Positions 1 to 44,638 are shown, numbered from the stretch's first letter. The stretch is DNA of 44,638 bases from a virus (IMGVR_UViG_3300020020_000075:1-44638), one strand, 5' to 3'. Program-made: numbers and translations. Notes: generated by a model not told the origin, from the letters alone.

Positions 1-62
1 GTAGAGAGATTGAGTTTGCATAGGGGGAGGGGGGTCTCGCAGAATCTCCCCCCCTTATGCAT
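1..62. repeat. 62-bp terminal direct repeat, left copy
   Basis: These 62 bases are identical to the last 62 bases of the window (44577-44638), checked base by base including the G and C runs. Either the contig is a circular or concatemeric phage genome with overlapping ends, or the virion DNA has a short terminal redundancy. A closed unit would be about 44,576 bp. Confidence 0.95.
17..61. repeat. Imperfect palindrome at the genome end
   Basis: The left arm is TGCATA plus GGGGGAGGGGGG (17-34) and the right arm is CTCCCCCCC plus TTATGCA (46-61), around an 11-base loop. The arms are near-complementary over about 16 bases. It could be a terminase-recognition element next to cos, or a strong transcription barrier at the end of the late genes. 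No U-tract follows, so a plain intrinsic terminator is less likely. The same element is present at 44593-44637. Confidence 0.7.
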
Positions 63-154
63 CGCCCGCCTCCCTCATTTTTCCCCGGGGGGTCATTTTC
101 CACAGACAATTCAGATCGCAGGGTCTGAAACACATCAACAGGAGACAAACAGCA
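63..154. other. Putative cos end and short leader
   Basis: CGCCCGCCT at 63-71 starts at the exact base where the terminal repeat stops. From memory, short GC-rich 3-prime overhangs of this kind, including this string, are reported for some actinobacteriophages. The match is suggestive, not proof. A TTTTCCCCGGGGGG palindromic run follows at about 81-94. The rest is a short leader with an AGGAG ribosome-binding site before the first gene. Confidence 0.4.
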
Positions 155-385
155 ATGCCAGAGTCAGGTGACCAAGGAAATATCCTTCATGAAACGGATG
201 TAGAAGACTCCGTTCGTGAGGATCTGGAAGAAGAGGGCAATGTAGCGTTCACTCACGCCTCGATTGCAGACCCCGCATCCCCCGGCGGCTCGTATGTTCA
301 AGCCGAAGTAGTTGCACTCCGTACCACCATTGTGGCAATTCTGGAAGTGCTCCGAGAAAACGGGCTGATCGACGAGCCGGCCTAG
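155..385 (+). CDS. Small acidic protein, possible head-fibre or coiled decoration protein
   Basis: 76 aa, strongly acidic N-terminal half. The last ~30 residues (around YVQAEVVALRTTIVAILEVL) form a regular hydrophobic heptad-like helix ending in NGLIDEP. Trimeric head-fibre and other virion appendage proteins often end in a short helix followed by GL(I/M). The start follows an AGGAG ribosome site (about 140-144). It is the first gene after the putative cos end and precedes the fibre genes. Family membership was not established; a virion role is inferred from position and the terminal helix. Confidence 0.55.
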   Translation: MPESGDQGNILHETDVEDSVREDLEEEGNVAFTHASIADPASPGGSYVQAEVVALRTTIVAILEVLRENGLIDEPA

Positions 386-386
386 T

Positions 387-395
387 AAGTACAAA
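387..395. repeat. AAGTACAAA repeat, isolated copy
   Basis: Exact copy of the 9-base word clustered at 39933-40103. It lies between the first gene and the next start codon. See the cluster entry. Confidence 0.55.
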
Positions 396-430
396 GTTCA
401 AGCGAGAATGAGATCTGAAAGGAGATGACC

Positions 431-751
431 ATGGCAACTCTTGTGTTCAAAAAGGGTAGGTATAACGCGGTATCCGTGAATGCGGAGCAGGATCTAGACG
501 GTGAGACGATCACTAGTCACATTCGTACAGGACCAGAGGAAACTTCAGATCTCATTCTCGCTTGGACAGTTACAGAAGTCGACTTCTCTGTCGGGACGTT
601 TACGTTGTCGTTCAACGACTCAACCCCCGACGCAGGCATTGCAGCTGTAGATCGCGGCTTCATGGACATTAAGCGTCTCACTGGCAGTGGAGACATTTCT
701 CTCCATGACGACCTAATCATCGTCGAGTTCAGGAGCATGCCAACAACATGA
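431..751 (+). CDS. Beta-rich domain protein of the tail-fibre cluster
   Basis: 106 aa. Two ATGs are possible (425 and 431). 431 is chosen because the AAAGGAG ribosome site (418-424) sits 6 bases upstream of it but touches 425. The sequence alternates short beta-like stretches ([33 protein letters not shown]). This resembles small modules found upstream of phage fibre genes, where an ingress sentence such as 'gain of a polymer, imposed over a linear range' is encoded. It overlaps the collagen-like gene by 4 bases (ATGA), so the two are translationally coupled. Probably an adaptor or baseplate-type component; the exact family is not recognised. Confidence 0.6.
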
Positions 752-1452
752 GCCAAACAATTGTTCTCAAGAATACCACACAAACGATCGTCATCAATCC
801 TGCGGATCAAAAGGTCAGCATCGTACACAGCGGTGCCATCGGACCCGGTGGGCCTCCTGGTGCTACCGGTTCGATCGGTGCTACCGGGCCGCAAGGTGAG
901 ACGGGTGAACAAGGGCCGCAAGGTGATACTGGAGCCACTGGCGCTACAGGAGCTACAGGTGCAACTGGCCCCGAAGGTCCTACTGGCCCCGAAGGTCCTG
1001 CGGGTGCAACAGGTCCAGCCGGTCCTACTGGAGCCACTGGCGCTACAGGAGCTACAGGTGCCGCCGGCGGAGTCGAAGATGGTGACTATGGCGATGTAGT
1101 TGTCGATGGCGACGAATGGACCGTTCGACCATACGGCAAAGTTCAAACCAAGACTACGCTCACATCATCTCATGTCCTTGAACTACAAGACATGGGTCGA
1201 TTGCTAACGATGAACAACGCTAGTGCGCTAACACTTACCTTACCCGATGATGGTGATCTTGCATGGCCGATAGGTGTTTATGCCGATGTTATGCAATACG
1301 GCGCAGGACAGATTACGATTCAAGCAGGTAGTGGCGCTACACTTTGGACATCTGGCTTGACTGCTAAACTTCGAGCTCAATATTCACGAGCTGGTATCCA
1401 GAAAGTGACGGCTAATACCTGGTCGGTGTTCGGCGATTTGGCTGCATCATGA
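748..1452 (+). CDS. Collagen-like minor tail / fibre protein
   Basis: 234 aa. Residues ~29-108 are nearly uninterrupted Gly-X-Y triplets ([21 protein letters not shown]), a collagen-like triple-helical shaft. About 28 residues come before it ([15 protein letters not shown]), and a ~125-residue C-terminal beta-rich domain without glycine repeats follows, probably the trimer-forming tip. Collagen-like shafts are common in phage tail fibres. The start overlaps the upstream gene and the stop overlaps the next start (ATGA at both ends), which marks a tightly coupled adhesion operon. The repeats create spurious open frames on the opposite strand. Confidence 0.85.
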
Positions 1453-2747
1453 CCGGCCCGCAAGGTATGGGCCCGCTTGTTCCTGGCGGTGGTCTTCCCG
1501 GAGCACCAGGCGGAACAACCATGAGTGAGTATGATCTAGCAGTAGAAGCTCTTTCACCCATTTGGTACTGTTGGGACATGCAACAAGATGATATTGTGTG
1601 GCCCGCAGTAGAGACTGTTACCGCTGGAGACTTTAGAAATGAAACTGTGAAGGGTCTTTATTGGTTTGATGCATGGTTCCGTGAAGCTGATGAAGAACCC
1701 GTAGATTATGAAGCGGCTATGACTCATACCGATGTGATTTGGTTCTCAACGCTTAATGCTGCTGAGGCTATTGTTTGGCCTGCAGTTGAGACAGTTACAG
1801 CTGGTGACTTTAGAAATGAAAGCGTAAAGGGTTTGTATTGGTTTGACGCTTGGTTCCAAGAATCTGGTGAAGAACCGGTAGATTATGCAGCCGCCGCAAC
1901 ACATACGGATGCGATTTGGTTCTCTCAAATAGGCGAGATGGATACGTCAACATCAACACTTCCTACTGGAGGAACGATTACTACTTCTGGTGGTTACCGA
2001 TATCATACGTTCACTAACAGTTTAGATGGGTTCTGGACTATGAGTCCAGATCCGTTTGACGTCGAAATTCTGTTGGTAGGAGGGGGCGGCGGAGGCCGAA
2101 ATACAAACAACGTCGTCGGTAATGACGCTGCTGGGGGCGGTGGCGGTGGCGGTGAAGTTAAAGTTGTGTCGCTATCTGTTTCAGATGGTAGTCTAATAAT
2201 TATCGGTTCCGGAGGTTCTGGTGGTATTTCGGCAACATCTGGCGGAAACACAACTGGATTAGGACAAACAGCCATTGGAGGCGGCCCAGGAGGACATCCT
2301 AACATAGATTCTGGCGCAGGTGGTGCCGGTGGCAGTGGCGGCGGCGGTGGCTGTGAAGTTTCAGTTGCGGTAAGCGGCGCAGGTGGTACTGGTTCTGCGG
2401 GTAATAACGGAGGCGCAGGAGCTAGTGCCGCAACTGTTGCTGGCTTGAGGGCCGGCGGTGGTGGCGGTGCGGGAGCTGTTGGTACCAGTGGCGTATCAGG
2501 AAGTACATATGGTTATGGTGGTGATGGACTTTTGGTTTGGGGTTCTTATTATGGAGGCGGAGGCGCTGGCGGCCATCACACTGGATTTGTTTTAACAGGT
2601 TCGCTTGGTGGCGGTGGTGGGGTTGATAATAATGGTGGTGGTCTTGCCGGAACAGCAAATACCGGTGGCGGCCAAGGAGGCTCAGATGGCCATGGTCAGT
2701 TTGGCACAGCGGGTAGCGGTATTGTAAAAGTAAGATACCCGGAATAA
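1449..2747 (+). CDS. Glycine-rich tail fibre protein with tandem 59-aa repeat
   Basis: 432 aa. Residues ~49-155 hold two near-identical units of 59 aa, each with [17 protein letters not shown] and a GLYWFDAWF stretch (177 bp period, starting at 1593 and 1770). From ~175 onward is a beta-strand lead-in and then a very glycine-rich domain ([17 protein letters not shown]) ending GIVKVRYPE. This architecture is familiar from glycine-rich phage receptor-binding tips. The ATG at 1449 couples to the upstream stop; an in-frame ATG at 1521 is an alternative. A host-recognition role is inferred. Confidence 0.75.
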
Positions 2748-2757
2748 AGGAGTATAC

Positions 2758-3447
2758 ATGGCAAGTTATAGCATCCCAGAAGAAATTACGGGTATTCCTC
2801 TATTTGTTCCCGATGCATATGATTATTTTAGTATCGATACTGCAGGTATGCCTAATGGCGATGATTGTTTAATTATCCACGGCAACACTAGTACTGACTA
2901 TAAAGCTTTTCAAAAAGCACAAGTATTAACACCTAACGTATTTCTCGGTAGAGCAGATTCTTGGGGTATGTCGTTTTGGTTTAAAGGTGCTGATGCAACC
3001 TCCGTTACAAATACTAACGCGGTGTCTAATCTATTAATGGGTGTTCAAACATCCACTGGGCCTAACGCATATAGTTCGATCAATGATTATTATTGGCAAA
3101 TAGGTGTAAGCGGAACTAATTTGATCCAAGTATTAATGAATTCTGGTGGAGGAAACGCATCAACTACACTACCAAGAGATAACGTTTGGCATTTGGTTGT
3201 CGTTAATGTAACCGGTGGTACTACGGCCGGCATGACGGTAATGGTAGATAAAATTGCAAGCACCTCATCACAAGCAAAAGCAGGAACTCCAGGTACTGCA
3301 AACATGTATTTTAGTATTGGTGCATACGGTAATCACGCTAACTCAAAAGGCTACAACAAAGAATGGCGTTTAGGTAAACTAGCGTTTCATGATCACATAT
3401 TAAATCAAACAGAACGTGCATTGCTCTACGATATGGTCATGTTGTAA
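2758..3447 (+). CDS. LamG / concanavalin-like tail protein, copy 1
   Basis: 229 aa. It begins MASYSIPEEITG and continues with alternating beta-strand segments typical of a LamG/concanavalin A jelly roll (WGMSFWFKG, WHLVVVNV, WRLGKLAFHD). The C-terminus ends soon after the domain. A strong ribosome site (AAAGGAG) precedes the start. It is clearly paralogous to the next gene over its whole length. Base composition is low in GC here (35% in the 60 bases from 2821, hand count). Likely binds surface glycans; receptor binding is inferred. Confidence 0.7.
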   Translation: MASYSIPEEITGIPLFVPDAYDYFSIDTAGMPNGDDCLIIHGNTSTDYKAFQKAQVLTPNVFLGRADSWGMSFWFKGADATSVTNTNAVSNLLMGVQTSTGPNAYSSINDYYWQIGVSGTNLIQVLMNSGGGNASTTLPRDNVWHLVVVNVTGGTTAGMTVMVDKIASTSSQAKAGTPGTANMYFSIGAYGNHANSKGYNKEWRLGKLAFHDHILNQTERALLYDMVML

Positions 3448-3456
3448 AGGAGATTT

Positions 3457-4497
3457 ATGGCAAGTTATAGCATCCCAGAAGAAGTTACAGGGCTTTATTT
3501 ATTTGTACCCGACGATTATGATTATTTCAGTATTGATGCGACCGGAATGCCCAACGGTGATCCTTGTTTAATTGTACATGGCAATGTCAGCACAAACTAT
3601 AGAGCTTTTCAAAAAGCGCAGACTTTGTCGCCGGACGTATTTCTTTCTACCGCAAGCACATGGGCTATGACATTTTGGTTTAAGTGTGCTGTAACTACAT
3701 CTCCTGGGGCTAGCGGAAGTGTTGGGTTGCAAGCGAATATAATGAGTGTTCAAACTGCTGCTGGTCCGACCAGTTATTCAAACAACACCAATTATGTTTG
3801 GAGTATTGGTCGAAAAGTAGCAGCAACAGATGGCAAACTTTCTTTTTTATCTAATGATCAGGGAGCTAATTCACAAACTTCAACGAATGTTTGTGACAAC
3901 GCATGGCATTTAATTACGATTAATGTAAACCCAACAAGTACAGGAACCGCAACTATTTATGTAGATGCCAGCGCAAGTGGCGGTTCAGCCGCCAAACGTG
4001 GCACACCGGCAACCGCGGGGATGTTTTTCAGTATTGGGTCGTATGGACAAAATGCCGCGGCTGTGAGTTATAATCAAGAATGGCGTGTTGGGAAAATTGC
4101 ATTTTATTCGGCGCCTTTAACTTTGGGGCAAAGAACTTCGTTGTATAATGCTATGGTGTCTGGTGGCGGAGCTGGTCCTGGTCCTACGGTTACGTGTACG
4201 ATCAACGTAAAGTCTGGTCAGGCCGACCCGGCCACAGGAGAACCTGTTCTATTTGAAGCGGTTTTCTCAGAAGTAGTAACTGGTTTCTCTGGAAGTGATG
4301 TAATTCTTTCAGGAACGGCTGGCGCAACAGTTGCGGCATTGTCTACATTAGACAATGTTACATATACCGTTGGTGTATCAGGAATGACTACTTCGGGAAC
4401 AGTTGTCGCTTCTATTCCGGCCGCTTGCGCAACCTCATTGAGCGGCGGTCCGAATGCAGCTTCGACATCCACAGACAATTCCATCGCCTGGTCGTAA
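3457..4497 (+). CDS. LamG-like tail protein, copy 2, with C-terminal Ig-like domain
   Basis: 346 aa. The first ~230 residues parallel the preceding protein (MASYSIPEEVTG start, WAMTFWFKC, WHLITINV, WRVGKIAFY). The last ~105 residues form an added domain beginning near TVTCTINVKSGQ and containing FSGSDVILSGTAGATV and VSGMTTSGTVVASIP, a pattern seen in bacterial Ig-like repeats of surface proteins. The two genes are 9 bases apart and arose by tandem duplication. The Ig-like addition may lengthen or anchor the adhesin. Confidence 0.72.
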   Translation: MASYSIPEEVTGLYLFVPDDYDYFSIDATGMPNGDPCLIVHGNVSTNYRAFQKAQTLSPDVFLSTASTWAMTFWFKCAVTTSPGASGSVGLQANIMSVQTAAGPTSYSNNTNYVWSIGRKVAATDGKLSFLSNDQGANSQTSTNVCDNAWHLITINVNPTSTGTATIYVDASASGGSAAKRGTPATAGMFFSIGSYGQNAAAVSYNQEWRVGKIAFYSAPLTLGQRTSLYNAMVSGGGAGPGPTVTCTINVKSGQADPATGEPVLFEAVFSEVVTGFSGSDVILSGTAGATVAALSTLDNVTYTVGVSGMTTSGTVVASIPAACATSLSGGPNAASTSTDNSIAWS

Positions 4498-4511
4498 AGA
4501 AAGGAGGGAAC

Positions 4512-4841
4512 GTGGCTGGCAAGAAACCCGAGCGGTCACAGGCCCCTCCAGCTACCACGCCAGAGCTAAGAGAACAGCAAATCGTAGCGGCTGCGGTCAA
4601 TCTGGCCGAACAACAAATTGTAGACGGAACAGCCTCGGCCCAAGTTATTACTCATTTCCTTAAACTTGGGTCTACTCGAGAACAACTCGAACAAGATCGT
4701 CTTCGATCCGAAAACGAGTTACTCAAGGCTAGAGTCGAAGCGTTGTCACAGGCTGGCCGTATGGAAGAACTCACACGAGAAGCACTCATTGCATTTCGTT
4801 CGTATTCCGGGCAAGATGTGGAGGATGTATTTGATGATTAA
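4512..4841 (+). CDS. Putative terminase small subunit
   Basis: 109 aa from a GTG start at 4512, chosen because AAGGAGGGAA ends just before it; an upstream ATG (4425) lies inside the previous gene. The protein is helical, with ASAQVITHFLKLGSTREQLEQ and a following charged coiled coil (ENELLKARVEAL), ending in a short acidic tail. This pattern is familiar from small proteins next to terminase-associated HNH genes in phages of Gram-positive bacteria and is often called small terminase. It overlaps the HNH gene. Its distance from the large terminase (2.4 kb) is unusual. Role inferred from family resemblance and the HNH neighbour. Confidence 0.6.
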   Translation: MAGKKPERSQAPPATTPELREQQIVAAAVNLAEQQIVDGTASAQVITHFLKLGSTREQLEQDRLRSENELLKARVEALSQAGRMEELTREALIAFRSYSGQDVEDVFDD

Positions 4842-5244
4842 GACATACGGCGAAATGATCAAACGTCACACCTTCGAGGGTCGATATGAGTATCTGAAAC
4901 TCGGCGGTGCCGTGGGGGAATCCACATTCGGTTTCGATCGGTGGATCAATCAGAGGTTCTACAAGTCCAGAGAGTGGAGAAGCCTTCGCGATTTCGTCAT
5001 TGTGCGAGACAATGGACTTGACCTCGGAATGGAAGACCATGAAATACATGGAGCTCCTCTTGTTCATCATGTTAATCCTGTTAGCGTTGACGATATTAGC
5101 GCTGGTCTACACTGGATTCTTGACCCCGAGTATTTGATTACCACATCCAAGGAGACGCACAACGCAATTCATTACGGCGATGCTTCGCTTCTTCGTCAGC
5201 CTCATGTAGACAGAGCCGCTGGCGATACCAAACTTTGGGGATAA
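4834..5244 (+). CDS. HNH endonuclease next to small terminase
   Basis: 136 aa, starting at the ATG 9 bases after TGGAGG; an ATG at 4825 is too close to that site. The HNH core is visible: LVHHVNPV around residues 76-83, the D-P-E-Y-L linker at ~97, and ETHNAIHYG at 107-115 with H109, N110 and H113. Upstream is FYKSREWRSLRDFVIVRD, the usual lead-in of phage HNH nucleases. Terminase-linked HNH enzymes assist DNA cleavage during packaging in cos-type phages, which fits the inferred cos end. It ends 1 base before the endolysin start region. Confidence 0.85.
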   Translation: MIKTYGEMIKRHTFEGRYEYLKLGGAVGESTFGFDRWINQRFYKSREWRSLRDFVIVRDNGLDLGMEDHEIHGAPLVHHVNPVSVDDISAGLHWILDPEYLITTSKETHNAIHYGDASLLRQPHVDRAAGDTKLWG

Positions 5245-5245
5245 T

Positions 5246-6223
5246 ATGGCTTATACACTACCAATCAACAACAATGTAGTACGTCCCAGTACATCCAAGG
5301 CCTATGAGAATGGGAAACTTCCTCTCTCAGTGTTAACGCAGGTTCGAAACGTGAAGACCAAGTGTTTCGTGGATCTCACTGCGGCACGAGCGTTCGAGGC
5401 ATGTTTCGATCTCGGAATCAAGATGTTGGGCATCACGATCAAAGATGTCGGCGACTTCCGAACATTCCAAGAGCAGATCAATCTGTTTGTGGATCGATAT
5501 ATTCCAGTATCGAAAGATTCATATGACGATACTCCAACTGAACATCGTAAGATTTGGTTGGCAGCGTCTACCTACGGATATTCAAGTCAATACTGGATCA
5601 AGAACTACGCTAAGTTCGGATATTGGCCGGCTACGGCAGCGTCTCCGGGTACCAGTAACCACGGTTACGGGTTAGCTCTCGACATCGCGCAAGAATATGA
5701 CGACGACACGTCACCTGATCCAATCACAGAAGCGTTCGTAGGATGGCTTTGCCTCTACGCACCACGTTTTGGAATCTACGCCTCGCTCAAGAGTGAGAAG
5801 TGGCACTGGCAGTACATCCGAGGGGATGATATCCCGCAAGCAGTTCTCGATTATGAAAGACCTAATGTAGAGGAGCCCGATATGGATCTTATTCCTAGGG
5901 AACAAAGACTGTTTGACAGTCGTCCAGTAACCGCATACACCGGGTCGCCTTTGGCCCCGAATCAAGTTCTTAAGTTGGATGTGCCTAGTCACGGAGCGGC
6001 GAAGGCTGCAATCGTGAACGTTACGGCAACTCAGACAGTCGGCGCAGGTTGGTTCTCCAAGAAACTTCCGACCAGTTGTCTGAATTGGTCAGCGCCTAAC
6101 CAATCCATTTGCAACGAAGTCACCGTGTTCTTGAACGCAGAAGGCGAATTCGTGATTGTGAATGGTCCATCTCCAGCACACATCGTAGTAGATCTCGTCG
6201 GTATTTGGGTACCGACTCCGTAA
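5246..6223 (+). CDS. Endolysin: M15-type peptidase with actinobacterial-like C-terminal module
   Basis: 325 aa. Residues ~130-195 carry the M15 (VanY / D,D- or L,D-carboxypeptidase) signature: GTSNHGYGLALDI gives zinc ligands H139 and D146, and EKWHWQY gives E184 and the third ligand H187. It would cut peptidoglycan cross-bridges at lysis. Residues ~215-325 form a separate domain with RLFDSRPVTAYTG, AAIVNVTATQTVGAGWF and AHIVVDLVGIW, a pattern I associate with beta-rich modules in secreted actinobacterial proteins, so probably a cell-wall binding part. It lies 16 kb from the holin cluster, between HNH and head genes. No signal peptide is visible. Confidence 0.85.
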   Translation: MAYTLPINNNVVRPSTSKAYENGKLPLSVLTQVRNVKTKCFVDLTAARAFEACFDLGIKMLGITIKDVGDFRTFQEQINLFVDRYIPVSKDSYDDTPTEHRKIWLAASTYGYSSQYWIKNYAKFGYWPATAASPGTSNHGYGLALDIAQEYDDDTSPDPITEAFVGWLCLYAPRFGIYASLKSEKWHWQYIRGDDIPQAVLDYERPNVEEPDMDLIPREQRLFDSRPVTAYTGSPLAPNQVLKLDVPSHGAAKAAIVNVTATQTVGAGWFSKKLPTSCLNWSAPNQSICNEVTVFLNAEGEFVIVNGPSPAHIVVDLVGIWVPTP

Positions 6224-6238
6224 ACAAAGGAGACCAAC

Positions 6239-6490
6239 ATGGTAGCAAAGAAAGCAGCAGCCAAGAAGGCCGCTCCGAAAGCAAAGACACATCAAGCCGC
6301 TGAGACTGGGGCGCCAGCTGAAGGTTTGGTAGCCCCACTCGAGGACGTCGCAAAGGAAGTTCTCGCAGGTAAGCATGGCACAGGACGTGAACGAGATATT
6401 TCTCTTCGTGCGGCCGGCCACGATCCAATCGCGGTTCAAAAGGAAACAGCCCGAGTGGCTGCGCAACTGAAGGGCCCACCTCAAACGTAA
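6239..6490 (+). CDS. Small protein with Lys/Ala-rich N-terminus and CW_7-like motif
   Basis: 83 aa. The N-terminus is MVAKKAAAKKAAPKAK, a basic low-complexity tail. Residues ~37-77 contain EVLAGKHGTGRER and LRAAGHDPIAVQ, close to the consensus of the CW_7 (Cpl-7) cell-wall-binding repeat (VLAGKWGNG ... LTAAGYDYxAVQ). It sits 15 bases after the endolysin gene, with its own AAAGGAG site. It could be a detached wall-binding subunit or a virion protein that happens to use the fold. The match is by eye. Confidence 0.6.
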   Translation: MVAKKAAAKKAAPKAKTHQAAETGAPAEGLVAPLEDVAKEVLAGKHGTGRERDISLRAAGHDPIAVQKETARVAAQLKGPPQT

Positions 6491-6499
6491 GGAGGGATA

Positions 6500-6871
6500 A
6501 TGGAAAACAGCATTCTAACTAGTGTTAAGAAGATGCTTGGCATGGCCGAAGATTACACGGCGTTCGACGATGATATTCTCATCCACATCAACTCTGTGTT
6601 TTCGACTCTCATGCAACTAGGTATTGGCCCAATTGATGGGTTTACGATTGAAGATGACACTGTTGAGTGGGATGATTATGTTACGGCCGGAGTACCGGCT
6701 AACGAATTGAATTCGGTTAGAACGTATGTTTTCCTCAAGCTTCGACTTATTTTCGACCCACCCCAATCGTCGTATTTCATTGCTTCAATGGAACGACAGA
6801 TCGCAGAATTTGAATGGCGTCTCAACGTCGCTCGAGAGTATGCACTTTATCCAAGCGAGGAGGAAGTATGA
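6500..6871 (+). CDS. Head-tail connector (gp6-like)
   Basis: 123 aa, helical. SVKKMLGMAEDYTAFDDDILIHINSVF at the start, LGIGPIDGF in the middle, and YVFLKLRLIFDPPQSS near residue 80 match the phage head-tail connector family with a four-helix bundle, which forms the ring under the portal. It overlaps the next gene by an ATGA. In most relatives it lies after the capsid gene; here it precedes the large terminase, which is a rearranged order. Confidence 0.75.
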   Translation: MENSILTSVKKMLGMAEDYTAFDDDILIHINSVFSTLMQLGIGPIDGFTIEDDTVEWDDYVTAGVPANELNSVRTYVFLKLRLIFDPPQSSYFIASMERQIAEFEWRLNVAREYALYPSEEEV

Positions 6872-7257
6872 GTTTCGAAGACGTTGGTAGAGAATTCATC
6901 GAACACTACGGCGTCAAGGGTATGCGTTGGGGTAAGCGCAAAGCATCTAGCTCTGGCCCAGCGTCTGACGATGCTAAGCGCCACGCTGCCAATCGAAAGA
7001 AGAGCACAAGCGAACTGAGCGACAAGGAACTCAAGGATCTTGCTAATCGACTCAACACTGAGCAACAGGTTGCTCGACTTACCAGCAACGGTGAAAGTAC
7101 AGCGAAGAGAATTCTATCTGCTGGTGCAACCGCAAACACAGCGATCGCTCTTATCAGATCACCAGCTGGTCAAGCCACTCTTGCTGCCGGTGCAGCTATT
7201 GCTGTGAAACTGATTCGTACTTCCGGAGCGATCAAGACGATTGGTAAGTTCGGATAA
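6868..7257 (+). CDS. HYGVKGMRWG-motif phage protein
   Basis: 129 aa. The start overlaps the upstream stop (ATGA) and follows GAGGAGGAAG. Residues ~12-22 read EHYGVKGMRWGKR, a motif found at the N-terminus or C-terminus of many proteins in phages of Gram-positive bacteria. A charged helical region follows (SELSDKELKDLANRLNTEQQ), then a hydrophobic, Ala/Gly-rich C-terminal stretch (AGQATLAAGAAIAVKLI) that could insert in a membrane or pack as a helix. Probably a minor virion or assembly protein. A related motif opens the RNA-polymerase-like protein at 41533. Confidence 0.6.
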   Translation: MSFEDVGREFIEHYGVKGMRWGKRKASSSGPASDDAKRHAANRKKSTSELSDKELKDLANRLNTEQQVARLTSNGESTAKRILSAGATANTAIALIRSPAGQATLAAGAAIAVKLIRTSGAIKTIGKFG

Positions 7258-7279
7258 CTAACGTGAGGAGGCGGTAGAA

Positions 7280-9031
7280 TTGACGTTATCGAATACCGCT
7301 ACTCCACGTTACTATGCTGAATTTAGAGATCGAGTCATTCGAGGAGAGATTCCAGTCAATGCGCAAATCTCTGATGAGATGAACCGCATTAATGAACTGA
7401 TTGAGAATCCAAACATCTGGTATGACGACCAGGCCACCGAAGGTTTTATCAAATACTGTGAGAACGAACTCACGCTAACCGATGGCAGCGATCTTTTTCT
7501 TCTTGACACCTTCAAGGTATGGGCCGAACAGATCTTCTGCTGGTACTACTTCGTTGAACGTAGTGTCTACCAACCCGGTGAAGCAGGGGAACGTGGGCAC
7601 TACATCACGAAGCTCATCAAGAAGAGACTCACAACCAAACAGTATCTGATTGTTGCACGAGGTGCTGCGAAGTCGATGTATGCATACTGCTTACATTCGT
7701 ACTTCCTTAACGTCGATACCTCAACGACCCACCAGATCACAACTGCCCCAACGATGAAACAGGCCGAAGAGGTGATGTCACCTTTCCGAACTGCCATCAC
7801 TAGGGCCAGAGGACCACTGTTCAAGTTCCTGACAGAGGGTTCTCTACAGAACACGACAGGTAATAGAGCCAATCGTGTCAAACTAGCATCGACCAAGAAG
7901 GGGATTGAGAACTTCCTGACTGGGTCTTTGCTAGAAATTCGCCCAATGACCATCAACAAACTGCAGGGTCTTCGTCCGAAGATCTCTACTGTTGACGAAT
8001 GGTTGTCTGGAGACATCAGAGAAGACGTTGTCGGTGCCATCGAACAGGGTGCTTCCAAGATGGAAGACTATTTGATCGTCGCAATCAGTTCTGAAGGTAC
8101 TGTTCGAAACGGTTCCGGCGACACCATCAAAATGGAACTCGCAACCATCCTTAAGGGAGACTACCAAGCTCCTCACATTTCGATCTGGCACTACAAACTC
8201 GATGACATTGAGGAAGTTGCCTATCCCGAGACGTGGTTGAAGGCAAATCCGAACCTCGGAAAGACGGTGACGTATGATACGTACCACTTGGACGTGGAAC
8301 GTGCGGAGAAAGCTCCGGCTGCTCGTAACGACATTCTGGCAAAGCGGTTCGGTATCCCTATGGAGGGTTATACTTACTTCTTTACCTACGAGGAAACGAT
8401 TCCACACCGCCGAGCCGGCTTCCAAGGGATGCCTTGTGCCCTCGGTGCCGACCTTTCTCAAGGTGATGACTTCTGTGCATTCACTTTTATGTTCCCTATG
8501 CCTTCTCGTGACTACCAATTCGGTATCAAGACTCGAAGCTACATCACAGAGCTGACCCTTCACAAACTTCCTGCCGCAATGCGGTTCAAGTACGATCAGT
8601 TCATCAGTGAGAACAGTCTTCAGGTATTAGCTGGAACAGTGCTTGACATGATGGAAGTTTACGACGACCTCGAAGCGTTCATCGACTACAATGAGTATGA
8701 CGTTCGATGTTTCGGCTTCGACCCATACAACGCCAAAGAGTTTGTCGCCAGATGGGAGATGGAAAACGGACCATATGCAATTGAGAAAGTCATTCAGGGG
8801 GCAAGAACCGAGTCAGTACCTCTCGGGGAACTGAAGATTCTTGCTGCTGAAAGAAAACTCATCTTCGACCAAGCACTCATGTCGTTTGCTATGGGCAACG
8901 CCGTAACTTTGGAGGACACAAATGGTAACAGGAAGCTTCTAAAGATACGAGTAGACGAAAAGATCGACAACGTCTCGGCCATGATGGACGCATACGTTGC
9001 TTACAAAGCTAACAAGGAGGCGTTCGAATGA
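7280..9031 (+). CDS. terL: Terminase large subunit
   Basis: 583 aa from a TTG start supported by GAGGAGG 8 bases upstream. The ATPase domain has a Walker A variant VARGAAKS (residues 125-132) and Walker B STVDEW (D239, E240). The C-terminal RNase H-like nuclease has LGADLSQGDD (D391), FGFDPYNA (D481) and KIDNVSAMMDAY (D563), the usual three acidic positions. Length is normal for this family. It packages DNA through the portal, with the small subunit and HNH protein encoded upstream. Followed by the portal after 35 bases. Confidence 0.93.
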   Translation: MTLSNTATPRYYAEFRDRVIRGEIPVNAQISDEMNRINELIENPNIWYDDQATEGFIKYCENELTLTDGSDLFLLDTFKVWAEQIFCWYYFVERSVYQPGEAGERGHYITKLIKKRLTTKQYLIVARGAAKSMYAYCLHSYFLNVDTSTTHQITTAPTMKQAEEVMSPFRTAITRARGPLFKFLTEGSLQNTTGNRANRVKLASTKKGIENFLTGSLLEIRPMTINKLQGLRPKISTVDEWLSGDIREDVVGAIEQGASKMEDYLIVAISSEGTVRNGSGDTIKMELATILKGDYQAPHISIWHYKLDDIEEVAYPETWLKANPNLGKTVTYDTYHLDVERAEKAPAARNDILAKRFGIPMEGYTYFFTYEETIPHRRAGFQGMPCALGADLSQGDDFCAFTFMFPMPSRDYQFGIKTRSYITELTLHKLPAAMRFKYDQFISENSLQVLAGTVLDMMEVYDDLEAFIDYNEYDVRCFGFDPYNAKEFVARWEMENGPYAIEKVIQGARTESVPLGELKILAAERKLIFDQALMSFAMGNAVTLEDTNGNRKLLKIRVDEKIDNVSAMMDAYVAYKANKEAFE

Positions 9032-9066
9032 CGGGCCACCATTTGAAAAGGAGGGGGTGATGACCA

Positions 9067-10308
9067 TTGGCAATTCTAGATAAATTGCGAAGAGCTTGGA
9101 GTGTATTCTCCAATCAAGAGCTCCTAGTTACTAATAGTGATCTTGGCCCCTCAAGTAGTCGTCGAACTGATCGCTCTCATGGTCGTTCTTACATCAACGA
9201 CAAGACGATTGTAACTTCGGTTTACAACCGTATTGCTTTGGATGTGAGTGGTGTGCTCATCAAGCACGTCAAGCTCGACGAGAAGGGTCGATATGCCTCT
9301 GATGCGCAAAGCAAGATGAACGATTGTTTCACTCTAGAGACAAACATCGATCAGGCTCCTAGTGCTTTCCGTCAAGACATCGCTATGACCATGTTTGACA
9401 AGGGTGTGGCTGCTGTAGTTCCAATTCTTCACGAACGTGACGTCTTGGCTTTGCACATCACTGATGTTTCTCTCATGCGTGTAGGCGACATCATTCAGTA
9501 TTACCCACGACACGTTCGAGTTAGTGTTTGGGATGAGAATGAAGGCAGACGCCGAGAGATTACATATCCGAAACGGTTCGTGGCTATTGTCGAGAATCCC
9601 TTGGCCGCAGTCATGAACGAACCGAACTCAACTATGCAACGTCTTATCTCGAAGCTTGGTCTTCTTGACACTGTAGACACCGCATTGAGTTCTGGCAAAC
9701 TTGATCTCATCATCCAACTCCCCTACACGGTTAGGTCTGAAACCCGAAAGAATCAGGCTGACAAGCGTAGAGATGAGATTGAGGCGCAACTAGTTGGGAG
9801 TAAGTATGGGATCGCCTATGCTGACGCTACCGAGAAGATCACACAACTCAATCGCCCTGCCGAGAATCACCTTCTTAAGCAAGTCGAGTATTTGGTGGAG
9901 ATGCTTTATGGACAACTCGGTATTACCCCCGAAGTAATGAATGGTACTGCAAGCGAAGCCACCATGATCAACTACTACGAGCGGACTATCTATCCGATCG
10001 TCAAGGCTATCGTTGAAGCTATGCGTCGAACTTTCCTTGGTAAGCCAGGATTGACTCGAAGGGAAGACATTCGTTACTTCAGAGAACCATTTAAGTTTGT
10101 ACCACTTAGTCAGATCGCTGAGATTGTTGATAAGTTCAAGCGAAACGAAGTGATGTCGTCAAATGAGATTAGAGATGCTCTTGGTCTTCCTCCATCGGAA
10201 GAGCCGACGGCAGACAAGCTAGCTAATCCGAACATGCCACAATCCACAAGTCCACCACCAACTTCAGGAGTTCAGAATTCTGAAAGGAACAGTCAAAATG
10301 AAAGCTGA
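9067..10308 (+). CDS. Portal protein (HK97 type)
   Basis: 413 aa, TTG start. An ATG at 9060 gives only 7 codons, so TTG at 9067 is the first usable start after AAGGAGGGGG. The C-terminal half has LYGQLGITPEVMNGTASEATMINYYERTI split over residues ~280-310 and a late FKRNEVMSSNEIRDALGLPP segment, both characteristic of portal proteins in HK97-like phages. The last ~25 residues are Pro/Ser/Asn-rich and disordered. It overlaps the next gene by 11 bases. It forms the dodecameric DNA channel at the capsid vertex. Confidence 0.9.
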   Translation: MAILDKLRRAWSVFSNQELLVTNSDLGPSSSRRTDRSHGRSYINDKTIVTSVYNRIALDVSGVLIKHVKLDEKGRYASDAQSKMNDCFTLETNIDQAPSAFRQDIAMTMFDKGVAAVVPILHERDVLALHITDVSLMRVGDIIQYYPRHVRVSVWDENEGRRREITYPKRFVAIVENPLAAVMNEPNSTMQRLISKLGLLDTVDTALSSGKLDLIIQLPYTVRSETRKNQADKRRDEIEAQLVGSKYGIAYADATEKITQLNRPAENHLLKQVEYLVEMLYGQLGITPEVMNGTASEATMINYYERTIYPIVKAIVEAMRRTFLGKPGLTRREDIRYFREPFKFVPLSQIAEIVDKFKRNEVMSSNEIRDALGLPPSEEPTADKLANPNMPQSTSPPPTSGVQNSERNSQNES

Positions 10309-12244
10309 TTTCAGCGGTTACGCCACTAAGGCGGGGCTGAGGTGTCTCGATGGGGTAACAATCATGCCCGGTGCATTTGCGCATCAGGATCAAATGACTG
10401 TTCCTCTCGTGTATATGCACGGACACACCGATGTAGAGAATATTCTCGGCCACGCGCTTCTTACCAATCGTCCAGATGGCGTTTGGGTGGATGCTTTCTT
10501 CAACAAGACGAAGAAGGCCGTTCACGCCAAGGAAGCGGTTACCAACAAGGACATCAAGGCCTTGTCTATTTGGGCTAATAATCTGCAAAAGCAAGGGCAA
10601 AACGTCGTTCACGGTATCATTCGTGAAGTCAGCCTTGTGCTTGCAGGTGCCAACCCTGGCGCACTCATCGATCCAGTTTCTATTCGTCACAGCGACGGAT
10701 CTACGACTGAGCTCGATGACGATGTGATTATCCATACTGGCGAAGAGATTCAAGTCGATTCGGAACTTGAACATGCCGGTACTGACAATGGAGATGACGA
10801 CGAAACCGGTGGGGCAACCCTCGAAGATGTCTATGACTCCTTTACCGAAGTCCAAAAGGACGTTGTTCATTTCATGATTGGCGAAGCGGTGCAAGAAGCC
10901 ACCGCAGGATCAGTCGGACACGCCGATACAACCACCGATTCAACTGATCAAAACCAGGAAGGTACTCAAGTGACGCACAATGTTTTCGAAAGCCAGGAAG
11001 ATGTGACCACCGGTCACGTTCTTACTCACGACGCCATGAAGGGCATCTTGGAGCAGGCCTCAGCGCTTGGATCTCTCAAGGCTGCCATGGACGGGTATGC
11101 GCTTCAGCACGGAATCGATGATATCGAGACCTTGTTCCCAGAAGCAGTTGCCATCGACGGTAACACGCCGGCATGGATCACTCGCCGCATGGAGTGGGTG
11201 TCTGGGTTCTTGAACGATACCCGGAAGGTCCCGTTTGCCAAGATCAAGTCGCATTTCGCTGACTTGACGATGGATCAGGCTCGTGCCAAGGGTTATATCA
11301 AGGGTAACCTGAAGAAGGAACAATTCTTCGCTACCTCGAGGCGTGAAACCGGCCCCAAGACCGTCTACAAGAAGCAGAAGCTGGATCGTGACGATATTCT
11401 CGACATCACCGATTTCGATGTTGTCGCATGGATTCGTCAGGAAATGCAGTTCATGCTCAAAGAAGAGGTCGCTCGTGCGGCTCTGGTTGGCGACGGTCGT
11501 GAAGTCGACGACGAAGACAAGATTGACGAAGACAAGATTCGCCCCATCGCTACTGATGACGAGTTCTATGTCGAGACTCTCTATGTCAACGTTGGCGATT
11601 CGAACTCGTCTTACAACGAGATCATCGATGCGGTCATCCTGAACCGGTACAAGTACAAGGGTACTGGAACGCCGAACTTCTACACTACGGAACTTCACAT
11701 CGGCAAGTTCCTCACACTTCGTGAGGAGGACACCGGAAAGCGTATGTATCGTACTCTGGCTGATGTCGCTGCTGAACTTCGTGTTGCAGAGATCATTGCT
11801 GTTGAGGTCATGGAAGATGAGTCCGACATTGTCGGCATTATCGTCAACCCGGCCGACTACACGTTCGGTGCAACTCGTGGCGGAGAAGTCACGAACTTCG
11901 ATGACTTTGACATCGACTACAACCAGTACAAGTATCTGGCGGAGACCCGAGTTTCTGGAGCGCTTACGCTTCCGAAGTCGGCTTTGGTCATCCGTTCGGT
12001 TGCGTCTGATGCCGCTTTGGTTACGCCTGCGGCTCCGACCTTCGATCCTGAGACTGGTGCACTTACCATCGTGAACACGGCGGGTGTGGTCTACAAGCAT
12101 GGTGTTACCACGGTCAACGCTGGTGGTTCGCCGTACACGGTTGATCCGGGAGACACCTGGGTCATCGACGCTACCCCTGCTTCGGCGAGCTACTACTTCG
12201 CTACTAGCTCGGACGATCAGTGGAGCTTCACGGCTGACGCATGA
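10298..12244 (+). CDS. Fused capsid maturation protease and major capsid protein
   Basis: 648 aa in one frame. Residues ~1-130 are an S78-like prohead protease: VYMHGHTD gives the likely catalytic His (H41 or H43), and IREVSLVLAGANPGA gives Ser112. An acidic, low-complexity linker (EHAGTDNGDDDE, then Thr/Asp-rich to ~230) acts like a scaffold delta domain. Residues ~245-585 are an HK97-fold capsid protein (ITRRMEWVSGFLND, GYIKGNLKKEQFF, YKYKGTGTPNFYTT). The last ~60 residues (APTFDPETGALTI onward) are an added beta domain. The capsid part is GC-richer than neighbours (60% in the 60 bases from 11461). Confidence 0.9.
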   Translation: MKADFSGYATKAGLRCLDGVTIMPGAFAHQDQMTVPLVYMHGHTDVENILGHALLTNRPDGVWVDAFFNKTKKAVHAKEAVTNKDIKALSIWANNLQKQGQNVVHGIIREVSLVLAGANPGALIDPVSIRHSDGSTTELDDDVIIHTGEEIQVDSELEHAGTDNGDDDETGGATLEDVYDSFTEVQKDVVHFMIGEAVQEATAGSVGHADTTTDSTDQNQEGTQVTHNVFESQEDVTTGHVLTHDAMKGILEQASALGSLKAAMDGYALQHGIDDIETLFPEAVAIDGNTPAWITRRMEWVSGFLNDTRKVPFAKIKSHFADLTMDQARAKGYIKGNLKKEQFFATSRRETGPKTVYKKQKLDRDDILDITDFDVVAWIRQEMQFMLKEEVARAALVGDGREVDDEDKIDEDKIRPIATDDEFYVETLYVNVGDSNSSYNEIIDAVILNRYKYKGTGTPNFYTTELHIGKFLTLREEDTGKRMYRTLADVAAELRVAEIIAVEVMEDESDIVGIIVNPADYTFGATRGGEVTNFDDFDIDYNQYKYLAETRVSGALTLPKSALVIRSVASDAALVTPAAPTFDPETGALTIVNTAGVVYKHGVTTVNAGGSPYTVDPGDTWVIDATPASASYYFATSSDDQWSFTADA

Positions 12245-12258
12245 CCTAAGGAGTTCTG

Positions 12259-12585
12259 ATGCGATTCTACGGAAACGTCGGTTATGGAGAATCTGTAGAA
12301 TCTCCCTCGGGGTCTGGTGTTTGGAAGATGGTGGTCACAGAACTGCCATATTACGGAGATGTTCTTCGAAACACCAGACAACTCGAGAACGGCGAAGGCC
12401 TCAACAAGGATATTACTGTCAGTAATTCGATCAGTATCCTTGCTGATGATCATGCCACAGAACACTTCTTTGCCATCAAGTATGTTGTGTGGGAAGGGGT
12501 TCGTTGGACAGTGACCAAAGTCGAAGTTCAACGGCCCCGTCTCATACTTAGTCTTGGGAGTGTTTACAATGGCCCCACGCCTTGA
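12259..12585 (+). CDS. Head closure / head-tail joining protein
   Basis: 108 aa, beta-rich. It opens MRFYGNVGYGES and has VVTELPYYGDVLRN, LNKDITVSNSISI and VWEGVRWTVTKVEVQRPRL, a pattern recurrent in head-closure (stopper) proteins that follow capsid genes. AAGGAG precedes the start. Position directly after the capsid gene and before the tail completion gene agrees with this role. Overlaps the next gene by 17 bases. Confidence 0.68.
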   Translation: MRFYGNVGYGESVESPSGSGVWKMVVTELPYYGDVLRNTRQLENGEGLNKDITVSNSISILADDHATEHFFAIKYVVWEGVRWTVTKVEVQRPRLILSLGSVYNGPTP

Positions 12586-12868
12586 GCTTCAGACTCTTCT
12601 AGAAACGTTGTGCGACAACGTATATTTTCAAACACCAGAATCCATGAGGTTGGTATATCCTTGTATCATCTACAAGAGAGATTGGGCACTTACCAACTTT
12701 GCGGAGAATCTACCGTACAAAATCGTCAGGCGATACCAAGTGACGGTAGTCGATCAAGATCCAGACAGCGATATTCCTCAAGCCGTTGCGGAACTTCCTA
12801 TGTGTATTTTCGATCGACACTATACGGCTGATGACCTCAACCACGATGTTTACAAACTTTTCTTCTAA
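12569..12868 (+). CDS. Tail completion / tail terminator-like protein
   Basis: 99 aa from the ATG at 12569; a TTG at 12554 is possible but the weak GGGAG site favours 12569. The sequence LQTLLETLCDNVYFQTPESM followed by YPCIIYKRD and VRRYQVTVVDQDPDSD fits small alpha/beta tail terminator proteins, where a mid-chain Y-P-x-I-x-Y motif is common. It lies between head closure and major tail protein, the usual place for the protein that stops tail growth. Confidence 0.62.
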   Translation: MAPRLELQTLLETLCDNVYFQTPESMRLVYPCIIYKRDWALTNFAENLPYKIVRRYQVTVVDQDPDSDIPQAVAELPMCIFDRHYTADDLNHDVYKLFF

Positions 12869-12880
12869 GGAGAAATACAA

Positions 12881-13792
12881 ATGACTGCACTCACTTGGGA
12901 CGGCACCGGCGAAAAGATCTACGAAACAGGCGTAGATCACGGGGTCCTCTACATGCCAAACGAAGCTGGTGTCTATGACAACGGTGTTGCTTGGAACGGT
13001 CTTGTTACCGTTACCGAGTCACCGACAGGCGCCGAAGCCAACAAGACTTACGCTGATAACATCGTCTACGGAAACCTGGTTTCTGCAGAGGAGTTCGGTG
13101 CAACGATTGAGGCTTACACCTATCCGGATGAATTCGGTGCCTACGATGGTACCGAGATGCCCACCCCTGGTGTGGTTATCGGTCAGCAGTTCCGTCGGGC
13201 CTTTGGTCTGTCGTACCGCACGCTGAAGGGTAACGATGTCGAGGGTACGGCCTTCGGATACAAGCTCCATCTCGTCTACGGTCTCACCGCTGCACCTTCT
13301 GAGAAGGCTTACAGCACTGTGAACGACTCGCCTGAGATGATCACATTCAGCTGGGAGGTCAGCTCGGTCCCGACCAACGTTACCGATCTCCGACCCACCT
13401 CAGTCATTACCATTGACTCCACCGAGGTTGACGCCGATCAGTTGGCAGCACTCGAAGAGCTCCTCTACGGGACCATCAGCACCGATCCGTCGTTGCCGAC
13501 CCCCGATGAGGTCATTGCCATCTTCGAGGGTGCCGCTACGGCCTCCAACGTTGTTGTCGCTGGCGCTGTTGACGCGGTTGCCATCTCCGGTACGACCACG
13601 AACGTTCTGTTCACGGTCGAGGCTTGGGACGGCGACGAGTACAACGTTGTTGTCGGTGGCGATGGTGTCAACGAAGCAGCTGCGGAAGCACTCGTGCTTT
13701 CCAACGGTGTGCACAGGGTTTCGCTGTCTGCGGCTCCGGGCTTCTATGTTCCGCCCGCTCAGACGACGCCTTTTGTTGTCATCGTAACCTGA
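12881..13792 (+). CDS. Major tail (tube) protein
   Basis: 303 aa. Residues ~1-200 form the tube domain: MTALTWDGTGEKIYETGVDHG, VAWNGLVTVTESPTG, a TYPDEFGAYDG segment and FGLSYRTLKGND, then FSWEVSSVP. Residues ~215-303 are an extra Ig-like domain (EGAATASNVVVAGAV, YNVVVGGDGVN, VHRVSLSA) that would decorate the tube surface. It is preceded by AAGGAG and is GC-rich like the capsid gene, in keeping with high expression. A shorter paralog lies at 14363. Confidence 0.88.
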   Translation: MTALTWDGTGEKIYETGVDHGVLYMPNEAGVYDNGVAWNGLVTVTESPTGAEANKTYADNIVYGNLVSAEEFGATIEAYTYPDEFGAYDGTEMPTPGVVIGQQFRRAFGLSYRTLKGNDVEGTAFGYKLHLVYGLTAAPSEKAYSTVNDSPEMITFSWEVSSVPTNVTDLRPTSVITIDSTEVDADQLAALEELLYGTISTDPSLPTPDEVIAIFEGAATASNVVVAGAVDAVAISGTTTNVLFTVEAWDGDEYNVVVGGDGVNEAAAEALVLSNGVHRVSLSAAPGFYVPPAQTTPFVVIVT

Positions 13793-13811
13793 TAGACAAG
13801 GAGACCAGAGA

Positions 13812-14354
13812 ATGCTCACTATTAACGTTTCTGGTAAAGAGATGTTCGACGAAAGCACTAGTAAGTTCGTGAAGCAAGACGTCACAACTTTAGAGCTCGA
13901 GCATTCTCTGGTCTCACTGTCAAAATGGGAGTCAAAGTATGAGGTTCCGTTTTTGTCTTCTGGGGAAAAGACTTCGGAACAGATTCTAACCTACATTCAA
14001 TTCATGATAATTTCCCCGGGGGTAACTCCCGAAATACTTTCCAAACTTAGCCAAGAGAATCTAAGCGAGATCAACGACTACATTGAGTCGAAACAATCTG
14101 CGACTACGTTTGGAGCGATGCCAGAACGCAAAGGCAGAGGTGAAACTATCACTGCCGAACTCATCTACTATTGGATGGTGGCGTTCAACATTCCATTCGA
14201 ATGTCAATACTGGCATCTGAATCGACTCTTCTCTTTGGTCAGGATCTGCAACGTGAAGCAAGAGAAGCCGAAGAAGATGTCGAGAAGTGAAGTTGCAGCT
14301 CGCAACAGAGAATTGAATGCACAAAGAAAACAGCAACTCGGAACTAAGGGATAG
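13812..14354 (+). CDS. Tail assembly chaperone, single-frame G/T type
   Basis: 180 aa. The N-terminal ~120 residues (LTINVSGKEMFDE, LELEHSLVSLSKWESKYEVP, TSEQILTYIQFMI) resemble the gpG-like chaperone part. The C-terminal part (ITAELIYYWMVAFNIPFECQYWHLN, read in pieces) resembles the gpT-like extension, ending in a basic, charged tail. Many phages join these parts by ribosomal frameshift; here both lie in one open frame and I see no need for slippage. It sits between two tail-tube paralogs rather than directly before the tape measure. Confidence 0.7.
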   Translation: MLTINVSGKEMFDESTSKFVKQDVTTLELEHSLVSLSKWESKYEVPFLSSGEKTSEQILTYIQFMIISPGVTPEILSKLSQENLSEINDYIESKQSATTFGAMPERKGRGETITAELIYYWMVAFNIPFECQYWHLNRLFSLVRICNVKQEKPKKMSRSEVAARNRELNAQRKQQLGTKG

Positions 14355-14362
14355 GAGGAACC

Positions 14363-15007
14363 ATGACTACTCTTGTATGGGATGACGTTGGCGATAAGCT
14401 CTACGAAAGTGGCGTTGAAAGAGGGGTTCTCTATCTCACCGATGGGACCGGGATTGCTTGGAACGGTTTGATCAAGGTAGAAGAGCGCTTCACTGGTGCT
14501 CAGGTCACACCATTCTATTGGGATGGGGTCAAGTACAACGAGATTGTATCCGTGTCAGATTTCTCTGCCTTGGTCAGAGCGTACACCTATCCCGACGAGT
14601 TCTTGGAGTTCGAAGGAATTCAGGAGATCGACAATGGGCTATTCGCAGGAAGTCAGCCGTTCAAATCGTTTGGGCTCTCGTATCGCACTAGAATTGGTAA
14701 TGATCTTGATTCTCAGCTCGGATATAAGATTCATATTCTGGCTCACTTGAACGCGATTCCCTCGAACATCAGTTACGAAACTAATAACCCAGACATCAAC
14801 GGTATCGAATTCGAATGGACAGTTACCGCAATTCCTTCTCGAATTCCAGGATACCGCCCAACAGCGCATCTTATATTTGACACCACGAAGTCGAGCGAGG
14901 AATTCATTACAGAGTTGGAAGCAATTCTGTATGGCGACGAAGTAATGGAAGCGCATCTACCTTCGTTCGAATCTCTTGTGGGTCTAGCAGAGAGTTGGGC
15001 GCCGTAA
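14363..15007 (+). CDS. Second major tail protein paralog
   Basis: 214 aa. Aligned by eye with the major tail protein at 12881: MTTLVWDDVGDKLYESGVERG, IAWNGLIKVEERFTG, YTYPDEFLEFEG, FGLSYRTRIGND and EFEWTVTAIPSR all have counterparts in the same order. It lacks the C-terminal Ig-like decoration domain. It may form a different ring, such as a tube-to-tip adaptor, or be an alternative tube subunit. GGAGGAACC precedes the ATG. Confidence 0.78.
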   Translation: MTTLVWDDVGDKLYESGVERGVLYLTDGTGIAWNGLIKVEERFTGAQVTPFYWDGVKYNEIVSVSDFSALVRAYTYPDEFLEFEGIQEIDNGLFAGSQPFKSFGLSYRTRIGNDLDSQLGYKIHILAHLNAIPSNISYETNNPDINGIEFEWTVTAIPSRIPGYRPTAHLIFDTTKSSEEFITELEAILYGDEVMEAHLPSFESLVGLAESWAP

Positions 15008-15017
15008 GGAGTTTCCC

Positions 15018-15401
15018 ATGCATGTCACTAGTTCTGGGTCGTTCAAGAAATCAGATGCGTTTCTTAGACGTATGAAAGATTTCACTAGCCGCATAGATCG
15101 ATTTCAATCGCTAGACAAATATGGCATGCGTGGTGTTGATGCTTTGTCCGCCGCCACACCAATCGATACGTCTGAAACGTCTAAGCAATGGGGCTATACA
15201 GTTTCTAGAGACAAAACTGGTCTCACCATCGAGTGGTACAACAACAATGTCGAAGATGGTAGACAGATCGCGATTCTTATTCAGTATGGACATGCCACCG
15301 GAACTGGTGGTTATGTAGTTGGCAGAGATTACATCAATCCTGCGATTCAACCTATATTTGACGAAATCCTCGACGACCTTTGGAAGCAGGTGAGAAAATG
15401 A
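15018..15401 (+). CDS. HK97 gp10-like neck / tail completion protein, displaced
   Basis: 127 aa. ATPIDTSETSKQWGYTVSRD and ILIQYGHATGTGGYVVGRDY (residues ~51-105), then INPAIQPIFDEIL, match the HK97-gp10-like family that sits at the head-tail interface. Its usual place is between head closure and tail terminator. Here it is moved to just before the tape measure, behind the second tube paralog. Overlaps the tape measure start by 4 bases. Confidence 0.75.
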   Translation: MHVTSSGSFKKSDAFLRRMKDFTSRIDRFQSLDKYGMRGVDALSAATPIDTSETSKQWGYTVSRDKTGLTIEWYNNNVEDGRQIAILIQYGHATGTGGYVVGRDYINPAIQPIFDEILDDLWKQVRK

Positions 15402-18400
15402 GCAGCGTTGACAATAGAGTCGTACATATGACGTTCGATAACGCGAAGTTTGAACGTGATATTGCAAAGACAATTGCGTCCCTCGATAAGCTCAAAGCAG
15501 CTCTTGATTTCTCAAAGGTCAAGACGAACATTGGCGATCTCTCTGAGCTGTCTAAGCTCAAGATGAATCTCAACGCAACACAATTCAACGATCAACTCGC
15601 CGAAGCATTCCGTGGGGTTGACAAACTCAAGAACAGCCTCAACTTTGGCGCAACGTCTAAGAGTTTCGATCATCTCACCGAAGCTACGAAGAAGTTTAAT
15701 CTAAATGGTATGGCGAGTGCCGTTGCTGGGGTTGGCACTAAATTCTCTGCGCTGAGTGTTATTGGTGTAACTGCCCTCGCAACACTCGCTAGCAAAGCTG
15801 TAACCGCCGGTTTCAACATGGCGAAGGGGTTGACAGTAGCCCCAATCCTCGACGGTTTCCGTGAGATGGAAACCAACATGAACTCGATCCAGACTATCTT
15901 GGCGAACACGTCAAGTAAGGGATCGACGCTCGATGATGTTAACAAAGCCCTTGCGCAGCTGAACGAATATTCCGATCAGACCATCTACAACTTCTCACAG
16001 ATGGCACGAAATATCGGTACGTTCACGGCTGCTGGTGTTGATCTAGACACGTCAGTCAATGCGATCAAGGGTATTGCCAACCTGGCCGCCATTTCTGGGT
16101 CTAACTCAGAACAAGCAAGCTCCGCAATGTACCAGTTGTCTCAGGCTCTCGCTACGGGAACCTTGAAGCTAATTGACTGGAACTCGGTTGTCAATGCGGG
16201 TATGGGTGGCGAAGTATTCAAGAACGCCTTGTTCGAAACAGGTAAGGCACTTGGCACTATTGCCGACGTCCCAATCGGCAAAACACTCAAGGAGTGGGAA
16301 GATTCCGGAAACAACTTCCGTGACTCACTTCAAGACGGGTGGATTACCTCTGAAGTTCTCACTACAACACTTCAGGCATTCACTGGCGATCTAGACGAAG
16401 CATCTCTTGTTGCTCTCGGATATACCGACAAGCAAGCTAAAGAGATGATCAAGCTGGGTGCCCTAGGTAAGGCTGCCGCGACAGAAGTCAAGACGCTTAC
16501 CCAGTTGTTGGGGACAGTCAGGGAATCTGTAGGATCTGGATGGTCACAAACGTTCGGTATCGTATTTGGCGACTTTGAAGAGGCAAAGGGTCTTTTCACT
16601 GGTTTGAGCGAATCGATTGGCGCATATGTCAAGCGTCAAGCAGCCTCTCGTAACACTCTCCTCCAAGGTTGGAAAGATCTTGGCGGTCGTGATCGTTTGA
16701 TCAAGGGTTTGCAGGATGGCTTCTTCGCTTTGCGACGTGTGCTCATTCAATTGCGCCTAGCTTTTAGCGACGTATTCCCGAAGATCACATCAGAACGACT
16801 CTTCGAACTGACTGATAAGTTCGCTCAGTTCACAGAGAATATGAAGCCTAGTGTTAAGACACTAGAGACTTTGCGTCATATTTTCGAGGGTTTCGCTGCT
16901 GTAGTTGAGATCGCCAAAGAGGTTATATCTGAAGTCATCGGGACATTCCAAACGCTCTTTGCTGCTCTTCGTGAGGAGCATGGGGGCGGAATTCTCGACT
17001 TCTTCATTGATTTCTCGCAGACACTTCAGGATTTGAAGACTCGTTTGGTGGATGAAGGCGGTATTGCTGAGTTCTTTGACGATCTCACAGAGAAGCTTTT
17101 GCACCCAATTGAGTCCCTAAAGCTCCTAAAAGACGAATTCCTAGGGTTCTTTGATGGTATTGATTTTGGCTCGTTAGACGGGCTCACAGAGGCCTTTCAG
17201 AGGGTCAAGGACAAGGTCGTAGAACTGGTCGAGTCTTTGGGCTTCGACATCAAAATCCCAGACAAGCTTACAGAGCTTTTCGACTCGTTTACTGGAGTCG
17301 TAGATGACAGCACGAGTAATTCTGTTACTGGTGGCTTTGATCGTCTCGCTTCTATCGTCGAAACTATCGGTGGGGCATTCGAGAAGGTCACAGATATTGC
17401 TGGAAAGTTGTACGACGCGCTCAAGAAAGTTGACAATGTCTTCGGTTGGATCTGGGACAAGCTCATGCTTCTCAAGGATCTCGGTGTCGAAGTGCTCGAG
17501 ACTATGTGGGGCTTTGCTAAGGAGATCGGTGATGCACTAAGTGACGGTCTCAACTCGGACGAGCTTCAAAGTGTTCTGGATATTCTTGACACGATCGCTC
17601 TGCTTATGGGTGGACGAGGTATTCAGTCGCTTGGTAAGAACGGTCTCGGGATCAATCTCGCTGCCGACTTGACCGGTGGTAATCTCCCAAGAATGGGTAG
17701 AGCTGTAGACCAACTTGGCGGAGTCTTCGGAGCATTCAGAACAAACCTCGACACCCTCACTGATTCGTTGAAGACGATGCAGACTCAGATTAGGGCGAAT
17801 GCTCTACTCGATATTGCTAAGGCTTTGGCGCTCCTTACGGTTTCAGTGCTGGTGTTGTCATTCATCAACCCCGAATCGATCGCTAAGTCGTTGACTGCTA
17901 TGGCTATCGGTATGGGTCAGTTGATTGGTGCTGTAGCGCTCTTGAACGTCTCTGCTTCTAAAGCAGGATTGGGCCCGACAGGTTCTATTCAGCTAGCTGG
18001 TATGGGCGCAGCGCTTATTCTGCTAGCCGGAGCAATGGTCGTAATGGCTGGAGCTTTAGCTATATTGGCAGCGATCAAGCCAGAAAAGCTAGCGAATGGT
18101 CTTCTTACTCTTCAGATCCTGATTGTCGAAATGGCAACCGCAGCAACTCTGTTGAAGGGGGCAGGCCCAAGCCTTATCGCAGCTGGCGTTGGTATGATGG
18201 GAATTGCTCTCGCTATGAATATGATGGTTCCGGCGCTCATGCTATTTTCTACGATGTCGTGGGAAGAGCTGGGTAAAGGATTGTCCGCAGTAGCGGGAGC
18301 ACTTGTGCTTATCGTTGGCGCAGTCAATCTTATTCCGCCGTCTATCATCCTAATCGGCCCGGGCTTGGTTGCTGTTGCGTTTGCGCTCAATCTAATGGCT

Positions 18401-20407
18401 GCGTCTATGTTGTTGTTTGCGACTATGTCGTGGAAGGATATCGGTAAGGGTCTGGTCGCATTGGGTGGAGGCTTGGCTCTTGTAGCCACCGCCATGCATT
18501 TGATGCCATTGACTTCTATATTTACCGGTCCTGCTTTGATTGCTGTGGCTGTTGCACTCACTATTCTTGGTGGAGCTCTTAAGATCTTCGCTACGATGTC
18601 GTGGGAAGAAATCGGCAAATCGATGGCTGTGCTAGGTGCTTCACTGCTTATTCTCGCAGCTGGACTTACTTTGATGCAAGCTGCTATTCCTGGGGCTATT
18701 GCTCTTGGTATTGCGGCAGCATCGCTAGGTTTGTTCACTGGTGTACTCAAGGGTATGGCTAAGATTAGTTGGAGAGATTTGGGCAAGGGATTGGCTGTAA
18801 TGGCTCTATCTCTAGCAGCGCTTGGCGCAGCAGCTCTTATCCTTAGTGCTACTGGCGCTATTCCAGCTATATTCTTGCTCGGTGTTGCATTGGTAGCACT
18901 TGGTGCTGGTTTCGCATTGCTCGGTGTTGGTGCTGGTTTGTTGGCGGAAGCCTTCAAAATCATTGCTGATGCTGGAACCGAAGGTGTTGACGTACTTTTG
19001 TACGCCATCGATGCGCTTATCGTACGCATTCCAGACATGCTTATGGTGGTCATTGAAGCTCTCAATGCCATTGCGTTGTCTATGCTTGAAGCGCTACCTG
19101 CTATCATTGAGGCAACCGGTAAGATCATTCAAGCATTGCTTCGGGTGATTATCGACGCCGTTCCGGATATTGTCGAAGCTGGTATTGCAATCGTAGCGGG
19201 ATTCTTGAAAGTTATTCGAGAGTCTGGTGACGATTTCTTTGAAACCGGTTTCTCGCTCCTTATGGAGTTCCTGCATGGTATCGAGGACAACATCACGGAT
19301 ATTACGAGCACTGTGGCGTCAATCATTGAGAAGTTCCTCGAAGAGCTTGCTCGCCATATTCCAGACCTCGTTACGGCTGGTGCTAGCTTCCTGATTGGAT
19401 TCCTCGAAGGCGTCGGTAAGAATATCGACGATGTCGTTACAGCTGGTGTTGGTATTCTCACATCGTTCCTCGAGGGAGTGCTTGAGAATATTGATGACAT
19501 TGCAGATACCGTTGGTGAAATCGTCACAACACTTATCGAGGAAATCGGTGAGCTGTATGGCGATATTGCTACTGCTGGTGCTGATGCTTTGGTTGAGTTC
19601 TTGGGTGGTCTTACTGGCGATGCTAGAAAGATCGTCCGAGCGGCTACTGACCTGATCATCGGTGTTACTACAGCACTTGCAGACGAGGCTGTCAGGCTTG
19701 CTAATCGTATGGCCAGGGTTCTCATTGCGTTGCTCGATGGTCTTGCTTTGGCTATCGACAACAATGATGAGGCTATCGGTCAGTCTATGCGTAGACTTGT
19801 GCGAGCTATGATCGAAGGTTTGGTCGTAGCCGTCGGCGCCGATGATATTGCGAGAGCTTTGTGGAAGATCGGCGAGCGTATGGCCGGCGGAATAGTTACC
19901 GGGTTCCTAAATAAGTTGGGTATTGATTCTCCGTCTAAAGAGTTCATCAAGTTTGGTGGATACATCACTGATGGTCTCGTCGAGGGTATGAGCGATAGCG
20001 CCATTAGATCCGAACGTGCCGCTACAAGCATGGCTACAGGTGTTGTGCAGTCGTTCAACACTGCACTTGAGAATGCCAAAGTGGTCATGGAGGGCACGGA
20101 CGAATTCAACCCCACCATCACGCCTATCCTGGACCTATCCAACGTCAAAGCTACGGCGAACCAACTCGGAACTATTCTGGGTACGCAACCGCTTCAAGCT
20201 ACAGCATCTCTACAGGCAGCAAACAACGTGTCCGCAGAGACTACTCGAGCCAGAGAAAACGCGGCAGTAGAAGAGCAGCAAACATTTGTGCGAGAAGTCA
20301 AGTTCGAACAGAACAACTACTCACCGACACAGCTGAACACGGCTACTCTCTACCGTCAAAATAGGAACCAAATCGAATTGGCTAAGAAAGAACTGGAGGT
20401 CGTATGA
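15398..20407 (+). CDS. Tape measure protein
   Basis: 1669 aa, the longest gene. The ATG at 15398 overlaps the upstream stop; a TTG at 15380 is less likely. Residues ~1-400 are helical with a conserved tape-measure region (ETNMNSIQTILANTSSKG, AMYQLSQALATGTLKLIDWN). Residues ~800-1200 are very hydrophobic and contain four repeats, each with (I/M)SWxx(L/I)GK, whose Trp are at 955, 1012, 1069 and 1125, a period of 56-57 aa. The C-terminal part is helical and ends with charged residues. It sets tail length and passes into the host at DNA injection. Confidence 0.95.
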   Translation: MSSVDNRVVHMTFDNAKFERDIAKTIASLDKLKAALDFSKVKTNIGDLSELSKLKMNLNATQFNDQLAEAFRGVDKLKNSLNFGATSKSFDHLTEATKKFNLNGMASAVAGVGTKFSALSVIGVTALATLASKAVTAGFNMAKGLTVAPILDGFREMETNMNSIQTILANTSSKGSTLDDVNKALAQLNEYSDQTIYNFSQMARNIGTFTAAGVDLDTSVNAIKGIANLAAISGSNSEQASSAMYQLSQALATGTLKLIDWNSVVNAGMGGEVFKNALFETGKALGTIADVPIGKTLKEWEDSGNNFRDSLQDGWITSEVLTTTLQAFTGDLDEASLVALGYTDKQAKEMIKLGALGKAAATEVKTLTQLLGTVRESVGSGWSQTFGIVFGDFEEAKGLFTGLSESIGAYVKRQAASRNTLLQGWKDLGGRDRLIKGLQDGFFALRRVLIQLRLAFSDVFPKITSERLFELTDKFAQFTENMKPSVKTLETLRHIFEGFAAVVEIAKEVISEVIGTFQTLFAALREEHGGGILDFFIDFSQTLQDLKTRLVDEGGIAEFFDDLTEKLLHPIESLKLLKDEFLGFFDGIDFGSLDGLTEAFQRVKDKVVELVESLGFDIKIPDKLTELFDSFTGVVDDSTSNSVTGGFDRLASIVETIGGAFEKVTDIAGKLYDALKKVDNVFGWIWDKLMLLKDLGVEVLETMWGFAKEIGDALSDGLNSDELQSVLDILDTIALLMGGRGIQSLGKNGLGINLAADLTGGNLPRMGRAVDQLGGVFGAFRTNLDTLTDSLKTMQTQIRANALLDIAKALALLTVSVLVLSFINPESIAKSLTAMAIGMGQLIGAVALLNVSASKAGLGPTGSIQLAGMGAALILLAGAMVVMAGALAILAAIKPEKLANGLLTLQILIVEMATAATLLKGAGPSLIAAGVGMMGIALAMNMMVPALMLFSTMSWEELGKGLSAVAGALVLIVGAVNLIPPSIILIGPGLVAVAFALNLMAASMLLFATMSWKDIGKGLVALGGGLALVATAMHLMPLTSIFTGPALIAVAVALTILGGALKIFATMSWEEIGKSMAVLGASLLILAAGLTLMQAAIPGAIALGIAAASLGLFTGVLKGMAKISWRDLGKGLAVMALSLAALGAAALILSATGAIPAIFLLGVALVALGAGFALLGVGAGLLAEAFKIIADAGTEGVDVLLYAIDALIVRIPDMLMVVIEALNAIALSMLEALPAIIEATGKIIQALLRVIIDAVPDIVEAGIAIVAGFLKVIRESGDDFFETGFSLLMEFLHGIEDNITDITSTVASIIEKFLEELARHIPDLVTAGASFLIGFLEGVGKNIDDVVTAGVGILTSFLEGVLENIDDIADTVGEIVTTLIEEIGELYGDIATAGADALVEFLGGLTGDARKIVRAATDLIIGVTTALADEAVRLANRMARVLIALLDGLALAIDNNDEAIGQSMRRLVRAMIEGLVVAVGADDIARALWKIGERMAGGIVTGFLNKLGIDSPSKEFIKFGGYITDGLVEGMSDSAIRSERAATSMATGVVQSFNTALENAKVVMEGTDEFNPTITPILDLSNVKATANQLGTILGTQPLQATASLQAANNVSAETTRARENAAVEEQQTFVREVKFEQNNYSPTQLNTATLYRQNRNQIELAKKELEVV

Positions 20408-21240
20408 GAGTAAGTAGTATTGACCTATATTCCAACGACCTCCTGGTGACTACGTTCGATGTGAATCGAAGAGACGTCCGGAACCCGTATATCCTCAAGG
20501 GGGTTACGGGTCTGGACGCCGATTCCATCGTTCCACAATTCTATGGGCAAGGCGCTGAGTCTGGATCTAATTTCAACGATCTAGTATTGGAGCCTAGGGA
20601 AATCACACTGAAGATTGGGCTGAATCCGGACTATCGTCTCGGTCACGAGATGTCGGACCTTAGAGGTACGTTATATCGTGCTATTGCCTCTTCCCGAAAG
20701 GGTACGATTCAGCTGCGATTCAATGAGGACGCTGCAACTGTTGGCGCTATCACAGGCTTCGTGACGAAGTTTGAGGGACCGCTCGGTGCCAAAGACGTCG
20801 AAGTTACGATCACAATGCGATGCGACGATCCTATATTCAAGTCATTGTACGTTGCTAGTGCGATTGTCTCTGAGTTTGTCTCGGACACGATTGTGGTTAC
20901 AGATCCTACTTCGACATCCCCGCATGGCTTCAAACTGAAGCTCACATTTGACGATACGTTGTTCAGCTTCCTAATGCAAGAACAAGAAATCGATCCAGAT
21001 TGGTTCTTTCAAATCGGCTATACGTTCAACGCAGGTGACGAGCTATATTTGTCCAGTGAAGCTGGCAACAAGTATGCATACCGTGTACGAAGCGCCGTTA
21101 CGCTACAGCTAATGGATCTCATCGTGCCTGGCTCTATGTGGCCAGTGATGTTTCCAGGGGAGAACTCGTACTGGATTTCTGATACGGCGGACATGACCTT
21201 TAACGAGTGGTATTGGTATGAGACTCACTGGGGTGTATAA
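20404..21240 (+). CDS. Distal tail protein (Dit-like)
   Basis: 278 aa. The N-terminal half is a beta domain with VTTFDVNRRDVRNPYILKG, FNDLVLEPREITLKIGLNP and GTIQLRFNEDAATVGAITGFV, the typical layout of siphovirus Dit proteins that form the hexameric ring under the tube. The C-terminal ~100 residues are a second beta module with several Trp/Tyr near the end. Start overlaps the tape measure stop; stop shares one base with the next start. Confidence 0.8.
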   Translation: MRVSSIDLYSNDLLVTTFDVNRRDVRNPYILKGVTGLDADSIVPQFYGQGAESGSNFNDLVLEPREITLKIGLNPDYRLGHEMSDLRGTLYRAIASSRKGTIQLRFNEDAATVGAITGFVTKFEGPLGAKDVEVTITMRCDDPIFKSLYVASAIVSEFVSDTIVVTDPTSTSPHGFKLKLTFDDTLFSFLMQEQEIDPDWFFQIGYTFNAGDELYLSSEAGNKYAYRVRSAVTLQLMDLIVPGSMWPVMFPGENSYWISDTADMTFNEWYWYETHWGV

Positions 21241-22364
21241 TGCAGTTATTCAAATTCATCCCCACCGTCTCTGACCAAGGCTATCTCGAACAAGGCGCGT
21301 TCATCAACGGCATCAAGACGGCCACTTGGGTTGAGAGATATCGTGAGCCAGGAGAAGTGACCATCACAGCGCCAGTCAGTTCTGGACTTAGAACCTTCTT
21401 GCCTCCTGGTACGATCATATCTCACACAGACACTCTCGAAGCAATGATGATCGAGAATGCTGAGATCACAGAAGAGAAAGATGGAGAGGCTCCTGAGATT
21501 AGATTCACGGGGCGCAGTCTGGATGCTTGGCTTGAACAGCGTGTTGTAGGTGAGGACATCGAGACATATTTCGGTTTGATCCTCAACTTCTTCCCGTATG
21601 AGCTGGCGTATGACACGTCTTGGTTTCAGGCTAAGGCGCTTATTGCGCATCACTTGAACAACGCTACAGGCATTCTCACGTCTAACATCGACGGTATCGT
21701 ACCGATCGATAATCAGCAGCATATTGGTCCTAGCACTGCTGCGGCACGCATTATTGAACCAACATATTTGCACAAGGCTGTAATGGAGCTGCTTGCTATC
21801 GACGACTTCGGTATCAAGGTAGTTCGACCAAATGATGCCAACGTTGATCCTTTAACGACAGAATTTCGTATTCACAATGGGAACGATTTGACCGACAGTG
21901 TCATATTCTCCCACCTAGCAGGTGACCTTCAGAAGGCTAGATATTTCTGGAGTATCAAATCACACAAAACTGACTACTTTGCTGTATCTACATATTTCAT
22001 GACGAGAAGTGATTCCGCTTCCACAGGATTCAATCGTCGCACCATCCTAGTAGACTGCTCAGATATGGACGGGCATTTGAGTGATACCGAGGTAATCGAT
22101 GAAGACGTTCATGAACCGATTACCGATGCCATGATTGCGAGAGGTGAACAAGCCGTCCGTAACAGAAACGCTCAAACGATTATGAGCACGAACGTTACGG
22201 CGACCACCCAGTACAAGTTTCGTCAGCATTATGATGTTGGGGATATTGTATACGTCAAGGGTAATTACGACACAGAAGCTGTTATGCGAGTAACAGAACA
22301 TGTGGAGTTTCTTGATGAAACTGGTGAAAGCGGCTACCCAACTCTCTCTGCGGTTAATGAGTAG
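21240..22364 (+). CDS. Tail-associated protein, ReqiPepy6 gp37-like
   Basis: 374 aa. FIPTVSDQGYLEQGAFINGI, TATWVERYREPGEVTITAP and the central IRFTGRSLDAWLEQR agree with the Siphovirus ReqiPepy6 gp37-like family (named after a Rhodococcus phage). The C-terminal DVGDIVYVKGNYD and TEHVEFLDETG also fit. It forms part of the tail tip below Dit. The start codon shares its first base with the previous stop, indicating coupling. No catalytic motif is visible. Confidence 0.82.
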   Translation: MQLFKFIPTVSDQGYLEQGAFINGIKTATWVERYREPGEVTITAPVSSGLRTFLPPGTIISHTDTLEAMMIENAEITEEKDGEAPEIRFTGRSLDAWLEQRVVGEDIETYFGLILNFFPYELAYDTSWFQAKALIAHHLNNATGILTSNIDGIVPIDNQQHIGPSTAAARIIEPTYLHKAVMELLAIDDFGIKVVRPNDANVDPLTTEFRIHNGNDLTDSVIFSHLAGDLQKARYFWSIKSHKTDYFAVSTYFMTRSDSASTGFNRRTILVDCSDMDGHLSDTEVIDEDVHEPITDAMIARGEQAVRNRNAQTIMSTNVTATTQYKFRQHYDVGDIVYVKGNYDTEAVMRVTEHVEFLDETGESGYPTLSAVNE

Positions 22365-22375
22365 AAAGGGAAGTA

Positions 22376-22720
22376 ATGAAATTTCATGGTAAGGCGGGCC
22401 AAGAGCTAAGAACCTGGATTCTGTTCTTTGTTGGAATTTCATTGGTCGGCTTTTTCGCATGGCAGAGGAATCCACTAAACCCGTGGTGGACCCTAATCAT
22501 TGGAGCGTTCACGTGTACGGCGATCATCATAAGCGCTGTGCAAACCATAGTAGGAGGAATGAATGACCTCGCTCGACGAGCCGGGGATGAAGCGAAGAAA
22601 ATCAGACAACAGATTGACGAGTCAGATGATCCGCCTGAAGCGTCCTTTTCCGTTAATCTGGGGCATCGCCGCCTTATGTTTATTCCTTTGTTTCGCCGTC
22701 GTTACGCAAATGCAATTTAA
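22376..22720 (+). CDS. Membrane protein of the lysis region with two TM segments
   Basis: 114 aa. Two hydrophobic segments (WILFFVGISLVGFFAW at ~12-28 and WWTLIIGAFTCTAIIISAV at ~37-56) precede a charged C-terminal tail (RRAGDEAKKIRQQIDE). This could be a holin or antiholin. Its 3-prime 158 bases overlap the next gene in another frame. AAAGGGAAG precedes the ATG. Assignment rests on topology and on the true holin two genes downstream. Confidence 0.6.
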   Translation: MKFHGKAGQELRTWILFFVGISLVGFFAWQRNPLNPWWTLIIGAFTCTAIIISAVQTIVGGMNDLARRAGDEAKKIRQQIDESDDPPEASFSVNLGHRRLMFIPLFRRRYANAI

Positions 22721-23060
22721 TCGCATCAATGCAGAGAAATTCGAAGAAGCCAAAATGGCTGCGTATGAGAATGCTGAAAAAGCATACGCTGTAGCTGTTA
22801 CGGCTCATGAAAGCTGTATTCGATCGATTCAAATTCGAGAGACATACAAATCCATCTTCGGTGGCATTGAAAACATGTTCAAGACCACTGCAGACTTACC
22901 AGTAGCCCTACTTCCAGATAGTGAAGTGGCTAAAATCTACCAAGAAACTCTGACAAGAGATATTGACCGTTACATTACGAATCCCGTCCTAGAAGGGTTA
23001 CCTCCAATCGAGGTAGGTGATTGCCCTTTAGCACCGACGGATAAGCCTGAAAGGCCCTAA
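22563..23060 (+). CDS. Membrane-anchored protein overlapping the upstream gene
   Basis: 165 aa. Start at 22563 is supported by AGGAGG with 5-base spacing. A basic N-terminus precedes one TM segment (FPLIWGIAALCLFLCFAVV, ~29-47). After this comes a long helical part (EKFEEAKMAAYENAEKAYAV) and a Cys-containing C-terminal region ending in prolines. The 158-base out-of-frame overlap with the previous gene recalls overlapped spanin pairs, but no lipobox is seen. Function unknown; an accessory lysis protein is a guess from position. Confidence 0.55.
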   Translation: MTSLDEPGMKRRKSDNRLTSQMIRLKRPFPLIWGIAALCLFLCFAVVTQMQFNRINAEKFEEAKMAAYENAEKAYAVAVTAHESCIRSIQIRETYKSIFGGIENMFKTTADLPVALLPDSEVAKIYQETLTRDIDRYITNPVLEGLPPIEVGDCPLAPTDKPERP

Positions 23061-23062
23061 AT

Positions 23063-23431
23063 ATGGAACCTACGCAACCTATGTTGAGCACCAAGGTGTA
23101 TGAGATCTTGAAGACCCTCGTACAGCTTATTCTGCCTGCACTTGGTACGCTATATTTCACGTTGTCGAAGATCTGGGGAGAAGAGAAGCTTCCAAACCCA
23201 GAAGAAGTGGTTGGAACGTTGGCCGCATTGGCCACGTTTGGCGGCGTGACGCTACGTCTGTCCACCAAGTCGTATAACAACAGCGACGCACGGTTTGACG
23301 GTGATGTTGTAGTTTCACAGACTTCAGATGGAACTACCAGAATGTCCCTTGAACTGAATGATGATGTCCAAGTATTGCGAAATAAGGACGAGTTGTCGTT
23401 CAAGGTGGTTGGTCCAGATATCCTCGAGTAG
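23063..23431 (+). CDS. Phage holin, r1t type
   Basis: 122 aa. ILKTLVQLILPALGTLYFTL is TM1 (~14-33), followed by SKIWGEEKLPNPEEVVGTLAAL and TM2 to ~64 with the ending STKSYNN. This order (aq-ilpa-lgtly-fal-iwg and the second segment) is the r1t holin pattern. The C-terminal ~50 residues are polar and longer than in the shortest relatives. It forms membrane pores to release the endolysin at 5246. The start is 2 bases after the previous stop. Confidence 0.82.
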   Translation: MEPTQPMLSTKVYEILKTLVQLILPALGTLYFTLSKIWGEEKLPNPEEVVGTLAALATFGGVTLRLSTKSYNNSDARFDGDVVVSQTSDGTTRMSLELNDDVQVLRNKDELSFKVVGPDILE

Positions 23432-23433
23432 GT

Positions 23434-23457
23434 CGCACATTATACATCGTGTATAAT
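23434..23457 (+). promoter_or_regulatory. 24-bp promoter-like motif, copy 1
   Basis: CGCA, then 14 bases, then TATAAT (23452-23457). It is the copy with a perfect -10 hexamer. A perfect 7-base inverted repeat ATTATAC/GTATAAT (23439-23457) lies within it. It is the only motif in the gap between the holin and the 94-aa membrane protein gene. See the finding on nine fixed-spacing copies. Confidence 0.65.
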
Positions 23458-23480
23458 GGAAACCTACCGAAAGGATATAC

Positions 23481-23765
23481 ATGTTTGGATGGTCAAGAGG
23501 CAACTTTGACCCCCTCGACGCACCCATCGTAAGCCTATGCTCTGATTTGCAGACATATGGTCCGGAGACCCCCGAATACGCCAGAATGCTAGCGGAACTG
23601 GAAAGACTATATTCTCTGAAGGCAGCACAACGCCGACCGAGAGTATCGTCCGACACAGTTGCGATAGTGATTGGCAACATCGTGGGAATCCTGATCATTG
23701 TCTCATACGAGCATGGTCACGTGATGGCGTCGAAGGCGAAAGAGTACCTCATCAAACCCAGATAA
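23481..23765 (+). CDS. Small membrane protein
   Basis: 94 aa. The N-terminal half is soluble and helical (PEYARMLAELERLYSLKAA). A TM segment (VAIVIGNIVGILIIVSY) lies at ~60-76, then a basic tail. It is the first gene after the late/lysis block and is preceded by motif copy 1 and GAAAGGA. Family not recognised beyond a small phage membrane protein. Confidence 0.65.
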   Translation: MFGWSRGNFDPLDAPIVSLCSDLQTYGPETPEYARMLAELERLYSLKAAQRRPRVSSDTVAIVIGNIVGILIIVSYEHGHVMASKAKEYLIKPR

Positions 23766-23905
23766 CATCAATCCACACGTGGTGTGAACGCGTAGGAGTC
23801 ATGTGCAATTGCAAAGTACATGGCTTCTACGCTTTCGCATGTTTTACACCGATTCTCAAATTTTGCCTGCCGAAAATCCCCGGGGGGAATATCTGGGTAG
23901 AAGTT

Positions 23906-23929
23906 CGCAGAAAATACACGCCCTCTAAT
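23906..23929 (+). promoter_or_regulatory. 24-bp promoter-like motif, copy 2
   Basis: TTCGCA start, 14-base spacer containing AAATACA, then TCTAAT (23924-23929). It is followed directly by GAGAAG, the 5-prime strand of the small RNA at 23930. A CCCCGGGGGG run lies ~20 bases upstream. Confidence 0.65.
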
Positions 23930-24001
23930 GAGAAGTGTGCGCAAGCACTAGCTGGAGATTGCATGGAAGAGCATCCCACTACCCGGCTTCTCATTTTTGC
24001 C
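23930..24001 (+). ncRNA. Candidate 63-nt structured RNA with U-tract, A
   Basis: GAGAAG at 23930-23935 pairs with CTTCTC at 23987-23992; the pairing extends outward to AATGAGAAG / CTTCTCATT. Inside is a GUGC-GCAA-GCAC hairpin with a GNRA loop and a second weaker hairpin (GAUUGC / GCAUC). TTTTTGCC follows at once, as in an intrinsic terminator. It starts where motif copy 2 ends and is followed by motif copy 3. No tRNA T-arm is visible. Length matches the RNA at 24287. Confidence 0.5.
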
Positions 24002-24004
24002 TTT

Positions 24005-24028
24005 CGCAGAAAAGACATGTCATCTAAT
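24005..24028 (+). promoter_or_regulatory. 24-bp promoter-like motif, copy 3
   Basis: CGCA, 14 bases with AAAGACATG, TCTAAT (24023-24028), then AGAAAGGAAGG leading to the 57-aa gene. It begins 3 bases after the TTTTTGCC of RNA A, so RNA A and this gene look like separate units. Confidence 0.65.
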
Positions 24029-24046
24029 AGAAAGGAAGGACCTATC

Positions 24047-24220
24047 ATGAACAAAGCATGGATCAAATTCAAAGCCGAATGCGAAGAGAACCCCATCCGC
24101 GTTATTCTGGTCGTATCAATCGCCGTTGCATCTGCAGCGAAGTTGGTCGACTCAGTTAGCGCGGCTCAGGGACGACGCGCATACGCAAAACAAGTTGACC
24201 TGCGAGCCAGAGGGCTCTGA
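24047..24220 (+). CDS. Small membrane protein (57 aa)
   Basis: 57 aa. Start at 24047 after GAAAGGAAGG; the open frame extends upstream through the noncoding region but without a supported start. AWIKFKAECEENPIRVILVVSIAVASAAKLVDS gives one TM at ~19-35, followed by AQGRRAYAKQV, a basic tail. It resembles small 'SAAxGRRAYAxQV' membrane proteins that I have seen in other actinobacteriophages. Role unknown. Confidence 0.65.
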   Translation: MNKAWIKFKAECEENPIRVILVVSIAVASAAKLVDSVSAAQGRRAYAKQVDLRARGL

Positions 24221-24228
24221 CAATCAAG

Positions 24229-24259
24229 ACTACAAGCAGCGACAACGCTTGTAGTTTTC
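24229..24259 (+). terminator. Intrinsic terminator
   Basis: Perfect 9-bp stem ACTACAAGC / GCTTGTAGT (24229-24237 and 24247-24255) with a 9-base loop and a TTTTCT tail. It follows the 57-aa gene and is directly upstream of motif copy 4. Confidence 0.8.
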
Positions 24260-24262
24260 TCT

Positions 24263-24286
24263 CGCAAGAAATACATCTCCTCTAAT
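24263..24286 (+). promoter_or_regulatory. 24-bp promoter-like motif, copy 4
   Basis: CGCA, 14 bases with AAATACAT, TCTAAT (24281-24286). It begins within 8 bases of the preceding terminator stem and is followed directly by GAGAAGAAT of RNA B. Confidence 0.65.
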
Positions 24287-24362
24287 GAGAAGAATAGAAT
24301 CATTAGGATTCCCTGAAAGCCCTGATATGTACAGGAGGGCATTCTTCTCGTATAATTTTTGC
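24287..24362 (+). ncRNA. Candidate 63-nt structured RNA with U-tract, B
   Basis: GAGAAGAAT (24287-24295) pairs perfectly with ATTCTTCTC (24341-24349); with one G-U the stem reaches 11 bp into the TAAT of the motif. Inside are a GAATC/GATTC hairpin and a GCCCU/AGGGC arm, so the fold is a three-way junction. AATTTTTGCC follows. Its paired core has the same 63-nt length as RNA A but a different inner sequence, which suggests a conserved architecture. The next gene starts 19 bases later. Confidence 0.55.
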
Positions 24363-24380
24363 CTATCTAAAGGAGTAATC

Positions 24381-24539
24381 ATGAAGAACGGAATTAAGTT
24401 TGCCCTGACGGCGTATCTCATGTGGAACGCGGTCTATATTCTTGACCGAGTGGTTGGGCGGCTTCTGTACGCACGTAAAGAAGTCATCATCGATTGGACA
24501 TCTAAGAAGATCGAAGAGATTATGCTCGGAGAGCGGTAA
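24381..24539 (+). CDS. Small membrane protein (52 aa)
   Basis: 52 aa after AAAGGAG. One hydrophobic segment (FALTAYLMWNAVYIL, ~7-21) is followed by a charged helix (KKIEEIMLGER). The stop shares its last A with the ATG of the next gene. Function unknown. Confidence 0.65.
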   Translation: MKNGIKFALTAYLMWNAVYILDRVVGRLLYARKEVIIDWTSKKIEEIMLGER

Positions 24540-24748
24540 TGTACTTCTACCCAATCGGATACAAGAAATATACGTTTTGGACGTTCCTTTGGGATCTGTT
24601 CATGTTGACCATCACCGCATGCTGGTGGTTTATCTGGATCATAATTAGAGAAAGAAGGCGATACAATTGGAACAAGTATATTCGGTGCTCGACTCCTTGT
24701 CTTACTTCGGGGGGCTGCTATTCGCCCTGTCGTTCATATTCGTGCTGA
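24539..24748 (+). CDS. Small membrane protein with Cys-rich tail (69 aa)
   Basis: 69 aa. TM segment WTFLWDLFMLTITACWWFIW at ~14-33, then RERRRYNWNKY. The last ~20 residues contain five cysteines (CSTPCLTSGGCYSPC and a terminal C) but overlap the next small ORF in another frame, so this tail may be incidental. Translational coupling to the upstream gene through TAATG. Confidence 0.5.
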   Translation: MYFYPIGYKKYTFWTFLWDLFMLTITACWWFIWIIIRERRRYNWNKYIRCSTPCLTSGGCYSPCRSYSC

Positions 24749-24789
24749 TTATGTTCGGTATTGCGGGATTCATTAAGGAGAAGGAATGA
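24667..24789 (+). CDS. 40-aa membrane peptide, TTG start
   Basis: Not an ATG gene: TTG at 24667 preceded by AGAAGG at 8-base spacing. The product has a single TM (GGLLFALSFIFVLIMFGIAG) and a KEKE end. Its stop overlaps the next start (ATGA at 24786-24789), the same coupling used by its neighbours. It overlaps the 69-aa gene by 82 bases. Confidence 0.5.
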   Translation: MEQVYSVLDSLSYFGGLLFALSFIFVLIMFGIAGFIKEKE

Positions 24790-25538
24790 ACCTACAAGCG
24801 CTACCAGCACAGGTAGAACGATTCATGCGGGAGAACTCAACCGCTATTCTTGCTGGAATCGGCGCTACGGGCGTCGTTACGACGGGATATTTGGCGCATC
24901 AAGCTGGATGGAAAGCAGCGACGTCTACGATTTACTTCGAAATTGAAGGCGGCAGACAAGACTCTCGAAAAGAACGCATTAAAGAGAGAGCGCGTAGGAA
25001 TTGGAAACTCTATATTCCGCCCACAATCGTAGGTGGAGTAGCAATTGGGTGTATCATCGCTGGTACACGGGTTGGAAACAGGCGTACAGCGGCGATGGCA
25101 GCCGCATATTCACTCAGTGAGAAGGCATTCGTCGAGTACAAGGAAAAGGTAGTAGAGAAGCTCGGAGAACGCAAAGATCAATCAGTTAGGGACGAAATTG
25201 CGCAAGAACGTATCGCTGCGAATCCAATTGGACGAGAAGTCATCCTCGTTGGATCAGGAACCGTGCTTTGTTGTGAACTTCACACTGGGCGATATTTTCT
25301 CGGTGACATGGACACGCTCAAGAAGGCGCAAAACGAGATAAACGACCGGATCAATCGTCACGAATACGCAACGTTGCAGGAGTTTCAGGTCTTGATTAAC
25401 ATCTCTCCGACGGATTCCTCTATGGATTTCGGGTGGGATCAAGAACGAGGCTTGATGTCTTTGGATATTACAACCACTTTGATGGACGAAATCAGACCAT
25501 GTCTGGCGTTTAGCTACAGTTATCTGAAGGCACTGTAA
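24786..25538 (+). CDS. DUF6353-like phage membrane protein, copy 1
   Basis: 250 aa. A hydrophobic segment near ~19-37 (AILAGIGATGVVTTGYLA) and another at ~78-94 (PPTIVGGVAIGCIIAGT) flank a charged loop. Then comes AAAYSLSEKAFVEYKEKVVEKLGE, closely matching the protein at 27063. The C-terminal half (LINISPTDSSMDFGW) is soluble. I associate this layout with DUF6353, a family spread through phages of Gram-positive bacteria with no assigned role. AAGGAGAAGG precedes the ATG. Confidence 0.72.
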   Translation: MNLQALPAQVERFMRENSTAILAGIGATGVVTTGYLAHQAGWKAATSTIYFEIEGGRQDSRKERIKERARRNWKLYIPPTIVGGVAIGCIIAGTRVGNRRTAAMAAAYSLSEKAFVEYKEKVVEKLGERKDQSVRDEIAQERIAANPIGREVILVGSGTVLCCELHTGRYFLGDMDTLKKAQNEINDRINRHEYATLQEFQVLINISPTDSSMDFGWDQERGLMSLDITTTLMDEIRPCLAFSYSYLKAL

Positions 25539-25544
25539 TCAAAT

Positions 25545-25568
25545 CGCAGTAAATACATCGACTGTAAT
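25545..25568 (+). promoter_or_regulatory. 24-bp promoter-like motif, copy 5
   Basis: CGCA, 14 bases with AAATACATCG, TGTAAT (25563-25568). It starts 6 bases after the stop of the DUF6353-like gene and drives the 54-aa gene at 25597. Confidence 0.6.
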
Positions 25569-25596
25569 GAAGCAGTCTACCATAAGGAGACAAACA

Positions 25597-25761
25597 ATGG
25601 AAAACGAAGAGACACCCGTCGAACCGAAGACCGTGCCCACATCTACGAAGGTGTTGGCTGTTGCTGGAGACGTTCTCGTCCTGGCACAGGCAGCATTCGT
25701 GGTCAAGCGCATCGTCGGAGCGGCTGGCGAAGCAATTCGCAACCATCGACTCACCCACTGA
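25597..25761 (+). CDS. Small membrane protein (54 aa)
   Basis: 54 aa from the ATG after AAGGAGAC; an upstream in-frame ATG at 25567 overlaps the motif. Acidic N-terminus (MENEETPVEPK), then a hydrophobic Ala/Val-rich helix (VLAVAGDVLVLAQAAFVV) and a basic tail. Enclosed between motif copy 5 and a terminator, so a single-gene unit. Confidence 0.65.
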   Translation: MENEETPVEPKTVPTSTKVLAVAGDVLVLAQAAFVVKRIVGAAGEAIRNHRLTH

Positions 25762-25770
25762 GACGCTAAG

Positions 25771-25811
25771 AGACTAGGAGCAGAACATCGCTTCTAGTCT
25801 TTTCATTTTTC
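25771..25811 (+). terminator. Intrinsic terminator
   Basis: AGACTAG (25771-25777) pairs with CTAGTCT (25794-25800); an inner AGC/GCT adds three pairs past one mismatch. TTTCATTTTT follows. No promoter-like motif is seen before the next gene, so some read-through may feed it. Confidence 0.75.
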
Positions 25812-25829
25812 ACCTAAACAAGGAGCATC

Positions 25830-26309
25830 ATGCTTATCAGAGACATCACTTATGAGAACCTCGACAAACAAACGGTCACTCGAGCGTTCTATTTCAATTT
25901 GACCGCCGCTGAAGTTCTGGAACTCGAGACGAGTTTCGGGGCTATTGGATTGGTCGAAGCTATCAATCGTATCCAAGAAGCCAAAGACGTCGACACGATG
26001 ATGAAGGAATTCAAACGCATCATCCTGATGACATATGGTGTTCGTGACGGAGACGATTTTCTAAAGTCCGAGGAATTGACACGTCGATTCGTGGGTTGTG
26101 GTGCGTATAGCGCATTGCTCATGGAGTTCCTTACGGTTGAAGGAGCTTTGGTCAAGTTCATCGAAGGCGTCGCACCGAGCAAGGTACCAGGTATGGAAGA
26201 GGCAAAGCCCGAGATGCCCCCGCCTCCTACGAACTTTGAGGTTTCTAAGATTACGCCGCAACAGATGGCCATGGGTCAAGCAATCATCGAAGGGAACGCA
26301 AATGGATGA
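25830..26309 (+). CDS. Conserved phage protein, possibly tail-chaperone-like
   Basis: 159 aa. MLIRDITYENLDKQ, RAFYFNLTAAEVLELE and a central FKRIILMTYGVRDGDDFLKS with AYSALLMEFL. The family recurs in phages of Gram-positive gut bacteria next to a gene like the following one. The beta start plus helical body resembles tail assembly chaperones, but the position outside the tail operon argues for caution. AAGGAGCATC precedes the ATG. Confidence 0.55.
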   Translation: MLIRDITYENLDKQTVTRAFYFNLTAAEVLELETSFGAIGLVEAINRIQEAKDVDTMMKEFKRIILMTYGVRDGDDFLKSEELTRRFVGCGAYSALLMEFLTVEGALVKFIEGVAPSKVPGMEEAKPEMPPPPTNFEVSKITPQQMAMGQAIIEGNANG

Positions 26310-26922
26310 ATTTCCCCCGAAGACAGGTAAAGATAAAAAGGCTGCGCCAGAGGAGCGACCTGAAGTAGAAAAGGTCATTTCTGGAGAAGCGATCAAACGG
26401 AAGAAGTCTCTTGGATCTCGGTTCAAAGAGGTATTTGGAGGAAACTTCCGTAGTGCCGGCGGTTATATCATGGGCGAGATCATCGTACCTGCTATCCGTG
26501 GTTTGATTGTAGACGCAGTCAGCAAGGGTACGGAACGAGTGGTCATGGGAGAAACTCAGCGTCAATGGCGTCGAGGAACTCCCAGTATGAGTGCTCGCAC
26601 CACATACAACAACCCGATCCATCGAGATCCACGTGACGGGTATATGGCGTCTCCGCAACGAGCTCTTGGTCCTCCAGGACAACGCCCGAAGTGGGATGAC
26701 ATCATCCTCACGCAAAGAGAAGACGCCGAAGTTATCGTGGAAACGATGCTGGGGTCAATCGAGAAATATGACTTCGTGACGGTGGCAGATCTTCTGCATA
26801 TGCTCGGATTTGCTACGGCGTATACCGATCAAGCGTGGGGATGGACGAATCTCGCATCCATTTCCATCAAGCAAGTTCGGGAAGGTTGGCTCATTGAGCT
26901 CCCAGACCCGGAGCCACGATGA
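26302..26922 (+). CDS. Conserved phage protein with hydrophobic helix and C-terminal beta domain
   Basis: 206 aa. Charged N-terminus, KKSLGSRFKEVFGGNFRSAG, then GYIMGEIIVPAIRGLIVDAV, an amphipathic/hydrophobic helix, a disordered Arg/Ser/Pro middle, and a C-terminal module (DFVTVADLLHMLGFATAYTD, WGWTNL, VREGWLIELP) also seen in relatives. Starts inside the upstream gene (8-base overlap) and ends in an ATGA overlap. Function unknown; the pair with the upstream gene is conserved in my memory of such phages. Confidence 0.6.
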   Translation: MDEFPPKTGKDKKAAPEERPEVEKVISGEAIKRKKSLGSRFKEVFGGNFRSAGGYIMGEIIVPAIRGLIVDAVSKGTERVVMGETQRQWRRGTPSMSARTTYNNPIHRDPRDGYMASPQRALGPPGQRPKWDDIILTQREDAEVIVETMLGSIEKYDFVTVADLLHMLGFATAYTDQAWGWTNLASISIKQVREGWLIELPDPEPR

Positions 26923-27053
26923 ACATCAATCAACAACGCGAAGCTGTACTCAAAGTCTCAGGTAATTCCTCATGGCGAGCCAGAGTCGCATCAATGTCTG
27001 ACGCACAGGTGATCGCAATCTATATTCGCCTGAAGTCACAACAAAAGCTCTAA
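26919..27053 (+). CDS. 44-aa conserved small protein
   Basis: ATG overlaps the previous stop. The product begins MNINQQREAVLKVSGNSSWR and continues to MSDAQVIAIYIRLKSQ. Very short proteins with a W-R-xR-V-x-MSD-QV-AIY pattern occur in related phages. Ribosome site inside the upstream gene. Function unknown. Confidence 0.6.
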   Translation: MNINQQREAVLKVSGNSSWRARVASMSDAQVIAIYIRLKSQQKL

Positions 27054-27062
27054 GGAGTAAAT

Positions 27063-27947
27063 ATGATCAAAATTCCAGATCAAGTGTTGAAAGCAGTTGC
27101 TCCGGCAGTGCTGAAACTCAAGAAGCACTCGCCTCATATTCTCTTTGGGGCGGGTGTGGTTGGTGTAGCCACCAGTACGGTTCTGGCGTGTCGTGCAACT
27201 CTCAAGATTGGCGATAAGCTCGAGGCTATTGATGACAACATCAAAGCGATCAAGATGGACGCATTGCAACCATATTTGTCGCATAGAAAGTCAGTAACAG
27301 ATCCTCGTCGTGACGTTGCGATTGAATACACTCGTGGTGTGTTTGAGATCACGAAGTTGTATGCGCCGGCAGTAATTGTCGGTGGTTTGTCCATTGCAGC
27401 GCTCACAGGCTCTCATATTCAATTGACGAAGCGGAACAGCGCTTTGACTGCTGCGTATGTTGCAATCGAGAAGGCGTTCACAGAATATCGTGCACGTGTT
27501 CGAGAAGAGCTTGGCGAGGATCGAGAGCTTGAGCTGTATCACAACGGCAAGTTCGAGGTGGTACGGAACGCAGACGGTACAGAAGAGAAGATTCTCACGA
27601 TCAATGCGGATGGTTCTTCCATTTTTGCACGAGTGTTCGATGAGAGCAATCGTAACTGGGTTCCAGATGCAGAGAGTAACCGTACGTTTCTCGAAGCTCA
27701 GCAACGATATTTCAACAACCGATTGAACACCTACAAGTTCGTGTTCTTGAATGATGTGTATAAAAACCTCGGGATCGAACTCACACCTGAGGGTCAATTG
27801 TTCGGTTGGGTATACCCGTCTGAGAACGGAGACAACTTCATCGATTTCGGCATGTACAACTGTTCAAATGCTGATTTCATCATCAATGGTGATAGAAGCG
27901 TTCTTCTGGACTTCAACGTCGATGGCATTATTTACAAACTTATCTAA
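27063..27947 (+). CDS. DUF6353-like phage membrane protein, copy 2
   Basis: 294 aa. Hydrophobic segments at ~28-44 (FGAGVVGVATSTVLACRA) and ~101-118 (APAVIVGGLSIAALTGS) bracket a charged loop, followed by AAYVAIEKAFTEYRARVREELGE, parallel to copy 1 at 24786. The C-terminal half (LFGWVYPSENGDNFIDFGM) is soluble. AAGGAGTAAAT precedes the start. The two copies are separated by the small-gene block, so this is an old duplication. Confidence 0.75.
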   Translation: MIKIPDQVLKAVAPAVLKLKKHSPHILFGAGVVGVATSTVLACRATLKIGDKLEAIDDNIKAIKMDALQPYLSHRKSVTDPRRDVAIEYTRGVFEITKLYAPAVIVGGLSIAALTGSHIQLTKRNSALTAAYVAIEKAFTEYRARVREELGEDRELELYHNGKFEVVRNADGTEEKILTINADGSSIFARVFDESNRNWVPDAESNRTFLEAQQRYFNNRLNTYKFVFLNDVYKNLGIELTPEGQLFGWVYPSENGDNFIDFGMYNCSNADFIINGDRSVLLDFNVDGIIYKLI

Positions 27948-27958
27948 AAGGAGCAATC

Positions 27959-28654
27959 ATGGTTACGAAAGCCCAGGTCACAGCGTTGACAGCAGTCGGC
28001 GCAGTCGCATTTTCCGTAGGGGGTACTCTCGGGTACTTTCTCGGAAAGCGCAGACCCCAAGAGGTTGTAACGGTTGAGAAATTCATTTACCGGCAACTGG
28101 ATGATCAACTGGATGAAATGCAACCAGATGGAGATGGCACTAAGATTCGAGTGATTCGTTCTGGTCAGTTCAGAGATCTCTCTGTGGTTTCAGATGAAGG
28201 GTTTCCTGGCTCGAGTGTTACGTTGGCAGATGCAGCTCCACAAGAATCGGTAGTGAATCTTCTGACGATCCCAGACGCTGATTGGGATTACGACGCAGAG
28301 CTCAGCACGAGACAAGGCGATATTCCGTACATCATCCATCGAGATGAATTCGTCAATGATGAGAAGGGTTTCAAGCAGAGCACGCTCACCTATTACAAGG
28401 GTGACAACATGGTTTGCGATGAGCTCGACCATCTGCTGTACAACTTTTCCCACTATATTGGCCACAACCTTGCGTTTGGTCACGGTTCCGGCGATCCGAA
28501 TGTGTTCTACGTTCGAAACGAAAAGGAACGCATGGAGTGGGAAGTTCTTCTTGACGAGGGACGGTACGAGGTAGTTGTACTCGGGTTGGAAATTGAACAC
28601 GATTACGAAGAGCAGGACTTGAAGCATTCGGTTCGAAGGTTTGTGATGGATTAA
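27959..28654 (+). CDS. Membrane-anchored conserved phage protein
   Basis: 231 aa. One N-terminal hydrophobic segment (VTALTAVGAVAFSVGGTLGYF, ~7-27) followed by GKRRP. The soluble body has PYIIHRDEFVNDEKGF, TYYKGDNMVCDE and FGHGSGDPNVFYVRNEKERM, a stretch conserved in related phages. No enzyme motif is recognised. AAAAGGAGC precedes the ATG. Followed by the next gene after 2 bases. Confidence 0.65.
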   Translation: MVTKAQVTALTAVGAVAFSVGGTLGYFLGKRRPQEVVTVEKFIYRQLDDQLDEMQPDGDGTKIRVIRSGQFRDLSVVSDEGFPGSSVTLADAAPQESVVNLLTIPDADWDYDAELSTRQGDIPYIIHRDEFVNDEKGFKQSTLTYYKGDNMVCDELDHLLYNFSHYIGHNLAFGHGSGDPNVFYVRNEKERMEWEVLLDEGRYEVVVLGLEIEHDYEEQDLKHSVRRFVMD

Positions 28655-28656
28655 TC

Positions 28657-29181
28657 ATGCACCACCTTGAGCCGATTGAGTCCGCATATTTCAACTGGCT
28701 CTGCGCAAAGGTAATCAGTCCGTCTGCACGTACACCAACGCAGACATATTGGAAACTAATGCGAGAGCTTCAAAACACCGAATTTGTGTGGGTTGTTGAA
28801 ATGGATGAGAATCGAGCTGAAGATGGAAAAGATCTGAGACACGAGTTTATAGTAGAAGCTCATATTTCAGATCCAGATCCAGTGTGGTTGGAAATTGGTT
28901 GTTCAATTCTCGAAATGATGATTGCACTATCTCGGAGGGCTTCGTTTATAGACGGGCGGAGCCCTCAGAGGTGGTTTAAGATCATGCTCGAGAATCTAGG
29001 ACTCTCAGAATTCAATGACGCAGCCAGACCGTTTGAATCCGCTGTCAATGATATCTTAAGTCGTCTCGTATGGAGAAACTATGAGTACGATGGAAAAGGT
29101 GGGATGTTCCCCATCGACGACCCGCAACACGATCAAAGAAAGGTCGAACTCTGGTACCAGTTCTGTGAGTATATTGTTTAA
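28657..29181 (+). CDS. Conserved phage protein of unknown function (174 aa)
   Basis: 174 aa, soluble. SAYFNWLCAKV, TEFVWVVEMDENRAEDGKDL, EIGCSILEMMIAL and MFPIDDPQHDQRKVELWYQF are recognisable as a family that I recall from actinobacteriophages, always near replication or membrane genes. No ribosome site precedes it; TAATCATG implies coupling to the previous gene. Confidence 0.65.
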   Translation: MHHLEPIESAYFNWLCAKVISPSARTPTQTYWKLMRELQNTEFVWVVEMDENRAEDGKDLRHEFIVEAHISDPDPVWLEIGCSILEMMIALSRRASFIDGRSPQRWFKIMLENLGLSEFNDAARPFESAVNDILSRLVWRNYEYDGKGGMFPIDDPQHDQRKVELWYQFCEYIV

Positions 29182-29195
29182 CGGAGGGAGGTCAT

Positions 29196-32100
29196 ATGGA
29201 TTTCTATCAAATTAGTATCAAAGAAGTCAAGAAGGGAATCCAACAGATCTACCCTGATTGGACCGTCAGTCGATTCAAAGATTTGATGGTACGAGGAAGG
29301 AGTTTCTATGCAGTCTGGGACGAAGAACGAGGTCTGTGGTCAACAGATGAGTACGATGTTCAGCGTCTTGTTGATGCTGATCTTCATCGTCATGCGAAAG
29401 AAGCTGAGGCGAGGAACGAACGTTACGAAGTAGCGAACCTCAAGTCGTTCAACACAAACGTCTGGGCGACATTCCGACGCTTCATGATGAACATCAGCGA
29501 CAACAGTCACCAATTAGACGAGCATTTGACATTTGCTAATACGGAGGTTAATAAAAATGACTATGTCTCTAGACGGCTTCCGTATGCTTTGGAGCCTGGG
29601 ACCACCGACGCCTGGGACGAGTTACTCGGAGTTTTGTACAGCCCTGTCGAACGTGACAAAATCGAGTGGGCAATCGGAGCAGTGGTTGCTGGAGACGCTA
29701 AGCGAATTCAGAAATTTTTGGTTTTCTATGGACCAGCAGGGAGTGGAAAATCTACTGTTCTCAATATCATACATCGCCTCTTTGACGGATATGTCACCAC
29801 GTTCGATGCGAAGGCTCTTGGATCTAGCAATGGAACTTTCTCAACAGAAGTCTTCAAGAATAACCCACTGGTCGCCATTCAGCATGACGGAGATCTAAGT
29901 CGAATCGAAGACAACACCAAACTGAACAGTATCATCTCACACGAAGAGATGACAATGAACGAGAAGTTCAAGCCTAGCTATACAGCACGGGTAAACGCTT
30001 TCTTGTTCATGGGTACAAACCAACCAGTGAAGATCAGCGACGCCAAATCCGGCATTATTAGGAGGTTAATTGATGTCCACCCAACCGGAAAAACAATCGA
30101 AGCGGAGCGGTATTACAGTCTCATGCAACAAGTCGAGTTCGAGCTTGGAGCCGTGGCAGCGAAATGCTTGGAACGATATCGTACTCTGGGGAAAAACTAT
30201 TACAACGGATACCGACCAGTCGAAATGATGCTTCAGACAGATGTCTTTTACAACTTTGTAGAGGCGTATTACGACATCTTTAAGAGGCAAGATGGTATTT
30301 CCTTGAAGCAGGCGTACGAATTGTATAAGGAATACTGCGGCTACAGTAACCTGGATAAGGTTCTTCCACAGTACAAATTCCGAGAAGAACTGCGTAACTA
30401 TTTCCACACATTCGAGGCTAAGGCAGAAGTAGAGGGGGTGTTCGTGAACAGTTATTACATGGGGTTCAAGGACATCTTCAAAACCGAAAAGCCTGTGGAA
30501 CACGAGTATACAATCGAACTCGCTCCGCCTATATTCTCAGTATTCGACAAGATGTACCCTGGGCAGCCAGCACAATATACAAGGCCTAACGGGTATCCAG
30601 AAAAGGCATGGGCGAATGTTACGACGCAACTCAAGGATATCGACACATCTCAACTCCATTGGGTTCAAGTTCCAGAGAACCATATTGTCATCGATCTCGA
30701 CTTGGTCGATGAAGATGGAGAAAAGGATCTCGAACTCAATCTCGCTAGAGCGGCAGCTGAATTTCCGCCCACTTATACGGAAACTAGCCAAAGTGGTAAG
30801 GGCGTTCACCTTCATTACATTTACCATGGTGACGTCCACGAACTGGCTCAGATTTATGCGGTGGGTATTGAAGTCAAGACGCTTCTCGGCGACCAATCTC
30901 TTAGGAGACGTCTCACTCTCTGCAACAACCTCGAAGTTGCAACTATCGGGAGTGGTCTTCCCAAGAAAGAAACGAAGCCTATGATTGAAGACAAGAGCAT
31001 TAAAAGCGAAAAGGGACTTCGAGCTCTCATCGAGCGAAACCTCCGGAAGGAAATTCACGCAGGGACGAAGCCGTCCATTATGTTTATCAGTGATATCCTG
31101 AAGGAAGCATACGAATCGGATCTGAGTTACGACGTTCGAGACATGCGCCAGAACATCATGGCGTTTGCTGCAATGAGCACTCATCACGCAGCATATTGTC
31201 TGAAGCTCGTACAGAAGATGCCGTTTGTCAGCGAAGAGCCGATGTCGGAACGAGAAGACCTCGAGGGGAAACCCATGGTCTTTTACGACATTGAGGTATA
31301 TCCAAACCTCTTTGTTGTGTGTTGGAAGTTCGCCGGCGACACCGATGTGGTGCGGATGATCAATCCAACTGCAGCAGACGTCGAGCCTCTCTTGAATGAG
31401 AAGCTTGTAGGATTTAACAATCGTCGGTACGACAACCACATTCTGTATGCGGCGTTTCTTGGTTATTCGGTCGAAGAACTCTATAACCTGAGTTCGAAGA
31501 TCATCGCCGGTAGAGACAGCGTTCTCTTCGGTGAGGCGTACAATCTGTCATACACCGACGTATACGACTTCAGCTCGAAGAAGCAGGGACAGAAGAAGTT
31601 CCAAATCGAACTAGGAATTCACCACCAGGAAATGGATCTTCCTTGGGATCAACCAGTCCCGGAGGATCGTATTCAAGACGTGGTGGAATATTGTGTCAAC
31701 GACGTAGTCACTCTGGAGGTGATCTTTGAAGCACGTAAGCAGGACTTTATTGCTCGCAGTATTCTTGCTGAGCTTTCTGGTCTATCTGTCAACCATACTA
31801 CCCAAAATCATACGGCGAAGATCATATTCGGCGAGAACAAACGACCGCAATCCGAGTTTGTATATACGGACCTAAGCGAGACCTTCCCCGGGTATAAGTA
31901 TGACCCCTATACAAAGGAGAGCACCTACCATGGCGAAGTCACGGGCGAAGGTGGTTATGTATATGCCGAACCTGGCATTTATGAAATGGTGTCCGTTCTG
32001 GACGTGGCGAGTATGCATCCGACGAGTATCGAACAGCTCGAACTATTTGGACCTTATACGGCAAGGTTTGCTGCCCTCAAGGAAGCGCGCATGGCAATCA

Positions 32101-32960
32101 AGCATAAGGAATACGAACGTGCCAGAGGTCTACTCGACGGTAAACTCGCCAAGTTTCTGGGAGATGCTGAAAGTGACCCTCATAGCGCTGAGGCTTTGTC
32201 GTACGCACTTAAGATTGTCATCAATATCGTCTACGGACTTACGAGTGCTCGCTTTCCGAATCCGTTCAAAGACGACAGGAACATCGACAACATCGTAGCC
32301 AAACGTGGCGCTCTGTTCATGATCGATCTGAAGCGTGCTCTACAGAAGAAGGACATCGATGTCATTCACATCAAGACCGACTCAATCAAGATCCAACACG
32401 CTGATCCTAAGACGATTAGATATATCGAGCAGTTTGGTAAGGAATATGGATATGATTTCGAGCTCGAGGCCACTTACGACAAGTTCTGTCTTATCAACGA
32501 CGCTGTATATATCGCCCGTGAAGGAGACAAATGGACTGCGGTAGGCGCACAATTCCAGCATCCGTATGTCTATAAGGCGTTGTTCAGCAATGAAGAGATC
32601 ACATTCGATGACGTCTGTGAAGTAAAGAACGTTACGCAGGGGTCGATGTGGCTCGATTTCAACTTGGAGGATCATGATCTTACCACGGACTCAATGGTAC
32701 ACGTCGGTAGAACTGGAGCCTTTGTACCAGTTTATTCTGGCGGTGCAAACCTATGGCGTGTCAAAGATGGAAAATTCTATGCTGTCACTGGGACCAAAGG
32801 ATACCATTGGATCACCCGAGAAGTCGCCGACCAACGACGAGGTCCAGAACAAGACATAACCCTCGTAGACGTAGATCTAGACTATTTCGAGCGGTTGAAG
32901 GAGGCCGCTATTGAGGCAATTGATTATTACGGACCATTTGAACGATTTGTAGAAAGGTAA
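29196..32960 (+). CDS. SF3 helicase / AEP-primase-like / family B DNA polymerase fusion
   Basis: 1254 aa in one frame. (1) SF3/D5-like helicase: GPAGSGKST at 179-187. (2) AEP primase-polymerase-like: VIDLDLVD (D500, D502), SGKGVHLHY (S533, H538) and VEVKTLL with following Arg/Leu. (3) 3-5 exonuclease: YDIEVYP (D698, E700), NNRRYDNHI (D746), YCVNDVVT (D836). (4) Polymerase: motif A LDVASMHP (D936), motif B KIVINIVYG (K1006, Y1013), motif C IKTDSIKI (D1062). Motif C normally reads DTD; the first Asp is Lys. GGAGGGAGGTC precedes the ATG. It would unwind, prime and synthesise phage DNA; the ssDNA-binding protein lies downstream. Domains are by eye. Confidence 0.85.
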   Translation: MDFYQISIKEVKKGIQQIYPDWTVSRFKDLMVRGRSFYAVWDEERGLWSTDEYDVQRLVDADLHRHAKEAEARNERYEVANLKSFNTNVWATFRRFMMNISDNSHQLDEHLTFANTEVNKNDYVSRRLPYALEPGTTDAWDELLGVLYSPVERDKIEWAIGAVVAGDAKRIQKFLVFYGPAGSGKSTVLNIIHRLFDGYVTTFDAKALGSSNGTFSTEVFKNNPLVAIQHDGDLSRIEDNTKLNSIISHEEMTMNEKFKPSYTARVNAFLFMGTNQPVKISDAKSGIIRRLIDVHPTGKTIEAERYYSLMQQVEFELGAVAAKCLERYRTLGKNYYNGYRPVEMMLQTDVFYNFVEAYYDIFKRQDGISLKQAYELYKEYCGYSNLDKVLPQYKFREELRNYFHTFEAKAEVEGVFVNSYYMGFKDIFKTEKPVEHEYTIELAPPIFSVFDKMYPGQPAQYTRPNGYPEKAWANVTTQLKDIDTSQLHWVQVPENHIVIDLDLVDEDGEKDLELNLARAAAEFPPTYTETSQSGKGVHLHYIYHGDVHELAQIYAVGIEVKTLLGDQSLRRRLTLCNNLEVATIGSGLPKKETKPMIEDKSIKSEKGLRALIERNLRKEIHAGTKPSIMFISDILKEAYESDLSYDVRDMRQNIMAFAAMSTHHAAYCLKLVQKMPFVSEEPMSEREDLEGKPMVFYDIEVYPNLFVVCWKFAGDTDVVRMINPTAADVEPLLNEKLVGFNNRRYDNHILYAAFLGYSVEELYNLSSKIIAGRDSVLFGEAYNLSYTDVYDFSSKKQGQKKFQIELGIHHQEMDLPWDQPVPEDRIQDVVEYCVNDVVTLEVIFEARKQDFIARSILAELSGLSVNHTTQNHTAKIIFGENKRPQSEFVYTDLSETFPGYKYDPYTKESTYHGEVTGEGGYVYAEPGIYEMVSVLDVASMHPTSIEQLELFGPYTARFAALKEARMAIKHKEYERARGLLDGKLAKFLGDAESDPHSAEALSYALKIVINIVYGLTSARFPNPFKDDRNIDNIVAKRGALFMIDLKRALQKKDIDVIHIKTDSIKIQHADPKTIRYIEQFGKEYGYDFELEATYDKFCLINDAVYIAREGDKWTAVGAQFQHPYVYKALFSNEEITFDDVCEVKNVTQGSMWLDFNLEDHDLTTDSMVHVGRTGAFVPVYSGGANLWRVKDGKFYAVTGTKGYHWITREVADQRRGPEQDITLVDVDLDYFERLKEAAIEAIDYYGPFERFVER

Positions 32961-32962
32961 TT

Positions 32963-33334
32963 ATGGAATATCACGACGAGAATACTCTGCATAAAGTACA
33001 GTGGGCTTTACAACAGGATCTCAATATGAGTGAATCGATGACGCAGAGAGCTATCAATAACATGCAAAATGCGGGGATTCTATTTAGGGAATTCAACCCA
33101 AGTGCCGATCACGACTGGCATAGTGGTGAAACGTTTACTATGGAATTACCACTAATAGACAAGGTTGAAACACTTCGTCTCGAGGCTTTGACTCAAGCGA
33201 TTGCAGCAACTCCGATGAATCAACCTTTCGGTACGACCCAAGGTCGAGAATTCACAGCACAAGAATACCTGATTATGCAACGAGCAGAACGATTCACACA
33301 ATACATTATTGAAGGAAGGAAGACTAATGGCTAA
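32963..33334 (+). CDS. Unknown protein between polymerase and ssDNA-binding protein
   Basis: 123 aa, helical. Starts 2 bases after the polymerase stop (AGAAAGGTAATTATG). Contains QRAINNMQNAGILFREF and TAQEYLIMQRAERF. It overlaps the next gene by 8 bases. Family not recognised; a replication accessory role is suggested only by position. Confidence 0.6.
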   Translation: MEYHDENTLHKVQWALQQDLNMSESMTQRAINNMQNAGILFREFNPSADHDWHSGETFTMELPLIDKVETLRLEALTQAIAATPMNQPFGTTQGREFTAQEYLIMQRAERFTQYIIEGRKTNG

Positions 33335-33809
33335 GGGTAAAGAACCAACATATCAGATCGACGGGGCAAATGTCCGATTTCGGAATTTCGCCGGCGGTAA
33401 GACGAAGTTTAATCCAGAGGGGAATCGCAACTTCTGCGTGGACATCCCACCGGAAGATGTGGATCAGCTTCTCGCAGACGGGTGGAACGTGAAGTTCCTC
33501 GATCCTCGTGAAGAAGGCGACGATCCGACCCCGTACCTGCAGGTGAAGGTGAAGTACGACTTCAAGCCACCGAGAGTCGTCTTGGTGAAGTCCAACGGAC
33601 AGGTGAATCTCACTGAGGACATGGTCAGCATTCTCGACTTTGCGGAGTTGAAGAATGTCGACCTGATCATCCGTGGTTGGTGGTATGAAATGGAAGCTAC
33701 GGGTAAGCAAGGTTACTCCGCCTACCTGAAGACCATGTTCGCCACTATCGAGGAAGACGAGCTCGAGCGTCGGTACAGCACCATGGACGCTCCGGGGATT
33801 GAGGAGTAA
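33327..33809 (+). CDS. Probable single-stranded DNA-binding protein
   Basis: 160 aa from the ATG after GAAGGAAGG; an upstream start at 33309 is less likely. QIDGANVRFRNFAGGKTKFN, NFCVDIPPEDVDQLL, DGWNVKFLDPREEGDD and MVSILDFAELKNVDLIIRG (in pieces) follow the beta-barrel layout of a phage family usually predicted to bind ssDNA. The acidic C-terminus (EEDELERRY ... GIEE) is consistent with SSB-type tails. GC-rich compared with neighbours, suggesting high expression. It follows the polymerase fusion in the same operon. Confidence 0.65.
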   Translation: MAKGKEPTYQIDGANVRFRNFAGGKTKFNPEGNRNFCVDIPPEDVDQLLADGWNVKFLDPREEGDDPTPYLQVKVKYDFKPPRVVLVKSNGQVNLTEDMVSILDFAELKNVDLIIRGWWYEMEATGKQGYSAYLKTMFATIEEDELERRYSTMDAPGIEE

Positions 33810-33898
33810 TGTGGGAAGTAATCGCAGGAGCAGTTGTGTATGCGTTCGGGGTGTTCTCTGGCGCTGCTATCGTCAAAGCCAATAAGGAAAAGGAATAA
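33809..33898 (+). CDS. 29-aa membrane peptide
   Basis: ATG shares a base with the previous TAA. The peptide is MWEVIAGAVVYAFGVFSGAA plus a KANKEKE end: a single TM. GAGGAG lies a few bases upstream, inside the preceding gene. Too short for family assignment, but the coupling and the same TM-plus-charged-tail form as other small genes here support it. Confidence 0.5.
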   Translation: MWEVIAGAVVYAFGVFSGAAIVKANKEKE

Positions 33899-33900
33899 TT

Positions 33901-34245
33901 ATGACAGTGCAATATCAAGACTTCGTGCGAAAGCCGTTCAAGGTTCGGGCGACCTTGGTCACACCTGAGAACATGGAGGAGCTCTCCAAGCACATCGGAG
34001 AGGTTCGGACCAACGACGAGGGTGAGAAGTACATCTTCGTGGACAAGCGTCTCGTCCCGAACGTGAATCGAGTGTTCGTGGGCTTCTGGGTTACTCAGTT
34101 CGGCGACAACGTGCGATGCTTTTCCGACAAGTCGTTCCGTAAGCAGTTCACCGAGTACACCGAGGATTGGGCTGCATACTTCGAAGAGCCGATTCCTCAA
34201 GTGACCCCTGAGGTCGAGGTGGTCGTAAAGGAGGTGAGTGCATAA
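33901..34245 (+). CDS. Conserved phage protein (114 aa)
   Basis: 114 aa. FVRKPFKVRATLVTPENMEELS, VDKRLVPNVNRVFVGFW and FGDNVRCFSDKSFRKQF match a small family widespread in actinobacteriophages with no assigned activity. AAGGAATAATT precedes the start. It overlaps the next tiny gene by one base. GC-rich like the SSB gene. Confidence 0.68.
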   Translation: MTVQYQDFVRKPFKVRATLVTPENMEELSKHIGEVRTNDEGEKYIFVDKRLVPNVNRVFVGFWVTQFGDNVRCFSDKSFRKQFTEYTEDWAAYFEEPIPQVTPEVEVVVKEVSA

Positions 34246-34355
34246 TGGCTAAGAAGAACAAGGCTATTGCCGCTGGTGGATTCGTATTGGGTGCCGCATT
34301 TTGGTACGCAATCACCAACAGTGAATTCAGCTTCCAATGGCGTAAGAAGGCGTAG
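34245..34355 (+). CDS. 36-aa membrane peptide
   Basis: The ATG shares a base with the previous TAA. MAKKNKAIAAGGFVLGAAFW and a basic ending; one short TM. AAGGAGGTGAG upstream gives a good ribosome site. Its stop codon is immediately followed by motif copy 6. Confidence 0.55.
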   Translation: MAKKNKAIAAGGFVLGAAFWYAITNSEFSFQWRKKA

Positions 34356-34357
34356 TT

Positions 34358-34381
34358 CGCAGAAATTACACGCCCTCTAAT
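34358..34381 (+). promoter_or_regulatory. 24-bp promoter-like motif, copy 6
   Basis: TTCGCA, 14-base spacer with AAATTACA, TCTAAT (34376-34381), then GAGAAG of the large RNA. Almost identical to copy 2 across the whole motif. It begins 3 bases after the 36-aa gene. Confidence 0.7.
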
Positions 34382-34478
34382 GAGAAGAAAGCGCTCCCAG
34401 GCTGGGAGTTAAAGTGCTACGATACCGTCAGGTATTAGATAAGGCCCACAACCGCTTAACTTCTCATATAGTTTTTGC
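34382..34478 (+). ncRNA. 5-prime module of the large RNA, related to RNAs A and B
   Basis: ATGAGAAG (34380-34387) pairs with CTTCTCAT (34460-34467), and across an A-A internal loop AAGCG pairs with CGCTT. Two inner hairpins follow. AGTTTTTGCC comes right after, as in RNAs A and B. This could be an independent ~84-nt RNA with its own terminator, or the first domain of the longer molecule. Confidence 0.5.
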
Positions 34479-34855
34479 CGTCGACTGAGCGACGTTAAAT
34501 AGCCTTTAGGCTCAGTGCGCCCCCGTAAGGGGGGTAGACTGTGAAGGGAAACACAGAGCGCTCCCGTGGCCATGCTACATGGAGTATAGGTCAACAAAAA
34601 ACCGCTTAGTACAACAGACCCAGGTCTTCCCCTGGCGAGTTAGTTTAATAGGAGATTCACGTCTGGTGCGCGTGAGCTGAAACGGAAGCCCCACCTTGAA
34701 GCCGCTGAGGTTTTAAGGAAGACCCCTGGAACGGGGGAGATAATTACCGGTCTCTGGAAGCTATTAAACAGCTAAGGCTATCCACCCCCCTGAGTCTACC
34801 GTGAGATGCGGAAACCAGGTGATTAAAAGTCCCCGTGGTGGCGGGGCAACTTCTC
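34382..34855 (+). ncRNA. Large structured noncoding RNA candidate (~474 nt)
   Basis: This 531-bp gap (34356-34886) holds no plausible gene. Many strong hairpins lie in order: CTCCCAGGCTGGGAG (34394-34408), ATACC-GUCA-GGUAU (34422-34435), CTGAGC/GCTCAG, CCCCC-GUAA-GGGGG, CTGTG/CACAG, CCATG-CTA-CATGG, and CCCCG/CGGGG near 34831-34846. GAGAAG at 34382 can pair with CTTCTC at 34460 or with the one at 34850, so two closures are possible. Motif copy 6 abuts its 5-prime end. Size and complexity resemble large ornate phage RNAs such as GOLLD and ROOL, but class membership cannot be decided by eye. Confidence 0.6.
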
Positions 34856-34886
34856 TCAATATCAACCCATTATTTAAGGAGAACCC

Positions 34887-35153
34887 ATGAGAATCGGAGT
34901 ACATTTCCAATATGTTTGGGCTGAGCACATCGTCAGAGGTTCACGCGAAACAGGGCAACGAACAGGCCAATACTTGTTCAATCTTCTTCCAGATCATTTG
35001 TCGGGAATTGTGACGGGAACCCTTTGGGACCCATTCCACAAAGACCTCGAGATCGAAGAGATTCATCAATGGATTCAGGATCATCTGATCTTCGACGGGC
35101 ATCGTATTATCGCATTATTCAACAATGATGAAATCCTGTGGGAAGAATCATGA
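34887..35153 (+). CDS. Unknown small protein (88 aa)
   Basis: 88 aa, soluble, no TM. FQYVWAEHIVRGSRETGQ, EEIHQWIQDHL and RIIALFNNDEIL. AAGGAGAACC precedes the ATG. It is the first gene after the large RNA and may be cotranscribed with it. Overlaps the next gene by 4 bases. Confidence 0.6.
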   Translation: MRIGVHFQYVWAEHIVRGSRETGQRTGQYLFNLLPDHLSGIVTGTLWDPFHKDLEIEEIHQWIQDHLIFDGHRIIALFNNDEILWEES

Positions 35154-35308
35154 CTAGCGGCCAATGGTTAGTGTTCTGGATCATCATGATCGGTTTCACG
35201 TTGATCTGGAGTTGGTGGTATATCCAACGGCACGATACGAAGCCACAACTTGGTCCGAGAGACTGGGACCGACTGATGAAAGAGATCCGTGAGCAGGAAG
35301 AGGATTAA
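35150..35308 (+). CDS. Small membrane protein (52 aa)
   Basis: ATGA overlap with the upstream gene. MTSGQWLVFWIIMIGFTLIW is an N-terminal TM with several Trp, followed by a charged soluble tail (DRLMKEIREQEED). Function unknown. Confidence 0.6.
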   Translation: MTSGQWLVFWIIMIGFTLIWSWWYIQRHDTKPQLGPRDWDRLMKEIREQEED

Positions 35309-35370
35309 CATTGGAAGTTTGGTGCCCCATTATTCATTCTATTCAAACACCTAAAACACAAGGACAAAAC

Positions 35371-35763
35371 ATGCCCGTCTTCATGGAATTTCTAGAGACT
35401 CGTCCTGCGCCACAAATCGCCAGTCCGTTCTACCAACACCCATACGGTGGAATCGCGAGAGATACCTGGGTTACGAAGGAACAGTTCTGTCGGTTCTTTG
35501 AACTGGAAGAACATCACGTCGAAGCAATGCCTGTCAACATGAAGGTATTTGACATTACGGGAGAATGGTCCGAATGTCTTGGATACAAGATTCAAGATCG
35601 TCTCGGGCGTAAGTGGATTTCGTCTAAAGGCGGATGGGCCTTCAACCCAGACGCTCCTGTATCCTTCAAGATCACGATCATTGAACACGGACATTCTCGC
35701 GTGGGTAAGCTGCTCAAGATTGCTCCGTACCTATGTGAGAGGGCGATCTATGGAATCAACTGA
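35371..35763 (+). CDS. Unknown soluble protein (130 aa)
   Basis: 130 aa from the ATG at 35371 (AAGGAC, 6 bases upstream). A TTG at 35311, coupled to the previous stop, would add 20 residues. FYQHPYGGIARDTWVTKEQF, EAMPVNMKVFDI and FKITIIEHGHSRV are the more distinctive stretches. Not recognised. Confidence 0.55.
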   Translation: MPVFMEFLETRPAPQIASPFYQHPYGGIARDTWVTKEQFCRFFELEEHHVEAMPVNMKVFDITGEWSECLGYKIQDRLGRKWISSKGGWAFNPDAPVSFKITIIEHGHSRVGKLLKIAPYLCERAIYGIN

Positions 35764-35833
35764 CGATTGTCCTCCACATGGGATTCCCAGACCCGACTAT
35801 GTAATAGAGCATACAGCTCGAAAGGAGGAGACC

Positions 35834-35914
35834 ATGCGAGGGATCACACTAGCTGACATCTGCTTGATCGTTATTGCAGTTTGTTCAGTTCTGATCACTC
35901 TGAAACTTTACTGA
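35834..35914 (+). CDS. 26-aa membrane peptide
   Basis: ATG at 35834 is preceded by AAAGGAGGAGACC, a strong site. MRGITLADICLIVIAVCSVL plus a short end is a single TM. The same frame is open from an ATG at 35750, which would give a 54-aa protein with a soluble N-terminal half overlapping the upstream gene. Confidence 0.5.
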   Translation: MRGITLADICLIVIAVCSVLITLKLY

Positions 35915-36084
35915 TTAGAACAACTCAGCGACATCGCAGCACCCTCGTCCGGCTGGAGGGTTAATACAGCAAGGGCGTACCTACTTCTCGATGGAGGGGC
36001 GAATACGTAAAAGAAATCGACGTTATGGTTGTGGGTGACTACGAGAGTGGAACCCTCATTTCGATTCAACACTAAGGAGATATT
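35915..36084 (+). ncRNA. Noncoding region with structured-RNA potential
   Basis: 170 bases without a supported ORF. ACCCTC/GAGGGT is a 6-bp hairpin near 35939-35960, and an AATCG/CGATT pairing spans the second half. No U-tract, T-arm or motif copy is visible. It may be a leader of the 65-aa gene or an independent RNA. Weak evidence. Confidence 0.3.
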
Positions 36085-36282
36085 ATGGGTAGTATTCAAA
36101 TCACATTCGACATTCCTTTTGACGATGATGAAACAGAGTCAAGAATCATGCAGATAGTTCTTGACAGTCAACTACGAACCATGTCAAACACTTGGCGAAT
36201 CTCTAAGCATTCTAGAACGCGTCTGGTCTACGGAGCAACGCGTGGAGCACTTCAAAACGTAGTTGACGACGAAGACTTGTAA
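36085..36282 (+). CDS. Unknown small protein (65 aa)
   Basis: 65 aa, soluble. SIQITFDIPFDDDETESRI, then MSNTWRISKHSRTRLVYGA. AAGGAGATATT precedes the start. It stands between two noncoding structured regions. Function unknown. Confidence 0.55.
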   Translation: MGSIQITFDIPFDDDETESRIMQIVLDSQLRTMSNTWRISKHSRTRLVYGATRGALQNVVDDEDL

Positions 36283-36451
36283 TCGCGCTGGTGCGCTAGA
36301 CTTAGGATTTCATGGGGTCCTAGGAGGTCTACAATCTGTGAGGGACTGGCGCCCTGTCAGATCGCATCGCAAATACTAAAGACAACAGTACCGTTTGCCT
36401 CTTCCCCCTAGGCGGTCGTAATCTGTTGACTTGGGGGCATACGTGATCCCC
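36283..36451 (+). ncRNA. Noncoding region with nested hairpins
   Basis: GCGC-TGGT-GCGC (36285-36296), then TAGAC...GTCTA enclosing TAGGA...TCCTA (36297-36331), then ACC/GGT with GCCT/AGGC (36390-36416) and GGGG/CCCC near 36433-36451. No ORF is supported. Nested complementary pairs suggest an RNA structure, and the last hairpin may terminate transcription just before motif copy 7. Confidence 0.4.
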
Positions 36452-36453
36452 TT

Positions 36454-36477
36454 CGCATGAATTACATGCCTCATAAT
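36454..36477 (+). promoter_or_regulatory. 24-bp promoter-like motif, copy 7
   Basis: TTCGCA, 14 bases with AATTACATG, CATAAT (36472-36477). An AATAGG/CCTATT hairpin begins inside the TAAT and ends just before the ribosome site of the 47-aa gene. Confidence 0.62.
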
Positions 36478-36501
36478 AGGAACCCCTATTAAGGAGAACA
36501 A

Positions 36502-36645
36502 ATGAACGATCAATGGCGTAAAGAAGTCATCGAACTCGCGCATCAGGTTGGACGTACGGCTGAAAAGCCCCCTACGGTCATCCCTGATCTGCAGGTTTGG
36601 TTGAACTGGCAAGCCGAACAAGAACTCAAAATTCTTACCCGATAG
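36502..36645 (+). CDS. Unknown small protein (47 aa)
   Basis: 47 aa, soluble. MNDQWRKEVIELAHQVGR and VWLNWQAEQELKIL; helical. AAGGAGAACA precedes the ATG. It is enclosed between motif copy 7 and a terminator, so it is a single-gene unit. Not recognised. Confidence 0.6.
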   Translation: MNDQWRKEVIELAHQVGRTAEKPPTVIPDLQVWLNWQAEQELKILTR

Positions 36646-36658
36646 AAGAACCAAAAAG

Positions 36659-36693
36659 ACGAAGTGCTGAAATACATGGCATTTCGTTTTTCA
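36659..36693 (+). terminator. Intrinsic terminator
   Basis: ACGAAGTGC (36659-36667) pairs with GCATTTCGT (36679-36687), 9 bp with one G-U, followed by TTTTTC. An AAGTACAAA repeat (reverse) begins at 36695. Confidence 0.75.
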
Positions 36694-36694
36694 C

Positions 36695-36703
36695 TTTGTA
36701 CTT
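36695..36703. repeat. AAGTACAAA repeat, isolated reverse copy
   Basis: TTTGTACTT, exact reverse complement of the clustered 9-base word. It lies between the terminator and the ribosome site of the next gene, a position that suits an operator. Confidence 0.5.
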
Positions 36704-36718
36704 ATTTAAGGAGACGTT

Positions 36719-36934
36719 ATGCAAACCATAGAAAAGTGGTATGAATGTGTGGAAATAATGATAGCCAAAGCTAAGGCAGAAGAGATTTGGTATTTCATTA
36801 TGATCGATTGGGAATCGGACGAAATCAAATCTGCGGAGGAAGTGTTAGAAACTCGTTTGGGTTATCCAATCCCGATCTTTCTTCATCATCCATTGGGACA
36901 TCCACGGACATTAGCGCATCTGTTCTTCGCATGA
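36719..36934 (+). CDS. Unknown small protein (71 aa)
   Basis: 71 aa, soluble with a hydrophobic end. IEKWYECVEIMIAKAKAEEIW, then PIFLHHPLGHPRTLAHLFF. AAGGAGACGTT precedes the start. Not recognised. Its stop codon lies within motif copy 8. Confidence 0.55.
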   Translation: MQTIEKWYECVEIMIAKAKAEEIWYFIMIDWESDEIKSAEEVLETRLGYPIPIFLHHPLGHPRTLAHLFFA

Positions 36935-36951
36935 AATACTTGGCTTCTAGT
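36928..36951 (+). promoter_or_regulatory. 24-bp promoter-like motif, copy 8
   Basis: TTCGCA, 14 bases with AAATACTTG, TCTAGT (36946-36951), one base off the usual TAAT end. It overlaps the stop codon of the upstream gene and precedes the 82-aa gene. Confidence 0.5.
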
Positions 36952-36969
36952 GAGGACAAAGGAGAACCC

Positions 36970-37218
36970 ATGACAAACAAAATCAACTCCCACGACGCCA
37001 AGGTTTTGGCAACCGGAATCGCAGTAGGTGTTACCGCCGCGACACTCGTGTGTACGAACCTCTACGGCAAAGCCTTTCGTTGGTTGACAACGAAGGAGAA
37101 GCTGAAGAGCGAGTTCATCACATGGATGTTCACGGAGGGTATGCACCTACCCGAGGCCGAGATGTACAAAGCCGCACAGGCGCAGTGGGACTTCATCAAC
37201 CAAGTCACGCAGAACTAG
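36970..37218 (+). CDS. Small membrane protein (82 aa)
   Basis: 82 aa after AAAGGAGAACCC. HDAKVLATGIAVGVTAATLV gives a TM at ~9-27, then a soluble tail with FITWMFTEGMHLPEAEMYKA. Between motif copy 8 and a terminator. Function unknown. Confidence 0.62.
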   Translation: MTNKINSHDAKVLATGIAVGVTAATLVCTNLYGKAFRWLTTKEKLKSEFITWMFTEGMHLPEAEMYKAAQAQWDFINQVTQN

Positions 37219-37226
37219 TCCTAAAG

Positions 37227-37257
37227 ACTACATACAGAACAACGTATGTAGTTTTGT
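37227..37257 (+). terminator. Intrinsic terminator
   Basis: Perfect 9-bp stem ACTACATAC / GTATGTAGT (37227-37235 and 37244-37252), 8-base loop, TTTTGTC tail. Directly upstream of motif copy 9, repeating the terminator-motif-gene order. Confidence 0.8.
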
Positions 37258-37260
37258 CTT

Positions 37261-37284
37261 CGCAGGAATTACTACGCTTCTAAT
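37261..37284 (+). promoter_or_regulatory. 24-bp promoter-like motif, copy 9
   Basis: TTCGCA, 14 bases with AATTACTACG, TCTAAT (37279-37284). Precedes the 69-aa membrane protein gene by 27 bases. Confidence 0.62.
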
Positions 37285-37310
37285 AGAAATCTACCCAAAG
37301 GAGAACCATC

Positions 37311-37520
37311 ATGTGGACATCACTCAAGAAGAAGATCAACGACAACGCAGAGGAAATCGCTGCTGGAGCAATCATCGTTGGATGCGTCGCGGTCTATGGA
37401 GTCATTCTGGGCGTCTGCTACAAGCAGGTGCAGCAGGACAACAAGATCAAGAAGGCCCAACTCGAATTGTTCAAGAACGCGATTGAACTGCAAGTTCGTG
37501 AACTCAACGTCGAGAGCTGA
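37311..37520 (+). CDS. Small membrane protein (69 aa)
   Basis: 69 aa after AAAGGAGAACC. Basic N-terminus (WTSLKKKINDNAEE), TM IAAGAIIVGCVAVYGVILGV (~16-35), then a charged C-terminal helix (KAQLELFKNAIELQ). A topology shared with the other single-TM proteins of this block. Confidence 0.65.
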   Translation: MWTSLKKKINDNAEEIAAGAIIVGCVAVYGVILGVCYKQVQQDNKIKKAQLELFKNAIELQVRELNVES

Positions 37521-37557
37521 TCACAGGATCATCAACCCGAACTAGACAACAAAAGAG

Positions 37558-37585
37558 ACTAGGAGCACAAGGCTTCTAGTTTTTC
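37558..37585 (+). terminator. Intrinsic terminator
   Basis: ACTAG-g-AGC (37558-37566) pairs with GCT-t-CTAGT (37572-37580), followed by TTTTTC. Its core resembles the terminator at 25771, so the two may share an origin. Confidence 0.75.
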
Positions 37586-37596
37586 GAAATGGAGAT

Positions 37597-37716
37597 ATGA
37601 TGGCGCCTATTGGACGAAATTCTTTTGGACATTTTTACGGATGCATTTATCGATTCTGGTTGCCTATCGAGAACCCACCATGCCGTTGTTTCCAAGATAC
37701 TAAGGAGAAGAAATGA
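37597..37716 (+). CDS. 39-aa Cys-containing peptide
   Basis: ATG at 37597 (a second ATG at 37600) after GGAGAT. MMAPIGRNSFGHFYGCIYRF, then WLPIENPPCRC. Three Cys, two of them as CRC, in an aromatic-rich peptide. Stop overlaps the next ATG (ATGA). Small and unsupported by family, but the coupling is typical here. Confidence 0.42.
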   Translation: MMAPIGRNSFGHFYGCIYRFWLPIENPPCRCFQDTKEKK

Positions 37717-37946
37717 AAGCAATTCTGATTACAGTCGCGAACCGTAGTCTGTTGGGAAATCGATGGAATGTCGAGTTCACTGATTACGACGACGTGTTGC
37801 CAATTGGATATTGGTTGGTCGCGGACTTCGGTAACAACAGTATCGAAGACATGCCCTTTGAAACTCTCACGCAGGAGAAGTTCACCGAGACGTTTGGTGA
37901 AGGACCGTTCACTGCGCTCGAGAACGATTGGGTTGAGGTGGCGTGA
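37713..37946 (+). CDS. Unknown small protein (77 aa)
   Basis: 77 aa. AAGGAGAAGAA precedes the ATG. KAILITVANRSLLGNRWNVEF, VLPIGYWLVADFG and ALENDWVEVA suggest a compact beta-rich fold. Shares one base with the next start. Not recognised. Confidence 0.6.
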   Translation: MKAILITVANRSLLGNRWNVEFTDYDDVLPIGYWLVADFGNNSIEDMPFETLTQEKFTETFGEGPFTALENDWVEVA

Positions 37947-38188
37947 TGCAACAACATCAAGATATGAACACAACGTTCATTCCTATTGAAACAGAGCAAA
38001 CTCCGCTACCCTTTTCAATTATGGGTGTTTCGGATGATAATCCTGCGGATAAAGAACTGATAGCAATGTTCAAATTCGAACGTCATCGTGACGCAATTAT
38101 TGACATCTTAAATGGTTGTGACCCATTACATTGGGACGTAACTGCGTGGGGAACAGAAGGAGAATACGATGCGAATACGTCATTGTGA
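37946..38188 (+). CDS. Unknown small protein (80 aa)
   Basis: 80 aa; ATG at 37946 couples to the previous stop, with a GTG one codon upstream. FIPIETEQTPLPFSIMGVSD, MFKFERHRDAIIDILNG and LHWDVTAWGT. Not recognised. Overlaps the next gene by 20 bases. Confidence 0.55.
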   Translation: MQQHQDMNTTFIPIETEQTPLPFSIMGVSDDNPADKELIAMFKFERHRDAIIDILNGCDPLHWDVTAWGTEGEYDANTSL

Positions 38189-38408
38189 TATGTGCAACAT
38201 TGCGATGGAACGCGACGGCGTCTACATCAAGATCAGTTTGAAGTCTGACACAGATCAAGGTCTTGTGTTTGGGGCTCCGCTAGAACTACAGGGAGACTAC
38301 TGTAGCTTCGTGTGCGTGAGGGAGCGTATCAGGCTTATGGATGGTGTACTACCAGCCGAGAGTCTAGATGACGTTGTCGGTGTAACTATGCGAAGGACGA
38401 TGCGATGA
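38169..38408 (+). CDS. Small putative zinc-binding protein
   Basis: 79 aa. C6-x2-C9 (RHCDMCNIAM) and C45-x3-C49 (DYCSFVCVRERI) form a plausible four-cysteine zinc site. AGAAGGAGAATACG precedes the start, inside the upstream gene. Small zinc proteins near phage replication genes often contact nucleic acid, but this one is not identified. Confidence 0.6.
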   Translation: MRIRHCDMCNIAMERDGVYIKISLKSDTDQGLVFGAPLELQGDYCSFVCVRERIRLMDGVLPAESLDDVVGVTMRRTMR

Positions 38409-38650
38409 AGGGCCTTAATCACTACAAATACGGGTTGACTGACTACCAAATGGATCAGTTGATGCCTAAGTTGAATGAGATGGATCGTAACGCTCGAGCT
38501 TATGGGTGGGAGATCGGTCGAGGTGCGCCTATGATCGACGAGATGATCTATTCGGATGACAACCCATTTATCAACCCTGATTGGAGGGAGAATGTCCAAG
38601 TTAACGAAGCAAGAGATCGAAGCTCTGATGCGGAAACACCGGATTCCTAA
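38405..38650 (+). CDS. Unknown small protein (81 aa)
   Basis: 81 aa; ATGA overlap with the upstream gene. KYGLTDYQMDQLMPKLNEMD, GWEIGRGAPMIDEMIYSDDN. Acidic and soluble. Overlaps the next gene in another frame by 59 bases. Confidence 0.55.
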   Translation: MKGLNHYKYGLTDYQMDQLMPKLNEMDRNARAYGWEIGRGAPMIDEMIYSDDNPFINPDWRENVQVNEARDRSSDAETPDS

Positions 38651-38759
38651 AGGATCTGATAATCCGTTTGCGCAAGCATTGGGTGCTCCGCCCCTTCATT
38701 ATTTAGAGGAGGAAGATAATGACAGTCAACCTCCTTCCGCATCAACTGGAAGCGATTGA
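38592..38759 (+). CDS. Unknown small protein (55 aa)
   Basis: 55 aa from the ATG after [29 protein letters not shown] and a Ser/Asp-rich end. It overlaps both the previous gene and the helicase start. Ribosome site is good; family not recognised. Confidence 0.5.
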
Positions 38760-39906
38760 GAATCTAAGTAACGGAAAAGTCCTATGGGGTGGTGTGGGTG
38801 TAGGAAAGTCCCACACTGCCCTTGGGTACTATCTAGCAAAGGAAGAAGGTCAAGATATATATGTCATTACCACTGCTAAAAAACGTGACTCTCTCGATTG
38901 GGAATCAGCAGCCATTGACTTCGGAATCAGTACAGATAGATCGCTCAGCTCTTCTGGAGTTCTTGTGGTTGACTCTTGGAACAACATCGGGAAATACGAA
39001 GGTTTGGAGGACGCATTCTTTATCTTCGACGAACAACGACTCGTGGGTAATGGTGCGTGGGTCAAATCATTCCAGAGAATTGCGGGCAAGAACAGATGGA
39101 TATTGCTTACAGCAACTCCTGGAGACACTTGGATCGATTATGTCCCTTTATTCGTGGCCAATGGACTCTATCGTAATCCGACGCAGTTCAAACGGGAACA
39201 CGTTGTATACGCGCCTTTCACTCGATATCCAAAGATCACAAGATATCTTGGAGTCTCAACTTTAGAGAAGTACCGCAACATGTTGTTGGTAGAGATGCCA
39301 TACGAGAGACACACAGAAAGGGTATACGAATGGGTGGAATGCGAACACGACAAATCGCTCTTGGATGTGGTGATGAAGAAGCGGTGGAATCCGTACGAAA
39401 ACAAACCACTGAAAGATGTGAGCGAGATGTTTCGGGTAATGCGGAAGGTTGTGAACTCGGATGCATCTCGTATATCTGTTGTGAAAGAACTGATAAGGGA
39501 ACGAAAACGAGTTATTGTCTTCTACAACTTCGACTACGAGCTGGAGATATTGCGTACCCTTCAGGAGTATGTTCCGGTTGCGGAATGGAACGGCCATAAG
39601 CACGAAAACCCACCAGATTGTGACGAATGGGTGTATCTTGTACAGTACGCCGCAGGGGCTGAAGGGTGGAATTGTACTTATTCTGACACTATTTGCTTTT
39701 ACTCATTGACCTATTCCTACCGAAATTTTATGCAGTCCTCCGGGCGAATTGATCGACTTGATACTCCGTACACCCAGCTGTATTACTACGTTTTGGTGTC
39801 GAATTCGATGATCGATAAGGCTGTTCGGAACGCTTTAGAACACAAAAAGTTGTTCAATGAGCGGGCATTCTGGAAGAAGGAAATAGGCTCTGACCTGGTG
39901 TTTTAG
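38719..39906 (+). CDS. SF2 (DEAD/SNF2-like) helicase
   Basis: 395 aa after GAGGAGGAAG. Walker A GGVGVGKS (24-31), motif II IFDEQR (D104, E105), motif [11 protein letters not shown] (131-135), and motif [14 protein letters not shown] (339 on) with the arginine finger. Short for a helicase, with little beyond the two RecA-like domains. It may work with the nucleases at 40717 and 40979 in replication, recombination or resection. The first in a run of DNA-processing genes. Confidence 0.85.
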
Positions 39907-39932
39907 GATTATCGGAACGCAGAATAGGTAAT

Positions 39933-40103
39933 AAGTACAAACTATACGAAAATAAGTAATAAGTACAAAGGTTCTACCTCAACCCTTGTTAGAAAAACGT
40001 ATATTTGTACTTATAATCTACACGCACTACTTATAGTATGTACTTTCAACTAAGTACAAAAGTCGGTTTTCTACAGAGCTTTTAGACTTAGGGGTTTGTA
40101 CTT
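39933..40103. repeat. Cluster of AAGTACAAA repeats; candidate origin or operator
   Basis: Within the 237-bp gap 39907-40143 the word AAGTACAAA occurs at 39933, 39961 and 40052, its reverse complement at 40004 and 40095, and a one-mismatch reverse copy at 40037. Several copies are preceded by TAAT or AAGTAAT. The gap is AT-rich (30% GC in the 60 bases from 39961). Further single copies are at 387, 36695 and 40634. Arrays like this serve as replication iterons or as repressor/operator sites. The replication fusion is 7 kb away. Confidence 0.6.
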
Positions 40104-40143
40104 ATTACTTATTTTGCCACTTTTTCAGATTGGAGAATAAATC

Positions 40144-40635
40144 ATGGAAATTGAATGGGCCACCATACCTGAGTTTCCAGACTACTTGATTAGTAATGAA
40201 GGTGACGTCGTCAACAAGAATAGCGGTCGTTGGTTGCATCTTAGCGAGACAGCAGAGGGAGTTATCAAGGTTGGGCTGGTTGTTGGAGGAAAACAGTATA
40301 CAAGGTCAGTTAAGGTCCTAGTGGCGGAAAGCTTCGTCCCGGGTCGTGATGATGTGTTTGATACACCGATTCACTTAAATGGGGACCGTCGTAACAACAG
40401 GGCGGACAACCTAGCCTGGCGTCCACGTTGGTTCGCTTGGGAGTATGCTCGACAGTTCAGTAATGTGACAGATAACGAACGACTCGGGCCTATTCGAAAC
40501 CTAGACGATGACGAACGATATTTCGATGTGTTGGAGTGTGCTACGTTGAATGGACTTCTGTTCAAGGACATACGCCAAGGAATAACCATGCAAGAATCGG
40601 TATTTCCTACGTTTCAACGATTCGAATTCGTGTAA
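40144..40635 (+). CDS. HNH endonuclease with NUMOD4-like N-terminus
   Basis: 163 aa. WATIPEFPDYLISNEGDVV is a NUMOD4-like DNA-binding start, KVLVAESFVPG the linker, and TPIHLNGDRRNNRADNLAWR the HNH core, where the first His of the family is replaced by other residues, so nuclease activity is uncertain. RPRWFAWEYARQF follows. This form is familiar in actinobacteriophages. GGAGAATAA precedes the start, directly after the repeat cluster, so it may be regulated by it. Confidence 0.7.
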   Translation: MEIEWATIPEFPDYLISNEGDVVNKNSGRWLHLSETAEGVIKVGLVVGGKQYTRSVKVLVAESFVPGRDDVFDTPIHLNGDRRNNRADNLAWRPRWFAWEYARQFSNVTDNERLGPIRNLDDDERYFDVLECATLNGLLFKDIRQGITMQESVFPTFQRFEFV

Positions 40636-40642
40636 GTACAAA
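40634..40642. repeat. AAGTACAAA repeat, isolated copy
   Basis: Exact copy located just after the HNH stop codon and before the degenerate motif at 40646. Confidence 0.5.
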
Positions 40643-40645
40643 GGT

Positions 40646-40669
40646 AGTGAAAAAAACATCGTATCTAAT
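40646..40669 (+). promoter_or_regulatory. Degenerate 24-bp promoter-like motif
   Basis: Matches copy 3 in the second half (ACAT, then TCTAATAG) and has the right length, but AGTG replaces CGCA. It lies in front of the VRR-NUC gene, 47 bases from its ATG. Counted separately from the nine good copies. Confidence 0.35.
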
Positions 40670-40716
40670 AGGAGGAATGTCTAAAACATCCTATATCAAT
40701 TTTGCGAGGTACCTAG

Positions 40717-41013
40717 ATGAACGAAGCAAGTTACAAGATCAAGCTCGTCAAGAAACTTCGTGAACGGTTTCCCGGTTGTCACATTCAAGACAACGATGCC
40801 GCTGATATACAGGGTGTGCCAGACATTACCATCTTTTGGAAGAACTCCTGGGCCATGCTTGAGATTAAAGAATCAAGTAAAGCACCTAAGCGCCCTAATC
40901 AAGAGTTCTATGTTGAGCACTTCAACACTATGTCTTTCGCTGCCTTCATCTTCCCAGAAAATGAAGCAGAGGTACTAAATGAACTTCAAAGATCATTCGG
41001 ATCTCACAGGTAA
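40717..41013 (+). CDS. VRR-NUC / Holliday-junction-resolvase-like nuclease
   Basis: 98 aa. PD-(D/E)XK core: GVPDITIF with D36, then AMLEIKES with E49 and K51, preceded by KLRERFPGCHIQDND. VRR-NUC enzymes cut branched DNA; here a role in resolving replication intermediates before packaging is inferred. It overlaps the Cas4-like gene by 35 bases. Confidence 0.8.
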   Translation: MNEASYKIKLVKKLRERFPGCHIQDNDAADIQGVPDITIFWKNSWAMLEIKESSKAPKRPNQEFYVEHFNTMSFAAFIFPENEAEVLNELQRSFGSHR

Positions 41014-41539
41014 ACACGCCTTTCTAAGTCCAAGTAGTTATCACTGGATCAACTACGACCCTGAGAAACTAGAAGCTCGATTCATCTCAGCCATGGCGGC
41101 TAAGCGTGGAACCGACCTACACGAATTTGCACACCAAGCAATTCGTCTAGCAATCAAGATGCCCAAGAATCGTAAGACACTACACATGTATGTCAACGAT
41201 GCCATTAACTATCAGATGAATGTAGAGCAACCTCTTTACTACTCTGAGAACTGTTTTGGGCATGCAGATACACTTTCATTTCGAAACATGTTCCTTAGGG
41301 TGCATGATTTGAAGACTGGCGTTCGTGCAACATCTGAACATCAACTCGAGGTATACGCAGCTTTGTTCTGTCTTGAATATGGGTACACCCCGTTTGAGAT
41401 TAGGATTGAACTTCGTATCTATCAAACTGATGAAGTCAGAGTGTATGAACCAACACCCGAATCCATCGCCCAGATCATGGACACGATCATCAATCACGAC
41501 AGGCAGATCGAGCAACTCAAAGAAGGGAGCGTGTGGTGA
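40979..41539 (+). CDS. Cas4/RecB-like exonuclease
   Basis: 186 aa. RGTDLHEFAHQAI (H48), GHADTLSF (D97), VHDLKTG (D110, K112) and HQLEVY (Q122, Y126) are the PD-(D/E)XK residues of the RecB/Cas4 type. No Cys cluster for an iron-sulphur centre is visible, unlike many Cas4. No CRISPR array exists here, so a phage recombination or end-processing role is likely. Overlaps the neighbouring genes at both ends. Confidence 0.8.
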   Translation: MNFKDHSDLTGKHAFLSPSSYHWINYDPEKLEARFISAMAAKRGTDLHEFAHQAIRLAIKMPKNRKTLHMYVNDAINYQMNVEQPLYYSENCFGHADTLSFRNMFLRVHDLKTGVRATSEHQLEVYAALFCLEYGYTPFEIRIELRIYQTDEVRVYEPTPESIAQIMDTIINHDRQIEQLKEGSVW

Positions 41540-44280
41540 TTCTTGATGAAGATGACTATTTGGAACACTATGGCACCCCACGACATTCTGGAAGATATCC
41601 TTGGGGCTCAGGTGGAGCTGATGATGAACAAACATCGACAAGGAACCAAGACTACGCCGGCTTTGTGAAAGACATGAAGAGACAAGGTCTTACTGAAGCT
41701 CAAATTGCTGAGGGTGAGGGTATCTCCACCACACAACTTCGAGCTCGAGTGTCTATCGCTTCTAACATGAAGAAGGCCGCACTCACATCTCAAATAGTAA
41801 GACTTCGTGAAGCGGGTAATGACAAATCAGCTATTGGTCGTAGACTTGGCGTTCCAGAATCAACCGTTCGTTCCTATCTCAAAGATTACGAGAATCAAAA
41901 GGAAGATATTCTTCAAGCCACCGCAAACAAGCTTCGTAAAGAAGTCGCTGAGAAATATCTTGTCGACATTGGTAGTGGCGCCGAGAACTTTCTTGGAATC
42001 AGTGCAACTCGTCTGAATACTGCAGCCACCATTCTTAAGGAAGAAGGATATGAGATTTGGGATGTAAACAGTCCACAGATCACAAATCCTGGTGCTTACA
42101 CTCGTTACAAAGTGCTAGCCCCTCCTGGAACCACAAGAACTCAGGCATACAAGGACCGCGATCAGATTCGTCAAATGGGTGGCCCGTCTGAAGATGGTGG
42201 AGAAACCTACAAGAAGATCCAAGCACCTATGGGAATCTCTGCGGATAGAATAGCTATCCGATATGGTCCTGAAGGTGGCGGTAAAGCAGATGGCGTTATC
42301 TATGTCCGTCCTGGTGTAGATGATGTGTCTTTGGGTAAAGCTCAATATGCACAGGTTCGTATCTTGGTTAACGATAGTCATTATCTCAAGGGTATGGCTG
42401 TTTACAAGGATAACTTACCAGAAGGCGTTGATCTTGTCTTTAACACACCAAAGAAAGACACCGGAAACAAACTTGATGCAATGAAGACGCTTGAGAGTGA
42501 TGATCCTCTCAATCCGTTTGGTGCAACCATTCGGGATCAGGTTACTGTTAAGGTAGATGGACGAGATAAACTAACTTCTGTAATGAACTTGGTTAATCAA
42601 GAAGGTTCATGGAGCGATTGGTCTGATTCAATCTCTACTCAGATGTTGTCGAAGCAAAGTCCTAAATTGATCAAATCTCAATTGGACATGACTTTTGAAC
42701 AACGTCAAAAAGAGTTCAAACAGATTTCTGAATTGACCAACCCAACTGTCAAACAGAAGCTTCTTGAAACTTTTGCTGATGAAACAGATTCTGCTGCAGT
42801 ACACTTGAAGGCTGCTGGATTCAAAAGACAAGGGTGGCATGCCATTCTTCCAGTCGAATCGCTGAGTCCTTCTGAGGTGTATGCCCCAGGATTTCGTCCA
42901 GGTGAAAGTGTCTATCTAGTTCGGTTTCCTCATGGTGGCACCTTTGAGATTCCAGAATTGACAGTCAATAACAACAACCGAGAAGCTAAGCGAGCGCTTG
43001 GTACTAATCCAAGAGATGCTATTGGTATTCATCACACTGTTGCTGAAAGGCTTTCTGGAGCAGACTTCGATGGTGACACCGTACTCGTCATTCCGAAAGG
43101 TAGTGCTAAACTATCTACAAAGCCAGCATTAGAAGGGCTAAAAGACTTTAATGCTAAGGCGGTCTATGCTCCTTATGATGGAATGAAGACCATTGATGGT
43201 GGAACATGGAATGCGGCTAAGGGCAAACCAGACTATGGTGATAAACCACCGTCTAGTCAACAAAAGCAAACTCAAATGGGTGTTGTGTCAAACTTGATTA
43301 CTGACATGACTCTTCGTCAAGCGCCACTTAGTGATATTGTAAAAGCAGTTAGGCATTCACAAACTGTAATTGATGCTGAGAAACACAGCCTCAATTGGAA
43401 ACAATCTGCGCTTGACAATAACATTTCAGACCTTGCGTTGAAGTATCAAGGCCGTAAAGCTGGCGGTGCCCACACACTAATCTCTAAAGCGAGTGCCAAG
43501 ACAAAGCCATTCCCTGAAAGGAAAGCTCGTCCTGCTGCTTTAGGTGGACCGATTGATAAGGTTACTGGTAAACGAGAGTTCGTTCCTACAGGGAGAATGC
43601 GAAAGAATAGGGATGGTGAATACGAATTAGCTACTCAAACATCTAAGAAGCTTGCCGAGACTGATGATGCATTCACCCTTTCTTCTGGTACACCACAGGA
43701 AAGATTGTATGCTGAACATTCTAACAAGCTAAAGAACCTAGCTAATCAAGCAAGGTTAGAGTTTGTAGCTACACCAAACCTTAAGTATTCACCCTCTGCT
43801 AAGAAGATCTATGCAGAAGAAGTGAAAACTCTTCAGGGAAAACTTGAAACAATCGAAAGAAACCGCCCCCTCGAAAGACAAGCCCAGATCATAGCAAACG
43901 CCCAGTTTCGTGCGAAACTCCAGTCTAATCCAAACATGGATGATGATACTAGGAAGAAGATCAAGTCCCAAGCTATTAATGAAGCCCGTATTAGAACCGG
44001 TGCCGAAAGACTCCGTATTGAAATAGAACCCAATGAATGGGATGCTATTCAAGCAGGGGCCATTAGTCATAGCATGCTTGATGACATTCTTGATAAAGCG
44101 AACCTGGACACCGTTAGGAAGCTGGCCACGCCTAAACCTACTAAGTTGATGACAACAACTAAGACTAACAGAGCTATGCAAATGCTTGCTAGTGGTGCAT
44201 CAAGAGCTGAAGTTGCTGATGCTTTGGGTGTTTCTCTTAGTACGTTGGATGCTGCTATTAGTGGTACTGATGATGAGTAA
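41533..44280 (+). CDS. Single-chain RNA-polymerase-like protein
   Basis: 915 aa, GTG start (41533 or, better spaced, 41536). Residues ~10-26 hold HYGTPRHSGRYPWGSG. Two HTH-like segments follow (LTEAQIAEGEGISTTQLRA; DKSAIGRRLGVPESTVRS). HYLKGMAVY (283-291) plus EGVDLVFNTPK (297-307) recall the RNAP beta stretch HGNKGV ... VDIVLNP. VYLVRFPH (R464) and GADFDGDTVLVIP (D511, D513, D515) recall beta-prime NRAP and NADFDGD. The order fits crAss-like and YonO single-chain polymerases. A third HTH-like end lies at ~885-908. Relatives are often just called structural or HTH protein, so the activity is inferred. Confidence 0.65.
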   Translation: MVILDEDDYLEHYGTPRHSGRYPWGSGGADDEQTSTRNQDYAGFVKDMKRQGLTEAQIAEGEGISTTQLRARVSIASNMKKAALTSQIVRLREAGNDKSAIGRRLGVPESTVRSYLKDYENQKEDILQATANKLRKEVAEKYLVDIGSGAENFLGISATRLNTAATILKEEGYEIWDVNSPQITNPGAYTRYKVLAPPGTTRTQAYKDRDQIRQMGGPSEDGGETYKKIQAPMGISADRIAIRYGPEGGGKADGVIYVRPGVDDVSLGKAQYAQVRILVNDSHYLKGMAVYKDNLPEGVDLVFNTPKKDTGNKLDAMKTLESDDPLNPFGATIRDQVTVKVDGRDKLTSVMNLVNQEGSWSDWSDSISTQMLSKQSPKLIKSQLDMTFEQRQKEFKQISELTNPTVKQKLLETFADETDSAAVHLKAAGFKRQGWHAILPVESLSPSEVYAPGFRPGESVYLVRFPHGGTFEIPELTVNNNNREAKRALGTNPRDAIGIHHTVAERLSGADFDGDTVLVIPKGSAKLSTKPALEGLKDFNAKAVYAPYDGMKTIDGGTWNAAKGKPDYGDKPPSSQQKQTQMGVVSNLITDMTLRQAPLSDIVKAVRHSQTVIDAEKHSLNWKQSALDNNISDLALKYQGRKAGGAHTLISKASAKTKPFPERKARPAALGGPIDKVTGKREFVPTGRMRKNRDGEYELATQTSKKLAETDDAFTLSSGTPQERLYAEHSNKLKNLANQARLEFVATPNLKYSPSAKKIYAEEVKTLQGKLETIERNRPLERQAQIIANAQFRAKLQSNPNMDDDTRKKIKSQAINEARIRTGAERLRIEIEPNEWDAIQAGAISHSMLDDILDKANLDTVRKLATPKPTKLMTTTKTNRAMQMLASGASRAEVADALGVSLSTLDAAISGTDDE

Positions 44281-44327
44281 TCAACAACACAACAACATCA
44301 TAGTTGTAAGTAATGAAAGGATGAATG

Positions 44328-44573
44328 ATGGTTGAAGCAATGTTAACAACGTATGACAATCCTCATGATCCTTTCACTGATTTCGATTCTTGGTACCAGT
44401 GGGATGAAAGAGCCGGCTACCACACACCATCGTTCCTTGCTCGGATTGCTGTAGTTTCAGATGAAATCTCCGAGCCCGACCAAGTACTTGCAATCAATCA
44501 AGCTATCGATGAGATTGTGAAAGAGAACACACTTGGAATGTATCGCAAAGTAACACGAGAGATTCCAGGTTAG
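44328..44573 (+). CDS. Conserved small phage protein (81 aa)
   Basis: 81 aa from the ATG at 44328 (GAAAGGA site 6 bases away; ATG 44325 is too close). AMLTTYDNPHDPFTDFDSWY, AGYHTPSFLARIAVVSDE, and an acidic helix. In my memory of phages from Gram-positive bacteria, relatives lie next to genes like the 915-aa one. Function unknown. It is the last gene before the packaging end. Confidence 0.68.
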   Translation: MVEAMLTTYDNPHDPFTDFDSWYQWDERAGYHTPSFLARIAVVSDEISEPDQVLAINQAIDEIVKENTLGMYRKVTREIPG

Positions 44574-44576
44574 TTA

Positions 44577-44638
44577 GTAGAGAGATTGAGTTTGCATAGG
44601 GGGAGGGGGGTCTCGCAGAATCTCCCCCCCTTATGCAT
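44577..44638. repeat. 62-bp terminal direct repeat, right copy
   Basis: Exact copy of bases 1-62. It begins 3 bases after the stop codon of the last gene (44328-44573), so in the circular map the small conserved gene is followed by the end palindrome and then the putative cos string. Confidence 0.95.

Follow-up and report, generated by a model that had tools for sequence, protein, structure and literature searches.

A candidate virion-carried, single-chain RNA polymerase with a putative promoter motif of its own in siphophages of Actinomycetota and Bacillota

What does the large gene at the right end of this viral genome encode, and at what point of infection would its product act? The window (the whole stretch analyzed, 44,638 nucleotides) is an entire IMG/VR virus record with a 62-bp direct terminal repeat and is therefore probably a complete genome. 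Its right end holds one large ORF (41533-44280, plus strand, GTG start, 915 amino acids) and one small gene. A first-pass annotation had read the large ORF as a candidate RNA polymerase (RNAP) from several sequence signatures, all of which were located in its translation: HYLKGMAVY at residues 283-291, VRFPH at 463-467 and GADFDGDTVLVIP at 509-521. The protein is a full-length member of the PHROGs family phrog_4291, whose profile covers residues 5-911 (E = 0, 1169 bits) and is named 'RNA-dependent RNA polymerase'. The first-pass remark that the relatives are not established as polymerases therefore holds for experiments, as far as we found, but not for names, because PHROGs and some RefSeq records already call the family RNA-dependent RNA polymerase. 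While the family is in the databases, its N-terminal tag, partner gene and promoter motif go beyond the first-pass reading and, as far as our literature search shows, belong to an undescribed system. The fold, the invariance of catalytic residues, the sharing of the tag with head-region proteins, and the linkage of the gene to the partner and to the motif were computed here. We consider it rather probable that the protein is a virion-carried, single-chain, two-barrel, DNA-dependent RNAP that starts early transcription at its own promoters.

Among 138 aligned relatives, with identity down to 42%, K286, G287, R464, P466, H467 and the three aspartates of the predicted catalytic triad DFDGD (D511, D513 and D515; 43063-43077, plus strand) are each present in 138 of 138 sequences, and K307, possibly a second lysine of the beta-like barrel, in 134. 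With such invariance the signatures named at first pass are not a matter of chance. Some of these relatives were retrieved with patterns that include DFDGD; however, 87 full-length ORFs chosen by the N-terminal tag only contain DxDGD and RxPH in every case and KG[M/V] in 86 of 87, which rules out an artefact of pattern retrieval. The protein is a putative active RNAP, with DNA as its probable template. That it has instead lost catalysis and serves as a structural protein of unchanged fold is scarcely credible: the depositors' 'structural' label for the homolog of Lactococcus phage 1706 would suit such a protein, but in an inert relic one would not expect the Asp triad, K286 and R464 to be fully or almost fully conserved in every sequence examined. 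K286 and R464 lie 178 residues apart. The distance of 47 residues from R464 to D511 given at first pass was borne out in the translation; compared with the 35 residues implied at first pass for E. coli, it is only roughly 'close'.

The AF2 model of the protein, built from the 138-sequence alignment, has a pLDDT of 88.6 and a pTM of 0.81, with residues 1-37 disordered. Three HTH-like segments noticed at first pass correspond to Pfam matches: two are N-terminal (about residues 39-122; 41647-41898, plus strand; HTH_23 in two stretches, E = 6.5e-12) and form helices in the model, and one is C-terminal (residues 877-905; 44161-44247, plus strand; HTH_7, E = 1.7e-5). Barrel B, which is beta-like and includes K286 within HYLKGMA, spans about residues 240-356 (42250-42600, plus strand), and barrel A, which is beta-prime-like and includes R464 and the DFDGD loop, about residues 434-521 (42832-43095, plus strand), both limits being our reading of the secondary structure of the model. 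Barrel A is followed by two long helices (residues 576-618; 43258-43386, plus strand) with invariant N587, L588, I589, D591 and M592, which, from their order in the chain, are a candidate bridge-helix region.

A Foldseek search of the PDB with the whole chain gave 15 matches at E<=0.001, all of them two-barrel polymerases (QDE-1, 1e-8; P74-26 gp62, 7e-7; RDR2, 7e-6). The two-barrel fold on which the first-pass reading depended is thus present in the model, and membership of the two-barrel superfamily, as judged from the predicted fold and the signature, is near-certain. The isolated core (residues 232-640, pLDDT 93.5 in AF2) matched QDE-1 (4.7e-10; TM 0.45-0.57 over QDE-1 entries), P23-45 gp64 (1.4e-8; TM 0.48-0.51 to P23-45 gp64 and P74 gp62), the P23-45 virion RNAP gp96 (8H2M; 1.5e-4) and cellular beta-prime chains (about 2e-3); the whole-chain TM is low (0.33), and only the core reaches about 0.5. 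Structure was needed to link the protein to polymerases because sequence-only PDB searches with the protein, an 8-sequence profile and the 138-sequence profile returned only HTH and designed helical proteins.

QDE-1 and plant RDR2, the best structural matches, give no significant sequence match and differ from a phage RNAP in being eukaryotic RNAi polymerases with a role in RNA silencing; to our knowledge neither has an HTH domain or a tag. Their place at the top of the PDB fold matches, together with the name of phrog_4291, could point to an RNA-templated enzyme, as the database name implies. Such a reading is very improbable, because the P74 phage RNAP scores nearly equally, QDE-1 structures also exist with DNA templates (according to PDB titles), and an HTH-bearing enzyme with a DNA motif upstream is encoded here by double-stranded DNA phages. 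YonO of SPbeta, a single-chain phage RNAP of the same superfamily that transcribes late genes, is likewise related to RNA-dependent polymerases and is strictly DNA-dependent (PMC5467207). By sequence, the DNA-dependent RNAP proposed here falls outside the YonO family: hhalign gave a probability of 1.5% in the wrong region, with DxDxD unaligned. The crAss-like phage phi14:2 gave no hhalign match, a weak comparison in that its candidate ORF was picked by length. With the biochemically proven RNAP P23-45 gp64 (PMC10770324), hhalign aligned R464xP466 and GADFDGD in register (GADYDGD in gp64), at E = 0.0045 but a probability of only 8%. This enzyme and P74-26 gp62, both from Thermus phages (PDB 8F72, 8F5M; PMC10770324), are also single-chain two-barrel proteins with R-x-P ... 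GADxDGD; they are about 600 amino acids long and non-virion, with promoters unlike the one proposed below, and sequence similarity to them is marginal.

Homologs of the RNAP were found by tblastn in 250 of 50,697 phage records, by host mainly Arthrobacter (95), Gordonia (55), Streptomyces (54) and Lactococcus (13), as well as in at least 510 IMG/VR stretches and at least 152 bacterial-genome stretches, many from Lachnospiraceae, Oscillospiraceae and other Bacillota; none was found in plasmids (PLSDB). Hundreds of sequenced phages thus carry the gene, mostly under the label 'helix-turn-helix DNA-binding domain protein'. The small gene downstream (44325-44573, plus strand) encodes an acidic protein of 82 amino acids that belongs to phrog_4303, which has no function assigned in PHROGs. 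A homolog of this partner (about 82 amino acids, median pI 4.4) lies directly 3' of the RNAP gene in all 131 testable loci, that is, those with open frames beginning within about 150 nt of the RNAP stop, and partner and RNAP each occur in 250 phage records of nearly identical taxa. This strict pairing suggests that the partner may act as an accessory subunit, an inhibitor or a packaging chaperone.

The most conserved non-catalytic stretch of the RNAP is N-terminal, HYGxxRxSGRYPWGSG, which in the window reads LEHYGTPRHSGRYPWGSGG (residues 10-28; 41560-41616, plus strand). It is near-invariant (H12 in 136, G14 in 138, S19 in 138 and W24 in 131 of 138 sequences) and predicted to be disordered, a combination, seen in alignment and model, that one would expect of a recruitment peptide. 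We know of no such tag and no HTH domains in P23-45 gp64 or P74-26 gp62.

Related tags occur on proteins other than the RNAP. In the window, a head-module protein adjoining the terminase (6814-7257, plus strand) bears the N-terminal tag HYGVKGMRWG (6904-6933), and relatives of this protein are present in 232 phage records (667 places in total) whose taxa are nearly those of the RNAP. RNAP-bearing loci contain 130 other HxG..WG-tagged ORFs, compared with 4 in shuffled ORFs. When 130 non-redundant tagged proteins are aligned, only the tag has invariant columns, and mean column identity over the alignment is 5%; 121 match DUF7211 (PF23847), a family of no known function that has the same HxG..GM.WG tag in these phages, ten have a papain-fold deamidase-type domain and at least four a GNAT acetyltransferase domain. 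The RNAP, with its SGRYPWGSG form, gave no match to the Pfam DUF7211 model at E<=1; its tag resembles that of DUF7211, and the common pattern and context suggest kinship. The HxG half is present in all 112 ORFs with GRYPWGxG, of which 95 have GADFDGD, 12 others end at contig edges and four are complete, unrelated proteins adjoining the terminase. The SGRYPWGSG form was also seen on GNAT proteins and others beside terminase and portal genes. Conversely, 13 of 16 long contigs picked solely by a DNA pattern for HYGxxGMKWG encode the RNAP (three of the 16 were also among the results of the GRYPWG scan). No relevant paper came up in literature searches for DUF7211 or for the sequence of the tag.

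For Lactococcus phage 1706, the GenBank record as first deposited (EU081845) labels orf75, the tagged RNAP homolog, 'structural protein', and gives no method; RefSeq names it 'RNA-dependent RNA polymerase'. The same label is given to orf7, which has two tags, and to orf62 and orf71, which are far from the structural genes. Because several homology-based calls in this record say 'putative', labels without that word probably stand for proteins that were detected directly. Packaging of the RNAP homolog in the virion is likely, backed by this one depositor annotation.

The RNAP could alternatively be a non-virion enzyme, like YonO or P23-45 gp64, that is expressed after infection by way of the host RNAP and serves middle or late genes. 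Those two enzymes are not virion-borne (PMC5467207, PMC10770324), the gene is part of the replication region and in many relatives immediately precedes the structural genes, and an enzyme that amplifies its own synthesis would account for a motif ahead of its gene group. This alternative is unlikely: it would require the tag to serve some other assembly and the 1706 label to reflect contamination, while the tag is common to the RNAP and head-region proteins, orf75 of 1706 bears the 'structural' label, and the strong motif sites described below lie at early rather than structural genes. In the preferred, virion-borne reading, the disordered tag would sort the RNAP into the particle alongside other tagged cargo, and the enzyme would be delivered together with the phage DNA, a mode of work like the N4 strategy. 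The widespread DUF7211 tag would then gain a cargo-sorting function. P23-45 gp96 is a two-barrel virion RNAP fused to the tape measure protein (PMC10770324); the RNAP homolog is instead encoded on its own and has a short tag in place of the fusion, and we propose, by analogy, that the two share virion-borne early transcription.

A gap-free alignment of early-region repeats from the window, Arthrobacter phage Mudcat, Streptomyces phage RosaAsantewaa and phage 1706 yielded a motif of about 28 bp, CGCA-N5-TACA-N4-CTaTAATGA. The RNAP homologs of Mudcat and RosaAsantewaa are gp94 and gp54. In the window, a motif scan found nine sites on the plus strand: 23434-23459, 23906-23931, 24005-24030 (weak), 24263-24288 (immediately past a terminator-like hairpin), 25545-25570, 34358-34383 (upstream of a Pistol ribozyme), 36454-36479, 36928-36953 and 37261-37286 (weak). 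With one further match on the minus strand, this compares with 0.9 expected per strand from shuffles, and the exact IUPAC motif with <=3 mismatches matches six times against 0.02 expected. Genomes were scored with the motif model built without them: Mudcat has seven plus-strand matches and no minus-strand match, RosaAsantewaa eight and one, and the controls SPbeta, P23-45 and phi14:2 have one, none and none. Phage 1706 has a variant of its own, CTATAGTA, at eight sites; since the held-out model did not include it, only three matches were scored in this phage, of which two fall in the early region. In these four genomes nearly all matches are on the plus strand and in the early region or ahead of the RNAP gene group; the strong ones occur at early genes, none of them in the structural region. 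Several sites have a terminator-like hairpin just before them and a ribosome-binding site after them. Downstream of the Pistol ribozyme, folding stability does not exceed that of shuffled sequence (z 0.23).

The motif is linked to the RNAP gene beyond these genomes. Among independent loci, 65 of 69 from prophages have it 5' of the RNAP gene, at a median of 933 bp and ahead of the nuclease genes, and none of the 69 has it inside the RNAP gene or on the reverse strand; among viral loci it occurs within 2.5 kb upstream in 24 of 52, as against 1 of 52 and 3 of 52 in these two controls. Complete scans of IMG/VR with two exact motif patterns returned 104 and 59 stretches, and among the 47 long contigs that these motif-only scans selected, the RNAP is encoded by 44 (two of the 47 had already been seen via the tag).

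The simplest reading is that the motif is a promoter recognized by the RNAP homolog, which we consider likely. Less probably, a different phage regulator or the RNAP of the host reads it, and the RNAP homolog, though active, uses other signals: the CTATAATG half resembles a bacterial -10 element, and phages with the RNAP have many other genes in common, so the linkage is not unique to the RNAP. Against this, no TTGACA-like element is present, a sigma-70 promoter scan of the early region showed no enrichment (24 matches against 26.8 expected), the spacing is fixed across phages of Actinomycetota and Bacillota, the downstream block in Bacillota, where the -10 part would lie, is CTTTTATG and not TATAAT, and the 44 of 47 linkage came from an IMG/VR-wide scan. 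If the motif is the promoter of the RNAP homolog, the enzyme would initiate early-region transcription there without a sigma factor, probably recognizing it through its own HTH domains. Most prophage relatives would have one such promoter ahead of the nuclease-exonuclease-RNAP-partner group, so that new polymerase would accumulate and be packaged.

It is an evenly balanced proposition that these phages form a large unrecognized siphophage group of Actinomycetota and Bacillota, including many gut prophages, with autonomous early transcription based on a tag-sorted RNAP, acetyltransferase- and deamidase-like co-cargo, an obligate acidic partner and a promoter of about 28 bp. Were the RNAP a virion enzyme with its own promoters, early expression in these phages would be independent of the host RNAP, hundreds of sequenced phages might import their own transcription machine, and easily grown laboratory phages would offer transcription research a compact enzyme that is related to cellular RNAP and has known promoters.

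In the window the search found no copy of the motif immediately ahead of the RNAP gene group; transcription of this group may begin there at more distant upstream sites or depend on another mechanism. Repeats of TAAGTACAAA at 39931-40105 were set aside as promoters since they differ from the motif shared with other phages. A VRR-Nuc nuclease gene (40717-41013, plus strand) precedes that of a RecB-like exonuclease (40979-41539, plus strand), which lies directly upstream of the RNAP. The same nuclease-exonuclease-RNAP order occurs in Streptomyces, Arthrobacter and Faecalibacterium phages; in Lactococcus phage 1706, several genes separate the exonuclease from the RNAP.

Two proteins of RNAP-bearing relatives, gp7 of Arthrobacter phage Mudcat and orf7 of Lactococcus phage 1706 (L170 2820-3827; L402 2501-3889), each carry two copies of the DUF7211-type tag (HxG..GM.WG), about 150-180 residues apart. 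Two spaced tags in one protein speak for a repeated docking motif and against a cleaved-off signal peptide. Of the 130 non-redundant DUF7211-tagged phage proteins (the A4 set), 10 give hits to the papain-fold glutamine deamidase domain PF15644, which makes them candidates for antibacterial effectors that are injected. In a related stretch (L197 157-702, 2773-3801), the terminase is flanked by GNAT acetyltransferases that bear the SGRYPWGSG tag at their N terminus; they are possibly host-modifying enzymes delivered by the virion.

Five related genomes (G010, G020, G036, G041 and G046) encode, in addition to the single-chain RNA polymerase homolog (RNAP), separate proteins similar to its N-terminal HTH region (about residues 36-131), which could compete with RNAP for the same DNA sites. 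Some RNAP copies (G029:340-2970, G052:56675-59521 and L178) are interrupted by a single TAG or TAA stop codon or are truncated, and are broken or recoded genes.

The window contains a Pistol self-cleaving ribozyme (34479-34539, + strand; Rfam RF02679, 57 bits), located ~100 nt 3' of the promoter-like motif site at 34358 within a 500-nt stretch without clear genes. Unusual stability was looked for in the stretch 3' of the ribozyme and was not found. For part of the ribozyme there are matches in Gordonia phage GTE7 and in Curtobacterium phage Pippin15.

Upstream of the HNH gene, a 175-bp segment (39931-40105) contains five copies of WTAAGTACAAA in both orientations, and the whole window holds nine versus 1.35 expected; these repeats appear iteron- or operator-like. 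A 62-bp direct terminal repeat (1-62 and 44577-44638), which includes GGGGGAGGGGGG...CCCCCCC, suggests that the window is a complete, circularly assembled genome.
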